Shown in pieces: positions 1-64,000 of a stretch of DNA of 64,000 bases. A model generated the notes under the pieces. It worked only from the letters and a program-made list of their open reading frames with translations, did not search any database and was not told the DNA's origin. Position 1 is the stretch's first letter; every line of letters begins with the position of its first letter. The DNA comes from Phytopseudomonas punonensis (GTDB taxonomy: Bacteria > Pseudomonadota > Gammaproteobacteria > Pseudomonadales > Pseudomonadaceae): contig NZ_FRBQ01000010.1 in assembly GCF_900142655.1 (NCBI RefSeq), positions 62,001 through 126,000 on the forward strand, read 5' to 3'. The position numbers and the translations under genes were made by a program.

Positions 1-1
1 G

Positions 2-1322
<1,321 letters not shown>

Positions 1323-1397
1323 TCAAAATGCCGATCATTTGTAGCGAAACCGCACGCGCAGCGCTCCGCTCATCCATTGCAGGTACAAACGCAGCGC

Positions 1398-1880
1398 TCA
1401 GGCGCTTTTGGTCAGGCGCCGCAGAATATCCTTGGGAATGCCGCGGGTATCCAGAGGCAGCTTGTCCGGCGCGGGCTCCAGGCCCAGCTCGAACAGCCAG
1501 TTGAGGGCGTACTCGCGCAGCTGCTTCTGTTCGTAGTCGTGCCACTGCTGGCGCAGGGTTGGGAAGTGGTCGATCTCGTAGTCGAAGGCGCGCAGCGGCT
1601 TGCGGCCCGTCAGTGCGGCGCTGAGCAGCGGGTGAGCATTGAGGTCGTTCAGGGTGAACAGAAAGGACTCGCGCATCGCCACGCGCTGGGCCACATCGAG
1701 ATTCGGCACGGCGGTGTACCGGTCTGGGTTGAGCTGGATCTGCTGGCGCTCGTCGCTGCCCTGATCCTCGGGCGTCAAGGTCAGCACCGTGCCGGCTTCC
1801 ATGTCGAGCCAGTGCTCGAGGGTTTCGCGACCGTTGATCAATTGGGTCAGGGTATCGAGGTCGAGAGTGAGCGTGCGCAT
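1398..1880 (-). CDS. UPF0158 family protein
   Basis: 160 residues, cytoplasmic, with no signal peptide or membrane segment. It resembles UPF0158 proteins of pseudomonads, with the segment HWLDMEAGTVL, a middle VAMRESFLFTLND, and the conserved aromatic stretch HFPTLRQQWHDYE. No catalytic motif is recognisable and the function is unknown. It lies between rep and xpt on the same strand, separated from rep by a hairpin and a foldback repeat, so it probably has its own promoter. The assignment rests on general resemblance. Confidence 0.75.
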   Translation of the reverse strand: MRTLTLDLDTLTQLINGRETLEHWLDMEAGTVLTLTPEDQGSDERQQIQLNPDRYTAVPNLDVAQRVAMRESFLFTLNDLNAHPLLSAALTGRKPLRAFDYEIDHFPTLRQQWHDYEQKQLREYALNWLFELGLEPAPDKLPLDTRGIPKDILRRLTKSA

Positions 1881-1923
1881 GGTGCCGGGCCTCTTTGCAA
1901 AGGAGCTTCACGGAGAACGAAAT

Positions 1924-1950
1924 GCCCGGCCATAGCGGCCGGGCTTTCAC
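1924..1950 (-). terminator. Hairpin downstream of rep
   Basis: CCCGGCC, a 5-base loop ATAGC and GGCCGGG form a strong stem. The run of T after the stem is short on both strands, so it is only a weak factor-independent terminator candidate for rep; it could instead be a leader hairpin of the UPF0158 gene. Confidence 0.4.
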
Positions 1951-2005
1951 TCTGACTACGAAATGTTACGCAGGTGCCCGACGCCATCTTGGGCTCGATG
2001 AAAAC

Positions 2006-2072
2006 GTAGCCTGGGTTGAGCAGGCGATACCCAGGTAGATTCCCGGGTGTCGCTGCGCTCGACCCGGGCTAC
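2006..2072. repeat. Foldback intergenic repeat (67 bases)
   Basis: The ends GTAGCCTGGGTTGAGC and GCTCGACCCGGGCTAC are inverted copies that match at 14 of 16 positions. It sits immediately after the rep stop codon. The sequence type, ending in a GTAGCCCGGGT-like arm, is common between genes in environmental Pseudomonas. There is no coding capacity. It is probably a small non-autonomous repeat that also serves as a hairpin 3' of rep. Confidence 0.6.
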
Positions 2073-2081
2073 GGTCTTGCG

Positions 2082-4091
2082 TCAGCGCTTGAGCATGGCG
2101 CGCATGCTGGCCAGGGCGTCGTTACCGCGGGCAGCTTTGACTTCCACGGGGGCCTCTTCCATGCCTTCCCACACCAGATCTTCGGGCGGTAGTTCGTTGA
2201 GGAAGCGGCTCGGCGAACAGTCAATGATCTCGCCGTACTGCTTGCGCTTGGCGGCAAAGGTCAGCGCCAGGTTGCGCTTGGCGCGGGTGATGCCCACGTA
2301 GGCCAAGCGGCGCTCTTCCTCGATGGTGTCGGCTTCGATGCTGGAGCGGTGCGGCAGGATCTCCTCCTCGAAACCGATGATGTACACCGACGGAAACTCC
2401 AGGCCTTTGGAGGCGTGCATGGTCATCATCTGCACACCTTCGGCGCCATCTTCCTCTTCCTGCTGGCGCTCGAGCATGTCGCGCAGCACCAGCTTGCCGA
2501 TGGCGTCCTCGATGGTCATGTCGCCTTCCTCGTCCTTGTCGAGGGTGTTCTTCAGCGCATCGACGAGGAACCACACGTTGCCCATGCGCGCATCGGCAAC
2601 CTTGTCGCTGGAGGCGTTCTGGCGCAGCCAGTTCTCGTAGTCGATATCCATGACCATGCTGCGGATCGCGGCGATCGGCTCGTTGACCACGCACTGCTCG
2701 CGCACGCCGTCCATCCAGCGTTTGAAGCGCGCCAGGCGCTCGGTGTAGCGGCTGTCGAGGTGAGCGCCGAGGCCGATTTCGTCGCTGGCAGCGTACATGC
2801 TGATCTTGCGCTCGTTGGCGTAGTTGCCGAGCTTTTCCAGGGTGGTCGAGCCGATCTCCCGGCGCGGTACGTTGATTACACGCAGGAAGGCGTTGTCGTC
2901 ATCCGGGTTGACCAGCAGGCGGAAGTAGCTCATCAGGTCTTTCACTTCCTGGCGGGCGAAGAAGCTGGTGCCGCCGCTCAGGCGATAGGGAATCTGGTGG
3001 TGCTGCAGTTTCAGCTCCATCAGCTTGGCCTGGTAGTTGCCGCGATAGAGGATGGCGAACTCGCTGTACGGGCGCTGGGTGCGCAGGTGCTCGGTGAGAA
3101 TTTCCAGCGCCACGCGCTCGCACTCGGCGTCTTCGTTGCGCGTGCGGATCACGCGGATCTCGTCGCCCATGCCCATCTCGCTCCACAGCTGCTTCTCGAA
3201 GGCGTGGGGGTTGTTGGCGATCAGGGTGTTAGCGCACTTGAGGATGCGGCTGGTGGAGCGGTAGTTCTGCTCGAGCATCACCACCTTCAGTGACGGGTAA
3301 TCCTCCTTGAGCAGGTTGAGGTTTTCCGGGCGTGCGCCGCGCCAGGCGTAGATCGACTGGTCGTCGTCGCCTACCACGGTGATCTGGTTGCGCATGCCTA
3401 CCAGCAGTTTCACCAGCAGATACTGGCTGGAGTTGGTGTCCTGGTATTCGTCGACGAGCAGATAACGGATGCGGTTCTGCCACTTCTCCAGAATGTCGCT
3501 GTGTTCCTGGAACAGCTTCACCGGCAGCAGGATCAGGTCGTTGAAGTCCACCGCGTTGTACGCCTTGAGCGTGCGCTGGTAGTGCAGGTAGACGATGGCG
3601 GCGGTCTGTTCCTTGGGGTTGCGCGCGTTGGCCAGCGCCTCGTCGGGCAGAATCAGGTCGTTCTTCCAGCTGTCGATGTAGTTCTTGACCTCGTCAGCGC
3701 CATCATCGCCGGCGTATTCCTTCTGCATGATGTCGGTGAGCAGCGCCTTGATGTCGCCGTCATCGAAGATCGAGAAGCCGGGCTTGTAGCCCAGGCGCGC
3801 GTATTCCTTGCGGATGATGTTCATGCCCAGGTTGTGGAAGGTCGACACCGTCAGGCCGCGGGCTTCGGGGCCCTTGAGCAAGCTGCCGACACGCTCCTTC
3901 ATCTCGCGCGCGGCCTTGTTGGTAAAGGTCATGGCGACGATGTGCTGGGCACGGATGCCGCAGTTCTGCACCAGGTGGGCGATCTTGCGGGTGATCACGC
4001 TGGTCTTGCCGGAGCCTGCACCGGCGAGCACCAAAAGAGGGCCGCCGACGTAGTTCACGGCTTCTTGTTGCCGGGGGTTGAGTCGGGACAT
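2082..4091 (-). CDS. rep: ATP-dependent DNA helicase Rep
   Basis: 669 residues, the usual length of Rep (superfamily 1A, UvrD/PcrA-like). It is a 3'-5' DNA helicase that helps the replisome pass protein roadblocks. Walker A is near residue 27 (LAGAGSGKTSV), motif II is LLVDEYQDTN, motif III GDDDQSIYAWRGA, motif IV near QNYRS, and motif VI is RRLAYVGITRAKRNL. The start ATG is followed by MSRLNPRQQEAV, as in known Rep proteins. The gene is single, with a hairpin and a repeat downstream and a divergent c-di-GMP gene upstream. Confidence 0.97.
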   Translation of the reverse strand: MSRLNPRQQEAVNYVGGPLLVLAGAGSGKTSVITRKIAHLVQNCGIRAQHIVAMTFTNKAAREMKERVGSLLKGPEARGLTVSTFHNLGMNIIRKEYARLGYKPGFSIFDDGDIKALLTDIMQKEYAGDDGADEVKNYIDSWKNDLILPDEALANARNPKEQTAAIVYLHYQRTLKAYNAVDFNDLILLPVKLFQEHSDILEKWQNRIRYLLVDEYQDTNSSQYLLVKLLVGMRNQITVVGDDDQSIYAWRGARPENLNLLKEDYPSLKVVMLEQNYRSTSRILKCANTLIANNPHAFEKQLWSEMGMGDEIRVIRTRNEDAECERVALEILTEHLRTQRPYSEFAILYRGNYQAKLMELKLQHHQIPYRLSGGTSFFARQEVKDLMSYFRLLVNPDDDNAFLRVINVPRREIGSTTLEKLGNYANERKISMYAASDEIGLGAHLDSRYTERLARFKRWMDGVREQCVVNEPIAAIRSMVMDIDYENWLRQNASSDKVADARMGNVWFLVDALKNTLDKDEEGDMTIEDAIGKLVLRDMLERQQEEEDGAEGVQMMTMHASKGLEFPSVYIIGFEEEILPHRSSIEADTIEEERRLAYVGITRAKRNLALTFAAKRKQYGEIIDCSPSRFLNELPPEDLVWEGMEEAPVEVKAARGNDALASMRAMLKR

Positions 4092-4342
4092 CGTGTTTAT
4101 CGCGAAGGAAAATGGCCGCGCATTTTAGCCGAAAGTCGTCTGGCATTTCGTGGCTTTGCTGCATCAGCCGACAGCCGTGCTGCCGCGTGTGGGCGCTGAT
4201 TCCTTTGCCGGGGTTGTCGCCTCGATGGGTTTTATCGCAGGATGTTCAGCGATTTACACGGAAGTGATTGATTTGACGCCGGAACGGCGCATTCAGAAGC
4301 ACTGGTAAGTGCTCATTTTTTTCGTGCATCGGGGGGTATTTC

Positions 4343-6013
4343 TTGAGCGCATTCGTCGAGCCGTTACGTCTGGTTCTGCTGGCGGAAACGCCGCAGTGGC
4401 GCGAACTGTTGTGCGAGCGCCTGGAAGTTGCCGGCAGCCCGGTGCCGTTGAGCTGCGCGTCCAGCTGGTTGGACGCCAGCATGCTGCTCGATGAAGCCAG
4501 CGATGCAGTGCTGCTCACCACGCCAGCGCACCTGCCAGACTCCAGGCGCTGCGCCGCGCCGATCATTCTTTTGCTGGAGCAGGAGCCGAGCGAGGCGCCG
4601 CCCCAGGTCTGCGACTGGCTGGTGCGTGACCAACTGAGCGCTGACGTGTTGCGCCGCAGCCTGCGGTATGTGCGCGAGCAGGGCCGCTTGCGCATGACCC
4701 TGCAACAGCTGGCCGAGCAGGATGCCCTCACCGGCATCGCCAATCGTCAGGGTTTTCATACCTTGCTGGCAGCGCGCCTTGGCGAGCAGGGCCGTCGCGG
4801 CCTGGCGCTGATCCAGCTGGACCTGGACAACTTCCGCCAGGCCAATGATGCCCTCGGCCACCTGGCTGGCGATCAGCTGATTCAGCAGGTAGTGGCGCGT
4901 CTCGAACAGCACCTGGGCCGCGGTGATCAGCTGGCGCGGCTGGGCGGCGATGAGTTCGCCCTGCTGGTCGACAGCCATGGCGACGTCGAGCGTTTTCACG
5001 GCTGGGTTCAGCACCTGCTCGAAGCGCTGGGCGAGCCGTACTGGGTCGAGGGCGAAAGCCTGCTGCTGGGCTGCAGCCTTGGCGTGGCGCTGGCCAAACC
5101 GGCAAGCACCGCCGATACCCTGATGTGGCACGCCCATATCGCCATGCAGCAGGCGAAAAGCCGGCAGGGCTGCACCTATCACCTATACGACGAGCGTCTC
5201 GACCACGGCATGCGCAGCCAGGTCGACATGCAGCGCGAGCTGCGCCGGGCGCTGCGCAAAGGTGAGCTGCAGCTGCATTATCAGCCGCGCTTCTGTTTGC
5301 ACACGGGGCGCATCGTCGGCCTGGAGGCGCTGGTGCGCTGGCAGCACGAGCAATATGGTCTGCTGATGCCTGGCGAGTTCGTGCCGCTGGCCGAGGAGTG
5401 CGGGCTGATCGTACCGCTCGGTTACTGGGTGATCGACCGCGCGATGCGTGACATGCAGCTGTTGCGCGAGCGTGGCCACCCGGCGTTGCACATGGCGGTC
5501 AACCTGTCGTTCCGCCAGTTCCAGGACAGCCAGTTGCTGCCGACCCTGGAGCGGCTGATCGACAGCTGCGGTATCGACAGCCACTGGCTGGAGTTCGAGC
5601 TGACCGAAACTGCGGTGATGCGCCGCAGCGACTACGTGCTGCAGACCATGCGCCGTCTTGGGCATCTGGGCGTGCGCTTCTCCCTGGACGACTTCGGCAC
5701 CGGCTTCTCGTCCTTCGAGCACCTGAGCAACCTGCCTATCGCCCTGCTGAAGATCGACCGCAGCTTCGTCACCGGCATGGAAACGCGCCCGCAGAGCCAA
5801 CAGCTGGTGCAGGCGATGATCAGCCTGGCCCATAACCTCGACCTGCAAGTGGTCGCCGAAGGTGTGGAAACCCTGGAACAGCTCCAGCTGCTGCGCGAGT
5901 TCGGTTGTGATCAGGCGCAGGGCTACTTGATCAGCAAGGCGATGCCATTGACAGAGCTGGCGCGCTTTCTGTCGGCGGACGTTCGCCAGTCGCTACTCGG
6001 TGGTCGACCCTAG
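4343..6013 (+). CDS. GGDEF-EAL c-di-GMP phosphodiesterase, ProE-like
   Basis: 556 residues starting at TTG, with a G-rich ribosome site just upstream. Residues 1-115 look like a receiver fold that lacks an obvious phospho-accepting Asp. The GGDEF domain keeps the motif at 201-205, and the EAL domain starts at 328-330 (GLEALVRW). All the usual EAL catalytic signatures are present: NLSFRQF, ELTETAV, DDFGTGFSS, KIDRSFV and VAEGVET. It should therefore hydrolyse c-di-GMP in the cytoplasm; whether the GGDEF half also makes c-di-GMP is open. Its position beside rep and a MATE gene matches proE (PA5295) of PAO1, from memory. Confidence 0.9.
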   Translation: MSAFVEPLRLVLLAETPQWRELLCERLEVAGSPVPLSCASSWLDASMLLDEASDAVLLTTPAHLPDSRRCAAPIILLLEQEPSEAPPQVCDWLVRDQLSADVLRRSLRYVREQGRLRMTLQQLAEQDALTGIANRQGFHTLLAARLGEQGRRGLALIQLDLDNFRQANDALGHLAGDQLIQQVVARLEQHLGRGDQLARLGGDEFALLVDSHGDVERFHGWVQHLLEALGEPYWVEGESLLLGCSLGVALAKPASTADTLMWHAHIAMQQAKSRQGCTYHLYDERLDHGMRSQVDMQRELRRALRKGELQLHYQPRFCLHTGRIVGLEALVRWQHEQYGLLMPGEFVPLAEECGLIVPLGYWVIDRAMRDMQLLRERGHPALHMAVNLSFRQFQDSQLLPTLERLIDSCGIDSHWLEFELTETAVMRRSDYVLQTMRRLGHLGVRFSLDDFGTGFSSFEHLSNLPIALLKIDRSFVTGMETRPQSQQLVQAMISLAHNLDLQVVAEGVETLEQLQLLREFGCDQAQGYLISKAMPLTELARFLSADVRQSLLGGRP

Positions 6014-6034
6014 CCGCAGCGATCAGCTGCCCAA

Positions 6035-7411
6035 TCAGGACGGGCAGGCCTGCGTGGCCTCTGGCTTTTGCAGACGCCCAGTTTTCCACTGGAAGCCCAG
6101 CACCAGGCCGCTCGCCGTCACCGCCAGACCCGCAGCCAAGCCCCACCACACGCCATGGGCGCCCCAGCCAAATGGGAAGGCCAGCAGCCAGGCCAGTGGC
6201 GCGCCAATGCACCAGTAGCCGGTCAGGCCGATCACCAGGGTCAGACGGCCGTCGTTGAGGCCACGGATCGCTCCCATGGCGATGCTCTGCAGGCCGTCGA
6301 ACAGCTCGAACCAGGCGGCAATCGCCAGCAGGCTCACTGCGAGGGTGACAATCTCGGCGAACGCCGGATCGTGACGGTCGAGATACAGGCCGATGATCCA
6401 CTCCGGCAGCAGCCAGAACGCCAGGGCGAACAGCAGCATCAGCACGGCGCCCATACCCATGCCCAGGTGGCCGGCCAGACGCGACAGATGCAGGCGATCG
6501 GCGCCGTAGTGCATGCCGACCCGGAAGGTCACCGCATAAGAAAGACCGTGGGGCACGATAAAGGCCAGGGCGACCGATTGCATGGCGATCTGGTGCGCTG
6601 CCAGCTGCACACTGCCCAGGGCACCCATGCACAGGGTGGCGAAGGTAAACAGGCCTTGCTCGGCCGCGTAGGTGCCGCCAATCGGCAGGCCGAGGCGCAG
6701 CAGGGCGCGGATCTCGGCGCGTTGTGGCCGACCCAGGCCGCCGCGCAGCTTGTAACGCTGGTAGGTCGGCGACATCAGGATGTATAGCCCCAGGGCCAGC
6801 GCCATGGCGCTGCTGACCAGCGCGGTGGTCAGGCCGATACCGCTCAGGCCCAGGTCGACGCCGAACCAGCCTTTGATCAGCGCGTAGTTGATGATGAAGT
6901 TGGCGATGGTGCCGACGATGCTGATGGTCATCACCGGGCCGGGATGGCCGATGGCGCTGGTAAAGCCGCGCAAGGCCATAAAGCACAGGTAGGCGGGTAG
7001 GCCCAGCGACAGTGGGCGCAGAAAGCTCATGGCCTCGCTGGCAGCGGCCGGGTTCTGACCCAGATGCGGCAACAGTGGGCCCAGGCCATTGAGGCACAAC
7101 GCGCTGATGACGCCGAGCAGTATCGCCAGCCATAGGCCGTTGCGCAGCAGGCGGGTGACGCCCTCAGCGTCTCCGGCGCCATGGCGGATGGCGATCATGC
7201 TGCCCACGGCGGCAACCACCCCGGTGCAGAAGATCGAGAAGATGAAGTAGCAGGTCGTGCCCAGGGCGCCGCCGGCCAGCTGCCCGGGGCCGAGCATGGC
7301 CATCATCAAGGTGTCGGTGAAAATCATCAGCGCGTGGGCCAGCTGCGCAGAGATCAGCGGCCCGGCCAGGCGCAGCAGCGAGCGCAGCTCGTGACGGAGG
7401 GGATTTTTCAT
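6035..7411 (-). CDS. MATE-family multidrug/cation efflux transporter
   Basis: 458 residues, within the 440-480 range of NorM-type MATE antiporters, with about 12 hydrophobic segments. The start reads MKNPLRHELRSLLRLAGPLISAQLAHALMI with the conserved PLI..Q and DTLMMAMLG elements of the first helices. Members expel cationic drugs or metabolites in exchange for Na+ or H+ across the inner membrane. It is convergent with the c-di-GMP gene and divergent from a LysR regulator that may control it. The substrate cannot be predicted. Confidence 0.92.
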   Translation of the reverse strand: MKNPLRHELRSLLRLAGPLISAQLAHALMIFTDTLMMAMLGPGQLAGGALGTTCYFIFSIFCTGVVAAVGSMIAIRHGAGDAEGVTRLLRNGLWLAILLGVISALCLNGLGPLLPHLGQNPAAASEAMSFLRPLSLGLPAYLCFMALRGFTSAIGHPGPVMTISIVGTIANFIINYALIKGWFGVDLGLSGIGLTTALVSSAMALALGLYILMSPTYQRYKLRGGLGRPQRAEIRALLRLGLPIGGTYAAEQGLFTFATLCMGALGSVQLAAHQIAMQSVALAFIVPHGLSYAVTFRVGMHYGADRLHLSRLAGHLGMGMGAVLMLLFALAFWLLPEWIIGLYLDRHDPAFAEIVTLAVSLLAIAAWFELFDGLQSIAMGAIRGLNDGRLTLVIGLTGYWCIGAPLAWLLAFPFGWGAHGVWWGLAAGLAVTASGLVLGFQWKTGRLQKPEATQACPS

Positions 7412-7550
7412 GATGAGTAAAACTTCGGTAGGGTAAGCATCCCCGGACTGTCAGGAGATGAGCAATGACCGCTATTCTCAGGTTTGTAGCAGGTGGCCAC
7501 AAAAGGAAAATAGCCATGCCAGGCATGATTAAAACTCATGGTTTAGGGCG

Positions 7551-8471
7551 ATGACGCGGCGCTTGCCCCCTCTCTATGCCCTGCGTGCCTTCGAGGCCGC
7601 CGCGCGGCATCTCTCGTTCACCCGCGCCGCCGATGAGCTGGCGATCACCCAGAGTGCGGTGAGCCGGCACATTCGCACCCTCGAAGAACACTTCGCCTGC
7701 CGGCTGTTCGAGCGCCGCGGCCGGGCGTTGCACCTGACCGAGCCGGCGAGTCTGCTGCTGCCGGGCGTGCACGAAGGTTTCGAGTCCCTGGAGCGGGCCT
7801 GCGCGACCCTGCTCGTGGAGGACGGCACCTTGCGTCTCAAGGCGCCTTCGACTCTGACCATGCGCTGGCTGTTGGCGCGCCTGTCGCTGTTTCGCGCCCG
7901 GCATGCAGACCTTGAAGTGCAGCTCACCAGCGCCTGGATGGATCTTGATCGCGTGGATTTTCTCCATGAACCTTTCGATTGCGCCGTGTTACTCAGTGCC
8001 GGCACCTTCAGCAACGAATGGCATAGCGTGCGGCTGTTCGAGGAATGGCTGATCCCGGTCTACGCGCCAGGCGCCTCTGGCGAACAGCCCTGGGACGTCA
8101 GCCGCCTGCAACAGGCCGAGTTGGTACACCCGACGCCCGACCGCCGTGACTGGCGCCGCTGGCTGCAGGCCATGGACCTGACCGATCAGGTGTCGCTTAA
8201 GGGTGGCCAGGTGTTCGACACCCTGGAGCTAGGCATTGTCGCCGCCGCCCGTGGCTACGGCGTGTCGATCGGCGACCTGGCCATGGTCGCCGAGGACGTG
8301 CTGCTGGGACGTCTGGCGCTGCCCTGGCCGGCCGCCGTCTCCAGCGGTGAAAGCTATTACCTGGTGTGGCCCAAGGCGCGCCGCGGTCAGGAGCGTTTCG
8401 AGCGGCTGGCCGAGTTCCTGCTCGCCGAAGTGGCGGCCATGCAATTGCCCGAAGTGGAGCTACGCCGCTAG
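7551..8471 (+). CDS. LysR-family transcriptional regulator, GcvA-like
   Basis: 306 residues. The N-terminal winged helix-turn-helix is clear (LPPLYALRAFEAAARHL, ADELAITQSAVSRHIRTLE), and the opening PPLYALRAFEAAAR is the GcvA-type signature. The remainder is the periplasmic-binding-fold effector domain. It is transcribed divergently from the MATE gene, a common arrangement in which the LysR protein controls its neighbour and itself. The effector is unknown. Confidence 0.92.
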   Translation: MTRRLPPLYALRAFEAAARHLSFTRAADELAITQSAVSRHIRTLEEHFACRLFERRGRALHLTEPASLLLPGVHEGFESLERACATLLVEDGTLRLKAPSTLTMRWLLARLSLFRARHADLEVQLTSAWMDLDRVDFLHEPFDCAVLLSAGTFSNEWHSVRLFEEWLIPVYAPGASGEQPWDVSRLQQAELVHPTPDRRDWRRWLQAMDLTDQVSLKGGQVFDTLELGIVAAARGYGVSIGDLAMVAEDVLLGRLALPWPAAVSSGESYYLVWPKARRGQERFERLAEFLLAEVAAMQLPEVELRR

Positions 8472-8656
8472 AAAACCGCTGAAAACTTTCATCTACGGGA
8501 CGTTTTCATTACCCCACGTAAAAAATGGGGTGATAGCGTCATGATGGCCATTGACGCACTAAAACTCTCAAGTATTCTCCGCGCTCGCCGACGTACAGGC
8601 TGATCATTATTTATTCAATTACTCCATACAGGGACGATGGAGCACGGAGATGTTTC

Positions 8657-10633
8657 ATGAACCAACCTCGTTCGCGTATCGCCTGGCAACTGGCGACGGC
8701 TCTTGCCGCCATGCTGGTGTTGCTGATCAGTGTCAGTACCGTATTTGCCCTGCGCTCGCTGAGCAGCGCCAACCTGGTGACCCGTGAAGAGCACCTTGGT
8801 AGCGAAGCACGCCTGCTCGCCGACCAGCTGAGCACTTTCCACGAGAGCCTGCGTGAAAGTACGCAGCGTCTGGCTGGCCTGTTCGAGCGACGTTTCAGCA
8901 GCGGCTTGCGCGTTAGCGCGGACGAGCGCGTCGCCGTCGGCGCCCTGCAAGCGCCTGCTCTCTATATGGGCAGCACCTTGCTGAACAACGATTTCAGCGA
9001 AGTCGACGAGTTTCGCCGCCTGACCGCCGGTGTGGCGACCATCTTCGTGCGTGATGGCGATGACTTCGTGCGTGTCACCACCTCGCTTACCAAACAGGAT
9101 GGTGGCCGCGCCATCGGTACCGTGCTCGATCGCAACCACCCGGCCTATGCACGCCTGCTGGCCGGTGAGAGCTATGTGGGGCGCGCGCTGCTGTTTGAGC
9201 GTTTCTACATGACCCAGTACACCCCGGTGCGTGACAGCGCAGGCCGAGTGATCGCCGTGCTGTTCGTCGGCTTCGATTACACCGACGCGCAGAATGCCCA
9301 GTTCGCCAACCTGCAGCGCTTCCGCATCGGCAGCACTGGCTCGCTGGCGCTGCTCGACGACGGGAACAAATGGCTGGTGCCGCCTTATGGCGCGCAGCGC
9401 CCCGAGCAACTGACCGGCAACATGACGAAGGTGCTTGGCACGCCGGGCAAAGGTGGTTTCTGGAGCGACGGCGAGCAGCAGTTCTACAGCGTTGCCGTGC
9501 CATTCGCTGGCGGCCCATGGACTGTCGTGGCGAGCATGCCGGAAGCAGAGATCGAGGCCGTGACCTGGCGTGTCGGCAGCCAGCTGGCTATCGGCAGCCT
9601 GGTGACGTTGGTGCTGGCCGTGTTGGCGGTGATCTGGCTGCTGCGTCGCAAGCTGCGCCCGCTTGGTGACTTGGTTCAACAGGCTCAGGCATTGGGCGCT
9701 GGTGATCTGAGCGTGCGTCTGCAGGTCAAGAGCCATGACGAAATCGGCGAGCTGTCGCGCAGCTTCAACCAGATGAGCGAAGCGCTGTCGACCATGGTCT
9801 CGCACATCCGCAGTTCCGCCGGCAATGTCAGCCAGCGCGCCGAGGCGTTGTCTGGCCTGTCGCGTGGCGCCTATGAAGGCATCGAGCAGCAGTCCGGTGA
9901 GATCAGCAGCATGGCCGGCGCCGTGGAAGAGTTCAGCGCCACCTCGCTGAACATCGCCGACAACATGCGCAGCACCGAGCGTATGGCCAGCGAGAACGCC
10001 AGCCAGACACGTATTGGCCGCACCTCGATGGACGAGGCGTCCAACGCCCTGGAGCAGATTTCTACCTCGCTCAATAGCGCCGCCAAAGTTATCGACAGCC
10101 TCGGTCAGCGCTCTCAGGAAATCGGCGGCATCCTCAGCGTCATTACCTCGATCGCCGATCAGACCAACCTGCTGGCGCTCAACGCCGCCATCGAGGCTGC
10201 GCGTGCCGGTGAGCAGGGCCGTGGTTTTGCCGTCGTGGCTGACGAAGTGCGCAGCCTGGCCGGTCGTACCCGTGAGGCGACCACCGAGATCTCCAGCATG
10301 ATCAGTAGCATTCAGGGTGAAACCAGCAGTGCGATCAGCACCATGGAGCAGGGCCGTCAGTTGATGCAGAACGGTCTTGAGCTCAACGCCAAGGTTGCTG
10401 CCGCGCTGACCCAGATCGCTGAGCAGACTAACGCCGCCGGCGAGCAGTTCGCCGCTATCACCACCGCGACCAGCGAGCAGAGCAGCACCGCCACAGTGCT
10501 GAGCAGCAACCTGCAAAGCATCGCCCAGGCCAACGGCGAGCAGCGCGAAGTAATCGCCAACCTAGCGCACACCTCCAAGGAGCTGGAGACACTGGCCGCT
10601 GACTTACATCGCGAAGTCGAGCGTTTCCGCTAA
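8657..10633 (+). CDS. Methyl-accepting chemotaxis protein with large periplasmic Cache domain
   Basis: 658 residues. The first membrane helix is about residues 9-31, a periplasmic sensor of some 260 residues follows, the second membrane helix ([18 protein letters not shown]) is near 300-320, then a HAMP domain and a cytoplasmic coiled-coil signalling domain. The conserved tip is visible as [20 protein letters not shown]. The sensor resembles a fused Cache_3-Cache_2 domain ([26 protein letters not shown]), which in relatives binds organic acids or amines; the ligand here is unknown. It precedes speC, as in PAO1 (PA4520, recollection). Confidence 0.93.
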
Positions 10634-10730
10634 GTCCCTCTCTCGGCAGCGCAGCTAAAACAGCTACGCGTCGCCGCTTGGTCAGCCCCGTTCTGGGGTT
10701 GGCCAACACTACTGTCATCGCTTTGAAAGC

Positions 10731-10768
10731 AGCCCATGCCAGGCTTATCGCCGGGCATGGGTTTTTCA
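10731..10768 (+). terminator. Terminator after the chemoreceptor gene
   Basis: CCCATGCC (10733-10740) pairs with GGCATGGG (10754-10761) and is followed directly by TTTTT. This is a standard factor-independent terminator about 100 bases after the stop codon. A second, imperfect stem built on CAGCCCC/GGGGTTG lies just upstream. Confidence 0.85.
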
Positions 10769-11154
10769 TGTGCGGGCCTCGGCTGTGCAGCATTCCGCCG
10801 TGGTTTGTGTGGAATCCAAAACGCCTGTGAAATCAGTTTCCGCTCAGGGCAATTTTTGGTTGATCTGAGCGGGGCATGGTCTTAAAGTCCGCGGCCGAAC
10901 GTCCATGCTGGCAACGATCCATTCGGCTCAAGTACTGACGACGAGAGGTTGCGGCGCCTGATTGCAGGCTGCGCAATTCTCGGCGACATGCCTTGGGAAG
11001 TAGGCGAACCAAAGTGGGGAAACTGATCAGACGTTCGTGGCCTGGAAACAGGCCTTCCGGCCGATTGCAAAATCAGCCGCCCCCGATGTTGAACCTGTGC
11101 CCGGTTCAACTGCCCGAATCCTAGTGTTCATGGTTTAGCCATCTGGAGTGCCGC
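10769..11154 (+). promoter_or_regulatory. Long structured leader/promoter region of speC
   Basis: This 386-base gap holds no convincing gene. In its last 120 bases are two strong hairpins: GGCCTG-GAAA-CAGGCC (11039-11054), a perfect 6-bp stem with a GNRA tetraloop, and GTTGAACC-TGTGCCC-GGTTCAAC (11088-11110), a perfect 8-bp stem. A smaller stem ATTGC/GCAAT lies near 10970. Stems of this kind in a long 5' region suggest a structured untranslated leader of the ornithine decarboxylase mRNA. The transcription start and any ligand are unknown; the regulatory role is inferred. Confidence 0.5.
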
Positions 11155-12318
11155 ATGCCGATCAAGGTCGAAGACTACTACCCACGCGAAACTTTCAACA
11201 AAATGAAAGCCTTCGCCGACCAGCATGAAACCCCGTTCGTGGTGATCGATACCGCGATCATCAAGCAGGCCTACGACGACCTGCGTGCCGGTTTCGAGTT
11301 CGCCAAGGTGTATTACGCCGTCAAGGCCAACCCAGCGATCGAAATCATCGAGCTGCTGCGCGACAAGGGCTCGAACTTCGATATCGCCTCGATCTACGAG
11401 CTGGACAAGGTGCTGTCCGCCGGCGTCAGCCCGGACCGCATGAGCTACGGCAACACCATCAAGAAAGCCCGCGACGTGCGCTACTTCTACGAGAAGGGCG
11501 TGCGCCTGTTCGCCACTGACTCCGAAGCAGACCTGCGCAACATCGCCAAGGCCGCGCCGGGCTCGAAGATCTATGTGCGTATCCTCACCGAAGGCTCGAC
11601 TTCGGCTGACTGGCCGCTGAGCCGCAAGTTCGGCTGCCAGACCGACATGGCCATGGATCTGCTGATCCTCGCCAAACAGCTGGGGCTGGTGCCGTACGGC
11701 ATCTCCTTCCACGTTGGCTCGCAGCAACGCGATATCGACGTATGGGACGCCGCCATCGCCAAGGTCAAGGTGATCTTCGAGCGTCTTAAAGAAGAAGACG
11801 GCATCGTCCTGCAGATGATCAACATGGGCGGCGGCTTCCCGGCCAACTACATCACCCGTACCAACAGCCTGGAAACCTACGCGGAAGAAATCATCCGCTT
11901 CCTCAAGGACGATTTCGGCGACGAGCTGCCGGAAATCATCCTCGAGCCAGGCCGTTCACTGATCGCCAACGCCGGCATCCTGGTCAGCGAAGTGGTCCTG
12001 GTCGCGCGTAAATCGCGCACCGCCGTGGAGCGCTGGGTATACACCGACGTGGGCAAGTTCAGCGGCTTGATCGAAACCATGGACGAAGCCATCAAATTCC
12101 CGGTCTGGACCGAGAAAAAGGGCGAGATGGAGGAAGTAGTCATCGCTGGCCCGACCTGCGACAGCGCCGACATCATGTACGAGCACTACAAGTACGGCCT
12201 GCCGCTGAACCTGGCCAGCGGTGACCGCCTGTACTGGTTCTCTACCGGCGCCTACACCACCAGCTACAGCGCGGTGGAATTCAATGGCTTCCCGCCGCTG
12301 AAATCCTTCTACCTGTAA
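11155..12318 (+). CDS. speC: Ornithine decarboxylase, fold type III
   Basis: 387 residues, the length of the eukaryotic-like alanine-racemase-fold ODCs found in pseudomonads, unlike the much larger enterobacterial SpeC. It decarboxylates ornithine to putrescine with PLP in the cytoplasm. The PLP lysine lies in YYAVKANP (about residue 60), the phosphate-binding glycines are in MINMGGGFPA, EPGR is conserved, and the catalytic cysteine motif is GPTCDSAD. A terminator follows and a long structured leader precedes it. Confidence 0.96.
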   Translation: MPIKVEDYYPRETFNKMKAFADQHETPFVVIDTAIIKQAYDDLRAGFEFAKVYYAVKANPAIEIIELLRDKGSNFDIASIYELDKVLSAGVSPDRMSYGNTIKKARDVRYFYEKGVRLFATDSEADLRNIAKAAPGSKIYVRILTEGSTSADWPLSRKFGCQTDMAMDLLILAKQLGLVPYGISFHVGSQQRDIDVWDAAIAKVKVIFERLKEEDGIVLQMINMGGGFPANYITRTNSLETYAEEIIRFLKDDFGDELPEIILEPGRSLIANAGILVSEVVLVARKSRTAVERWVYTDVGKFSGLIETMDEAIKFPVWTEKKGEMEEVVIAGPTCDSADIMYEHYKYGLPLNLASGDRLYWFSTGAYTTSYSAVEFNGFPPLKSFYL

Positions 12319-12337
12319 GCCCTGCTGCAATGCCAAG

Positions 12338-12364
12338 CGCCCGCACCTGTCGCGGGCGTTTTGC
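12338..12364 (+). terminator. Terminator after speC
   Basis: CGCCCGC (12338-12344), a 7-base loop and GCGGGCG (12352-12358) are followed by TTTTGC. This is a typical factor-independent terminator 20 bases after the speC stop. Confidence 0.9.
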
Positions 12365-12455
12365 TTTCTGCTCGTGAGCACCAATGGTGCCTTGCCAGCG
12401 GGAAGTAGGCAGCGCGAGAATGCAGACACTTCTCCGCGGTATTTAAGGATCCCCG

Positions 12456-14945
12456 ATGCCCGATCCCGTTGCAGCCGGCCTGCGCCTGGCGCCCGATGCA
12501 CTCACCCGTCCCTTCTCGCCCACGCAGTTCGCCTTTACCACCACCGATGATCTGGAACCCTTCCGCGGTGTGCTGGGGCAGGAGCGTGCCGTGCAGGCAC
12601 TGCAATTCGGCGTGGCGATGCCGCGCCCCGGCTATAACGTATTCGTCATGGGCGAGCCGGGCACCGGTCGCTTCTCGTTCGTCAAACGCTACCTGCGGGC
12701 CGAGGGCAAACGCCTGGAAACCCCGCCGGATCGCGTCTACGTCAACCACTTCGACGAGCCCCGCGAGCCCCGCGCTGTGGAGCTGGCGGCTGGCACCGCT
12801 GGCGAGTTCATCGCCGACATCAACGCACTGATCGACAACCTGCTGGCGACCTTTCCGGCGGTATTCGAGCATCCGTCGTTCCAGCAAAAGAAGAGCGCCA
12901 TCGACCGCGCCTTCAACAAGCGCTACGACCAGGCGCTGGACGTGATCGAGAAGCTGTCGCTGGAGCGCGGCATCGCGCTGTACCGCGACAGTACCAATAT
13001 CGCCTTCACACCGATGCTCGATGGCAAGGCGCTGGACGAAGCCGAGTTCGCACAACTGCCCGAGGCCGATCGTGAGCGTTTTCACGACGATATCGCCGCG
13101 CTGGAGGAACGCCTCAACGAAGAGCTGGCCAGCCTGCCGCAATGGAAGCGTGAGTCCAGCAATCAGCTGCGTCAGCTCAACGAAGACACCATCACCGTTG
13201 CCCTGCAGCCGCTGCTGGCGCCGTTGTCGCAGAAGTACGCCGAGAACGCCGGCGTGTGCGCCTACCTGCAGGCCATGCAGGTGGATCTGCTGAAAAGCGT
13301 GATTGATCTGCTCATCGAGGTGGAAAAGGCCGATGCCCAGACCCGCAAACTGCTCGAAGAACTGTATTGCCCGAGCCTGATCGTTGGCCATCATGCTGAC
13401 GGCGGCGCGCCGGTGGTGTTCGAGCCGCACCCGACCTACGACAACCTGTTCGGGCGCATCGAGTACAACACTGATCAAGGCGCGCTCTACACCAGCTATC
13501 GCCAGCTGCGCCCCGGCGCGCTGCACCGCGCCAACGGCGGCTTCCTGATCCTCGAAGCCGAGAAGTTTCTCAGCGAGCCGTTCGTCTGGGAGGCGCTCAA
13601 GCGCGCCCTGCAGTCGCGCAAACTGAAGATGGAATCGCCGCTCGGCGATCTGGGCCGCATCGCCACGGTCACTCTGAATCCGGAAACCATTCCGCTGCAG
13701 CTCAAGGTGGTGATCATCGGCTCGCGTCAGCTTTATTACGCGCTGCAGGATGCCGATCCGGACTTTCAGGAGATGTTCCGCGTACTGGTCGATTTCGACG
13801 AGGACATTCCCCTGGCGGACGAGAGCCTGGAGCAGTTCGCCCAGCTGATGAAAACCCGCACCACCGAAGAGGGCATGGCGCCGCTGAGCGCTGCCGCTGT
13901 GGCACGCCTGGCGACTCACAGTGCGCGTCTGGCGGAACATCAAGGGCGCCTGTCGGCGCGTATCGGCGACTTGTTCCAGCTGGTCAGCGAGGCGGATTTC
14001 ATCCGCAATCTGGCAGGCGAAGCGGTCACCGACGCCGACCATATCGAACGTGCCCTTAAAGCCAAGGCCACGCGTACCGGTCGGGTTTCCGCGCGGATCA
14101 TCGACGACATGCTGGCCGGCATCATCCTGATCGACACCGCAGGGGCCGCCATCGGCAAATGCAACGGCCTGACCGTGCTGGAAGTCGGTGACTCGGCCTT
14201 TGGCGTGCCAGCGCGGATTTCCGCGACCGTTTACCCAGGCGGCTCGGGCATCGTCGACATCGAGCGTGAGGTCAACCTTGGCCAACCCATTCACTCCAAG
14301 GGCGTGATGATCCTCACCGGTTTCCTCGGCAGCCGCTATGCCCAGGAATTCCCGCTGGAAATTTCCGCGAGCATCGCCCTGGAGCAGTCCTACGGTTATG
14401 TGGATGGCGACAGCGCTTCGCTTGGCGAGGTTTGCACGCTGATCTCCGCCTTGTCACGCACGCCGCTCAAGCAGTGCTTTGCCATTACCGGTTCGATCAA
14501 CCAGTTTGGCGAGGTGCAGGCCGTTGGCGGCGTCAACGAGAAGATCGAAGGCTTCTTCCGCCTTTGCGAAGCGCGTGGCCTGACGGGCGAGCAGGGCGCG
14601 ATTATCCCGCATTCCAACGTCTCCACGCTGATGCTCGACGAGCGTGTGCTGCAGGCTGTGCGCGCCGGGCAGTTCCACGTGTACTCGGTGCGCCATGTCG
14701 ATGAGGCGCTGAGCCTGCTGGTTGGCGAAGACGCTGGTACGCCGGATGACAAGGGCCGTTTCCCTGCGGGCAGTGTCAACGCTCGGGTGGTCGAACGTTT
14801 GCGCGAGATCGCCGAAATCGGTATGGGCGAGGAAGAGAAACCGGAGCAGGCCAAAGAAGCGCTGACCGCCGCGCTGCCGGAAAAGGCGCCGAAGAAACCG
14901 CGCGGGAAAAAATCGACGGTCGAGCCGGTCAACACGCCGAGCTGA
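12456..14945 (+). CDS. Lon-family ATP-dependent protease (AAA_32/LonP type)
   Basis: 829 residues, ATG 5 bases after AGGAT. The C-terminal half is a Lon (S16) protease domain: catalytic Ser653 in GDSASLGE and Lys696 in GGVNEKIEGFF, 43 residues apart as in E. coli Lon (Ser679/Lys722). The N-terminal half is a diverged AAA module whose Walker A at 66-74 reads GEPGTGRFS, with Arg where the P-loop Lys normally lies. The central helical region is rich in Glu and the tail (about 790-829) is Lys/Pro-rich and probably disordered. It probably degrades cytoplasmic proteins in stress; substrates are unknown. The position matches PA4576 of PAO1 from memory. Confidence 0.9.
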   Translation: MPDPVAAGLRLAPDALTRPFSPTQFAFTTTDDLEPFRGVLGQERAVQALQFGVAMPRPGYNVFVMGEPGTGRFSFVKRYLRAEGKRLETPPDRVYVNHFDEPREPRAVELAAGTAGEFIADINALIDNLLATFPAVFEHPSFQQKKSAIDRAFNKRYDQALDVIEKLSLERGIALYRDSTNIAFTPMLDGKALDEAEFAQLPEADRERFHDDIAALEERLNEELASLPQWKRESSNQLRQLNEDTITVALQPLLAPLSQKYAENAGVCAYLQAMQVDLLKSVIDLLIEVEKADAQTRKLLEELYCPSLIVGHHADGGAPVVFEPHPTYDNLFGRIEYNTDQGALYTSYRQLRPGALHRANGGFLILEAEKFLSEPFVWEALKRALQSRKLKMESPLGDLGRIATVTLNPETIPLQLKVVIIGSRQLYYALQDADPDFQEMFRVLVDFDEDIPLADESLEQFAQLMKTRTTEEGMAPLSAAAVARLATHSARLAEHQGRLSARIGDLFQLVSEADFIRNLAGEAVTDADHIERALKAKATRTGRVSARIIDDMLAGIILIDTAGAAIGKCNGLTVLEVGDSAFGVPARISATVYPGGSGIVDIEREVNLGQPIHSKGVMILTGFLGSRYAQEFPLEISASIALEQSYGYVDGDSASLGEVCTLISALSRTPLKQCFAITGSINQFGEVQAVGGVNEKIEGFFRLCEARGLTGEQGAIIPHSNVSTLMLDERVLQAVRAGQFHVYSVRHVDEALSLLVGEDAGTPDDKGRFPAGSVNARVVERLREIAEIGMGEEEKPEQAKEALTAALPEKAPKKPRGKKSTVEPVNTPS

Positions 14946-14985
14946 TCAATCGGTGATCGGCTCTGCTACTGCCATTTAGCCGGCT

Positions 14986-15015
14986 GCATGACAGGTGCTT
15001 GCGCACCTGTCATGC
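14986..15015. terminator. Perfect 13-bp palindrome after the Lon-like gene
   Basis: GCATGACAGGTGC (14986-14998), loop TTGC and GCACCTGTCATGC (15003-15015) form a perfect 13-bp stem. It begins about 40 bases after the stop of the Lon-like gene. No T-run follows, so it may be a processing or stabilising 3' hairpin rather than a classical terminator. Confidence 0.5.
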
Positions 15016-15108
15016 ACAAGGTTATCCACAGCTTTTGTGTATAAACCTGGCTTTGCCTGATTGCCTGGCAGGTGTAGGCTGCACGGGTATTCCGCGAGGA
15101 TTGCCGCC

Positions 15109-15450
15109 ATGTCGCGTAGCCTCTGCCTGACCCGTCATTACCTCGGTGTAACCACTCGCATCGAATGTACGGTGTTGCCCCTGGCGGGTGAGCAAGGGCT
15201 GTGGACGCTGATCTGCATCGCCGGAATGTCCGCTCGCCAACCCACTGCCATCAAAGCGCAAGGCCCATTCCACGGGCCTTTAGTCGTTGAACACTTGCTC
15301 GATGATATTGCCGAGAGCCTCGCTGCCCAAGGTTATGAGCCGTGCGAGGAACCCTTGATCTGGCAGTTGCACGCCCAGGCGCAGTTGCGTCGCCTCAACG
15401 GTACGGGTGGCGGTTCGCGGGCCGCTACGCAGTCCTGGCCTGATAAGTAA
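15109..15450 (+). CDS. Small conserved hypothetical protein
   Basis: 113 residues from the ATG preceded by GCGAGGA; an upstream in-frame ATG at 15061 lacks a ribosome site. The protein starts MSRSLCLTRHYLGV and has no signal peptide or membrane helix. I recognise no domain. A DnaA-box-like TTATCCACA lies 79 bases upstream and another 65 bases downstream. It takes the place of a hypothetical gene at this point in PAO1 (recollection). Confidence 0.7.
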   Translation: MSRSLCLTRHYLGVTTRIECTVLPLAGEQGLWTLICIAGMSARQPTAIKAQGPFHGPLVVEHLLDDIAESLAAQGYEPCEEPLIWQLHAQAQLRRLNGTGGGSRAATQSWPDK

Positions 15451-15639
15451 GCGGATAGCTTTCGTGCGCTCTTTCAGCGACCGAGCAGTCAGCCTGCGAC
15501 GCATGGCCGCGGATCTTATCCACAATCCATAAAGCGCCGACCGTCGAGCATAAAAAGCGCAGTTCAAGGCGCTGAAGATCGTTTTGTCTGCTCCCGGCCG
15601 ATGGGTATACTCGCTCGCCTCTAATTACGGTGAGAGCCC

Positions 15640-16128
15640 ATGGAACGCTTTATCGAAAACGCGATGTACGCGTCGCGCTGGTTGCTGGCCCCCATCTACT
15701 TCGGCCTGTCGCTTGGCCTGCTGGCGCTGGCCCTGAAGTTCTTCCAGGAAATTTTCCACATCCTGCCCAACATCTTCGCCATGGCCGAAGCGGAGCTGAT
15801 TCTGGTACTGCTGTCTCTGGTCGATATGGCGCTGGTTGGCGGCTTGCTGGTGATGGTGATGATGTCCGGCTACGAAAATTTCGTCTCGCAACTGGATATC
15901 GATGACAGCAAGGAAAAGCTCGCCTGGCTCGGCAAGATGGATTCCAGCTCGCTGAAGATGAAGGTCGCAGCGTCCATCGTGGCGATCTCCTCGATCCATT
16001 TGCTACGAGTATTCATGGATGCGCGCAACCATGACCCCGAGCACCTGAAGTGGTACGTGATCATTCACATGACCTTCGTGGTGTCGGCCTTCGCCATGGG
16101 TTATCTGGACAAGCTGACCAAGCACTGA
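15640..16128 (+). CDS. UPF0114 (YqhA) family inner-membrane protein
   Basis: 162 residues with about four hydrophobic segments: [23 protein letters not shown] (20-40), [22 protein letters not shown] (about 53-75), [17 protein letters not shown] and a last one near [17 protein letters not shown]. The start [18 protein letters not shown] and the motif SGYENFVS are characteristic of UPF0114. The function is unknown. A terminator follows 20 bases after the stop. Confidence 0.9.
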
Positions 16129-16147
16129 TCATTGCTGGCAAACAAAA

Positions 16148-16181
16148 CGCCCGGCCCGCAGATTGCGCGCCGGGTGTTTTG
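16148..16181 (+). terminator. Terminator after the UPF0114 gene
   Basis: CGCCCGGC (16148-16155) pairs with GCCGGGTG (16169-16176), one G-U pair, followed by TTTTG. Confidence 0.8.
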
Positions 16182-16235
16182 TTATCTGCAGGCCGACAAT
16201 CGTATAGTGGCGCTTCTTGCCTGCGAGGACATGCC

Positions 16236-16541
16236 ATGACCCTGCCTGAATTGCTGCAAGCGGCGCGCGCTGGTGCGGTGAGCGAACTCGAACTGATTTC
16301 CCTGGAAGGCGGCATCTACCTGCTGCAGATTCTCGGCCCGCAGCAGCGCGCCTATCTGGTCGATGATGTCGGGCGTAATCAGCATCTGCGCTCGGTCGAG
16401 CACGCCCGTGACCTGCTCGAGGATCTACCGGATGTGCCGATGTTTCTGGTGCATGCCTCGGCCTACGATGAAATGTGCGGCCTGCAGACGGGGTCGCGCG
16501 ATGCCCTGCGCGTGCCGGTTGGCCTACGCAGCCGCTGGTAA
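16236..16541 (+). CDS. Small conserved protein, probably DUF6482
   Basis: 101 residues starting at MTLPELLQAARAGAV; the ATG at 16236 is used because GCGAGGA lies 9 bases upstream. No signal or membrane helix. The pattern ELELISLEGGIYLLQI...AYLVDD...LRSVEHARDLL matches the small DUF6482 proteins that are conserved in Pseudomonas, as far as I recall. The function is unknown. It lies directly upstream of fklB on the same strand. Confidence 0.7.
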   Translation: MTLPELLQAARAGAVSELELISLEGGIYLLQILGPQQRAYLVDDVGRNQHLRSVEHARDLLEDLPDVPMFLVHASAYDEMCGLQTGSRDALRVPVGLRSRW

Positions 16542-16605
16542 GCGCAGAGCCCGCCTGGAACCGTGATAGGCTAGCCGGCCTTTTTTCCTGCTAGCGGAGC
16601 GGTAT

Positions 16606-17223
16606 ATGTCCGAACTCGATCTTTCTACTGACGAAGCACGCGTCAGCTACGGCATTGGCCGTCAACTGGGTGGCCAACTGCGTGACAATCCTCCACCGGG
16701 CGTGAGCCTGGACGCCGTTCTGGCAGGTCTGTCCGACGCCTTCGCTGGCCAGCAGAGCCGCGTCAGCGAAGCCGACCTGTCGGCCAGCTTCAAGGTCATC
16801 CGTGATGTGATGCAAGCTGAAGCCAAGGCCAAAGCCGATGCGGCAGCAGGCGAAGGCCTGGCCTTCCTGGCCGAGAACGCCAAGCGCGACGGCATCACCG
16901 TGCTGGAGTCGGGCCTGCAGTACGAAGTACTGACCGCCGGCGACGGCGCCAAGCCTTCGCGTGACGACAGCGTGCGCACTCACTACCACGGCACTCTGAT
17001 CGACGGCAGCGTATTCGACAGCTCCTACGAGCGTGGCCAGCCGGCGGAGTTCCCGGTCGGTGGCGTGATCGCCGGCTGGACCGAGGCCCTGCAACTGATG
17101 GGCACCGGCAGCAAATGGCGCTTGTACGTGCCGAGCGAGCTGGCTTACGGCGCTCAGGGCGTTGGCAGCATCCCGCCGCACAGCGTGCTGGTGTTTGATG
17201 TCGAGCTGCTCGACATCCTGTAA
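16606..17223 (+). CDS. fklB: FKBP-type peptidyl-prolyl cis-trans isomerase
   Basis: 205 residues, matching FklB (FKBP22). Residues 1-90 form the helical dimerisation region typical of FKBP_N (DEARVSYGIGRQLGG), and residues 100-205 are the FKBP catalytic domain with VRTHYHGTLIDGSVFDSSYERGQP, VIAGWTEALQLM and VPSELAYGAQG. It speeds proline isomerisation in folding proteins. No signal peptide is seen, so it should be cytoplasmic. A foldback repeat follows. Confidence 0.93.
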   Translation: MSELDLSTDEARVSYGIGRQLGGQLRDNPPPGVSLDAVLAGLSDAFAGQQSRVSEADLSASFKVIRDVMQAEAKAKADAAAGEGLAFLAENAKRDGITVLESGLQYEVLTAGDGAKPSRDDSVRTHYHGTLIDGSVFDSSYERGQPAEFPVGGVIAGWTEALQLMGTGSKWRLYVPSELAYGAQGVGSIPPHSVLVFDVELLDIL

Positions 17224-17250
17224 GCACCTGCGAAGGCTGCTGCGCGTCAG

Positions 17251-17480
17251 CCTTGCGGCGTTAAAAATCGCCGAGGAAAGCCGCTTGCGGCTAACGCGCT
17301 TCAGCGCGGCCTGAAGGGCGAGCGGAGCGAGTAATGCTCATGTACAAAAGTACAGTCGGTCGCGACCCCGGCCGCTTGATTCGCTGCGCTCACCCTAGGG
17401 GCCAGCCGTTGGCTGTTATTTCGCTGCGCTGTGTTTCTCGGCGATTTTTGCCTTGCAATGCTCTAGCTCGCGAGCCTTTA
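17251..17480. repeat. Foldback intergenic repeat, family A copy 1
   Basis: This stretch between fklB and the small Fur-box gene has no coding signal. AAAAATCGCCGAG near 17264 is repeated in inverted form as CTCGGCGATTTTT near 17437, giving terminal inverted ends. The right part, 17451-17476, read on the minus strand matches 24 of 26 bases of 36206-36231, which lies in another foldback element. It is therefore one member of a dispersed intergenic repeat family. Confidence 0.6.
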
Positions 17481-17495
17481 GATGCCGCTCCAATG

Positions 17496-17723
17496 TCACG
17501 GGCGCAATGCTCGGGCATAGCAATACAGGAACAGGCTACGCACCAGCTCCTTGAGGATCAGCGGCTCGCTCGAGCTCAGTTCGTGCAGATCCAGGTCACC
17601 CTGTTTACGCAGTTCATCCAGTGCTTCCTCTTCAAGCACGGCGCAGACTTCTCCTGTCTCACGGTGCAGGATGCGTAGGTAGGGATGAGGGCGATCCAGC
17701 CAGGCGTCTATTAGATAAGTCAT
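17496..17723 (-). CDS. Small hypothetical protein, probably iron-regulated
   Basis: 75 residues, start ATG with GGGAGATG upstream. The sequence MTYLIDAWLDRPHPYLRILHRETGEV is followed by an acidic helix (EEEALDELRKQGDLDLHEL). No known domain, signal or membrane helix. A Fur-box-like palindrome lies about 30 bases before the start codon. Its place between fklB and ispB equals PA4570 of PAO1, which I recall as an iron-starvation-induced gene; that link is from memory. Confidence 0.8.
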   Translation of the reverse strand: MTYLIDAWLDRPHPYLRILHRETGEVCAVLEEEALDELRKQGDLDLHELSSSEPLILKELVRSLFLYCYARALRP

Positions 17724-17753
17724 GCTTGCATCTCCCTTGGTAAATGGCAGATA

Positions 17754-17768
17754 TGAGAATAATTCTTA
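17754..17768 (-). promoter_or_regulatory. Putative Fur box
   Basis: TGAGAATAATTCTTA matches the 7-1-7 Fur consensus TGATAAT-N-ATTATCA at 11 of 14 positions. It lies 31 bases upstream of the start of the 75-residue protein, in an AT-rich spot suited to a promoter. Iron-dependent repression is inferred. Confidence 0.55.
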
Positions 17769-17846
17769 TTACGTTAATAGCAAGTCTTAATCGCGCCTTT
17801 CGTCGATCTGCCGATGTCTTGGCTTATTGAGCCGGGAGGGCGGGCA

Positions 17847-17875
17847 TAAAAAAGCCCGTCACTGGGACGGGCTTC
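17847..17875 (-). terminator. Terminator after ispB
   Basis: Read on the minus strand, AGCCCGTC, a 5-base loop and GACGGGCT are followed by TTTTTT. It lies just downstream of the ispB stop. Confidence 0.9.
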
Positions 17876-17896
17876 TGATGATGCTCTGGCGGGCGA

Positions 17897-18874
17897 TCAG
17901 TGCGTGCGAGCCACGGCGAAATGGCTCAGCTCCACGAGTGCGTCGCGGTAGACGCTGGCGGGCAAGACTTCGAGGCAGGCGATGGCGCGTTCGGCGTACT
18001 CGCGCGCCATATTGGCGGTGTAGTCCAGGGCGCCAGCCGCTTCCACGGCATTGCGGATTCTTTCCAGATCTTCCAGTCCGCCTTTCTGAATCGCCTTGCG
18101 TACCAGAGCTGCCTGTTCGGCGTTGCCTTCGCGCATGGTGTAGATCAGCGGCAGGGTCGGCTTGCCTTCGGCCAGGTCGTCACCGACGTTCTTGCCCAGG
18201 GTGGCGGCATCACCCTTGTAGTCGAGCAGGTCGTCGACCAGCTGGAAGGCGACGCCCAAATGGTCGCCAAACAGGCGCAGCGCTTCGTTCTGTTCCGGTG
18301 TGGCTTCGGCCAGCGCTGCGGCACTCTGAGTCGAGGCCTCGAAGAGCATGGCGGTCTTGCCGCGGATGACCTCCATGTAGGTTTCTTCGCTGGTGCTGGC
18401 GTCGCGGATCTTCGAGAGCTGCAGCACTTCGCCTTCGGCGATCACCCGGGTCGCCTTGGAGAGGATCTTCATCACCGGCATCGAGCCGAGTTCGACCATC
18501 ATTTCGAACGAGCGCGAATAAAGGAAATCGCCGACCAGCACGCTAGGCGCGTTGCCCCACTGGGCGTTGGCGGTGCTGCGGCCACGGCGCATGTCGGACA
18601 TGTCGACTACGTCATCGTGCAGCAGGGTGGCGGTGTGCAGGAATTCGATGGTCGCGGCCAGTAGGCGCAGACGCTCGCCATTCATGCCCAAGGCCTTGCC
18701 GCTGAGCAAAACCAGGAGCGGGCGCAGGCGTTTGCCGCCAGCGGAGATGATGTAGTCGCCGATCTTCTCGACCAGCGGGACGCGGGACACCAGTTGCTGA
18801 CGGATGATGCCGTCAACAGCGGTGAAATCATCCGCTACCACACTGTAAAAAGCCTGAGGTTGCATCGGCGACAT
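17897..18874 (-). CDS. ispB: Octaprenyl diphosphate synthase
   Basis: 325 residues, or 322 if the second ATG (MQPQAFYSVVADDF) is used; the AGGAG lies 3 bases from the first ATG and 12 from the second, so the start is undecided. It elongates farnesyl diphosphate with isopentenyl diphosphate to make the ubiquinone side chain. The two Asp-rich motifs of trans-prenyltransferases are present: LLHDDVVDMSDMRRG and LVDDLLDYKGD. Its divergent position next to rplU-rpmA is conserved in gammaproteobacteria. Confidence 0.96.
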   Translation of the reverse strand: MSPMQPQAFYSVVADDFTAVDGIIRQQLVSRVPLVEKIGDYIISAGGKRLRPLLVLLSGKALGMNGERLRLLAATIEFLHTATLLHDDVVDMSDMRRGRSTANAQWGNAPSVLVGDFLYSRSFEMMVELGSMPVMKILSKATRVIAEGEVLQLSKIRDASTSEETYMEVIRGKTAMLFEASTQSAAALAEATPEQNEALRLFGDHLGVAFQLVDDLLDYKGDAATLGKNVGDDLAEGKPTLPLIYTMREGNAEQAALVRKAIQKGGLEDLERIRNAVEAAGALDYTANMAREYAERAIACLEVLPASVYRDALVELSHFAVARTH

Positions 18875-18972
18875 ATGCTCCTTTAGTAGGGCCTACTGAC
18901 GTTAATAGACCCTAGTTTGCGCGGCATGCTAGGGGGCAGGGTGGGGGCTGTCAAGGCAACGGCAAGGGGCGC

Positions 18973-19001
18973 TTGCGCAGTGTCAATGGCTTGCGTACAA
19001 T
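18973..19001 (+). promoter_or_regulatory. Sigma-70 promoter of rplU-rpmA
   Basis: TTGCGC (18973-18978), a 17-base spacer and TACAAT (18996-19001) make a near-consensus promoter. It would give a leader of about 130 bases before rplU. Confidence 0.65.
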
Positions 19002-19138
19002 CGCGCACCCTGAACTTCCCCCTGGGTATTTCCCTGCCTTACGCAATTGCAAGGGTGTCCATCCGGCCCCAAGCAGCCATGCCAGCCGACACTTATTCCT
19101 ATAAAGCGCTGGGTGAGCAGGATCAACGGAGATTTACC

Positions 19139-19450
19139 ATGTACGCAGTAATTGTTACTGGTGGCAAGCAATACAAAGTCACCGAAGGCGAATTCCTCAA
19201 GGTCGAGAAACTGGAGCTGGCCACTGGCGAAGCTCTGACTTTCGACCGCGTGTTGCTGGTTGGCAACGGTGATGACGTCACCATCGGCGCACCTGTCGTC
19301 GAAGGCGCGAAGGTATCGGCTGAAGTCGTTTCGCAAGGTCGTCACGATAAAGTCACCATCATCAAGTTCCGTCGTCGTAAGCACCACATGAAGCGTCAGG
19401 GCCACCGTCAGTGGTTCACTGAGATCAAAATCACCGGTATTCAGGCCTGA
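19139..19450 (+). CDS. rplU: 50S ribosomal protein L21
   Basis: 103 residues, the standard L21 length. The start [14 protein letters not shown] and the basic block [18 protein letters not shown] are diagnostic. ATG at 19139 follows GGAGATTTACC; a longer reading frame upstream has no ribosome site near its start. L21 binds 23S rRNA in the large subunit. It is co-transcribed with rpmA 38 bases downstream. Confidence 0.98.
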
Positions 19451-19488
19451 TTCTTCTCGTCTGAGCCCTTTATAGGAGTATTGAACTC

Positions 19489-19746
19489 ATGGCACACAAA
19501 AAAGCTGGCGGTAGTACCCGCAACGGTCGCGACTCAGAAGCCAAACGCCTTGGCGTGAAGATGTATGGCGGCCAGAAAATCATTCCTGGCAACATCATCG
19601 TGCGTCAGCGCGGCACCCAATTCCACGCTGGTTATGGCGTTGGCATGGGTAAAGATCACACCCTCTTCGCGAAAATCGAAGGCGTGATCAAGTTCGAAGT
19701 AAAAGGCGCGTTCAACCGCCGCTACGTGAGCGTCGTCGCAGCCTAA
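19489..19746 (+). CDS. rpmA: 50S ribosomal protein L27
   Basis: 85 residues, standard length. It starts [20 protein letters not shown], whose N-terminal tail reaches the peptidyl-transferase centre. AGGAG lies 9 bases before the ATG. A strong terminator follows, separating it from obgE. Confidence 0.98.
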
Positions 19747-19761
19747 TCGCGACGTTGCTGG

Positions 19762-19795
19762 AAAAGCCCCGTCCTGCGACGGGGCTTTTTTGTTT
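19762..19795 (+). terminator. Terminator after rpmA
   Basis: AAGCCCCGTC (19764-19773), loop CTGC and GACGGGGCTT (19778-19787) are followed by a T-run. Confidence 0.95.
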
Positions 19796-19958
19796 CTGTA
19801 TCCTATGGCGTGGCTTTTCGGTGACTTCCTCAATGGGAAGTGCCTCTAGGGTGCGCACCGTGTGGGTTCTTGCCAAACTGTCCTGGGTTGAGCGCGGGTG
19901 GTTTCAGGGCAATTTCGCAAGCACCCGGTGTTTCTTGTTTCAGTGACCCGCGTTTTAA

Positions 19959-21197
<1,239 letters not shown>

Positions 21198-21209
21198 TTG
21201 GACGACAGA

Positions 21210-21231
21210 CGCCGCTTTTTAGCGGCGTTTT
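21210..21231 (+). terminator. Terminator after obgE
   Basis: CGCCGCT, loop TTTT and AGCGGCG are followed by TTTTC. Confidence 0.85.
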
Positions 21232-21297
21232 CGTAAGTTCGGCCGTTGCCGTCGGTGATGGCTTGCGAAAATGTGCTTCTGGCTAGGGTTGGAAAAC

Positions 21298-22416
21298 ATG
21301 CGTGACAAGGTAAGTGGTGCGCAGCGCTGGGTAGTGAAGATCGGCAGTGCCTTGCTGACCGCCGATGGCAAGGGGCTCGATCGCGGCGCCATGGCGGTGT
21401 GGGTCGAGCAGATGGTCGCTCTGCGTGCGCAGGGTGTCGAGCTGGTGCTGGTGTCGTCCGGCGCGGTAGCGGCGGGCATGAGTCGTCTTGGCTGGACGGC
21501 GCGACCGAGCGCGGTCCATGAGTTGCAAGCCGCTGCCGCTATTGGCCAGATGGGTCTGGTGCAGGCTTGGGAGTCGAGCTTTGGCGAGCATGGTCGGCGT
21601 ACCGCGCAGATCCTCCTGACCCACGATGACCTGTCTGACCGCAAGCGCTACCTCAACGCGCGCAGCACCTTGCGCACGCTGGTCGATCTCGATGTGGTGC
21701 CGGTGATCAACGAGAACGATACGGTGGTCACCGAGGGCATTCGTTTCGGTGATAACGACACCCTGGCTGCACTGGTCGCCAACCTGGTGGAAGCTGACCT
21801 GCTGGTGATCCTGACCGACCGCGACGGCATGTTCGACGCTGATCCGCGTAACAACCCTGATGCCAAGCTGATTCATGAGGCGCGCGCCGATGACCCGGCG
21901 CTGGATGCCGTGGCCGGCGGTGTGGGTGGTGCGCTTGGGCGTGGCGGCATGCAGACCAAGCTGCGTGCTGCGCGCCTGGCCGCGCGCTCCGGCGCGCACA
22001 CGGTGATCGTCGGCGGCGCCATCGAGCAGGTGCTGGCGCGGCTCAAGGCTGGCGAGCTGCTCGGCACCTTGCTGGTGCCCGAGCGCGGCATGCTGGCGGC
22101 GCGTAAGCAGTGGCTGGCCGGGCACCTGCAAACCCGCGGCACGCTGGTGCTGGACGATGGCGCGGTGAAAGCGCTGGGCTCCGATCGCAAAAGCTTGCTG
22201 CCGGTTGGCGTCAAAGCCGTGCAGGGTAGTTTCCGTCGCGGCGAAATGGTGGTCTGTGTGGCGCCGGACGGTCGGGAAATCGCCCGCGGTCTGGTCAACT
22301 ACAGTGCGCTCGAGGCACAGAAGATCATCGGTCGTCCTTCGGATGAGATCGAGCGCTTGCTGGGCTATGTCGATGAGCCGGAACTGGTGCATCGCGACAA
22401 TCTGATTCTGGTATGA
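21298..22416 (+). CDS. proB: Glutamate 5-kinase
   Basis: 372 residues from the ATG at 21298 ([20 protein letters not shown]); an in-frame ATG at 21271 would add nine residues that other ProB proteins lack. It phosphorylates glutamate in the first step of proline synthesis. The amino-acid kinase domain covers about 1-260 with [15 protein letters not shown] and [12 protein letters not shown]; the C-terminal PUA domain covers about 280-360. The neighbours obgE upstream and creA downstream match PAO1. Confidence 0.95.
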
Positions 22417-22437
22417 CGGCTGCTTAGGGGGGTTGCG

Positions 22438-22902
22438 ATGCGTAGGCTTCTGTTGATTGCTGCAGCGGTGATGGCCGTACCGCTGGGTGCGGTTGCCGAG
22501 GAAGTGGGGCAGGTTTCCACGGTATTCAAATGGCTGGGGCCCAACGACAAGATCGTGGTCGAGGCATTCGATGACCCCAAAGTGGCAGGCGTGACCTGCT
22601 ACCTGTCGCGGGCCAAGACTGGCGGTGTGAAGGGTGGGCTTGGTTTGGCGGAGGATCGTGCCGAGGCATCGATCGCCTGCCGCCAGGTCGGGCCGATCAG
22701 CTTTGTCGGTGAGCTCAAGGATGGCGATGAAGTCTTCCGCGAGCGTACCTCGCTGGTGTTCAAGACCATGCAGGTCGTGCGCTTCTTCGATCAGAAGCGC
22801 AACACCCTGGTGTACCTGGTCTACAGCGACCGCATCATCGAAGGTAGCCCGCAGAATGCGGTGACGGCCATTCCGATTCTGCCCTGGCCGAAAAGCAACT
22901 GA
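22438..22902 (+). CDS. creA: CreA family exported protein
   Basis: 154 residues with a signal peptide ([20 protein letters not shown], cleavage near EE). The mature part carries the CreA pattern: [35 protein letters not shown] and [10 protein letters not shown]. It is a small periplasmic protein of unknown function; despite the name it has no known role in carbon regulation. It lies 21 bases after proB and may be co-transcribed with it. Confidence 0.9.
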
Positions 22903-22926
22903 GTAGGCGGCGCTCGCCGCCTTTGC

Positions 22927-24552
22927 TCAGATCTTGAAGCGTGTCACCAGTGCGTTGAGGTCCACGGCCAGGCGCGACAGCTCCTGGCTGGAGGCGCTGG
23001 TCTGGTTGGCGCCGGCGGAGGTCTGCATGGACAGGTCGCGGATGTTCACCAAATTGCGGTCGACCTCTCTGGCCACCTGAGCCTGCTCTTCCGACGCGCT
23101 GGCGATCACTAGGTTGCGTTCGTTGATCATCGCGATGGCTTCGGTGATCTGCTCCAGCGCTTGGCCGGCGCCCTTGGCGACATCCAGTGTCGAGCGCGCT
23201 CGCTGGTTGCTGTTCTGCATGGCGGTAACGGTTTTCTCGGTGCCGGTCTGGATGCCGCCAATCATCCCTTCGATTTCCTGGGTCGACTGCTGGGTGCGGT
23301 GCGCCAGTGCGCGCACTTCATCGGCAACCACGGCAAACCCGCGGCCGGCTTCCCCGGCGCGCGCCGCTTCGATAGCGGCGTTTAGTGCGAGCAGGTTGGT
23401 CTGTTCGGCGATCGAGCGGATCACGTCGAGCACCTTGCTGATCTCGCGAATCTGTTCGGCCAACTTTTCTACTTCGCCTGATGTGTCGGTCACGTCGCGG
23501 GTCAGCTGGCTGATCGATTCGACCGTTTCGCGTACCTGTTCACGGCCGCGAATGGCTGTGTTGTTGGATTCCTTGGAGGCTTCCGAGGTGCTGACCGCAT
23601 TGCGTGCTACTTCTTCCACGGCGGCAGTCATCTGGTTCACGGCTGTGGCCGCCTGCTCGATCTCGGTATTCTGCTGGTGCAGGCCACGAGTGGAATCTTC
23701 GGTGACTGCGTGCAGTTCTTCTGAGGCGGAGGCGAGCTGGTTGGAAGAGTCTGCGATGCTCTGAATCGCCCCGTGCAGGTTCTTCTGCATTGTCTGTAGG
23801 GCGCCCATCAGTCGTGCCGGCTCGTCGCTGCCGCTGACCTGGATGCGCTGGGTCAGGTCGCCAGCAGCGATAACGTTGGCAACGCTCAGGGCTTCACCCA
23901 GCGGCCGCACAATGCTGCGTGTCAGCATTAGGGCGAGAATGACCGTTATCACCAGGCTAATGGCCAGGGTAGCGATGACCATCGTCACGGCGCTATCGAA
24001 GGTGTCCTGGCTGACATCGGTCGATTGCTTGGCGCCAGCGTTGTTGAAGTCCGCGAGTTGGGTGATGGCGTTTGCCAAGTCGTCTGCGAGACTGACCAGT
24101 GGCCCATTGACCAACCGCACGGCGTCGTCGGGTTTGTTGCTGCGAACAGCATTCACCACCTGTTGTTGCACTGCTGAATACTTTTCATAGGCGCCGCGCA
24201 ACTGGTCGAACAGTTTCTGCTCGTTAGGGCCGCTGATCCATCGGACATAGGCGTCGAGCTGGTCGGGTAGGGCTTTGGCGATACCGTCGACAACGGCAAC
24301 CGTGCTCTGCCGATCGCTTTCATCGGTCAGCAGTACCATGCGCAGCGTGAGGGCGCGTAGGCGGCCAATGCTGTTGGTGATTCCCTCTGCGGCGAGTAGA
24401 GAGGGCAGCCAGTTGTCGCGCAGCTCGTCCGACGCATCGTCCATACGATTCATTTGCGACACCGAAAAAACTCCGAGCCCCAGTACGATCGCTGCTAACA
24501 GCGCGAATGCCAGGCTGGCACGTTTGCCAATGTTCAACCCTCTCAGCCACAT
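22927..24552 (-). CDS. Methyl-accepting chemotaxis protein (four-helix-bundle sensor)
   Basis: 541 residues. The first membrane helix is about 11-31, a helical periplasmic domain of about 150 residues follows (DELRDNWLPS, RLRALTLRMVLL; 4HB_MCP type), the second helix (MVIATLAISLVITVILALML) is near 190-210, then HAMP and the signalling domain with [20 protein letters not shown]. The ligand is unknown. The order proB-creA-rpsT in PAO1 has no chemoreceptor here as far as I recall, so the gene may be a lineage-specific insertion. Confidence 0.93.
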   Translation of the reverse strand: MWLRGLNIGKRASLAFALLAAIVLGLGVFSVSQMNRMDDASDELRDNWLPSLLAAEGITNSIGRLRALTLRMVLLTDESDRQSTVAVVDGIAKALPDQLDAYVRWISGPNEQKLFDQLRGAYEKYSAVQQQVVNAVRSNKPDDAVRLVNGPLVSLADDLANAITQLADFNNAGAKQSTDVSQDTFDSAVTMVIATLAISLVITVILALMLTRSIVRPLGEALSVANVIAAGDLTQRIQVSGSDEPARLMGALQTMQKNLHGAIQSIADSSNQLASASEELHAVTEDSTRGLHQQNTEIEQAATAVNQMTAAVEEVARNAVSTSEASKESNNTAIRGREQVRETVESISQLTRDVTDTSGEVEKLAEQIREISKVLDVIRSIAEQTNLLALNAAIEAARAGEAGRGFAVVADEVRALAHRTQQSTQEIEGMIGGIQTGTEKTVTAMQNSNQRARSTLDVAKGAGQALEQITEAIAMINERNLVIASASEEQAQVAREVDRNLVNIRDLSMQTSAGANQTSASSQELSRLAVDLNALVTRFKI

Positions 24553-24681
24553 GACAGAATTCCTTTCTTTGTCCGCGCGAGTGCTGCGGAATCAGTCGGC
24601 ATATCGGCCGCTTCGCTTGTTGCTTGAGTGTATCGATAGCTAGGCTTTCGGGGGGGTGGTGTAGCTCTTTTCTACAGGCAA

Positions 24682-24710
24682 TAAAAAACCGACCCTGAGG
24701 TCGGTTTTTC
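24682..24710 (-). terminator. Terminator after rpsT
   Basis: ACCGACC (24688-24694), 4-base loop and GGTCGGT (24699-24705), with T-runs on both strands. It serves rpsT on the minus strand and could work in both directions. Confidence 0.9.
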
Positions 24711-24724
24711 ATGAAGCGGGACGC

Positions 24725-25000
24725 TTAAGCAGCAGCTTGGCTGAGTGCTTTGACGTGACCGTTCAGGCGGCTCTTGTGACGAGCGGCCTTGTTTTTGTGG
24801 ATGATGCCTTTGTCGGCCATACGGTCGATAACAGGCACAGCCAGAACGTAAGCAGCTTGTGCTTTCTCGTGGTCTTTGGCGTCGATAGCCTTGACTACGT
24901 TCTTGATGTAGGTACGAACCATGGAGCGCAGGCTGGCGTTATGGCTACGACGCTTCTCAGCCTGTTTTGCGCGTTTTTTGGCAGAAGGTGTATTGGCCAC
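24725..25000 (-). CDS. rpsT: 30S ribosomal protein S20
   Basis: 91 residues from a GTG start that lies 7 bases after GAGGAG; it reads [25 protein letters not shown] two codons upstream is too close to the ribosome site. S20 is a basic primary 16S rRNA-binding protein. It is divergent from murJ, as in many gammaproteobacteria. Confidence 0.97.
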
Positions 25001-25260
25001 CGTCAAGCTCCTCGAAAACTAAGGGGTTACAGACAAATAAGGCCGCGAATCATGCAGGCGAGCGAAGCACTTGTCAAGGTCGAACCTCGGTCAGTCGTCG
25101 CAAGGCGCCCTACAAGAAAGGATGCTTTATCGAGCCGGCAATTCTACACTTCCGGCCCGCACTTGCGACACCGCACCTTCGTGCGATGTCGGGGTCTGTT
25201 GCTGACGCGTGACAAGCGTCGCGCCTGATCATGTAATCGCCGATTGAGCATCTCTGCCGA

Positions 25261-26805
25261 ATGAATCTTCTCAAGTCGCTGGCTGCGGTCAGCTCCATCA
25301 CCATGCTGTCGCGGGTTCTCGGCTTCGTGCGCGACACCATCATGGCCCGGATTTTCGGTGCGGGCATCGCCTCGGATGCCTTCGTGGTGGCCTTCAAATT
25401 GCCCAACCTGCTGCGGCGTATTTTTGCCGAGGGAGCATTTTCCCAGGCATTCGTGCCGATCCTGGCGGAATACAAGACGCAGAAAGGTGAGGAGGCGACC
25501 CGTACCTTCGTCGCTTATGTTGCCGGCCAACTGACGCTTATCCTCGCGTTGGTGACGCTGCTCGGCGTGCTGGCTGCGCCCTGGATCGTATGGGCCTCGG
25601 CGCCGGGCTTCAGTGACAATCCCGAGCGCTTCGAGCTGACCAGCGATCTGCTGCGCGTAACCTTTCCTTATATTCTGCTGATCTCGCTGTCGTCGTTCGC
25701 CAGTGCGCTGCTCAATACCTGGAACCGTTTCGCCGTGCCGGCCTTCGTGCCGACGCTGCTCAACGTCAGCATGATCATTTTCGCGCTGTTCCTGACCCCG
25801 TACTTCGATCCGCCGATCATGGCCATGGGCTGGGCGGTATTGGTCGGCGGCCTGCTGCAGTTGCTCTATCAGCTGCCGCACCTGCGCAAGATCGGGCTTT
25901 TGGTGCTGCCGCGTCTCAACCTGCGCGACAGCGGCGTGTGGCGCGTGCTGCGGCAGATGGGGCCAGCGATTCTAGGCGTGTCGGTGGCGCAGATCTCGCT
26001 GATCATCAACACCATATTCGCCTCCTTTCTGGTTGCAGGCTCGGTGTCGTGGATGTATTACGCCGACCGCCTGATGGAGTTGCCGTCCGGCGTGCTGGGC
26101 GTTGCCTTGGGCACCATCCTGCTGCCGTCGCTGGCCAAGACCCACGCTGCTGAAGATCCCGCGGCCTATTCGAAACTGCTCGATTGGGGCCTGCGCCTGT
26201 GCATCCTGCTGGCGCTGCCTTGTGCGCTGGCGCTGGCGCTGCTCTCCGAGCCACTGGTGGTGGCGCTGTTCCAGTACGGCAACTTCACCGCCCATGACGC
26301 GGACATGACTCAGCGTGCCTTGCTGGCCTATTCGCTCGGTCTGCTGGGCATGCTGCTGGTCAAGGTGCTGGCGCCTGCCTTTTATGCGCGCCAGGACATC
26401 CGTACGCCAGTGCGCATCGCCATGTTCACGTTGCTGATGACGCAGGTGATGAACGTGCTGTTCATCTTCGTCATCCCCATGGCCCACGCCGGCCTGGCGT
26501 TGGCCATCGGCTTGGCGGCCTGCCTGAATGCCGGCTTGCTGTTCTGGAAGCTGCGCGCCCGCGGCTTCTACCAGCCACAACCGGGTTGGGCGATGTTCGC
26601 CAGCAAGCTGCTGGCGGCGGTGTTGGTGATGGTCGTTGTGCTGATCGGTATGCTCTGGCTGATGCCCGCCTGGAGCGACGGCAACATGCTGGCCCGTCTG
26701 CTGCGCCTGGGTGCGTTGGTGGCTGCCGGTGCGTTGAGCTATTTCGCGGTGCTGGGCATCCTCGGTTTCCGTCTGCGCGACTTCTCTCGGCGCTCGATTG
26801 CCTGA
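25261..26805 (+). CDS. murJ: Lipid II flippase MurJ (MviN)
   Basis: 514 residues with about 14 membrane helices. The start [35 protein letters not shown] is the classic MurJ N terminus; [17 protein letters not shown] is also conserved. It moves lipid II across the inner membrane for peptidoglycan synthesis and is essential in many bacteria. ribF follows 96 bases downstream in the same direction. Confidence 0.97.
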
Positions 26806-26901
26806 TGGCGCCGCGGCGCGGCCAAATGAGCGCGCCGTATCTGCTACCCGGCACCAGCGGCTGTGCGTATAATTGGCCACTTTGTGAGCAAGAAGTGCGT
26901 T

Positions 26902-27852
26902 ATGCAGCTGGTTCGAGGCCTTCATAATTTGCGGCCCCAGCATCGGGGCTGTGTCGCCACCATCGGTAATTTCGACGGCGTTCACCGTGGCCACCAGGCA
27001 ATTCTGGCGCGTTTGCGCGAGCGCGCGGCAGAGCTGGGTGTGCCGAGCTGCGTAGTGCTGTTCGAGCCGCAGCCGCGTGAATACTTCGATCCAGAGGGCG
27101 CTCCGGCGCGTCTGAGCCGGCTGCGTGACAAGCTCGCCTTGTTGGCTGCCGAAGGCGTCGACCGGGTGTTGTGCCTGACCTTTAACCCGCGTCTACGCGA
27201 ACTCAGCGCTGCCGAGTTCGTACAGCGTGCGCTGATCGACGGCCTGGGTGTTATGCACTTGGAAGTGGGCGACGATTTCCGCTTCGGTTGCGACCGCGCC
27301 GGAGATTTCGCCTTTCTGGCCGAGGCCGCGCAGCGTGAAGGCTTCAGCGTCGAGGCGGCCAAGACCGTGGAGATCGACGGGCAGCGGGTCAGCAGCACGC
27401 GTGTGCGTGAAGCGCTGGCCAGCGGTGACTTCGCCGTGGCCGAGCGCATGCTGGGCCGGCCGTTTCGCATCGTCGGGCGAGTGCTGCATGGCCAGAAGCT
27501 CGGTCGCCAGCTGAATGCGCCGACCGCCAACGTGCAGCTCAAACGTAAACGTGTACCGCTGACCGGGGTTTACCTGGTCAGCGTCGAGATAGACGATCAG
27601 CCATGGCCCGGCGTCGCCAATATCGGTGTGCGCCCCAGCGTGGCTGGCGACGGGAGCGCCCACCTCGAGGTGCACCTGCTGGATTTTGCCGGTGACCTGT
27701 ATGGCCGGCGTTTGACGGTGGCTTTCCACCACAAGCTGCGCGATGAGCAGCGTTTCGCCTCGCTCGAGGCACTGAAGACGGCCATTGCGGCCGATATTGC
27801 CGCTGCCCGCGACCACTGGCAGCGCCATCCGCTGATGAAGAGCCTGACATGA
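26902..27852 (+). CDS. ribF: Bifunctional riboflavin kinase/FAD synthetase
   Basis: 316 residues from the ATG of [16 protein letters not shown]; an earlier in-frame start at 26863 would add residues not found in RibF. The FMN adenylyltransferase domain (about 1-180) has the nucleotidyl-transferase motif [13 protein letters not shown]; the C-terminal riboflavin kinase domain has PTANVQL. It makes FMN and FAD. The stop overlaps the ileS start (ATGA), an arrangement that suggests translational coupling. Confidence 0.96.
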
Positions 27853-30683
27853 CCGATTACAAAGCCACGCTGAACCTGCCCGATACTCCCTTCCCGATGA
27901 AGGCAGGCTTGCCGCAACGCGAGCCGCAGACCCTGCAGCGCTGGATTGATATTGGTCTGTACGAAAAGCTGCGCAAGGCCGGCGAAGGCCGCCCGAAATT
28001 CGTGCTGCACGATGGCCCGCCCTATGCCAACGGCAGCATCCACATCGGTCACGCGCTGAACAAGATCCTCAAGGACATCATCACTCGTTCCAAGACCCTG
28101 GCCGGCTATGACGCGCCGTACGTGCCGGGCTGGGACTGCCACGGTCTGCCGATCGAGCACAAGGTCGAGACCACCTTCGGCAAGAACCAGCCGGCCGACC
28201 TGACCCGTGAGCGCTGCCGCACCTATGCGGCCGAGCAGGTCGAGGAGCAGAAGGCCAACTTCATCCGCCTCGGTGTGCTGGGTGACTGGAACAACCCGTA
28301 CCTGACCATGAACTTCGCCAACGAGGCCGGCGAGATCCGCGCCCTGGCGGAAATGGTCAAGAACGGCTTCGTGTTCAAGGGGCTCAAGCCGGTCAACTTC
28401 TGTTTCGACTGCGGTTCGGCCCTGGCCGAGGCCGAGGTCGAGTACCAGGACAAGAAATCCGAAGCCATCGACGTGGCTTTCCCGGTCGAAGATGCCGAAA
28501 AGCTGGCTGCCGCCTTCGGCCTGGCCAGCCTGAGCAAGCCGACCGCCATCGTCATCTGGACCACCACGCCCTGGACCATCCCGGCCAACCAGGCGCTGAA
28601 CGTGCACCCGGAATTCACCTACGCGCTGGTGGACGTGGGCGACCGCCTGCTGCTGCTCGCCGAGGAAATGGTCGAGAGCTGCCTGCAGCGCTTTGGCCTC
28701 GAGGGCCAGGTGGTCGCCACCGCCGAAGGTTCGGCGCTGGAACTGATCAACTTCCGTCACCCGTTCTATAATCGTCTGTCGCCGCTTTACCTGGCCGACT
28801 ACGTCGAGCTGGGCGCCGGTACCGGTGTCGTCCACTCCGCGCCGGCCTATGGCGAGGACGACTTCCAGAGTTGCAAGCGCTACGGCATGAGCAACGACGA
28901 GATCCTCAATCCGGTGCAGAGCAACGGTGTGTACGTCGACTCGCTGCCGTTCTTCGGCGGCCAGTTCATCTGGAAGGCCACGCCGGCCATCGTCGCCAAG
29001 CTCGAAGAAGTGGGCGCGCTGCTCAAGCACGCCACTATCAGCCACAGCTACATGCACTGCTGGCGCCACAAGACCCCGCTGATCTACCGCGCCACTGCGC
29101 AGTGGTTCGTCGGTATGGACACCAAGCCGAAAGACGGCGCCACCCTGCGTGAGCGTTCGCTGGCGGCAATCGAAGACACCAAGTTCGTCCCGGCCTGGGG
29201 CCAGGCGCGCCTGCACAGCATGATCGCTGGTCGCCCGGACTGGTGCATCTCGCGTCAGCGCAACTGGGGCGTGCCGATCCCGTTCTTCACTCACAAGGAG
29301 AGCGGCGAGCTGCACCCGCGCACCGTGGAGCTGATGGAGGAGGTCGCCAAGCGCGTCGAGCAGCAAGGCATCGAAGCTTGGTTCAAGCTGGACGCCGCCG
29401 AGCTGCTCGGCGCCGAGGCCGATCAGTACGACAAGAGTCGCGACACCCTGGACGTGTGGTTCGACTCCGGCACCACCCACTGGCACGTGTTGCGCGGCTC
29501 CCACGCCGAGCTAGCGCACACCAGCGGCCCGGTGGCTGACCTGTACCTGGAAGGCTCCGACCAGCACCGCGGCTGGTTCCACTCATCCTTGCTAACCGGC
29601 TGCGCCATCGACGGCCATGCGCCATACAAGGAACTGCTGACCCACGGCTTCACCGTCGACGAGCAGGGCCGCAAGCAGTCCAAATCCCTCGGCAACGTGG
29701 TCGCGCCGCAGAAGGTCATCGACAGCATGGGCGCCGATATCCTGCGCCTGTGGGTGGCCTCCACCGATTACTCCGGCGAGATGGCGGTATCCGATCAGAT
29801 CCTGCAGCGCAGTGCCGACGCCTACCGGCGCATCCGTAACACTGCGCGTTTCATGCTGGCCAACCTCAATGGCTTCAACCCGGCTACCGACCTGCTGCCG
29901 GTCGAGCAGATGCTCGATCTGGACCGCTGGGCCGTCGACGCCACCGCGCGCCTGCAGGACGAGCTGACCGAAGCCTACGCCGAGTACCGCTTCTGGAACG
30001 TGTATTCCAAGGTACACAACTTCTGCGTGCAGGAGCTGGGCGGCTTCTACCTGGACATCATCAAGGACCGCCAGTACACCACCGCACCTGACAGCATCGC
30101 CCGTCGTTCCTGCCAGAGCGCGCTGTTCCACATCTGCGAGGCGCTGGTGCGCTGGATCGCGCCGATCCTGTCGTTTACCGCCGAGGAAATCTGGCAGTTC
30201 CTGCCGGGCGAGCGCGCCGAGTCGGTGATGCTGGCCACCTGGTATGAGAACCTGGCTCGCCTGCCAGAAGGCGCCGAGCTGGGCAACGCCTATTGGGAGC
30301 GCGTGATGGCGGTCAAGGGCGCGGTCAACAAGGAGCTGGAAAACCTGCGCGCAACCAAGGCCATCGGTGCCAGCCTGCAGGCCGAAGTCACCTTGTTCAG
30401 TGATGACGCCCTGCGTAATGACCTGGGCAAGCTCGGCGACGAACTGCGCTTCGCGCTGATCACCTCCGCCGCTGCTACCGCGCCGCTGAGCGAAGCGCCG
30501 GCCGATGCGGTGGTCACCGAGGTCGAAGGCCTGAAGCTGAAGATCGTCAAGTCTACCCATGCCAAATGCGGCCGTTGCTGGCACCTGCGTGCCGATGTCG
30601 GCAGCCATGCCGAGCATCCGGAGCTGTGCAGCCGCTGCATCAGCAATATCGAAGGCAAGGGCGAGGTACGCCACCATGCGTAA
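27849..30683 (+). CDS. ileS: Isoleucyl-tRNA synthetase
   Basis: 944 residues, the usual length of bacterial class Ia IleRS. The HIGH motif is in [14 protein letters not shown]. The KMSKS element is KQSKS ([10 protein letters not shown]), with Gln in the second position. The large editing domain is inserted between them, and the C-terminal zinc finger is CGRCWH...CSRC. It starts within the ribF stop codon and lies in the conserved run ribF-ileS-lspA-FKBP-ispH. Confidence 0.98.
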
Positions 30684-30713
30684 CGCCCTGGCCTGCACTG
30701 CGGAGATGCATTC

Positions 30714-31220
30714 ATGAGCGCACGTTTCGGCAAGCTCGGCTGGGTGTGGCTCAGCGCGGTGGTGTTTGTGATCGACCAGGTCACCAAATACTGGTTCGAC
30801 AACAACCTGCAGATGTGGGAGCGCATTACCGTGATCCCTCATGTGCTGGACTGGACGCTGGCCTACAACACCGGCGCGGCCTTCAGCTTTCTGGCTGGTG
30901 CGTCCGGTTGGCAGCGCTGGTTGTTCACCCTGATCGCCGTGGTGGTCAGCGTGGTGCTGGTGGTCTGGCTCAAGCGCCTCAAGCCTGATGAAACCTGGCT
31001 GGCCGTTGGCCTGGCCCTGGTGCTCGGCGGCGCCCTGGGCAACCTGGTGGACCGCGTGGTGTTCGGCCACGTGGTCGACTTCATCCTGGTGCACTGGCAG
31101 AGCAGCTGGTATTTCCCGGCCTTCAATCTCGCCGACAGCGCGATCACCGTCGGCGCAATACTGCTGGCGCTGGATATGTTCAAGAGCAAGAAGCCCGAAG
31201 AAGAGGTGGCACGTGACTGA
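30714..31220 (+). CDS. lspA: Lipoprotein signal peptidase
   Basis: 168 residues, four membrane helices. The two catalytic Asp boxes of signal peptidase II are present: NLVDRVVFGHVVDF and FNLADSAITVG. It cleaves prolipoproteins in the inner membrane, upstream of the lipidated Cys. It lies 30 bases after ileS; its last 8 bases overlap the following FKBP gene. Confidence 0.97.
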   Translation: MSARFGKLGWVWLSAVVFVIDQVTKYWFDNNLQMWERITVIPHVLDWTLAYNTGAAFSFLAGASGWQRWLFTLIAVVVSVVLVVWLKRLKPDETWLAVGLALVLGGALGNLVDRVVFGHVVDFILVHWQSSWYFPAFNLADSAITVGAILLALDMFKSKKPEEEVARD

Positions 31221-31650
31221 TGTACGTATCGGCCCGGATCGGCAGGTGACCCTGCACTTCGCGCTGAAGCTGGATAACGGCGATGTGGTCGACAGCACCT
31301 TCGACAAGCAGCCGGCGACCTTCAAGGTCGGCGACGGCAACCTGCTGCCGGGTTTCGAGGCCGCGCTGTACGGTTTCAAGGCCGGCGACAAACGTAGCCT
31401 CACCGTGCAGCCCGAGCAGGGCTTCGGCCAGCACAACCCGCAGAACGTGCAGGTGATGCCGCGCTCGCAGTTCCAGGACATGGAGTTGTCGGAAGGGCTG
31501 CTGGTGATCTTCAACGACGCTGCAAATACCGAGCTGCCAGGGGTGGTCAAGGCGTTCGATGACGCCCAGGTGACCATCGATTTCAACCACCCGCTGGCCG
31601 GCAAGACGCTGACCTTCGATGTCGAGATCATCGACGTGCAGGCGATCTGA
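31213..31650 (+). CDS. fkpB: FKBP-type peptidyl-prolyl isomerase, SlpA/FkpB type
   Basis: 145 residues from a GTG (MTDVRIGPDRQVTLHF) that overlaps the lspA stop by 8 bases. The FKBP core LKLDNGDVVDSTFDKQPATF, LLPGFEAALYGFKAGDKR and the inserted flap (FGQHNPQNVQVMPRSQF) mark the SlpA/FkpB subfamily. It isomerises prolyl bonds in the cytoplasm. The gene order lspA-fkpB-ispH is widely conserved. Confidence 0.93.
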   Translation: MTDVRIGPDRQVTLHFALKLDNGDVVDSTFDKQPATFKVGDGNLLPGFEAALYGFKAGDKRSLTVQPEQGFGQHNPQNVQVMPRSQFQDMELSEGLLVIFNDAANTELPGVVKAFDDAQVTIDFNHPLAGKTLTFDVEIIDVQAI

Positions 31651-31691
31651 CCGGGCGTCAGTCGCAGGCGGACATTACTCGTGAACGCGCT

Positions 31692-31729
31692 GTCTATCCC
31701 ATGAGCCCAGTGCGGCTCGTGGGATAGAC
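31692..31729. promoter_or_regulatory. Strong 16-bp hairpin between fkpB and ispH
   Basis: GTCTATCCCATGAGCC (31692-31707), 6-base loop and GGCTCGTGGGATAGAC (31714-31729) pair over 16 positions with one G-U pair. No T-run follows. It lies 33 bases before the ispH ATG, so it could act in the ispH leader or separate the two messages. Confidence 0.5.
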
Positions 31730-31761
31730 TCTCCACTCAAGCTTTCCGTGCCGAGCGTGCC

Positions 31762-32706
31762 ATGCAAATCAAACTCGCCAATCCCCGCGGTTTCTGCGCC
31801 GGTGTCGACCGCGCCATCGAGATCGTCAACCGCGCCCTCGAGGTGTTCGGCCCGCCGATCTACGTGCGCCATGAAGTGGTACACAACAAGTTCGTGGTCG
31901 AAGACCTGCGTTCGCGCGGGGCGATCTTCGTCGAAGAGCTCGACCAGGTGCCCGACGACGTGATCGTCATCTTCAGCGCCCACGGCGTGTCTCAGGCGGT
32001 GCGCAACGAAGCCACCAACCGTGGCCTGAAAGTGTTCGACGCCACCTGCCCGCTGGTCACCAAGGTGCACCTGGAAGTGGTGCGCTACAGCCGCGATGGC
32101 CGCGAGTGCATCCTGATTGGCCACGAAGGCCATCCGGAAGTCGAAGGCACCATGGGCCAGTACGACGCCAGCAATGGCGGGGCGATCTACCTGGTCGAGG
32201 ACGAAGAAGACGTCGCCACGCTGCAGGTACGCGATCCCGACAACCTGGCCTTCGTCACCCAGACCACATTGTCGATGGACGACACCAGCAAGGTCATCGA
32301 TGCCTTGCGAGCACGCTTCCCCAACATCGGCGGGCCGCGCAAGGACGACATCTGCTACGCCACCCAGAACCGTCAGGACGCAGTCAAACAACTGGCTGAC
32401 GAGTGCGACGTGCTGCTGGTGGTTGGCAGCCCGAACAGCTCCAACTCCAACCGCTTGCGCGAGCTGGCAGAGCGTATGGGCACGCCTGCATACCTGATCG
32501 ATGGTGCCGAGGATCTGAAGCGCGAGTGGTTCGATGGCGCCAAGGGCATCGGTATCACTGCCGGCGCTTCCGCGCCCGAAGTGCTGGTGCGCGGGGTGAT
32601 CGACAGGCTGGGTGAGTGGGGTGCGAGTAACGTCCAGGAACTTGATGGCCGCCCGGAGAACGTGACCTTCTCCATGCCCAAGGAGCTACGGCTCAAGGCT
32701 GTCTAG
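31762..32706 (+). CDS. ispH: 4-hydroxy-3-methylbut-2-enyl diphosphate reductase
   Basis: 314 residues. It performs the last step of the MEP isoprenoid pathway with a [4Fe-4S] cluster. The three cluster cysteines are in [23 protein letters not shown] and [11 protein letters not shown], and the conserved His motifs are HEVVHN and GHEGHPE. ATG follows GAGCGTGCC. A terminator lies 20 bases downstream. Confidence 0.98.
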
Positions 32707-32723
32707 GGTTAAGCGTTGTAAAA

Positions 32724-32752
32724 GAAGCCAGGGCAGTTGCCCTGGCTTTTTC
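32724..32752 (+). terminator. Terminator after ispH
   Basis: AGCCAGGGC, loop AGTT and GCCCTGGCT are followed by TTTTC. Confidence 0.92.
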
Positions 32753-32892
32753 ATGTGCGCGTTAGCGTCGATCCAGGCGTATTGGCAGAGCACTCGTTAC
32801 GTGAGCGAAACGCACGGAAATGCAGATGATTTGCTCGCCGCCGTGCGCTGGGATCAGGCTATGATCAGCCATCAGAACCGGATTGCCGATCT

Positions 32893-33771
32893 ATGCCCGT
32901 CGACTTGCAAGCGCTCTATCCCAAACTGATCCACCTGATGCTGGACACGGTTTTTGTGGTCGATCCGGACAACCGCATTGTGTTCGTCAGCGATGCCTGC
33001 GAAACACTGCTCGGTTACCGCGCCGCCGAGCTCTGCGGCACGCTGATCACCGACTACATGCATCCGGATGATCTGGCCGCCACCAAGGCGTCGATCGTTC
33101 GGGTCATGAATGGTCAGCCCCACTTCGACTTTCGCAATCGCTACATACGCAAGGATGGCAGCGTCGTTTACATCCTCTGGGCTGCCTTCTGGTCCGAAGA
33201 GGTCGGCGCGCGCATCGGCGTCGCGCGGGACGTGACGGCCCTTGCGCATGCGGAGGAGGAATTACGTTTCCTCGCCCACCACGATCCCCTGACCAAGCTG
33301 ACCAATCGCGCGCTGTTTCGCGACCGCCTGGAAACAGCGTTGCGCGCCGCCCAACGCCGCACCAGTACGCTGGCTTTACTGTTTCTGGATATCAACGATT
33401 TCAAAGGGATCAACGATACCCACGGACATACGGCGGGTGATCAGGTGCTGTGCGAGGTGGCCCGGCGCCTGCAGGCCTGCGTACGGGAAACCGACACCGT
33501 GGCGCGCATGGGTGGTGACGAGTTCACCGTGCTGTTGACCGATATCGATACGCCGCAGGCCGTCGCTGAAAAGGTGGCGCAGATTCTCGCTGCTCTGAGC
33601 GAGCCGCTGGGCGCCGAGTTCGGCGCGCTGCGTATGCCGAGCTGCAGCATCGGCGTGGCGTGCTACCCCACCGACGGAGCGGACGCCGATGCATTGCTCG
33701 ACCATGCAGACGGACACATGTACCGGGTAAAGCGGGCGCGCCTGGCGCCGAGTGGCAGCCCGGTCGGCTAG
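32893..33771 (+). CDS. PAS-GGDEF diguanylate cyclase
   Basis: 292 residues, no membrane helix. The PAS domain covers about 13-120 (DTVFVVDPDNRIVFVSDACE, YIRKDGSVVYI). The GGDEF domain follows with an intact active motif MGGDEF at 206-211 and an inhibitory-site motif RETD at 198-201, five residues upstream, as expected for product feedback. It should make c-di-GMP in the cytoplasm in response to a PAS signal. The signal is unknown. Confidence 0.92.
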   Translation: MPVDLQALYPKLIHLMLDTVFVVDPDNRIVFVSDACETLLGYRAAELCGTLITDYMHPDDLAATKASIVRVMNGQPHFDFRNRYIRKDGSVVYILWAAFWSEEVGARIGVARDVTALAHAEEELRFLAHHDPLTKLTNRALFRDRLETALRAAQRRTSTLALLFLDINDFKGINDTHGHTAGDQVLCEVARRLQACVRETDTVARMGGDEFTVLLTDIDTPQAVAEKVAQILAALSEPLGAEFGALRMPSCSIGVACYPTDGADADALLDHADGHMYRVKRARLAPSGSPVG

Positions 33772-33899
33772 CTGCCGCGAAGCGTTGTTGTTCCTCAAGT
33801 CCGGGCACTCGCTTGCCATTCTGTTGACCAATACCTGACTTCGTCCATTTATGCCCGCATCGGCTGAAGCTGGCGGGAGCATCCAACCGGAGGATCAAC

Positions 33900-34640
33900 A
33901 TGGCTCACGAGCAAACAGTCATCACCACGCCAGACGGCCAATGCCCGGCCCACGTGTTCACGCCTGCTGACGGGCAGGGCGGCCCGGCGATCATCTTCTA
34001 CATGGACGCCGTCGGCATCCGCCCAGGCGTGCTCGGCATGGCCGAGCGGCTGGCCGATGCCGGCTATGTGGTGCTGCTGCCGGATACCTACTACCGCTAT
34101 GGCATCTACGGGCCGTTCGACCCCAAGGAAGTGTTCAAGGGTGATTTCCGCACCGTCGTCGGGCCGCTGATGGCAACCACCGGCAACGCCAAGGCTGCTG
34201 CGGACATCGATGCTTATATCGCCTACCTCGATGGGCGCAGCGACGTGCACGGGGAGCGCATCGGTGCGGTGGGCTTCTGCATGGGCGGCGGCATGGCCAT
34301 CGCCTCCGCTGGTGCACGACCGGAACGCTTCGCGGCGGTCGCCAGCTTCCATGGCGGCAACCTGGCGACCGATGCCGCCGACAGCCCACATCTTTCAGCA
34401 TCCGCGCTGCAGGCCGAGCTGTATATCGCCGCCGCCGAGAACGACGGCAGCTACCCACCGGAAATGGCCGAGCGTTTCGAGAAGGCCCTGAGCGACGCTG
34501 GCGTGACCTTCAGCTCGGAAAACTACCCGGCACAGCATGGGTGGATGAAGCCGGACTTCCCGGTTTACGACGAAAAAGCGGCCGAGCATGGCTGGAAGCA
34601 GATGCTGGCGTTCTTTGGCCGTACCCTGACGCGGCGCTAA
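33900..34640 (+). CDS. Dienelactone hydrolase family protein
   Basis: 246 residues, alpha/beta hydrolase fold. The nucleophile elbow is GFCMGGG with Cys in the catalytic place, as in dienelactone hydrolases; the Asp is probably in ENDGSYPPE and the His in QHGWM. ATG follows GGAGG. The true substrate is unknown because this family is broad and no aromatic-degradation genes lie nearby. A bidirectional terminator separates it from the convergent ppa. Confidence 0.9.
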   Translation: MAHEQTVITTPDGQCPAHVFTPADGQGGPAIIFYMDAVGIRPGVLGMAERLADAGYVVLLPDTYYRYGIYGPFDPKEVFKGDFRTVVGPLMATTGNAKAAADIDAYIAYLDGRSDVHGERIGAVGFCMGGGMAIASAGARPERFAAVASFHGGNLATDAADSPHLSASALQAELYIAAAENDGSYPPEMAERFEKALSDAGVTFSSENYPAQHGWMKPDFPVYDEKAAEHGWKQMLAFFGRTLTRR

Positions 34641-34650
34641 ACCGCAGGCA

Positions 34651-34679
34651 TAAAAAAGCCGGCTTGTGGCCGGCTTTTA
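34651..34679. terminator. Bidirectional terminator
   Basis: AAGCCGGC, loop TTGT and GGCCGGCTT form a stem with a T-run on the plus side and a matching A-run (T on minus) on the other. It can end both the hydrolase gene and ppa. Confidence 0.88.
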
Positions 34680-34694
34680 GGGGGTGGTCTCAGC

Positions 34695-35222
34695 TTATTT
34701 TTGGTAAGCCGCGACTGCCTTGTTAATCAGGTTGCGGGCCTCGTCGGCACCGGCCCAACCTTCAACCTTGACCCACTTGCCTTTCTCGAGATCTTTGTAA
34801 TTCTCGAAGAAGTGCTTGATCTGCTCAATCAACAGCGGGGGCAGGTCGGTGTATTCCTGGACGTCTTTGTACAGCACGCTCAGTTTGTCGTGTGGTACGG
34901 CAACCAGCTTGGCGTCGCCGCCGGCTTCGTCGCTCATCAGCAGCACGCCAACCGGGCGAGCGCGAATCACCGAGCCTGGTGCGACCGGGTACGGAGTCAC
35001 GACCAGCACGTCGAGGGGATCACCGTCGTCGGCTAGTGTGTGCGGGATGAAACCGTAGTTGGCCGGGTAGAACATCGGCGTGGCCATGAAACGGTCAACG
35101 AACAGGCAGTCGGTGTCGTGATCGATTTCGTATTTGATCGGCGCGTGGTTGGCCGGGATTTCGATAGCGACGTAGATGTCGTTCGGCAGGTCTTTACCAG
35201 CCGGAATCTTGCTGTAGCTCAT
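34695..35222 (-). CDS. ppa: Inorganic pyrophosphatase
   Basis: 175 residues from [27 protein letters not shown] lies 7 bases before this ATG, and the eight-codon longer form is unlikely. It is a family I soluble pyrophosphatase: the metal-binding signature [10 protein letters not shown] is present, with [14 protein letters not shown] upstream. It removes PPi from biosynthetic reactions. mtfA follows on the same strand in the order read. Confidence 0.97.
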
Positions 35223-35260
35223 GGGTGACTCCCTGATGTGCGCCAAAAAAAGTGGCGCGA

Positions 35261-36130
35261 TTATAGGTGGATTCCTGCGTCGTTGCCATTACAGCCATCT
35301 GGCGTATCGGCGGGCGCGGGTGTGGCTTGCTGATAGTCCGGGTGTTCGACCTGCAGGCGGCGCAAACGTGCCAATGGGTCTTGCCGATAGAACAGGCGCA
35401 ATTGTTCGTAGACGGCCGGGTAGGCCTCTTCGAGCAGGTCTGGCGCATTGAAGAAATACTCGCTGGTGACCGCAAAGAACTCGGCCGGGTTTTCCGCCGC
35501 ATAAGGGTCGATGGCGGTCTGCGCTTCTTCGTCAATGTCCAGCTCGGCGTTCATGCTGTCGAAGGCCTGCTGCATGGCGCTGGCCCACTGCGTCACGTCC
35601 ATATTGCTGTGCAGCGGCGGCAGGCCGTTGGCATCGCCGCCGAGCATGTCCAGTTTGTGGGCCAGCTCGTGGATCACCAGGTTGTAGCCTTCCCAGCTGC
35701 CGCTGGCCTGTACGCCTGGCCAGGCGAGAATCACCGGGCCTTGCTGCCAGGCTTCGCCGCTGTGTTCGCCGTCCCATTCGTGCTCGATGCCGCCGGAGTC
35801 GCGATGGCGTTGTGGGCTGACGAAGTCGTCGGGGTAGAGGATCACCTCATGGAACCCCTGGTACCAGTTCAGGTCGGCCAGGCCGAGCAACGGCAGTTCG
35901 GCGAGCGCGGCCAGAGCGAGGCGGTCGTCGCCGTCCAGTTCCAGGCCGGGCAGGGTGGTCAGGTGCTTGGCGTGCAGAAACAGCACGGCGCGCTCGCGCA
36001 GCAGCTGCTCTTCTTCGCTGCTCAGGCCATCGAGAATCGGCAGGCGCTGGCGCACCGTGGCCCAGCTGCTGGCGCTGACGGGGTGACGGGAGAGAATTCG
36101 ACGACGGCGCCAGGCGCTAAACGACCACAT
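35261..36130 (-). CDS. mtfA: MtfA-type zinc peptidase (M90)
   Basis: 289 residues. The zincin motif HELAH is at 154-158 and the third ligand is probably the Glu in [15 protein letters not shown], as in MtfA. The opening [11 protein letters not shown] and SASSWATV also fit. MtfA in E. coli binds Mlc and affects glucose uptake; whether this holds in Pseudomonas, which lacks that PTS control, is doubtful. It is transcribed in the same direction as ppa, upstream of it. Confidence 0.9.
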
Positions 36131-36190
36131 GCAAACGGCTCGATTGAAAGACGCGTCACCTTAACAGCCCGGCCGCAGGCCGCAAGCGCT

Positions 36191-36367
36191 CAGAGCCTGT
36201 TCAAAGCCTCGCGAGCTAGAGCAATGCAAGGCCTAGGCGGCCCCGCAAAAACAGGCGAGGACGCGGAGTTTACGAGCTGTAAATGAGCAGTCCGACTGGG
36301 CTGGCATTCCAGCCTGTTTTCAACGCCGCAGTGCCGACGCGCAGCAGACTTTGAGCAGGTTCTCAGG
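36191..36367. repeat. Foldback intergenic repeat, family A copy 2
   Basis: A 177-base non-coding element between mtfA and the GNAT gene. GAGCCTGTTCAAAG at its left end is found inverted as CTTTGAGCAGGTTCTC at the right, giving terminal inverted ends. Bases 36206-36231 match, in inverted orientation, 24 of 26 bases of 17451-17476. It therefore belongs with the repeat after fklB. Confidence 0.65.
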
Positions 36368-36369
36368 AG

Positions 36370-36825
36370 TTACTCGCTATTGATGGGCAGCACGTAGTTC
36401 TTGAACTGATCGTCTTCGACGAAACCGATCGACTCATAAACCTTCTGCGCCACCTCGTTATCGCGGCTGGTCGCCACGCGCATGCGCACGGCCTGGGTTT
36501 GCTTGGCCATCTTCTTGGCGGTCTGCAGCAGGCGGTCGGCGACCAGCTGGCGGCGCGCATCCTCGGCCACATAGATGTCGTTGAGGATCCACACGCGCTT
36601 GAGCGACAGCGACGAATAGCTCGGGTACAGCTGGCAGAAGCCCAGCAGCTTGTCATCGTCGTCGGCCAGGGCCAGGTAGATCACCGATTCGTCGCGCTTG
36701 AGGCGAGTTTCCAGAAACTTGCGCGATGAGTCGGGAAACGGCCGCTCTCCATAGAATTCGCGGTAGCGAACGAACAGCGGGGTGAGTAGATCCAAGTGCT
36801 CCAGGGTGGCTTGCACGATGCGCAT
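36370..36825 (-). CDS. GNAT family N-acetyltransferase
   Basis: 151 residues. The acetyl-CoA site is seen as VWILNDIYVAEDARRQLVADRLLQTA, the usual V-x-D-x-Y-V...R-x-x-L-x-x-x-L pattern of GNAT motif A with the glycines partly replaced. The N terminus MRIVQATLEHLDLLTPLFVRYREFYG is typical. The acceptor is unknown. It is transcribed away from mpl. Confidence 0.9.
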   Translation of the reverse strand: MRIVQATLEHLDLLTPLFVRYREFYGERPFPDSSRKFLETRLKRDESVIYLALADDDDKLLGFCQLYPSYSSLSLKRVWILNDIYVAEDARRQLVADRLLQTAKKMAKQTQAVRMRVATSRDNEVAQKVYESIGFVEDDQFKNYVLPINSE

Positions 36826-37067
36826 AGGCGAGGGCCTCGTTGGCTGTCGGGTGGAGACGGCAGGCGTTTCGATTAAAGTGCAGTTTTCGCCCTAAAGCCA
36901 GCGACGCAGAGCCTTTACTCGCTTAGCGAGCGGTTTTGCTAACGGCTGCGCAGCGCACGCGTTGCACGTCTTCAGGCAGGCTGGGAGCGAGGCGCCGCTG
37001 TGCTAATCTGCGGCCATATTTTCACGCGGCTCGCCTGGCCCCTGGCGCGCCTGTTCTCGAGGTTTTC

Positions 37068-38420
37068 ATGCATATCCACATTCTCGGCATCTGCGGCACT
37101 TTCATGGGCTCGCTCGCCGTGCTGGCCAAGGACCTGGGCCACCGCGTTACGGGCTCCGATGCCAACGTCTACCCGCCGATGAGCACCCAGCTCCAAGCCC
37201 AGGGTATCGAGCTGATGCAGGGCTACGACCCCGCGCACCTGCAGCCTGCACCCGATCTGGTGGTGGTTGGTAATGCCATGAGCCGCGGTAACCCGGCAGT
37301 GGAATATGTGCTCAATAAGGGACTGCCCTATGTATCCGGCCCGCAGTGGCTGGCCGATCATGTGCTGCAGGGCCGCTGGGTGATGGCTGTGGCCGGCACT
37401 CATGGCAAGACCAGCAGCTCAAGCATGCTCGCCTGGGTGCTGGAGTACGCCGGCATGGCACCAGGTTTTCTGATCGGCGGCGTGCCGCAGAACTTCGGAA
37501 TTTCCGCGCGTTTGGGCGACACGCCGTTCTTCGTGGTCGAGGCGGATGAGTACGACAGCGCGTTCTTCGACAAGCGCAGCAAGTTCGTCCACTACCGCCC
37601 GCGCACCGCCATCCTCAACAACCTGGAATTCGATCACGCGGACATTTTTCCGGACCTGGCCGCCATCGAACGGCAGTTCCATCACCTGGTGCGGATCATC
37701 CCCAGTGAAGGCCTGGTCATCCACCCGGCCGGCGAAACAGCGTTGGTGCGAGTGATCCAGATGGGTTGCTGGACGCCGGTGCAGACCACCGGTGAAGGTG
37801 GCCAATGGCAGGCCCGCCTGCTCAGCGCCGACGGCTCTCGTTTCGAAGTGAGCTTCGACGGCAAGGTCGAAGGTTTGGTGGACTGGCAGCTGACCGGCCA
37901 GCATAACGTTGCCAACGCCCTGGCCGTGCTCGCGGCGGCGCGTCATGTTGGCGTGGTGCCGGCGCTGGGCATCGAGGCGCTGGGCACGTTCATCAACGCC
38001 AAGCGGCGCATGGAAAAGGTTGCCGAGGTGAACGGCGTGACCGTCTATGACGATTTCGCCCACCACCCAACTGCCATCGCCACCACCCTCGACGGCCTGC
38101 GCAAGCGCGTCGGCGACGAGCAGATCATCGCGGTGATCGAGCCGCGCTCCAACTCCATGAAGCTCGGAGCTCACCGTGACGGCCTGGCCGAATCCGCCGT
38201 GCAGGCCGATGCGGTGTTCTGGTACGCACCGCCGAATCTGGGCTGGGACCTGGCGGCCACCGTTGCCGGGGCGACCAACCCGACCCAGGTATGCGATTCT
38301 CTGGAGGCCATCATCGACGGCGTGAAGGCGCGGGTACGGCCTGGCACTCAAGTGGTGATCATGAGCAACGGCGGTTTCGGCGGCCTGCACGGCAAGCTGG
38401 CCAAGGCACTGGAGGACTGA
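37068..38420 (+). CDS. mpl: UDP-N-acetylmuramate:tripeptide ligase Mpl
   Basis: 450 residues from MHIHILGICGTFMGSLAVLAKDLG; a longer in-frame start at 36936 adds residues without homology to Mpl. It recycles the murein tripeptide by joining it to UDP-MurNAc. The Mur ligase P-loop is AGTHGKTSSSSM, and FFVVEADEYDSAFFDKRSKF and YDDFAHHPTAI are the other Mur motifs. ubiX begins at the very next base after the stop. Confidence 0.97.
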   Translation: MHIHILGICGTFMGSLAVLAKDLGHRVTGSDANVYPPMSTQLQAQGIELMQGYDPAHLQPAPDLVVVGNAMSRGNPAVEYVLNKGLPYVSGPQWLADHVLQGRWVMAVAGTHGKTSSSSMLAWVLEYAGMAPGFLIGGVPQNFGISARLGDTPFFVVEADEYDSAFFDKRSKFVHYRPRTAILNNLEFDHADIFPDLAAIERQFHHLVRIIPSEGLVIHPAGETALVRVIQMGCWTPVQTTGEGGQWQARLLSADGSRFEVSFDGKVEGLVDWQLTGQHNVANALAVLAAARHVGVVPALGIEALGTFINAKRRMEKVAEVNGVTVYDDFAHHPTAIATTLDGLRKRVGDEQIIAVIEPRSNSMKLGAHRDGLAESAVQADAVFWYAPPNLGWDLAATVAGATNPTQVCDSLEAIIDGVKARVRPGTQVVIMSNGGFGGLHGKLAKALED

Positions 38421-39053
38421 ATGTCAGGCCCTGAAAGAATCACCCTTGCTATGACCGGCGCCTCGGGCGCCCAGTACGGCCTGCGCCTGCTCGACTGCCT
38501 GGTGCGTGAGGATCGGGAAGTGCACTTCCTGATTTCCAAGGCCGCGCAGCTGGTGATGGCTACCGAAACGGACGTCAGCCTGCCGGCCAAACCGCAGGCC
38601 ATGCAGGCGTTTCTGACCGAGTACACCGGCGCCACCGACGGGCAGATTCGCGTCTACGGCAAGGAAGACTGGATGGCGCCGGTCGCCTCTGGCTCCGGTG
38701 CGCCGTCGGCCATGGTGGTGGTGCCGTGCAGCACCGGCACGCTGTCATCGATTGCCACCGGTGCCTGCAACAACCTGATCGAGCGCGCCGCCGATGTTGC
38801 CCTCAAGGAGCGCCGCCAGCTGATTGTGGTGCCGCGCGAGGCGCCGTATTCGAGCATTCACCTGGAGCACATGCTCAAGCTCTCCAACCTGGGCGTGACC
38901 ATCCTGCCGGCCTCACCGGGCTTCTATCACCAGCCACAGACCGTGGATGACCTGGTCGACTTCGTGGTCGCGCGCATCCTCAACTGCCTGAATATCCCTC
39001 AGGACATGCTGCCGCGCTGGGGCGAGCATCACCTCAACAGTGGCGATGAATAA
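38421..39053 (+). CDS. ubiX: Flavin prenyltransferase UbiX
   Basis: 210 residues. It makes prenylated FMN for the UbiD decarboxylase. The FMN-binding glycine motif is [16 protein letters not shown], and [27 protein letters not shown] and LVPREAPYS-type [12 protein letters not shown] are diagnostic. Its start directly abuts the mpl stop, and its end overlaps a lipoprotein gene by 8-14 bases, so the three form one operon. Confidence 0.97.
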
Positions 39054-39339
39054 GCACGCTGGCTGGCTTCTGCTGCTCACCTGCCTGCACCTGGGCGGCT
39101 GCGCCACCGCACGTACGCTGGATGCCAACAAGCCCGGCGCGCCGGTGGTGTATGCCGGCACGCGGCTGGATTGGTACGCGCTGCAGGACGGCTGCTGCCC
39201 GGTCGAGCGCTTTGGCGCCGAGGCGCCGCGTTACGCGGGCGTCGACCTGCCGGCCAGCGCCTTGCTCGATACCTTACTGTTACCGCTGTCGCTGGCCAAG
39301 GCGCTGGGGATTGGCTTGCAGGTGAGTGGGGGCGGGTAG
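39040..39339 (+). CDS. YceK/YidQ-type small lipoprotein
   Basis: 99 residues from GTG at 39040, or 97 from ATG at 39046; the latter ([22 protein letters not shown]) reads as a better lipoprotein signal. The lipobox LGGC predicts lipidation after cleavage by LspA. The mature part with [16 protein letters not shown], and [22 protein letters not shown] fits YceK/YidQ proteins, whose role is unknown. It overlaps the end of ubiX. Position equals PA4018 of PAO1 from memory. Confidence 0.88.
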
Positions 39340-39420
39340 GGTAGTTTGGTCTGGCGCGCGTGGTTTTGATGGGCTAGCGCCTACGCGGCCCGACCCATCT
39401 TACGGTCTGAAGACTATTAC

Positions 39421-39490
39421 CCTGTGGGAGCGGGCCATGCCCGCGAAAAGTCACGGGCATGGACTAGGCGTCCCCGCCCGTTCCCACAGG
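39421..39490. repeat. REP-type palindromic repeat
   Basis: Outer arms CCTGTGGGA/TCCCACAGG enclose inner REP arms GCGGGCCATGCCCGC. This is the standard Pseudomonas REP sequence as an inverted pair (BIME-like). Confidence 0.85.
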
Positions 39491-39516
39491 GAGCCCGCAT
39501 TATTCAATTGCAGTCT

Positions 39517-39594
39517 CGTAGGGTGGACAACGCTCTTTTTGTCCACCATTGCGATAGCAGTGCGGTGGACGGATGAAGCGTCGTCCACCGTACC
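39517..39594. repeat. 78-base foldback repeat, family B copy 1
   Basis: Ends CGTAGGGTGGACAACGCT and GAAGCGTCGTCCACCGTAC are near-perfect inverted copies, and GTCCACCATTGCG lies in the centre. A copy with the same layout lies at 43579-43656. Both are just downstream of a REP pair and 3' of a lipoprotein gene. No coding capacity. The remainder of 39340-39649 holds nothing further that I can support. Confidence 0.75.
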
Positions 39595-39649
39595 AAAGGC
39601 TGCTCTTGCATTGGTTGCAGCCTCATTTATCTCGCCTAAAAAGAGATTC

Positions 39650-40582
39650 TCAGATCGGCGTCAGCAGCGCCTCCCCCCGAAAGTGCCGGCCAATATTGTC
39701 GAGAAACTGGCTCAGCGATTGCTCCAGCGCCTGAGGCGAGTTGCCGCCGACGTGGGGGGTGATAGTGAGATTGTCGAGGTTGAGCAACTCGGTGGGCGGC
39801 AGCGGTTCGCTTTCGTACACGTCCAGCGCCGCGGCGCGGATGCGTTTCTCGCGTAGTGCGCTGCCCAGCGCCGCGGTGTCCACCACGCTGCCGCGCGCCA
39901 CGTTAATCAGATAACCTTGCGGCCCCAGCGCATCGAGCACCTCGGCATTGACCAGGTGATGGGTCGCAGCGCCGCCGGGAATGGCCACCACCAGGCAGTC
40001 GCACCAATCCGCCAACGCCTGCACGCTGGCGAAGTATTGGTGGGGGCTGCCGGCTTTCGGTGAGCGGTTGTGATAACCCACCGGCATGTCGAAGGCCGCC
40101 GCACGGCGGGCCAGTTGTTCGCCGATGGCGCCGAGGCCGAGGATGCCCAGGCGTTTGCCGCTGACGCCATCGGTCATCGGCAGGGCGTCGCGCCAGATGC
40201 CAGCGCGGCAGGCATTGTCCAGGCGGCGTACGTCACGGATCGCCGCCAGTAGCAACGCCATGGCGTGGTCGGCCACGCACACCGCATTGCTGCCGGCGCC
40301 GTTGCTCAGGGCGATGCCGCGAGCGCGGGCCGCCTCGATATCGACCTTTTCATAACCCACACCGAGCGTGCCGACGAAGCCGAGCTTTGGCAGGCGAGCG
40401 ATCTCCTCGCCGCTCAGGCCGATGGTGCCGATGGTCAGCACCGCTTCGATGTTCGTGCCGTGCTCGGCGATGGCCGCCTCGCGGGCCTTGGCATTCGGTG
40501 CGTGGGTTACCCGGTAGTGTTCGGCGATGCGTGCCAGGCTGGTTTCACTGAGCGGGTTGAGAATCAGCAGATGCGGCTTCAT
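39650..40582 (-). CDS. D-2-hydroxyacid dehydrogenase (glyoxylate/hydroxypyruvate reductase type)
   Basis: 310 residues. The Rossmann motif is RLGILGLGAIGEQLARRA, and the catalytic Arg, Glu and His are in NVARGSVVD, DVYESEPLPP and TPHVGGN. This family reduces 2-keto acids with NAD(P)H in the cytoplasm. The short length and the Ser/Pro-rich environment point to the glyoxylate/hydroxypyruvate reductase group, but the substrate is not certain. It is transcribed in the same direction as the yigZ-like gene upstream. Confidence 0.9.
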   Translation of the reverse strand: MKPHLLILNPLSETSLARIAEHYRVTHAPNAKAREAAIAEHGTNIEAVLTIGTIGLSGEEIARLPKLGFVGTLGVGYEKVDIEAARARGIALSNGAGSNAVCVADHAMALLLAAIRDVRRLDNACRAGIWRDALPMTDGVSGKRLGILGLGAIGEQLARRAAAFDMPVGYHNRSPKAGSPHQYFASVQALADWCDCLVVAIPGGAATHHLVNAEVLDALGPQGYLINVARGSVVDTAALGSALREKRIRAAALDVYESEPLPPTELLNLDNLTITPHVGGNSPQALEQSLSQFLDNIGRHFRGEALLTPI

Positions 40583-40609
40583 AGAGGCTCCATGGCAAGT
40601 GGGCGGTGG

Positions 40610-41197
40610 TCACTCGATGATGCGCAGTCTACTGCGCCCACGGCTGATGTCGGCAAGCAGGCGCCTTAGGCCCTCGATCTGCGGTTGCGGCACGGCCAGC
40701 TGTAGTTCGGCGCCTTCGACATCGAAGCTTTCCTGTTCCAGCACGGCATCGAATTCGGCCAGGCGTGATTTGAGCAGGACCAGTTCGGCGAAGCCGCAAT
40801 GGCAGGCGCAGGCGGTGCGCGGCACCTGTTCCTGGCGCTCGGCGTTTTGCAGGCATTTGTTGGCGCTGCCGCCATAAGCGCGGGCCAGGCCGCCGGTGCC
40901 GAGCTGGATGCCGCCGTACCAGCGCGTCACCACCACAGCCACGCCGTCGAAACCCTGCGCCTCGATGGCCGCCAGAATCGGCCTACCGGCGGTGCCTCCG
41001 GGTTCGCCATCGTCACTGAAGCGGTATTGCTGGCCGAGCTTCCAGGCCCAGCAGTTGTGCGAGGCGCCCGGGTCGCTGACCTCGTCGATGAACGCCTGGG
41101 CATCGGCCGCGCTGCTGATGGCGCGGGCCTGGGCGAGAAAGCGGCTCTTGCGGATTTCCTCGCGGTAATCACAGGGGGCGAGTAGCAGGTAAGGCAT
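40610..41197 (-). CDS. yigZ: YigZ/IMPACT family protein
   Basis: 195 residues from MPYLLLAPCDYREEIRKSRF; its ATG overlaps the TGA of the TetR gene by one base (TGATG), so the two are translationally coupled. The UPF0029 core is clear: DPGASHNCWAWKLG, FSDDGEPGGTAGRPIL and RWYGGIQLGTGGLARAY. The C-terminal DUF1949-like part follows. In eukaryotes IMPACT inhibits Gcn2 signalling; the bacterial role is unknown. Confidence 0.93.
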   Translation of the reverse strand: MPYLLLAPCDYREEIRKSRFLAQARAISSAADAQAFIDEVSDPGASHNCWAWKLGQQYRFSDDGEPGGTAGRPILAAIEAQGFDGVAVVVTRWYGGIQLGTGGLARAYGGSANKCLQNAERQEQVPRTACACHCGFAELVLLKSRLAEFDAVLEQESFDVEGAELQLAVPQPQIEGLRRLLADISRGRSRLRIIE

Positions 41198-41856
41198 CAG
41201 ACGCTCGGCTTCAGCCCACAACCCTTGAGGATGATGCGCACCATGTTGTCGGCAGCCGCCTGATAGTCCGGCTTGGTCAGGCGCGAGCGGCCGGTGACCC
41301 GGCAGATCTCCGAGGCGAAATCGGCGTGGTACTGGGTGCTGCTCCAGATCATGAAGATCAGGTTGGTGGGGTCGACGGCGTCCATCTTGCCGGCCGCGAT
41401 CCACTGCTCGAAGATCGCCGCGCGCTCGCGGAACCAGCTCTGCTGATCATCGCCGAGATGCTGGGACAGGAAGGCGCCGCCGCTGATCACCTCCATGGCG
41501 AATACGCGCGAGGCTTTCGGATAACGGCGCGAGAATTCCAGCTTGGCGCGGATGTAGCGCTCCAGCGCTTCGGCTGGGTCGTCGTCGACGCTCATGCTGT
41601 CGAAGGCGCTGTCCCATAGCTCCATGATGTTGCTCAGCACGGCCAGGTACAGGCCCTGCTTGCTGCTGAAGTAGTAATGCAGGTTGGCCTTGGGCAGGCC
41701 CACCGCCTGGGCGATGGTGTTCATGCTGGTGCCCTTGAAGCCGTGGCAGGCGAACTGCTCCACGGCGGCGGCGATGATCGCTTCTTCGTTCTTCTGCCGG
41801 ATGCGGCCAGTCGGTTTGCCGGTGGTGGCGCGTGCAGCGGTGGCGTCGGGGGGCAT
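41197..41856 (-). CDS. TetR-family regulator, RutR-like
   Basis: 219 residues from MPPDATAARATTGKPTGRIRQKNEE; GGAAG lies 7 bases before this ATG. A longer form starts at 41925 without a ribosome site. The helix-turn-helix is visible in FACHGFKGTSMNTIAQAVGLPKANLHYYFSSKQGLY. The C-terminal domain with MEVISGGAFL and PTNLIFMIWSSTQYHADF is like RutR/YcdC, a pyrimidine-responsive regulator. No rut genes lie nearby. It is coupled to yigZ by a one-base overlap. Confidence 0.88.
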   Translation of the reverse strand: MPPDATAARATTGKPTGRIRQKNEEAIIAAAVEQFACHGFKGTSMNTIAQAVGLPKANLHYYFSSKQGLYLAVLSNIMELWDSAFDSMSVDDDPAEALERYIRAKLEFSRRYPKASRVFAMEVISGGAFLSQHLGDDQQSWFRERAAIFEQWIAAGKMDAVDPTNLIFMIWSSTQYHADFASEICRVTGRSRLTKPDYQAAADNMVRIILKGCGLKPSV

Positions 41857-41967
41857 CAAGGGGCTTCCGTGGTGATCGAGGGGCTCAGCGGGTGAAGAAA
41901 TACTCCTCTGCTGCGGGCGTGACAAGCGCCGGGGGAGCCTAGTGTATGTCCGCAGAACCCGCGTGGA

Positions 41968-42891
41968 TCAGCTGAAGGCCTGGACGATGCGTTCGCGCAG
42001 CTTCGCATCCGGCAAGCGGCCCTGGGCAGCCTTGAGGTTGTCGACCATATAGCGCGGGTTCGAGGTGGCCGGAATCGCCACGGTTACCGCCTCATTGGCG
42101 AGGATGAACTTGAGCAGCAGCTGCGCCCAGGAGGTCGCGTCGATTTCGTTGGCCCACTCTGGCAGCGGTTTGCCCTTCACCCGGCTGAGCAACTGCGCGC
42201 GCTGGAACGGACGGTTGATCAGCGTGGCGATGCCGTTGTCGGCGCAGTAGGGCAGCAGGCGTTTCTCGGCGTTGCGCTCGCCCACCGAGTAGTTGAGCTG
42301 CACGAAGTCGACCTTCTCCTTGGCGAGCACGGCCAGTAGGTCGTCGTGGGCCGACTCGATGTAATGGGTGATGCCGATATAGCGCACCTTGCCCTGCTCA
42401 CGCAGTTCGCGGGCCAGCGCTAGTTGCGTGGTGGTGTCCTGCAGGTTGTGCACTTGCAGCAGGTCCATCTTGTCGGTCTGCAGCGCCTTGAGGCTGGCCT
42501 CGAACTGCGCCAGGCCACGCTCGCGCCCGGTGCTCGACAGCTTGGAGGCAAGAAACGCCTTGCCCTGGGTCTTGGTGCGTTTGAGCAGCTCGCCAGTCAC
42601 CGCTTCGGCAGCGCCGTAGCTGGGCGCGGTGTCGATCAGCGTGCCGCCGCCATTGATAAAGGCGCGCACCACTTCGTCGAGCGGTATCAGGCTGGTGTTG
42701 TCCAGGCTCACGTTGAAGGTTTGCGACGTACCCAGGCCAATCGCCGGCAGGCTCTCGCCGCTGGACGGGATCTTGCGTTGCAGCAGCGGTGACGGATTGG
42801 CGGCGAAGGCAAAGCCGGGCAGCAATTGGCTGCCGGCGGTGATGGTCATCAGGGCAGCGCTGCCCTGCAGAAAATGGCGACGGCTGGGCAT
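41968..42891 (-). CDS. Aldo/keto reductase with Tat signal
   Basis: 307 residues from the ATG of MPSRRHFLQGSAAL; an in-frame ATG four codons upstream is possible. SRRHFLQG is a twin-arginine motif, followed by a hydrophobic stretch and FAFA, so the protein is probably exported folded. The AKR fold is seen in GGGTLIDTAPSYGAAE (Asp and Tyr of the tetrad), LASKL (Lys) and LLQVHNLQD (His). Export of an AKR is uncommon because the family uses NADPH. Substrate unknown. Confidence 0.87.
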   Translation of the reverse strand: MPSRRHFLQGSAALMTITAGSQLLPGFAFAANPSPLLQRKIPSSGESLPAIGLGTSQTFNVSLDNTSLIPLDEVVRAFINGGGTLIDTAPSYGAAEAVTGELLKRTKTQGKAFLASKLSSTGRERGLAQFEASLKALQTDKMDLLQVHNLQDTTTQLALARELREQGKVRYIGITHYIESAHDDLLAVLAKEKVDFVQLNYSVGERNAEKRLLPYCADNGIATLINRPFQRAQLLSRVKGKPLPEWANEIDATSWAQLLLKFILANEAVTVAIPATSNPRYMVDNLKAAQGRLPDAKLRERIVQAFS

Positions 42892-43088
42892 GGCGTGCTC
42901 CATTGCGAAAAGGGCTAGGCAGATGAGGTTAGTCGTCCACTTCGGCCAATCGGTTGCATCGCCAGGATGACTTGTTACCTGTTATGTCGCTCAGCGGGAA
43001 CCATCCAGAGCGCCTGTTCTCAGAAAGAGGCTTTTGCTTCTGCCGCCACGCTCAGGCGGCCTGCTCGAACCTCACAAGGACTTGAACT

Positions 43089-43448
43089 GTGCCCCATCGT
43101 TTCCTGCCCGTGACCTTGCTTGCCGCGCTGACCCTGCTCGGCGGCTGCACCCAGTACCGCGAAGTGCCCCCGCAAACGGCCGAAGGCCAGGCCTGCGTGC
43201 GTAAATGCACCGAGCAGGCAAGCGCATGCAGGCAGCGTGCAGAAGAGTCGTACCAGGGCTTCAAGGTGATCTACGACGCCCAGAATCAGACCTACCAGAA
43301 TTGCCTGCACAACAGCACCCGCGACCCAAACCTCCAGTCGCTGTGCCCGCAGCCCACGGCGATCAGCGGGCCGGACACGAGCATCTGCTCGGACAGCTAC
43401 AAGAGTTGTTTTACCGACTGCGGCGGGCATTACGAGAAGGTCGAGTAG
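43089..43448 (+). CDS. Cysteine-rich lipoprotein of unknown function
   Basis: 119 residues from a GTG 8 bases after AAGGA (MPHRFLPVTLLAALTLLGGCTQ). The lipobox LGGC predicts an outer- or inner-membrane lipoprotein. The mature part carries seven further Cys spaced in pairs (CVRKC, CRQ, NCL, LCP, ICS, CFTDC), suggesting several disulfides in the periplasm. No family recognised. A REP pair and foldback repeat follow. Confidence 0.78.
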   Translation: MPHRFLPVTLLAALTLLGGCTQYREVPPQTAEGQACVRKCTEQASACRQRAEESYQGFKVIYDAQNQTYQNCLHNSTRDPNLQSLCPQPTAISGPDTSICSDSYKSCFTDCGGHYEKVE

Positions 43449-43495
43449 GGCGCCTTAATGGTTGAAAGATGGCGGTAGCGGACGTTTGTGCATTC

Positions 43496-43550
43496 CCTGT
43501 GGGAGCGGGCCATGCCCGCGATTTTTCGCGCGCATGGCGCGCTCCCACAG
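43496..43550. repeat. REP-type palindromic repeat
   Basis: TGTGGGAGCGGGCCATGCCCGCGA is followed by an inverted partner ending GCGCTCCCACAG. Same family as at 39421-39490, with shorter spacing. Confidence 0.85.
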
Positions 43551-43578
43551 TGGATTGGCGAACGGCTGTTTGCTCAGG

Positions 43579-43656
43579 CGTAGGGTGGATGACGCTTTTT
43601 TCATCCACCATTGCGGTTTCGGAGCGGTGGACGGGTGAAGCGTCGTCCACCCTACG
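43579..43656. repeat. 78-base foldback repeat, family B copy 2
   Basis: Ends CGTAGGGTGGATGACGCTT and AAGCGTCGTCCACCCTACG are inverted copies with one mismatch over 19 bases. It matches the copy at 39517-39594 through most of its length, including the central CATCCACCATTGCG/GTCCACCATTGCG block. Confidence 0.8.
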
Positions 43657-43725
43657 TAGCGAACGAGCGCTTCTGCCTTTATGCCGCTCATTCAAGCGCA
43701 CACCCAAGTGATCAAAAGCGACCGC

Positions 43726-44646
43726 TCAGGCGCTCGCCGCCAATTCCTGCAGAAAGCTCTCCAGCACCAAGTGCGGCCGGCGGCCCTTGCGGGTCACCGA
43801 GGCCAGGCTGATGTCGTAGAAGCGCGAATCGGCCTTCAGCGCGCGCAGGCGGCCTTCCTTGATCCACGCCTCGGCGTAGTGGTCGGGCAGGTAGCCGATG
43901 TAGCGCCCGGTGAGGATCAGAAACGCCATGCCTTCGCGGTCCGACGCGCTGGCCGTGCAATTGAGCACGCCGTAGTGGTTCTGGATCTCCGGCGGCAGGC
44001 GAAAGGTCGGCGCGATGGCGTCCTGAGCGTTGAGGCGCTCGTCCGCCAGCTCCTTGTCATCGACATAGAAAAGCGGATGGCCGACCGCGCAATAAAGCCG
44101 CGAGCGTTCGTCGTACAGCGGTTGGTAATCCAGGCCGGAAAGGCCGCCGACCACCGGCACCACGCCGACATGCAGGCGGCCGTCGAGCACGCCTTGCTCG
44201 ACCTCGCTGGGCGGGGTCATGCGGATGTTCACCCGCACGTCCGGCCCGCGTTCCTTGAGGCGGGCGAGGGCGCCGGTGATGCGCATGTGCGGCACCGTCA
44301 CCAGGTTGTCGGTCAGGCCGATGTTCAACTCGCCGCGCAGGTGCTGGTGCAGGCCGTTGACCTCGGTGCGAAAGCTCTCCAGCGCTGCAAGCAGTTGCTG
44401 GGTCGACTGGTACACCTCGCGGCCTTCCTCGGTCAGCGCGAAGCCGGCGCGGCCGCGTTGGCACAGGCGCAGGCCGAGGCGCTGCTCCAGGTCGCTCATC
44501 TGCTGGCTGATCGCCGAACGGCCGATGCCCAGCACGCTCTCTGCGGCAGAAAACCCGCCGCACTCGACCACACTGCGAAACAGCTTGAGCAGGCGGATAT
44601 CGAAGTCGCTGACCTGGGCGAGAGGTTCGGGGCGTCGGCTGCTCAT
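43726..44646 (-). CDS. bauR: LysR-family regulator of the beta-alanine genes
   Basis: 306 residues. The N-terminal helix-turn-helix shows FDIRLLKLFRSVVECGGFSAAES and GIGRSAISQQMSDLEQRLG. The C-terminal effector domain follows. It is divergent from bauA, like bauR (PA0133) in PAO1 by my recollection, and is inferred to activate bauABC in response to beta-alanine. Substrate recognition is not visible in the sequence. Confidence 0.85.
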   Translation of the reverse strand: MSSRRPEPLAQVSDFDIRLLKLFRSVVECGGFSAAESVLGIGRSAISQQMSDLEQRLGLRLCQRGRAGFALTEEGREVYQSTQQLLAALESFRTEVNGLHQHLRGELNIGLTDNLVTVPHMRITGALARLKERGPDVRVNIRMTPPSEVEQGVLDGRLHVGVVPVVGGLSGLDYQPLYDERSRLYCAVGHPLFYVDDKELADERLNAQDAIAPTFRLPPEIQNHYGVLNCTASASDREGMAFLILTGRYIGYLPDHYAEAWIKEGRLRALKADSRFYDISLASVTRKGRRPHLVLESFLQELAASA

Positions 44647-44735
44647 TGTTTAGTCATCACTGAACTGAGGTTAAGAAGAGTCTGGTTTGAGTGACTTTAT
44701 GCCTGTGGCACCTTGGCTGACAACCGACCTATACC

Positions 44736-44790
44736 TGTGGGAGCGGCTTTAGCCGCGATTGCTGCTGATTCTCGCGGCTAAAGCCCCTCC
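44736..44790. repeat. REP-type palindrome in the bauR-bauA intergenic region
   Basis: GGAGCGGCTTTAGCCGCGA and TCGCGGCTAAAGCCCCTCC are inverted copies around an 11-base centre. It lies 43 bases before the bauA start and so falls inside the region that must hold the divergent promoters. Confidence 0.75.
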
Positions 44791-44832
44791 CTCGTTATTC
44801 CCGATCACGCCGCCACTGCCGAGGCCATCGTC

Positions 44833-46179
44833 ATGAACATGCCGCAGACCGCAACGCCGCCCCTGGCCAGCCAGCTCAAGCTGGATGCCCACTGGATGCC
44901 GTTTTCCGCTAACCGCAGCTTCCAGCGCGACCCGCGGATTATCGTCGCCGGCGAAGGCGCCTGGCTGACCGACGACTCCGGTCGCAAGGTCTACGACAGC
45001 CTGTCCGGCCTGTGGACCTGCGGCGCCGGCCATTGCCGCAAGGAAATTCAGGAGGCGGTGGCCAAGCAGCTCGGCACCCTCGATTACTCGCCGGGCTTCC
45101 AGTACGCCCACCCGCTGTCGTTCAAGCTCGCCGAGCAGATGGCCGACCTGATGCCGGGCGAGCTCAACCACGTGTTCTTTACCGGCTCCGGCTCCGAGTG
45201 CGCCGACACCGCCGTGAAGATGGCCAAGGCCTACTGGCGCCTCAAGGGCCAGGCCAGCAAGACCAAGTTCATCGGCCGCGCCCGCGGTTACCACGGCGTG
45301 AATATCGCCGGCACCAGCCTCGGCGGCATCGCCGGCAACCGCAAGATGTACGGCCAGCTGATGGACGTCGACCACCTGCCGCACACCCTGCAGCCGGGCA
45401 TGGCGTTCACCAGGGGGGCAGCCGAGACCGGCGGCGTCGAGCTGGCCAATGAGCTGCTCAAGTTGATCGAACTGCATGACGCCTCGAACATCGCCGCGGT
45501 GATCGTCGAGCCGATGTCCGGCTCGGCCGGCGTCATTGTGCCGCCAGCGGGTTACCTGGAGCGCCTGCGCGAGATCTGCACCCAGCACAACATCCTGCTG
45601 ATCTTCGACGAAGTGATCACCGCCTTTGGGCGCATGGGCAAGTGGACCGGCGCCGAGTACTTCGGCGTCACGCCGGACATCCTCAACGTCGCCAAGCAGA
45701 TCACCAACGGCGCCATCCCCCTGGGTGCGGTGATCGCCAGCCGCGAGATCTACCAGACCTTCATGGGCCAGCCGACGCCCGAGCACATGATCGAATTCAC
45801 CCACGGCTACACCTACTCGGCCCACCCGGTGGCCTGCGCCGCCGGCCTGGCGTCGCTGGAGCTGCTCAAGCGCGAGAACCTGATCCAGCAGGCCGCGGAG
45901 CTGGCGCCCAAGTTCGAGAACGCCATCCATGGCCTCAAGGGCGCCAAGCACGTGGTCGACATCCGCAACTGCGGCCTGGCCGGCGCGATCCAGCTGGCGC
46001 CCCGTGACGGCGACCCGACCATCCGCCCGTACGAGGCCGGTATCGCCCTGTGGAAGGCCGGCTTCTACGTGCGCTTCGGCGGCGACGGCCTGCAGTTCGG
46101 GCCAATGTTCAACGCCAAGATCGAAGACCTCGACCGCGTGTTCAGCGCCGTTGGCGACGCGCTGCAGGGTATCGCCTGA
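44833..46179 (+). CDS. bauA: Beta-alanine:pyruvate aminotransferase (class III)
   Basis: 448 residues, class III PLP aminotransferase. The PLP Lys is in NVAKQITNGAIPLG, the Asp that holds the pyridine N is in LIFDEVITAFGRMG, and GSGSECADTAVKMAKAYWR is conserved. It is nearly colinear with the omega-amino acid:pyruvate transaminase of Pseudomonas, which turns beta-alanine into malonate semialdehyde. bauB begins within the stop codon (TGATG), and bauC follows, giving the complete pathway to acetyl-CoA. Confidence 0.95.
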   Translation: MNMPQTATPPLASQLKLDAHWMPFSANRSFQRDPRIIVAGEGAWLTDDSGRKVYDSLSGLWTCGAGHCRKEIQEAVAKQLGTLDYSPGFQYAHPLSFKLAEQMADLMPGELNHVFFTGSGSECADTAVKMAKAYWRLKGQASKTKFIGRARGYHGVNIAGTSLGGIAGNRKMYGQLMDVDHLPHTLQPGMAFTRGAAETGGVELANELLKLIELHDASNIAAVIVEPMSGSAGVIVPPAGYLERLREICTQHNILLIFDEVITAFGRMGKWTGAEYFGVTPDILNVAKQITNGAIPLGAVIASREIYQTFMGQPTPEHMIEFTHGYTYSAHPVACAAGLASLELLKRENLIQQAAELAPKFENAIHGLKGAKHVVDIRNCGLAGAIQLAPRDGDPTIRPYEAGIALWKAGFYVRFGGDGLQFGPMFNAKIEDLDRVFSAVGDALQGIA

Positions 46180-46466
46180 TGGCCGGTCGACAACACGCGG
46201 TGGCCACCGTGCAGGTGGATAACGACGAAGTGATCGTCACCGAGTGGCGCTTCGTACCCGGTGCTGAAACCGGCCGCCACCGCCATGGCTACGACTATGT
46301 GGTGGTGCCGATGACCGACGGCACCCTGCTGCTGGAAACCGCGGACGGTGACAAGCACGCGACGCTGGTCGCCGGGCAGAGCTACTTCCGCAAGGCGGGC
46401 GTCGAGCACAACGTGGTCAACGCCAGCGACCACGAAGTGGTCTTCGTCGAAACCGAACTCAAGTGA
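46179..46466 (+). CDS. bauB: Small cupin protein BauB
   Basis: 95 residues, a single cupin domain: [21 protein letters not shown] holds two of the metal-binding His, and [17 protein letters not shown] the third. Its ATG overlaps the bauA stop by one base. The exact step is not known; position and size equal bauB (PA0131) from memory. It lies 67 bases before bauC on the same transcript. Confidence 0.85.
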
Positions 46467-46533
46467 CCACCCCATTTCCTGCGGCAGCGGCCTGCATCGC
46501 TGCCGCCCAAGCGAACAGCATTCGGAGGACTCA

Positions 46534-48033
46534 ATGACCACCATCCAGCACCTGATCCATGGCCAACTCACCGACGGCCAGGGCGGCCGCAGCGCCGACG
46601 TGTTCAACCCGGCCACCGGCGAAGCGATTCGCCGCGTCGCCCTGGCCGACGTGGCCACCGTGCAGCAGGCCATCGACTCGGCCAAAGAGGCCTTTCCGGC
46701 CTGGCGCAACACGCCGCCGGCCAAGCGCGCCCAGGTGATGTTCCGCTTCAAGCAACTGCTCGAGCAGCACGAAGAAGCCATCGCCAAGCTGATTGCCGAA
46801 GAGCACGGCAAGACCCTCGAAGACGCCGCCGGTGAGCTCAAGCGCGGTATCGAGAACGTCGAATACGCCTGCTCGGCACCGGAGATTCTCAAGGGTGAAT
46901 ACACTCGCAACGTCGGCCCCAACATTGACGCCTGGAGCGACTTTCAGCCGGTCGGCGTGGTCGCCGGCATCACCCCGTTCAACTTCCCGGCCATGGTGCC
47001 GCTGTGGATGTACCCGCTGGCCATCGTCTGCGGCAACTGCTTCATTCTCAAGCCGTCCGAGCGCGACCCCAGCTCCACCCTGTACATCGCCCAACTGCTG
47101 CATGAAGCCGGCCTACCCGCAGGCGTGCTCAATGTGGTGCATGGCGACAAGACGGCGGTGGATGCGCTGATCCAGGCGCCGGAGGTCAAGGCCCTGAGCT
47201 TCGTCGGCTCCACGCCGATCGCCGAATACATCTACGCCGAAGGCAGCAAGCACGGCAAACGCGTGCAGGCCCTGGGCGGCGCCAAGAACCACGCAGTGCT
47301 GATGCCCGACGCCGACCTGGATAACGCCGTCAGCGCATTGATGGGCGCCGCCTACGGTTCCTGCGGCGAGCGCTGCATGGCCATTTCGGTGGCCGTGTGC
47401 GTGGGCGACCAGATCGCCGATGCCCTGGTCGAGCGCATCGTCCCGCAGATCAAGGCCCTGAAGATCGGCGCCGGCACCCAGTGCGGCCTGGACATGGGTC
47501 CGCTGGTTACCGCTGCAGCGAAGGACAAGGTCACCGGCTACATCGAGGCTGGCGTGGCTGCTGGCGCTCAACTGGTGGTCGACGGTCGCGGCCTGAGCGT
47601 TTCCGGCAATGAAAGCGGCTTTTTCCTCGGCGGCAGCCTGTTCGACCGGGTGACCGCGGACATGAGCATCTACACCAACGAGATCTTCGGCCCGGTGCTG
47701 TGCATCGTCCGTGTGGACAGCCTGGAAACCGCCATGAAGCTGATCAACGACCACGAGTACGGCAACGGCACCTGCATCTTCACCCGCGATGGCGAAGCGG
47801 CGCGGCTGTTCTGCGACGAGATCGAAGTGGGCATGGTCGGCGTCAACGTGCCGCTGCCGGTGCCGGTGGCCTACCACAGCTTCGGCGGCTGGAAGCGCTC
47901 GCTGTTCGGTGACCTGCACGCCTACGGCCCGGACGGCGTGCGTTTCTACACCCGCCGCAAGTCGATCACCCAGCGCTGGCCGCAGCGCAAGACCCACGAG
48001 GCGGCGCAGTTTGCGTTTCCCAGCAATAGCTGA
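46534..48033 (+). CDS. bauC: (Methyl)malonate-semialdehyde dehydrogenase (CoA-acylating)
   Basis: 499 residues, ATG 7 bases after CGGAGGA. The catalytic Cys is in [12 protein letters not shown] and the substrate-binding [23 protein letters not shown] is typical of MmsA/BauC. It oxidises malonate semialdehyde to acetyl-CoA, releasing CO2. Its place after bauA and bauB makes the 3-oxopropanoate role more likely than valine catabolism, though mmsA is a near relative. The bauD transporter gene that follows in PAO1 is absent here. A terminator follows directly. Confidence 0.93.
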
Positions 48034-48052
48034 GGTGGGGTGAGGTAGCGAA

Positions 48053-48080
48053 AAGGCCGATCAGATGATCGGCCTTTTTG
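48053..48080 (+). terminator. Terminator after bauC
   Basis: AAGGCCGATCA and TGATCGGCCTT form an 11-bp stem with a two-base centre (effectively a 4-base loop), followed by TTTTG. Confidence 0.92.
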
Positions 48081-48158
48081 TTGGTGCCCGGAAAGTCGGC
48101 GTGCGGCTCATCTCTGTGGGAGATGAGCTGTGTGAGTAGGAATTGTGAGATCCCCAAC

Positions 48159-48187
48159 TGTGGGAGCGGGCCATGCCCGCGAATCGC
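48159..48187. repeat. Single REP unit
   Basis: TGTGGGAGCGGGCCATGCCCGCGA, the same sequence as in the pairs at 39421 and 43496, without a clear inverted partner close by. Confidence 0.75.
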
Positions 48188-48269
48188 TATCGGCAGCGAC
48201 ACATGGTTTGCGGTTGGGTACCGCACTCCGGCGCCGCCCATCTATCGCCTGAAAAACCGGTTTCGCCCT

Positions 48270-48500
48270 TACGGCGACTCACTTTTTTCAAACGCCGGAA
48301 GGCCGGCCCCGCAAAAAAGTAAGCAAAAACGCTGTGCCCCTGCATCCGGAACTAGGCGTCCCGACTCGCTACGCTCGACTCCCCTCACTCCATCATTGCT
48401 CCGAGGGCCCGCCGCGAAGGGCCATCCCTGGCCCATCGCGGCTCTCGCGGCATCCATGCCGCTCAAGGCTGCCCGCCCGGCCCTCTACACAACGATTTCG
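48270..48500. repeat. Folded Pseudomonas intergenic repeat
   Basis: This gene-free stretch is the sort of long intergenic repeat I recall from many pseudomonads. ACTTTTTT (48281-48288) is inverted as AAAAAAGT (48313-48320), and CCGCGA..GGGCCA with TGGCCC..TCGCGG (48412-48441) gives a 12-bp stem broken by one A-A mismatch around loop TCCC. Open frames across it show no domain and look spurious. It forms the left border of the GC-poor island. Confidence 0.55.
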
Positions 48501-48579
48501 TTCGGCCTTCTGAAGGGGCGATTGGAGTACGACTCATACACCGCGTGGAGTTCTTGCGGGCCAAGTTTTAATAATTGAT

Positions 48580-50400
48580 TTACTTGCTAAGAGGGCCAGA
48601 TGTATTAGTGAATTTTGCAACGCCGTCTTTGGCGTCTAGGAGAAAGAATTTGCTTCTGAAATAGCTGCGATAGCTGAATGTTTCTATCAGGTTTGAAGAA
48701 TCTGATGTGGTCTTGTTCTTTTTGCTAGTAAAATTTGGGTACTTTTTCTTTAAGTTGTTTTCTAAGTCGGTCCAGATTTCATTTATATGGTCTAGATCCT
48801 GTTCGCTGATGTTTGTTCTATCACCAAGCAATAGCGTGCCTATGTAAATTTTTGCATACTGTGTTTGGCTTACCTTGGTGTTTTTTCTTTTTGTAGATGT
48901 TAGTGCTTCATATAGTTTGTACGCGTTAGGGACTCTCTTTATTACTATGGTGTCTTGCTCGTTTAGTTCTTGTAGTTCACTTCGTTGGAATAGCCTTTTT
49001 TGGTTTGTTAGTTCTATTAATCCTTTGCAGCAATAGAAAAGTCTGAAGAACAGGTTTCTTTCGATTATTTGTTGCTCAGATATATATTTGTTATGGAGTC
49101 CGTCAGCGAATTCGCCTCGCTTTCGTTCGTAAAGTAGGCCGCTTTCTTCAAAAAGCACCGATTGGATCTTTTTATGGATTGTGTCGTTGGCTAGTTTGTC
49201 AGCAGTGATTACGGGTGTTTGTTTGTTAGTTGCGTTTGAGATTTCATCTATTAGCTGAAGTTTGGCTTGAGTGTCTGTGTTTGTTACTAGTGTAATTACT
49301 TTTAGCAAGATTTCTTTGTTGTTAAATACAGTTAAGTCTCCTGACTCTTTCTGTTCTTCATAAATCTTGCTTAGAGTATAAGATGTTTGGCCTCCGTTAA
49401 TTATTTGTGGGTTCTTTATTAGGAGTTGTGCTTGGTACTTGATGCCTACTTTCTCGTTTATACTGGTTTCGTCGGATATTATTGTGATTCCGTTGTTGAA
49501 TAAGGCCAGTTCATTGGTTGATGTTTTTTCAATAGTGTTTCTGATGGCTGTATTTACCTGTTGCCCTTCAAGCTCTAAGTGACTTCTTGGGTTGAATTGC
49601 AAAATTGAGTTTTTGTACTTGCTCATTACTTTGGCTATTTCAATTGCGGGTACGAATAAAACAGTTATCTCGCAGTCGTTTGCTTTTGTTGTGACGGTGT
49701 AGCTGATTTTTGTGCCTGAGCTTTTGTTCGAAATGTCGACCGGTATTGTTATTTCGGAGGCAGCAAAATAATTTCCAGACACTACTGGAAAAACAAGTTT
49801 CTCATAGCTTTTCTTAAAATCAAATACCTCGGCGTTATATCCGCCTGTTAAATTCCTTATTTTTTGGCTTGAAACTCCATTTAGATTTGCCAAGATTACA
49901 ATTCTATACTTGTATCTTGCTATGTCATCAATTCTCCCTATTTCTCTCTGTAGTTGTTTTATCTTGCCGTTGTATTCGTTTTGTTCTTCGTCGTGGGTTT
50001 CTCCGTCCAGTATTCGATCAATGTCCATTTGTAGTATTTCTGAAAGAGCTATTTCTTTGGTTTCGAAATTTTTGTTAGTTGTTCTGAATTTTGACTGAAT
50101 TAAGAATATCTGCTTTGTCTCTTTATCTATGTAGTATGCGTCAATGCCGCCGTCATATGAATCGTCTGTAATCCATCTTTCTCGCTCGCTAAAATCAGTT
50201 ATCCCAAACATTACCTTTAGAAAGAGGTGTATGTATGCTCGTGCGCGCGCATTATTTAGGCGATCTTCTTCTGCCTCGGATGGCGTGTATCGCTTGTGTC
50301 CCGAAACTCTGGATTCTTCGCGAATTGTGTCAAGAATTTTGATTAATATTTCGTATTTTTCTTTAGGGGTATGTGCGTGTGTGCTCTCGTTGTTTTTCAC
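48580..50400 (-). CDS. AIPR-family protein with Mrr-like nuclease motif (putative phage defence)
   Basis: 606 residues from GTG at 50400; AGGA lies 11 bases upstream. Residues 76-104 carry a PD-(D/E)XK/Mrr-like site: Asp87 in DGGIDAYY, then Gln102-Ser-Lys104 in LIQSKFR. Residues 260-450 are the AIPR (abortive infection phage resistance) domain, seen in RSHLELEGQQVN, NELALFNNGITII and NPQIINGGQTSYTL. The expected role is nucleic-acid cleavage on phage attack. The gene is strikingly GC-poor (22 of 60 bases G or C in 49021-49080), so it was probably acquired. It stands alone; no methylase or second toxin component lies beside it. Confidence 0.88.
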   Translation of the reverse strand: MKNNESTHAHTPKEKYEILIKILDTIREESRVSGHKRYTPSEAEEDRLNNARARAYIHLFLKVMFGITDFSERERWITDDSYDGGIDAYYIDKETKQIFLIQSKFRTTNKNFETKEIALSEILQMDIDRILDGETHDEEQNEYNGKIKQLQREIGRIDDIARYKYRIVILANLNGVSSQKIRNLTGGYNAEVFDFKKSYEKLVFPVVSGNYFAASEITIPVDISNKSSGTKISYTVTTKANDCEITVLFVPAIEIAKVMSKYKNSILQFNPRSHLELEGQQVNTAIRNTIEKTSTNELALFNNGITIISDETSINEKVGIKYQAQLLIKNPQIINGGQTSYTLSKIYEEQKESGDLTVFNNKEILLKVITLVTNTDTQAKLQLIDEISNATNKQTPVITADKLANDTIHKKIQSVLFEESGLLYERKRGEFADGLHNKYISEQQIIERNLFFRLFYCCKGLIELTNQKRLFQRSELQELNEQDTIVIKRVPNAYKLYEALTSTKRKNTKVSQTQYAKIYIGTLLLGDRTNISEQDLDHINEIWTDLENNLKKKYPNFTSKKNKTTSDSSNLIETFSYRSYFRSKFFLLDAKDGVAKFTNTSGPLSK

Positions 50401-50535
50401 GTTTTGGATATTCCTGATTTTATTTTATATAGTAGTGGCTTGGCTCGATATTGCTAAGCTGCAATCAAATTTTCTAGCCGAGCGCCATCTTGAGTTGCGG
50501 AGCTATTTTTTAAGTTCTTATTTAATCGAAAACTC
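50401..50535. other. GC-poor upstream region of the AIPR gene
   Basis: This AT-rich stretch contains TATATAAAAT-like sequences on the minus strand that could hold the AIPR promoter, but no convincing -35/-10 pair. It joins the island to the broken NYN gene. Confidence 0.4.
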
Positions 50536-50646
50536 GTTTAACGTGAATGTCCTTGAGGAGGCCTTCAACGGCGGCAGCGCATTGTCGGCGTCGATGAGGA
50601 CGGCGAGGTGCTTTTGATGAGCGGCAGGCGCGTTCTTGCTGGCCAT
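50536..50646 (-). pseudogene. Broken 5' end of a NYN-domain (LabA-like) gene
   Basis: From the ATG at 50646, with AAGGAAG 5 bases upstream, the frame reads MASKNAPAAHQKHLAVLIDADNA, the start of NYN-domain RNases. One base is missing near 50580: the next frame then continues AAAVEGLLKDI, as the family requires. Similarity ends near 50541, at the border of the GC-poor island, and no downstream part of the gene is present. It is thus frameshifted and truncated. Confidence 0.7.
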
Positions 50647-50860
50647 GGTTCTTCCTTGAGAGGCGATGGCCGACCTTACTGCGAAATGCTGGCGGTGCGC
50701 CACCAGGTGTGGATGGCTTTTAGTCGCATGGGCGAACTCGCCGCCAGAACAGAGCAGCTATTTGCGCCAAAACGCGCAACAAAACATTGCGCGTTAGTCT
50801 GTATTTCGAACCTATCCGTCTCTCTATGATGGCTCGCACTTTCCCTTGCGAGGCCATGCC

Positions 50861-51772
50861 ATGAAAGCTCTCCGTCTGTTACGTCCTTTGTTGTTAGGCA
50901 GTGCCGTGCTGGCCGTGGCCGGTCAGGTGCTGGCGGCTGAGCCGCTCAAGCTGGAGGTGTATAACCCCGGTGCCAAGTCGATTTTCCCGGTGTCAGCGCA
51001 GATCGTGTCTGGGCCTACCGAGGCGGTGCTGATCGATGCGCAGTTCCAGCGTGACGATGCCCAGGCGCTGGTCGAGAAGGTGCGCGCTACCGGCAATAAG
51101 CTGACCACCGTATATATCAGCCACAGCGACCCGGATTATTACTTCGGGCTGGATGTGATCCACCGCGCCTTCCCGGACGCGAAGATCGTCGCCACTGCCG
51201 AGACGGTGGCTGCCATCGAGGCGAGCAAGGACGGCAAGCTGGCTCACTGGGGGCCGATCATGGAGGGCAATGCGCCGGCGGCGCTGGTGGTGCCCGAAGC
51301 GCTGAAGGCGCCGAAGCTGATCGTGGATGGTCAGGTGCTGGAGATTCGCGGGCCGGAGCCGGCGCGTACCTTCGTGTGGATTACGTCGCTGAAGACGGTG
51401 GTCGGCGGCATCCCGGTGTCGGCGAATATTCATGTGTGGATGGCCGATACCCAGACTGTGCAATCGCGCCGCGACTGGCTGGCTACGCTGGCGGCCATCG
51501 AGGCGTTGAAGCCGAGCCGCGTGGTGCCCGGTCATTACCTGGCCAACGCCGATGGTAGCCTGCCGGATTCGCCGCAGACCGTCGCCGCAACCCGCGAGTA
51601 CCTGCAGGCGTTCGAGGAGGAGGCCGGCAAGGCCAAGGATTCGGCGCAGCTGATCACCGCCATGCGCAAGCGCTACCCGAACCTGGCCGATGAGTCGTCC
51701 CTGGAGCTGAGTGCCCAGGTGATCAAGGGCGAGGTGAAGTGGCCGCAACGGGCATCGTCCTGGCAGCGCTGA
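50861..51772 (+). CDS. Exported metallo-beta-lactamase-fold protein with altered metal site
   Basis: 303 residues from MKALRLLRPLLLGSAVLAVAGQVLAAEPL; the ATG at 50861 follows GCGAGG, and an in-frame ATG at 50846 is less likely. The signal peptide ends near residue 25. The MBL fold is seen in EAVLIDAQFQRDDA and VVPGHYL, but the HxHxDH metal motif reads HSDPDY: the first His and the Asp remain while two His are replaced by Asp and Tyr. It may bind one metal or none. Substrate unknown. Confidence 0.82.
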   Translation: MKALRLLRPLLLGSAVLAVAGQVLAAEPLKLEVYNPGAKSIFPVSAQIVSGPTEAVLIDAQFQRDDAQALVEKVRATGNKLTTVYISHSDPDYYFGLDVIHRAFPDAKIVATAETVAAIEASKDGKLAHWGPIMEGNAPAALVVPEALKAPKLIVDGQVLEIRGPEPARTFVWITSLKTVVGGIPVSANIHVWMADTQTVQSRRDWLATLAAIEALKPSRVVPGHYLANADGSLPDSPQTVAATREYLQAFEEEAGKAKDSAQLITAMRKRYPNLADESSLELSAQVIKGEVKWPQRASSWQR

Positions 51773-52158
51773 GGCCAGGGCGACGCTGTTACCGGTTACA
51801 ACGCCGGCAATCAGCCGTTAGGCCAATCCGAAAGGTGCATAGACCGCTCTGGAATAAGCCTTGGCTGGCAAAGCGGCAGCCATTCACAAGCTTCCGAGCA
51901 CCCTGTCCAAGGTTGTGCAGTGTTTCCCATGGTTGCACCAGCATGGACGACGCCTTGCCCGGCTACGGTGCGTAACTGGCGGCGGTTTGTGGTGAACGTG
52001 GCGCCTTTTCTATCGAAAGTGACGCATTGCACGGGTACATCTCCGGTTACACCACCCTCAACCGCGACTTTCGTCTAGAAGTTTCAAACGGCCGTGCGAA
52101 TGGCATAGCGCTTGCTCCAACAGGCGGGCCAATCCTAAAACTCCTCAGGAGCACGTCC
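51773..52158 (+). promoter_or_regulatory. Upstream region of braC
   Basis: No gene is convincing in this 386-base gap. Its 3' end holds the sigma-54 promoter match and a ribosome site. The rest could hold activator sites, but no clear palindrome was found. Confidence 0.4.
52101..52116 (+). promoter_or_regulatory. Sigma-54 promoter of the braCDEFG operon
   Basis: TGGCATAGCGCTTGCT fits the -24/-12 consensus TGGCAC-N5-TTGCW at all but one key base, with GG and GC separated by 10 bases as required. It lies 42 bases before the braC ATG. RpoN control of amino-acid uptake is inferred. Confidence 0.6.
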
Positions 52159-53280
52159 ATGCCTCACACGTCTTTCAAGAAAGGTTTCTTGGCGCTCGCG
52201 ATCACTGGCGCACTGGGTTTTTCCTCGCTGACTCACGCGGACATCATCATTGGTGTCGGTGCGCCGATGACCGGCGGCAACGCAGCGTTTGGTGACCAGT
52301 TGTGGCGCGGTGCCGAGCAGGCTGCGGCGGATATCAACGCGGCGGGCGGTATCAACGGCGAGAAGATCAAGCTGGTGAAGGGCGACGATGCCTGTGAGCC
52401 CAAGCAGGCGGTGTCGGTAGCCAACCGCATGGTCGATGCGGACAAGGTGGTGGCGGTGATCGGGCACTTCTGCTCGTCGTCGACCATGCCGGCGTCCGAG
52501 GTGTATGACGAGGCGGGCATCCTGGCGGTAACGCCGGCGTCCACCAACCCGCAGGTGACCGAGCGCGGCCTGACCGCGATGTTCCGCATGTGCGGCCGTG
52601 ACGACCAGCAGGGCATCGTCGCCGGCGACTATATCGTCGACGTGCTGAAGGCCAAGAAAATCGCCGTGGTACACGACAAGGACACCTACGGTCAGGGCCT
52701 GGCCGATGCCACCCGTGCGCAACTCAACAAGCGCGGCGTGAAGGAAGTGATGTACGAAGGTCTGACCCGTGGCGAGAAGGACTTCAATGCCTTGGTCACC
52801 AAGATCCGCGCCAGCGGTGCCGAGGTGGTGTACTTCGGTGGCCTGCATGCCGAGGCCGGCCCGCTGGTTCGGCAGATGCGCGAGCAGGGCGTTACCGCCA
52901 AGTTCATCTCCGGCGACGGCATCGTTACTGACGAGATGGTCGGCACTGCCGGCGGCCCGCAGTACGTCGATGGCGTGCTGATGACCTTTGGTGCCGACCC
53001 GCGCCAGATCGCCGACGGCAAGGCGGTAATCGAGAAATTCCGCGCCAATGGCTACGAGCCGGAAGGCTACACCCTGTACTCCTACGCCTCGATGCAGGTG
53101 GTCGCCGCGGCCTTCGCCGGCATCAAGGGCACCGATGGCGCCGAAGCCGCTACCTGGCTGAAGGCCAACCCGGTGCAGACGGTGATGGGCAAGAAGGAGT
53201 TCGACGAGAAGGGCGACCTGAAAGTCTCTGACTACGTGATGTACCAGTGGGGCGCTGACGGCAAGTACAAGCAGCTTTAA
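52159..53280 (+). CDS. braC: Branched-chain amino acid ABC transporter, periplasmic binding protein
   Basis: 373 residues with signal peptide (FLALAITGALGFSSLTHA) and mature start DIIIGVGAPMTGGNAAFGDQ. The two Cys in GDDACEPKQA and GHFCSSST form the disulfide typical of LivJ/BraC. It binds Leu, Ile, Val (and Ala, Thr) in the periplasm. ATG at 52159 follows CAGGAG. An unrelated longer start at 52027 lacks a ribosome site. Confidence 0.94.
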   Translation: MPHTSFKKGFLALAITGALGFSSLTHADIIIGVGAPMTGGNAAFGDQLWRGAEQAAADINAAGGINGEKIKLVKGDDACEPKQAVSVANRMVDADKVVAVIGHFCSSSTMPASEVYDEAGILAVTPASTNPQVTERGLTAMFRMCGRDDQQGIVAGDYIVDVLKAKKIAVVHDKDTYGQGLADATRAQLNKRGVKEVMYEGLTRGEKDFNALVTKIRASGAEVVYFGGLHAEAGPLVRQMREQGVTAKFISGDGIVTDEMVGTAGGPQYVDGVLMTFGADPRQIADGKAVIEKFRANGYEPEGYTLYSYASMQVVAAAFAGIKGTDGAEAATWLKANPVQTVMGKKEFDEKGDLKVSDYVMYQWGADGKYKQL

Positions 53281-53362
53281 GAGCAGGGTTTTCTCGAGCG
53301 GCAGGGTGGAGTCGGAGTCGCCGTTCTTGGGATGGGGTCATGTGCCTGATGTCGCGCTGTGC

Positions 53363-53392
53363 GCGAATCGCGGGCATGGCCCGCTCCCACAA
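53363..53392. repeat. REP unit between braC and braD
   Basis: GCGGGCATGGCCCGCTCCCACA is the REP unit in reverse orientation. It lies inside the braC-braD gap, where such units often protect the upstream message and so allow excess binding protein. Confidence 0.75.
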
Positions 53393-53527
53393 GATGGTTG
53401 CTTTGTCTTATCTCACCTTGCCTCTCGTGAACAAACCTCCAAACCCGGCGGGCCATGACCTGCCGGGGCTGCTGCGGTCGCCTGGCGACTACGCGCTTCT
53501 TTCCGTCACGGACTCAGAGATTTTTCA

Positions 53528-54442
<915 letters not shown>

Positions 54443-54446
54443 TGCC

Positions 54447-55721
54447 GTGAGTACGACTTCTATCGATGTGAAAAAGAGCCTGGTCGATGCGCTGATGGCC
54501 GGGTTGATCGCCCTGATCGTGTTCGGCCCGGTGGTGGGCGTGGTGCTCAAGGGTTACGACTTCACCCCGCAGTTCGACCGCGTGGCCTGGATGGTCGGCG
54601 TGGTGATGGTCGGCCGCCTGCTGCTCAGCCTGTTTCTGCAGACCGGCAAGGGGCGCACGGTGCTGGAGGGCTTCGAGCGCTCCGGCGGTGGCGTTGGCGT
54701 GCAGCCACCGGGCTACGTGTCGCGGATGCGCTGGATCATTCCGGCGCTGATCGTGCTGGCGATCATCTTTCCGTTCTTCGCCAACAAATACCTGCTGACG
54801 GTGATCATTCTCGGCCTGATCTACGTGCTGCTCGGCCTGGGCCTGAACATCGTGGTCGGCCTCGCTGGGCTGCTCGATCTGGGCTTCGTCGGCTTCTACG
54901 CCATCGGTGCCTACGGCCTGACCATGGGCTATGAGTACCTGGGCCTGGGCTTCTGGAGCATGCTGCCGCTGGCGGCGCTGATGGCGGCGTTCGCAGGAAT
55001 GATATTGGGCTTTCCGGTGCTGAGGATGCACGGCGACTACCTGGCCATCGTCACCCTGGGCTTTGGCGAGATCATCCGCCTGGTGCTGACCAACTGGCTG
55101 GAAGTGACCGGCGGCCCGAACGGCATGAGCGCGCCGTCGCCGACCTTCTTCGGCCTGGAGTTCGCCCGCCGTGCCAAGGACGGCGGCGTGCCGTATCACG
55201 AGTTCTTTGGCGTGGCCTACAACCCCAACATGAAGTTCCTGTTCATCTATGCGGTGCTGGTGCTGGTCGTGCTGCTGGTGCTGTACGTCAAGCATCGCCT
55301 CACGCGTATGCCGGTCGGCCGCGCCTGGGAAGCGCTGCGCGAGGATGAAATCGCCTGCCGCTCCATGGGCCTGAACCACGTGCTGGTCAAGCTCTCGGCG
55401 TTCATGCTCGGTGCGTCGACTGCGGGCATCGCCGGGGTGTTCTTCGCCACCTACCAGGGCTTCGTCAACCCTACCTCGTTCACCTTCTTCGAGTCGGCGC
55501 TGATCCTCGCCATCGTGGTGCTCGGCGGCATGGGCTCGACTGTGGGCGTGGTGATCGCCGCGTTCGTGCTGACTATCGCCCCGGAGCTGCTGCGCAGCTT
55601 CGCCGACTACCGCGTGCTGCTGTTCGGTGTGCTGATGGTGGTGATGATGATCTGGCGACCGCGCGGGCTGATTCGCATCAACCGCATCGGCATCGCCCCG
55701 CGTAAAGGAGTCGCGCCATGA
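54447..55721 (+). CDS. braE: Branched-chain amino acid ABC transporter permease (LivM)
   Basis: 424 residues from GTG (MSTTSIDVKKSLVDALMAG). The core LGLNIVVGLAGLLDLGFVGFYAIGAYG and the loop REDEIACRSMGLNHVLVKL are typical of LivM/BraE; the extra N-terminal region of about 100 residues, with two helices, is usual in Pseudomonas. Its stop overlaps the braF start (ATGA). Confidence 0.95.
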   Translation: MSTTSIDVKKSLVDALMAGLIALIVFGPVVGVVLKGYDFTPQFDRVAWMVGVVMVGRLLLSLFLQTGKGRTVLEGFERSGGGVGVQPPGYVSRMRWIIPALIVLAIIFPFFANKYLLTVIILGLIYVLLGLGLNIVVGLAGLLDLGFVGFYAIGAYGLTMGYEYLGLGFWSMLPLAALMAAFAGMILGFPVLRMHGDYLAIVTLGFGEIIRLVLTNWLEVTGGPNGMSAPSPTFFGLEFARRAKDGGVPYHEFFGVAYNPNMKFLFIYAVLVLVVLLVLYVKHRLTRMPVGRAWEALREDEIACRSMGLNHVLVKLSAFMLGASTAGIAGVFFATYQGFVNPTSFTFFESALILAIVVLGGMGSTVGVVIAAFVLTIAPELLRSFADYRVLLFGVLMVVMMIWRPRGLIRINRIGIAPRKGVAP

Positions 55722-56586
55722 GCGATAAAATCCTCTCGGTCGACGGCCTGATGATGCACTTCGGCGGCATCAAGGCGCTCAGCGACGTCAATTTCTCGAT
55801 CAAGCGCAATTCCATCTCGGCCCTGATCGGCCCCAACGGCGCCGGCAAGACCACGGTGTTCAATTGCCTGACCGGTTTCTACTCGGCCACTGGCGGCAAG
55901 ATCATGCTCAACGCCCAGGGCCGGCAGACCGACGTGATCCAGATTCTCGGGGAACCCTTCCAGGCTGCCGACTTCATCAAGCCCCGGCAGTTCGGCTCGC
56001 GCCTCTGGTACAAGATGTTTGGCGGCACTCACCTGGTGAACCGGGCAGGGCTGGCGCGTACCTTCCAGAACATTCGCCTGTTCAAGGAAATGACCGTGCT
56101 GGAAAACCTGCTGGTGGCCCAGCACATGCTCGCCGAGCGCAGCATGATCAAGGGCATTCTCAACACGCCCGGCTACCGGCGTGCCGAGAACAAGCTGTTG
56201 GACACCGCCTTCTACTGGCTGGAAGTGGTCGACCTGGTCGAGCAGGCCAACCACCTGGCTGGCGAACTCTCCTATGGCCAGCAGCGCCGTCTGGAGATCG
56301 CCCGCGCCATGTGCACCGGCCCAGAGCTGATCTGCCTGGACGAACCAGCCGCGGGCCTCAACCCCTCGGAAACTCACGCGCTGAGCAAGATCATCCGCCT
56401 GCTGCGTGACGAGCACGGCCTGACCGTGCTGTTGATCGAGCACGACATGGGCATGGTGATGAGCATCAGCGACCACATCATCGTCCTCGACCACGGGCTG
56501 GTGATCGCCCAGGGCGGCCCGGACGCCATCAAGAACGACCCGAAAGTGATCGCCGCCTACCTCGGCGCGGACGAGGAGGAAGTGGC

Positions 56587-56590
<4 letters not shown>
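55718..56590 (+). CDS. braF: Branched-chain amino acid ABC transporter ATPase (LivG)
   Basis: 290 residues. Walker A GPNGAGKTT, the signature LSYGQQRRLEIARAM, Walker B LICLDEPAAGLNP and the switch His in LLIEHDMGMVM are all intact. An insertion of about 25 residues before the signature is typical of LivG. It overlaps braE and braG by four bases on each side. Confidence 0.96.
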
Positions 56591-57315
<725 letters not shown>

Positions 57316-57326
57316 GAGGTAACGCG

Positions 57327-57367
57327 ACGGCCGCTGCAGGGTCATGCTCTGCAGCGGCCGTTGTGTT
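57327..57367 (+). terminator. Terminator after braG
   Basis: ACGGCCGCTGCAG (57327-57339) and CTGCAGCGGCCGT (57349-57361) form a perfect 13-bp stem, followed by TGTGTTT. Confidence 0.8.
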
Positions 57368-57377
57368 TCCGGATGGT

Positions 57378-57449
57378 TTAGCTGGCGCTGCCGCTCGCAG
57401 CCTGTGCATAAGCGGCAAACCATTGCTGCAGGCTATCGATGAAGGTCAT
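57378..57449 (-). CDS. Possible 23-residue peptide
   Basis: The frame encodes 23 residues, starting MTFIDSLQQWFAAYA and ending QAASGSAS. An AAGGAG lies 6 bases before the ATG, an ideal ribosome site. The N-terminal half could form an amphipathic helix. It sits alone between braG and azu on the opposite strand. No known family; its existence as a gene is inferred from the ribosome site and needs conservation evidence. Confidence 0.45.
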   Translation of the reverse strand: MTFIDSLQQWFAAYAQAASGSAS

Positions 57450-57567
57450 GGTCTTCTCCTTTTGAACCTCGGCACAGCGTAGGGCCTGCGCATCCGTTCG
57501 GCCGCTTGTTTGTCTGGATGGCCTCGATAGCTTTTCTGGATCGCCTGGCTGGATGGCCTGCGGTCTG

Positions 57568-57581
57568 TTGCCTCAGGTCAT
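57568..57581 (+). promoter_or_regulatory. Possible Anr box of azu
   Basis: TTGCCTCAGGTCAT resembles the Anr/Fnr site TTGAT-N4-ATCAA with a few mismatches. It lies 66 bases before the azu ATG, a suitable distance for activation. The azu gene of P. aeruginosa is known to respond to Anr; the match here is weak. Confidence 0.35.
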
Positions 57582-57646
57582 GGGAAATGCCCGGCCGATA
57601 GGGCACCCTGCAGGCTGTGAACATTTTTACTGCCAAGGAGACTCCC

Positions 57647-58096
57647 ATGATTCGCAAGTTTGTCGTCGCCTCTGTGCTGGCCCTGGTCAGTGCGCCGCTG
57701 TTGGCTGCCGAATGCTCGGTGGAAGTGCACTCCACCGACCAGATGACCTTCGATACCAAGGAGATCAAGATCAGCAAGAGCTGCAAGACCTTTACCGTCG
57801 AGCTCAAGCACGTGGGCAACCTGCCTAAGAAAATCATGGGTCACAACCTGGTAGTCGCCAAGACCGCAGACGTTCAGGGCATCAGCACCGACGGCATCGC
57901 AGCCGGCGTCGACAAGGATTACCTGAAACCCGATGACGCCCGGGTGATCGCTCATACCAAGCTGATTGGCGGTGGCGAGTCCGACTCGGTGACCTTCGAC
58001 GTCAGCAAGCTGGATGCGGGCGAGGCTTACCAGTTCTTCTGCTCCTTCCCGGGCCACGCCGCCATGATGAAAGGCGCGGTGACTCTGGTCGACTAA
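57647..58096 (+). CDS. azu: Azurin, blue copper protein
   Basis: 149 residues; cleavage of the 20-residue signal peptide (ending PLLA) gives a 129-residue mature protein as in known azurins. In mature numbering the copper ligands His46, Cys112, His117 and Met121 are all present ([18 protein letters not shown]), and Cys3/Cys26 form the disulfide. It carries electrons in the periplasm. ATG follows AAGGAG. A terminator follows. Confidence 0.98.
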
Positions 58097-58111
58097 GCCA
58101 GGCTGTTATCG

Positions 58112-58144
58112 CAAAGGCCGCTGCATGTCAGCGGCCTTTTCTTT
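58112..58144 (+). terminator. Terminator after azu
   Basis: AAGGCCGCTG (58114-58123), loop CATGT and CAGCGGCCTT (58129-58138) are followed by TTCTTTT. Confidence 0.92.
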
Positions 58145-58645
58145 TGTGCAGGCCTTTTTATCCAGGAGCATCAGTCGGTTGCCTCAGTTACCCACAGAGC
58201 CTGTTGATAAGCCTGTATCGAAGATGTGTAAAAGACCGCGTAGCGCTCGAGCGGTGTGACTCGCAGGGCATAGCGCTTTTTTTGAGCAGGCCTCATACCT
58301 GTTTTGAAACAGTGACTTGCATGGCTAAAACTGTGACTGGCGGAGTTTTCCACGGCAGTTGTGGGCATTGCTGTGGATAAGGTGAGCATGCTCGGCTACA
58401 GCCCTCGCCGGCTGTGGTTTGGCGAGTGGTGATCGTTATTTGATCAGCTGTTTTTGCGTTTTCGAAGCGCCGGAAAGTCAACAATTAGTTGAGGTATTTC
58501 AGCGAGTTGCCTGCTCTGCCAGCGAGGTTGTCCACGAAAGATGTGGAGCAAGCTGTGGATAACGTGGGAGCAGCGCTGCGCAGGCCAGAAAGGGCGCGCG
58601 GTTGCGCACACTGGTGATTTTTCGCTCTCTTGGCTGCGTGCTGAA
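58145..58645. other. Gene-free stretch with DnaA-box-like sites
   Basis: About 500 bases hold no convincing gene. Perfect DnaA boxes (TTATCCACA, on the minus strand) occur at 58372-58380 and 58554-58562. Near matches are TTACCCACA at 58188-58196, TGTTGATAA at 58202-58210 and TTGTCCACG at 58528-58536. No DUE-like AT-rich repeat is present, so this is not offered as an origin. Confidence 0.45.
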
Positions 58646-59281
58646 TCAGTCCTGCTCCGAGGCACTCAGGCCACGCCAGCGCTTGGCGCCGATGAGGATA
58701 AAGCGCAGCTGCTCGATCATCTTGGTTTCCGGCCGGCGATGGGCGGGCAGGGCAGCGCCTTGCGGGTCGATCAGCTCCGGCAGGGTGGCGAATACGGTTT
58801 TCACCACCAGGTCGGCCAACATGCTGCGGGCAGCTTCATCGAGGTGCTGCAGCTTGGGCATCAGGCTCAGGTCGCTGGCCAGGTCCTCAGCGATATCGTC
58901 GCGAAAGGTCGCCAGCGCCTGGCGTACCGGCAGCGAACCACCGAACTGCTCGCGGGCGAGAAACAGGAACTGCCCGCGGTTCTCTTCCACGGCGCGCAGA
59001 AAGATCTGCACCGAGGCATCGATGATCCCGCCCAGCTCGAATTCGTTACGGCGCACCTGGCGCAGGGTGGTGCGGAAGGTTTCGCCCACTTCGGCCACCA
59101 GGGCTAGGCCGAGGGCGTCCATGTCCTTGAAGTGGCGATAGAAACCGGTCGGCACGATACCGGCGGCGCGTGCCACTTCACGCAAGCTCAGGCTGCTGAA
59201 GGCCCGGCCGCCGTCCAGCAGCTCGCGGGCGGCATCCATCAGCGCTTGGCGGGTAGGGTGGTGTGAGGGACGTGCTGGCAT
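58646..59281 (-). CDS. TetR-family regulator, FabR/DesT-like
   Basis: 211 residues from MPARPSHHPTRQALMDAARE; AAGGA lies 8 bases upstream of this ATG. The helix-turn-helix FSSLSLREVARAAGIVPTGFYRHFKDMDALGLALV is very near that of E. coli FabR. FabR and the Pseudomonas DesT sense acyl-CoA and adjust unsaturated fatty acid synthesis; such a role is inferred, as no desaturase gene lies nearby. Confidence 0.85.
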   Translation of the reverse strand: MPARPSHHPTRQALMDAARELLDGGRAFSSLSLREVARAAGIVPTGFYRHFKDMDALGLALVAEVGETFRTTLRQVRRNEFELGGIIDASVQIFLRAVEENRGQFLFLAREQFGGSLPVRQALATFRDDIAEDLASDLSLMPKLQHLDEAARSMLADLVVKTVFATLPELIDPQGAALPAHRRPETKMIEQLRFILIGAKRWRGLSASEQD

Positions 59282-59321
59282 GGAATCACTTCCTTGTCGG
59301 GCTCGGTGCAAGCATCCTAAA

Positions 59322-59349
59322 ACAAAACCCCGCCAAAGGGCGGGGTTCG
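59322..59349 (-). terminator. Terminator after zapG
   Basis: AACCCCGCC (59326-59334), loop and GGCGGGGTT (59339-59347); on the minus strand a T-rich tail TTGTTTT follows. Confidence 0.88.
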
Positions 59350-59368
59350 GGTATTGCTAGTCAGTGGC

Positions 59369-59809
59369 TCAGTAACGGTTCTTCAGGCCGTAGCCCTCGT
59401 CGAGCATGCCTGGCACGTCGCCAGTCTTGGGCGCGTAATCCTTGGGGATTTCCATGTCGCGCGGCGGCGTCAGGCGCTCGCGTTTATCGGCGCTCGGCTC
59501 GGCGTGCAGGGTGGCGAGCAAGCGCTGGCGGGTCACTTCGTCGAGTGCCAGGCGGTCGGCACCATGCGACAGGTGCTCCTGAACGTCGTGATAGCTCTGG
59601 GTCAGCTTCTTGACCAGGCTAGCGGTGGTGTTGAAGTGGGTGACCACTTCGTTCTGGTAGGCCTCGAAACGTTCCTGCATCTCGTCCAGCTGACGCTGAG
59701 TGCGGCTGGGAGCAGCATTGGGCGCAAGACGGGCGATCAGGAAACCGATGGCGATGCCAGCGACCAGGGTGAGCGCCGGTAGCAACCAGGCGGTGAGCGT
59801 CTGTTCCAC
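59369..59809 (-). CDS. zapG: ZapG/YhcB family membrane protein
   Basis: 146 residues. One N-terminal membrane helix (LLPALTLVAGIAIGFLIARL, about 9-28), then a coiled coil with the DUF1043 pattern RQLDEMQERFEAYQNEVVTHFNTTASLVKKLTQSY, and a Pro-rich C-terminal part. YhcB (ZapG) of E. coli links cell division and envelope synthesis. It lies upstream of a FabR/DesT-like regulator on the same strand and divergent from the hydrolase. Confidence 0.9.
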   Translation of the reverse strand: MEQTLTAWLLPALTLVAGIAIGFLIARLAPNAAPSRTQRQLDEMQERFEAYQNEVVTHFNTTASLVKKLTQSYHDVQEHLSHGADRLALDEVTRQRLLATLHAEPSADKRERLTPPRDMEIPKDYAPKTGDVPGMLDEGYGLKNRY

Positions 59810-59939
59810 GAGTCCTTCCTCTCTAAACGGCTTTGCTTTACGTTAACGGCTGGAACCTGCGCTGTACACCGCTAAGTGTGTGTATGCGAAGGCTAAATGC
59901 TAGACGAGTCGACCCGATTCAAGGTCACGGAGTTCACTG

Positions 59940-60569
59940 TTGCTGATCCGCGAAACCCCCGTAATGATCGATGGCCCAAGCGGCCAGCTCGAGGCCCTTT
60001 GCCTGGAAGTGGCCGAAGCGCGCGGTGTCGCGCTGATCTGTCACCCGAATCCCGTGCAGGGCGGCACCATGCTCAACAAGGTGGTGTCGACCCTGCAACG
60101 CACCGCCCGTGATGCTGGCTACCACACCCTGCGTTTCAACTATCGCGGCGTGGGCGCCAGCGCCGGCAGCCACGACATGGGCACCGGTGAAGTGGATGAC
60201 GCCGAAGCCGTCTCCCATTGGCTGCGCGAGCGCTACCCGGATCTACCGATCACCCTGATGGGCTTCTCCTTCGGTGGCTTCGTGGCTGCTGCCCTGGGCG
60301 GTCGCCTGGAGCTGCAGGGCGTCGAGCTGGCGAAGCTGTTCATGATCGCCCCGGCCGTTACCCGCCTGAGCGCCGATACGCCGCCTGCCGAGCGCTGCCC
60401 GCTGGTGATGATCCAGCCGGACGCCGACGAAGTGATCGAGCCGCAGCGGGTCTACGACTGGTCGGCCGACCTCGGGCGTGCTCATGAGCTCCTGAAAGTG
60501 GCAGAATGCGGCCACTTTTTTCACGGCAAGCTGACCGATCTCAAGGATCTGCTGCTGCCTCGTCTTTGA
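59940..60569 (+). CDS. Alpha/beta hydrolase
   Basis: 209 residues from TTG at 59940, with GGAG 8 bases upstream. The nucleophile is in GFSFGGF (Ser), the Asp probably in PDADEVIEP, and the His in CGHFFHG. The first strand and CHPNPVQGGTM, FNYRGVGASAG match the YpfH/PA4440-like family of small hydrolases. Substrate unknown. It precedes trpS by 63 bases on the same strand. Confidence 0.88.
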   Translation: MLIRETPVMIDGPSGQLEALCLEVAEARGVALICHPNPVQGGTMLNKVVSTLQRTARDAGYHTLRFNYRGVGASAGSHDMGTGEVDDAEAVSHWLRERYPDLPITLMGFSFGGFVAAALGGRLELQGVELAKLFMIAPAVTRLSADTPPAERCPLVMIQPDADEVIEPQRVYDWSADLGRAHELLKVAECGHFFHGKLTDLKDLLLPRL

Positions 60570-60632
60570 TCTGCCACGTGCCAGCCTGGCACGGCAGATC
60601 CTCAAGTTGGTCCACGTAAAGCGAACCTGAAC

Positions 60633-61982
60633 ATGACCACTCGTATCCTTACCGGCATCACCACCACCGGCACGCCGCACCTGGGCAACTATGCGGGCGC
60701 GATTCGCCCAGCCATCGTCGCCAGCCGCCGCGCCGACATGGATTCCTTCTATTTCCTGGCCGACTATCACGCGCTGATCAAGTGTGATGACCCGGCACGC
60801 ATCCAGCGTTCGCGTCTGGAAATCGCCGCGACCTGGCTGGCGCTGGGCCTGGATACCGACAAGGCGACTTTCTACCGCCAGTCCGACATTCCGGAAATCC
60901 CCGAGCTGTGCTGGCTACTGACCTGTGTGGCTGGCAAGGGCCTGCTCAACCGCGCCCACGCCTACAAGGCCTCGGTGGACAAGAACGTCGAAGCCGGTGA
61001 AGACCCGGATGCCGGCGTGAGCATGGGGCTGTTCAGCTATCCGGTGCTGATGGCGGCGGACATTCTGATGTTCAACGCCCAGAAGGTGCCGGTCGGCCGT
61101 GACCAGATCCAGCACGTGGAGATGGCCCGCGACATTGGCCAGCGCTTCAACCACCTGTTCGGCCAGGGCAAGGACCTGTTCAAGCTGCCTGAAGTGGTAA
61201 TCGAGGAAGACGTCGCCACGCTGCCAGGCCTCGACGGCCGCAAGATGAGCAAGAGCTACGACAACACCATTCCGCTGTTCGGCAGCTCCAAGCAGCTCAA
61301 GGATGCCGTGGCGCGGATCGTCACCGACTCCCGACAGCCCGGCGAGGCGAAGGATCCGGACAACTCGCACCTGTTCACCATCTATCAGGCCTTTGCCGCA
61401 CCGACCCAGCAGGCGGATTTCCGCGCCGCGCTGCTCGGCGGGCTGGCCTGGGGCGAAGCCAAACAGGCGCTTTATGAGCTGCTGGAGGCTGAGCTGGGTG
61501 AGGCGCGCGAACGCTACCACACGCTGATCGCCCGCCCGGCCGATCTGGAAGACATCCTGCTGGCCGGCGCTGCCAAGGCGCGCAAGATCGCTACGCCGTT
61601 CCTCGGCGAACTGCGCGAAGCGGTTGGCCTGCGCTCGTTCCGCGAGCAAGTGCAGGTCGCCACGGACAGCAAGAAAAAGGCTGCCAAGCGCGCCCGCTTC
61701 GTCAGCTTCCGCGATGAAGACGGCAGCTTCCGCTTCCGTTTGCTGGATGCCGATGGCGAGCAACTGCTGCTGTCGTCGTCCTTCGCTGACGGCAAGGCGG
61801 CAGGGCAGGTGAGCAAGCGCCTGCAGGCTGGTGATGTGTTGGATATCCGTGTTCAGGGCAATGCCTTCGGCGTCTGGCTGGACGAGCAGCAGGTCGCTGA
61901 AAGCCCGGCGTTCGCCGATGCGGGCGCCACCGAGGCAGCAATTGCCCGCCTGCGCGAAGCACTGGCGCCGGAAGAAGCCTGA
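60633..61982 (+). CDS. trpS: Tryptophanyl-tRNA synthetase (long form)
   Basis: 449 residues. The HIGH variant is [15 protein letters not shown], the KMSKS loop is KMSKSYDN, and the [17 protein letters not shown] region is typical of TrpS. It is about 110 residues longer than the E. coli enzyme, with a C-terminal extension (about 340-449) containing a Lys-rich block KKKAAKRAR; the PAO1 enzyme has similar length from memory. Confidence 0.96.
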
Positions 61983-61984
61983 CA

Positions 61985-62032
61985 CCTATGGGCGGCGCTA
62001 CGGTCTGAAGCCTTAGCCCCGCTGCCCATAGG
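61985..62032 (+). terminator. Weak hairpin between trpS and zapE
   Basis: CCTATGGGC (61985-61993) can pair with GCCCATAGG (62024-62032), 9 bp with a 30-base loop, and is followed by GCCTATTTG. It is a weak terminator candidate. Confidence 0.35.
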
Positions 62033-62101
62033 GCCTATTTGCCAATCCTCGGGGGCGTCGTTAAAGTGTCGCCCCCGCTTTACTTGCCCGGTTTTCGCAC
62101 T

Positions 62102-63196
62102 ATGACTCCGCTCGAACGCTACCAGGCCGACCTCAAACGTCCGGACTTCTTTCACGATGCCGCCCAGGAAAAGGCTGTGCGCCACCTGCAGCGTCTGTAT
62201 GACGAATTGGTCGCCGATGATCGCAGCAAGCCCGGCGTGCTCGGCAAACTGTTCGGCAAGAAGACCGTCACCCCGGTCAAGGGCCTGTATTTCTGGGGCG
62301 GCGTCGGCCGCGGCAAGACCTATCTGGTCGACACCTTCTTCGATGCCCTGCCGTTCAAGGAAAAGGAACGCACCCACTTCCACCGCTTCATGAAGCGCGT
62401 GCACGAAGAGATGCGCACCCTCAAGGACGTCAAGAACCCGCTGACGGTGATCGGCAAGCGCTTCTCCGAGCAGTTCCGGGTGATCTGCTTCGACGAGTTC
62501 TTCGTTTCCGACATCACCGACGCGATGATCCTGGCGACGCTGCTCGAAGAGATGTTCAAGAACGGCGTGACCCTGGTTTCGACCTCCAACATCGTGCCCG
62601 ACGGCCTCTACAAGGACGGTCTGCAGCGCGCGCGCTTCCTGCCGGCCATCGAGCTGCTGAAGGTGCATACCGAGGTCGTCAACGTCGACAGCGGTATCGA
62701 CTACCGCCTGCGGGCACTGGAACAAGCCGAGCTGTTCCACTTCCCGTTGGGCGAAGCCGCCGAGCAGAGCCTGGAAAAGAGCTTCAAGAGCCTGCTGCAC
62801 GAGCAAACCACCGTGCAGGAAAACGAGTCACTGATGATCGAGAACCGCGCCATCGTCGCGCGTCGGGTCGGCGGTGACGTGGGCTGGTTCGATTTCCGCG
62901 AGCTGTGCGACGGCCCGCGCAGCCAGAACGATTACATCGAGCTGGGCAAGATCTTCCACTCGGTGATCCTCTCCAACGTCGAGCAGATGAGCGTGGCCAA
63001 GGAAGACATGGCGCGGCGCTTCATCAACCTGGTGGACGAGTTCTACGACCGCAACGTCAAGCTAATCATCTCCGCCGAAGTGGAGCTCAAGGATCTGTAC
63101 ACCGGCGGGCGCCTGAGCTTCGAGTTCCAGCGCACCCTCAGCCGCTTGCTGGAAATGCAGTCCCACGAGTTCCTCTCGCGCCCGCACAAGCCCTGA
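62102..63196 (+). CDS. zapE: Cell division ATPase ZapE (AFG1-like)
   Basis: 364 residues from MTPLERYQADLKRPDFFHDAAQ. Walker A is GGVGRGKTYL, Walker B is VICFDEFFVSDITDAMIL. The AFG1/ZapE family ATPase acts at the Z-ring under stress in E. coli. A longer frame from 62039 lacks a ribosome site. A strong terminator follows. Confidence 0.94.
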   Translation: MTPLERYQADLKRPDFFHDAAQEKAVRHLQRLYDELVADDRSKPGVLGKLFGKKTVTPVKGLYFWGGVGRGKTYLVDTFFDALPFKEKERTHFHRFMKRVHEEMRTLKDVKNPLTVIGKRFSEQFRVICFDEFFVSDITDAMILATLLEEMFKNGVTLVSTSNIVPDGLYKDGLQRARFLPAIELLKVHTEVVNVDSGIDYRLRALEQAELFHFPLGEAAEQSLEKSFKSLLHEQTTVQENESLMIENRAIVARRVGGDVGWFDFRELCDGPRSQNDYIELGKIFHSVILSNVEQMSVAKEDMARRFINLVDEFYDRNVKLIISAEVELKDLYTGGRLSFEFQRTLSRLLEMQSHEFLSRPHKP

Positions 63197-63212
63197 TCGG
63201 CTGATTGCAACG

Positions 63213-63266
63213 GCAAAGGCCGCACGCTCGCTTCCGGAAAGGATGCACGGCGTGCGGCCTTTTTCG
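63213..63266. terminator. Bidirectional terminator after zapE
   Basis: AAAGGCCGCACGC (63215-63227) pairs with GCGTGCGGCCTTT (63250-63262), 13 bp around a 22-base loop, followed by TTTCG. It lies between zapE and the convergent regulator gene. Confidence 0.85.
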
Positions 63267-63268
63267 TT

Positions 63269-64000
63269 TCAGTTGCCGGCCGGCTGCGCCTGCTGCTGGA
63301 ACTGCTGGCGGTAGTGGTTGGGCGACAGCCCGGTGTGCTGGCGAAACAGGCGGGCGAAGAAGCTGGCGTCGTCATAGCCGATCTCGTAGCTGACGGCCTT
63401 GATGCTTTTCGCGGATGACGACAGCAACCCCTTGGCTGTTTCGATACGCAGGCGCTGCAGGTAATACAGCGGCTTGTCGCCGGTAGCGGCGTGGAAGCGG
63501 CGCATGAAGTTGCGAATGCTCATGCCGTGGTCGCGGGCTACGTCTTCGAAGCGAAAACGCTCGGCGAAGTGCTCCTCTAGCCACTGCTGGATCTGCAGGA
63601 TCTTGGTGTCCTGATGCTGCTTCTGGCCACCGAAACCGATGCGCCCCGGCGTATAGCTGCGGCGCACTTCGTAGAGGATGTCGCGGGCCACGCTCTGCGC
63701 CACGCCCGTGCCGCAGAAACGCTCGATCAGGTAGATGTACAGGTCGCACGCCGAGGTTGGGCCGGCCACGCAGTAGAGGTTGTCGGCGTCGGTCAGGTGT
63801 TTGTCCTGGTTTAGCGCCACGGCCGGAAAGCGCGTGGCGAACTCGCCGAAGAAGCGCCAGCAGGTGGTCGCTTCCTTACCGTCGAGCAGGCCAGCTGCGG
63901 CCATCCAGTAAACCCCGTTGGCTTCGCCGCAGAGGCTGGCGCCGGCTGCATGGCGTTCACGCAGCCAGTCGAATACTTGCGGGTAGCGGCTGCACAGCGC
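63269..64000 (-). CDS. GlxA/AraC-type transcriptional regulator (5' end outside window)
   Basis: The frame stays open to the last base, so the N-terminal part is missing. The visible 243 residues hold the end of a DJ-1/PfpI-like domain (CGEANGVYW, ACDLYIYLIERFCG) and a C-terminal AraC-type double helix-turn-helix: FRFEDVARDHGMSIRNFMRRFHAATG and GYDDASFFARLFRQHTGLSPNHYR. GlxA-type regulators respond to amino-acid or choline metabolites; the effector here is unknown. Confidence 0.9.
   Translation of the reverse strand, partial: ALCSRYPQVFDWLRERHAAGASLCGEANGVYWMAAAGLLDGKEATTCWRFFGEFATRFPAVALNQDKHLTDADNLYCVAGPTSACDLYIYLIERFCGTGVAQSVARDILYEVRRSYTPGRIGFGGQKQHQDTKILQIQQWLEEHFAERFRFEDVARDHGMSIRNFMRRFHAATGDKPLYYLQRLRIETAKGLLSSSAKSIKAVSYEIGYDDASFFARLFRQHTGLSPNHYRQQFQQQAQPAGN

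Follow-up and report, generated by a model that had tools for sequence, protein, structure and literature searches.

The window analyzed here, a stretch of 64,000 nucleotides from Phytopseudomonas punonensis, carries the 5' stub of a gene with NYN and OST-HTH domains next to an AT-rich AIPR gene. Judging from the sequence comparisons, we consider it likely (probability of roughly 0.7) that the stub is the remnant of such a gene at a site where defence-like genes are exchanged, the cargo being swapped by recombination in the flanks and read from the NYN promoter. The site would be bounded by the mmsA end of the beta-alanine operon and by the region upstream of NYN. Incoming DNA would recombine with conserved flanks, that is, the NYN start and the DNA upstream of it on one side, and a dispersed repeat with mmsA on the other, so that no integrase would be needed for swapping the cargo. 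The cargo would then be transcribed from the NYN promoter and leader, which are retained.

A truncated NYN gene beside the AIPR gene

The features of the locus are listed in Table 1. The start codon of the stub is at 50646-50644 of the minus strand, directly preceded by a ribosome site AAGGA. The reading frame, MASKNAPAAHQKHLAVLIDADNA, is then shifted, so that AAAVEGLLKDI is read in another frame, and the in-frame stop is at 50520-50518. Homology to relatives ends near 50545, where the GC content falls from 0.56-0.59 to 0.37-0.39 in 500-base windows. The initial annotation had described a fragment with start codon, ribosome site, the first 23 NYN residues, a frameshift, and an end at the GC-poor DNA, and all these features were recovered, the shift corresponding in an alignment with four relatives to a net loss of four bases after codon 23.

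Table 1. Features of the AIPR locus in the window
Feature	Positions	Strand	Remarks
mmsA (aldehyde dehydrogenase family), conserved left flank	46459..48033	+	
Dispersed repeat just beyond the 3' end of the cargo	48240..48525	+	nine places in the genome at E <= 1e-10, own included
Stretch unaligned with G001 (~80 other bases there)	48519..50751	.	contains AIPR gene, stub, NYN upstream block
AIPR cargo gene, 606 aa, GC 0.38, GTG start	48580..50400	-	PF10592, E 1.3e-32; PADLOC AbiU, 7e-24
AT-rich leader, stub to AIPR start	50401..50544	-	no terminator-like or sigma-70-like consensus match on the AIPR strand
5' stub of NYN + OST-HTH gene	50545..50646	-	~23 codons in frame, then shifted; homology gone near 50545
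Conserved block before NYN start (TGGCGC..GCCA..CGCAGTAAGGTCG..CAAGGA)	50647..50704	-	putative promoter and leader
Metallo-beta-lactamase-fold (MBL) gene, right flank conserved in the window clade	50861..51772	+	

The stub together with its upstream DNA is 89-91% identical to sequences of four relatives (G418, G168, G185, and G414; E 2.8e-72 to 4.9e-56), the homology reaching 58 bases upstream of the start codon, while the best other match in its own genome is no better than E 0.7; on both counts we rejected a chance resemblance. With ~23 codons in frame the window copy does not encode a complete NYN domain, and Pfam yielded no match for the stub alone. The full orthologue in genome G027 matches NYN (PF01936, E 3.6e-39) and OST-HTH (PF12872, E 1.4e-16), the latter part being absent from the stub. 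Two further NYN-domain genes are present in the P. punonensis genome, and nothing in it matches the full NYN and OST-HTH protein at E <= 1e-10.

The AIPR protein scores 114 bits against PF10592 (cut-off 25), placing it in the AIPR/AbiU family. Among 398 genomes of the genus its own genome is the sole carrier, as no homologues at E <= 1e-30 were found in the other 397, and a search of genome contigs confirmed no further copy. All plasmid relatives are below 60% identity, the best one, from Sinorhizobium, being at 41%. With no other copy in the genus and only distant plasmid relatives, the protein was unproductive as a pointer to donors. Its N-terminal segment GIDAYY...IFLIQSK presumably resembles a PD-(D/E)xK nuclease motif.

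Intact NYN genes at the same place in close relatives

Five relatives share five flanking genes with the window at 90-94% identity. The check proposed in the initial annotation, a look for intact NYN in strains lacking the AIPR gene, was positive: in three of them (G168, G185, and G414) mmsA and the MBL gene are separated by a full NYN gene that runs antisense to the two, and none of the five has the AIPR gene within the stretch that was fetched. In G418, NYN is a different pseudogene with an altered start codon, of which only the first ~102 residues match. G001 has neither NYN nor AIPR here, and a distant NYN relative (45% identity) is located elsewhere in its genome.

The initial annotation had suggested that acquisition of the defence gene destroyed or replaced an NYN gene. 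Replacement agrees with the intact NYN genes at loci without AIPR. Destruction by the acquisition is doubtful, because G418 and G001 lost NYN without AIPR, and because the decayed segment 50540-50577 of the window lies beside a nearly unchanged upstream block.

Cargo between NYN and mmsA across the genus

To collect loci, 398 genomes of the genus were searched at the DNA level for the stub and at the protein level for the NYN orthologue. The stub search scored two candidates per genome and, starting at the 5' end, is blind to very early breaks; later breaks would have appeared in the protein search. All NYN matches at E <= 1e-80 were fetched, plus truncated and stub-only cases, with homologues above this threshold examined only where truncated (G418, G355, G319, and G253). 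The resulting first set comprises 76 NYN or stub loci, with mmsA within the fetched stretch in 33. The cargo analysis covers these 33 loci, chosen for that linkage, and G008, 34 in total. Cargo was defined as an ORF with GC below 0.50 and at least 130 aa, identified by a longest-ORF script and, in G008, counted within 6 kb. This criterion favours AT-rich genes by design, and ORFs below the length limit, such as a 92-aa opposite-strand ORF at L066, are uncounted. Shared descent was handled only by grouping cargo into families, and one full-length NYN in the counts, G377, carries an in-frame stop.

AT-rich cargo is present in 23 of the 34 loci, the other 11 having none. All 26 cargo ORFs are on the NYN strand (sign test over 19 hand-grouped cargo families, p 4e-6), and the first of them starts within 600 bp of NYN in 21 of the 23 cargo loci. 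An AT-rich ORF lies within 600 bp downstream of full-length NYN in 15/27 mmsA-linked loci compared with 4/39 elsewhere (p 9e-5), three of the latter four being on the same strand and one on the opposite strand. No AT-rich ORF was found within 600 bp upstream of NYN in the 76 loci of the first set or in 80 named loci. This named set, the best 80 of at least 555 relatives, contributed 56 new loci (those with no NYN stretch identical to one in the first set), 21 of them mmsA-linked. Seven of the 21 have AT-rich cargo, with 8/8 ORFs on the NYN strand, and the frequency of an AT-rich ORF within 600 bp was again higher at mmsA (5/21, compared with 1/35 of other new loci; p 0.02). The MBL gene serves as a flank in the window clade only.

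Five related genomes illustrate the exchange. Long flanking pieces in G198, G063, G223, G269, and G348 are 85-98% identical, with short pieces at the repeat at 73-77%, and the contents differ: no AT-rich cargo in G198, an HSDR_N gene in G063, HATPase in G223, a reverse transcriptase with SLATT in G269, and a 352-aa protein of unknown type in G348. Measured from the NYN start, homology to G198 extends to +760 in G063 and +745 in G223, where NYN is intact, and ends at +63 in G269 and +117 in G348, where NYN is a stub. It restarts at +872 to +1053 of G198, past the NYN end at ~+825. With different, mostly defence-like genes occupying the site in many genomes, the proposal that the locus is an exchange hotspot is well supported, as is the replacement reading.

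Stubs and their break points

A truncated NYN accompanies AT-rich cargo at six loci (the window, G008, G134, G175, G269, and G348). In all of them the region before the start codon is kept, ~21 N-terminal residues are recognisable, and the recognisable part of NYN does not go beyond codon ~40 of 270, except for a decayed trace to ~codon 50 in G269. Homology ends range from codon ~21 to ~39, and a single fixed attachment site within NYN was therefore rejected. Truncated NYN without AT-rich cargo was seen in G418 (codon ~102) and in G298, which has a stub of ~54 codons away from mmsA and no AT-rich same-strand cargo within 600 bp of it; ORFs farther on at that locus (L246) resemble a Tn7-like transposition set.

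Could the AIPR DNA have been inserted into the resident NYN of this very lineage, deleting its 3' part? G348 looks like such a case, as its NYN is cut cleanly at codon 39 directly before the cargo, with a flank 92% identical. In the window, however, 55-57 of 58 bases before the start are identical to those of four relatives compared with 22-24 of 38 after codon 23, and a fresh cut should leave both segments alike. A similar abrupt step is seen in G269, which matches its relatives nearly perfectly until ~codon 16-21 and drops sharply thereafter, as a recombination end point would. Insertion in place thus seems unlikely for the window; given the step in identity, the stub and the AIPR gene probably arrived together, as one ready-made piece.

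If NYN were simply dispensable and had decayed independently in several lineages, the neighbouring cargo would be a coincidence. The association between truncation and cargo at mmsA-linked loci is indeed not significant (5/6 truncated compared with 15/27 full-length, p 0.36), and in G418 and G001, where there is no AT-rich cargo, NYN is a pseudogene or lost. Yet all six cargo-linked truncations are early in the gene, and cargo is concentrated at mmsA-NYN loci, which makes independent decay improbable.

The recognisable N-terminus of all six stubs might also suggest a functional leader, i.e. a short peptide or an RNA regulating the downstream gene. A conserved in-frame short protein, which the initial annotation had named as the finding that would speak against it, was rejected: past ~codon 21 the stub ends differ, the sole similar pair being G008 and G134. 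Moreover, the stop of the window stub is more than 100 bases before the AIPR start, making translational coupling unlikely, and we see little prospect for a leader of this kind. In G008 and G134 the sequence shared past ~codon 23 is decayed and the cargo is different, which would fit an exchange behind an already existing stub.

The repeat edge and mmsA loci without NYN

On the other side of the slot, the dispersed repeat starts no more than 350 bp beyond the cargo in 16 of the 23 loci that carry any (in G008 as a 42-base match only), and in G198, which has no AT-rich cargo, it begins 61 bp past NYN. It is plausible that the repeat and mmsA constitute the second recombination arm.

As controls, 20 loci with mmsA and no NYN nearby were fetched. 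Five with less than 600 bases at contig ends were dropped, and of the 15 that were read, ten (two of them masked) look like mmsA beside an rRNA operon, leaving five usable. Two of the five carry defence-like cargo in the same orientation, a KAP NTPase in G130 and a 5'-nucleotidase in G187, with the repeat, not NYN, ~200 bases upstream of it. G208 and G141 have no AT-rich ORFs, and G041, with NYN elsewhere, has two ORFs of GC 0.48-0.49. The cargo of G130 and G187 means that neither NYN nor its promoter is needed everywhere.

In G187, the coding part of NYN is gone and the upstream block precedes a gene for a membrane protein that shares 93% identity over 104 residues with the product of the gene after NYN in G075. 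Two traces of this block were detected there (L148:4210-4267 and 3169-3237; nhmmer E ~1e-6), one of them placed before this membrane-protein gene in a way that would suggest a captured promoter.

The upstream block as a possible promoter

The motifs TGGCGC, GCCA, CGCAGTA, GGTC, and CAAGGA before the start are strongly conserved in 34 aligned loci, and DNA farther upstream is not. Within the window (50670-50702) and these loci, TGGCGC-N3-GCCA is followed by CGCAGTA, forming an inverted repeat in many of them, a possible operator or promoter element.

The arrangement of the loci fits a model in which the NYN promoter drives the cargo, as far as can be judged from sequence. The block may instead have been kept as a recombination arm that does not drive the cargo, the strand bias having another cause such as convergence with mmsA. 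The crossover-like step in G269 is what this would predict, as is the same-strand cargo of G130 and G187, directly preceded by the repeat rather than by NYN. It is less easily reconciled with the block itself, 55-56 of whose 58 bases are identical in G185 and G414 though only 20-23 of the next 57 bases upstream are, or with the NYN-cargo gaps, which measure 0-181 bp in 14 of 15 full-length loci. Nor does a terminator-like site separate NYN or its stub from the cargo in 20 of 21 loci, the exception being L102, with such a site and the dispersed repeat in the gap. We thus regard a mere recombination arm as somewhat unlikely. The gap between the stub and the AIPR gene yielded no sigma-70-like match on the AIPR strand, which counts for little, the scan being confined to this promoter type. 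Two relatives have lost NYN and yet show no AT-rich cargo, and at two loci there is cargo but no NYN, so that the order of events and the role of the promoter in the exchange reading are tentative.

Cargo families

For 13 of the 19 families of the first set (grouped by hand, with DUF2971 counted twice) there is a PADLOC match below 1e-5, some of these weak or partial; eight match below 1e-20, and six have no match below 1e-5. By Pfam and PADLOC, the cargo includes Mrr type IV restriction (L066), GmrSD (L080), a TIR-TM protein (L079), an OLD-like ATPase (L076), the reverse transcriptase UG17 with SLATT (L087), a protein kinase (L082), and HATPase (L085). Further families are the 5'-nucleotidase PDC-S08 (L100, and L101 as assigned by the sequence start), DUF2971 PDC-S31 (L083 and, weakly, L063), KAP PDC-S20 (L065), HSDR_N (L068, and by the sequence start L095, L096, and L098), PcfJ (L088), and a YecR-like lipoprotein (L097). 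In the named set, PADLOC identified DRT5 (E 1e-202), the PARIS pair AriA/AriB, PDC-S42, and a weak match to HEC-07.

Neither Pfam nor PADLOC assigned a confident defence family to the cargo of L077, L102, L105, and L141, and L188 and L199 of the named set had no match in either. The genes at L105:7918-8970, L141:7333-8391, L188:7786-9225, and L199:7190-7873 are candidate defence genes with no Pfam or confident PADLOC match. Scanned slot genes with GC of at least 0.50 (L069, L072, L075, and L106) had no defence match, L072 and L106 by Pfam only. The Pfam matches of the scanned slot proteins, which represent a part of the slot ORFs, included no integrase or transposase models; ORFs in L074, L078, L079, and L083 look like REP-associated transposases.

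Two further loci lie away from mmsA. In G415 (L134:5651-8883), a second NYN gene is followed on the same strand by a gene for a 424-aa protein and an AAA + PRTase-CE gene (PADLOC PRTase_III-A). In G190 (L108:6104-8644), an AT-rich gene for an 846-aa protein with Schlafen AlbA_2 and NB-ARC matches is located downstream of NYN on the same strand.

Comparison with known defence hotspots

Chromosomal defence hotspots are a known kind of locus. The core defence hotspots cDHS1 and cDHS2 of Pseudomonas aeruginosa, for which flank recombination has been suggested as one route (PMC10250203), resemble the mmsA-NYN site in having conserved flanks, variable defence content of lower GC, and no tie to a single mobile element. 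However, cDHS1 has other flanks and spans 1-224 kb (median 26 kb; PMC10250203), whereas the NYN-mmsA distance is 0.5-5.6 kb (33 loci). Unlike cDHS1 and cDHS2, the mmsA-NYN site mostly holds one cargo gene in one orientation, and its flanking gene can be reduced to the 5' end. The available part of that text does not mention NYN or mmsA. Modular defence content is also shared with the defence hotspots of Pseudomonas described in PMC12629846, but those are in genomic islands, and the accessible part of that source has no mention of NYN, mmsA, or a promoter. The intact gene has the two domains of the LK-nuclease/NYN and OST-HTH family, whose bacterial genes, according to the part of PMC2848206 available, are not found in conserved neighbourhoods with genes of other known RNA-processing systems; at the mmsA locus, it borders a slot for defence-like genes. 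A literature search of open-licence papers found no report of an mmsA-NYN exchange site. The unusual feature is that the slot is small and filled in one direction, and that its flanking gene is sacrificed.

Tentatively, this slot may be a polarised, integrase-free expression site. The start region of the RNase gene would serve both as a shared promoter and as a recombination handle, single phage-defence genes would be swapped behind it like cassettes, and the RNase gene, when replaced by a cassette, would be cut down to its promoter and first codons.

The interval from mmsA to the NYN start gives a short, recognisable address for finding single-gene defence systems in Pseudomonas, including cargo of no known family. 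If the promoter idea is true, the immediate expression of newly acquired defence genes would have an explanation, and the exchange of defence genes by plain homologous recombination would become testable.
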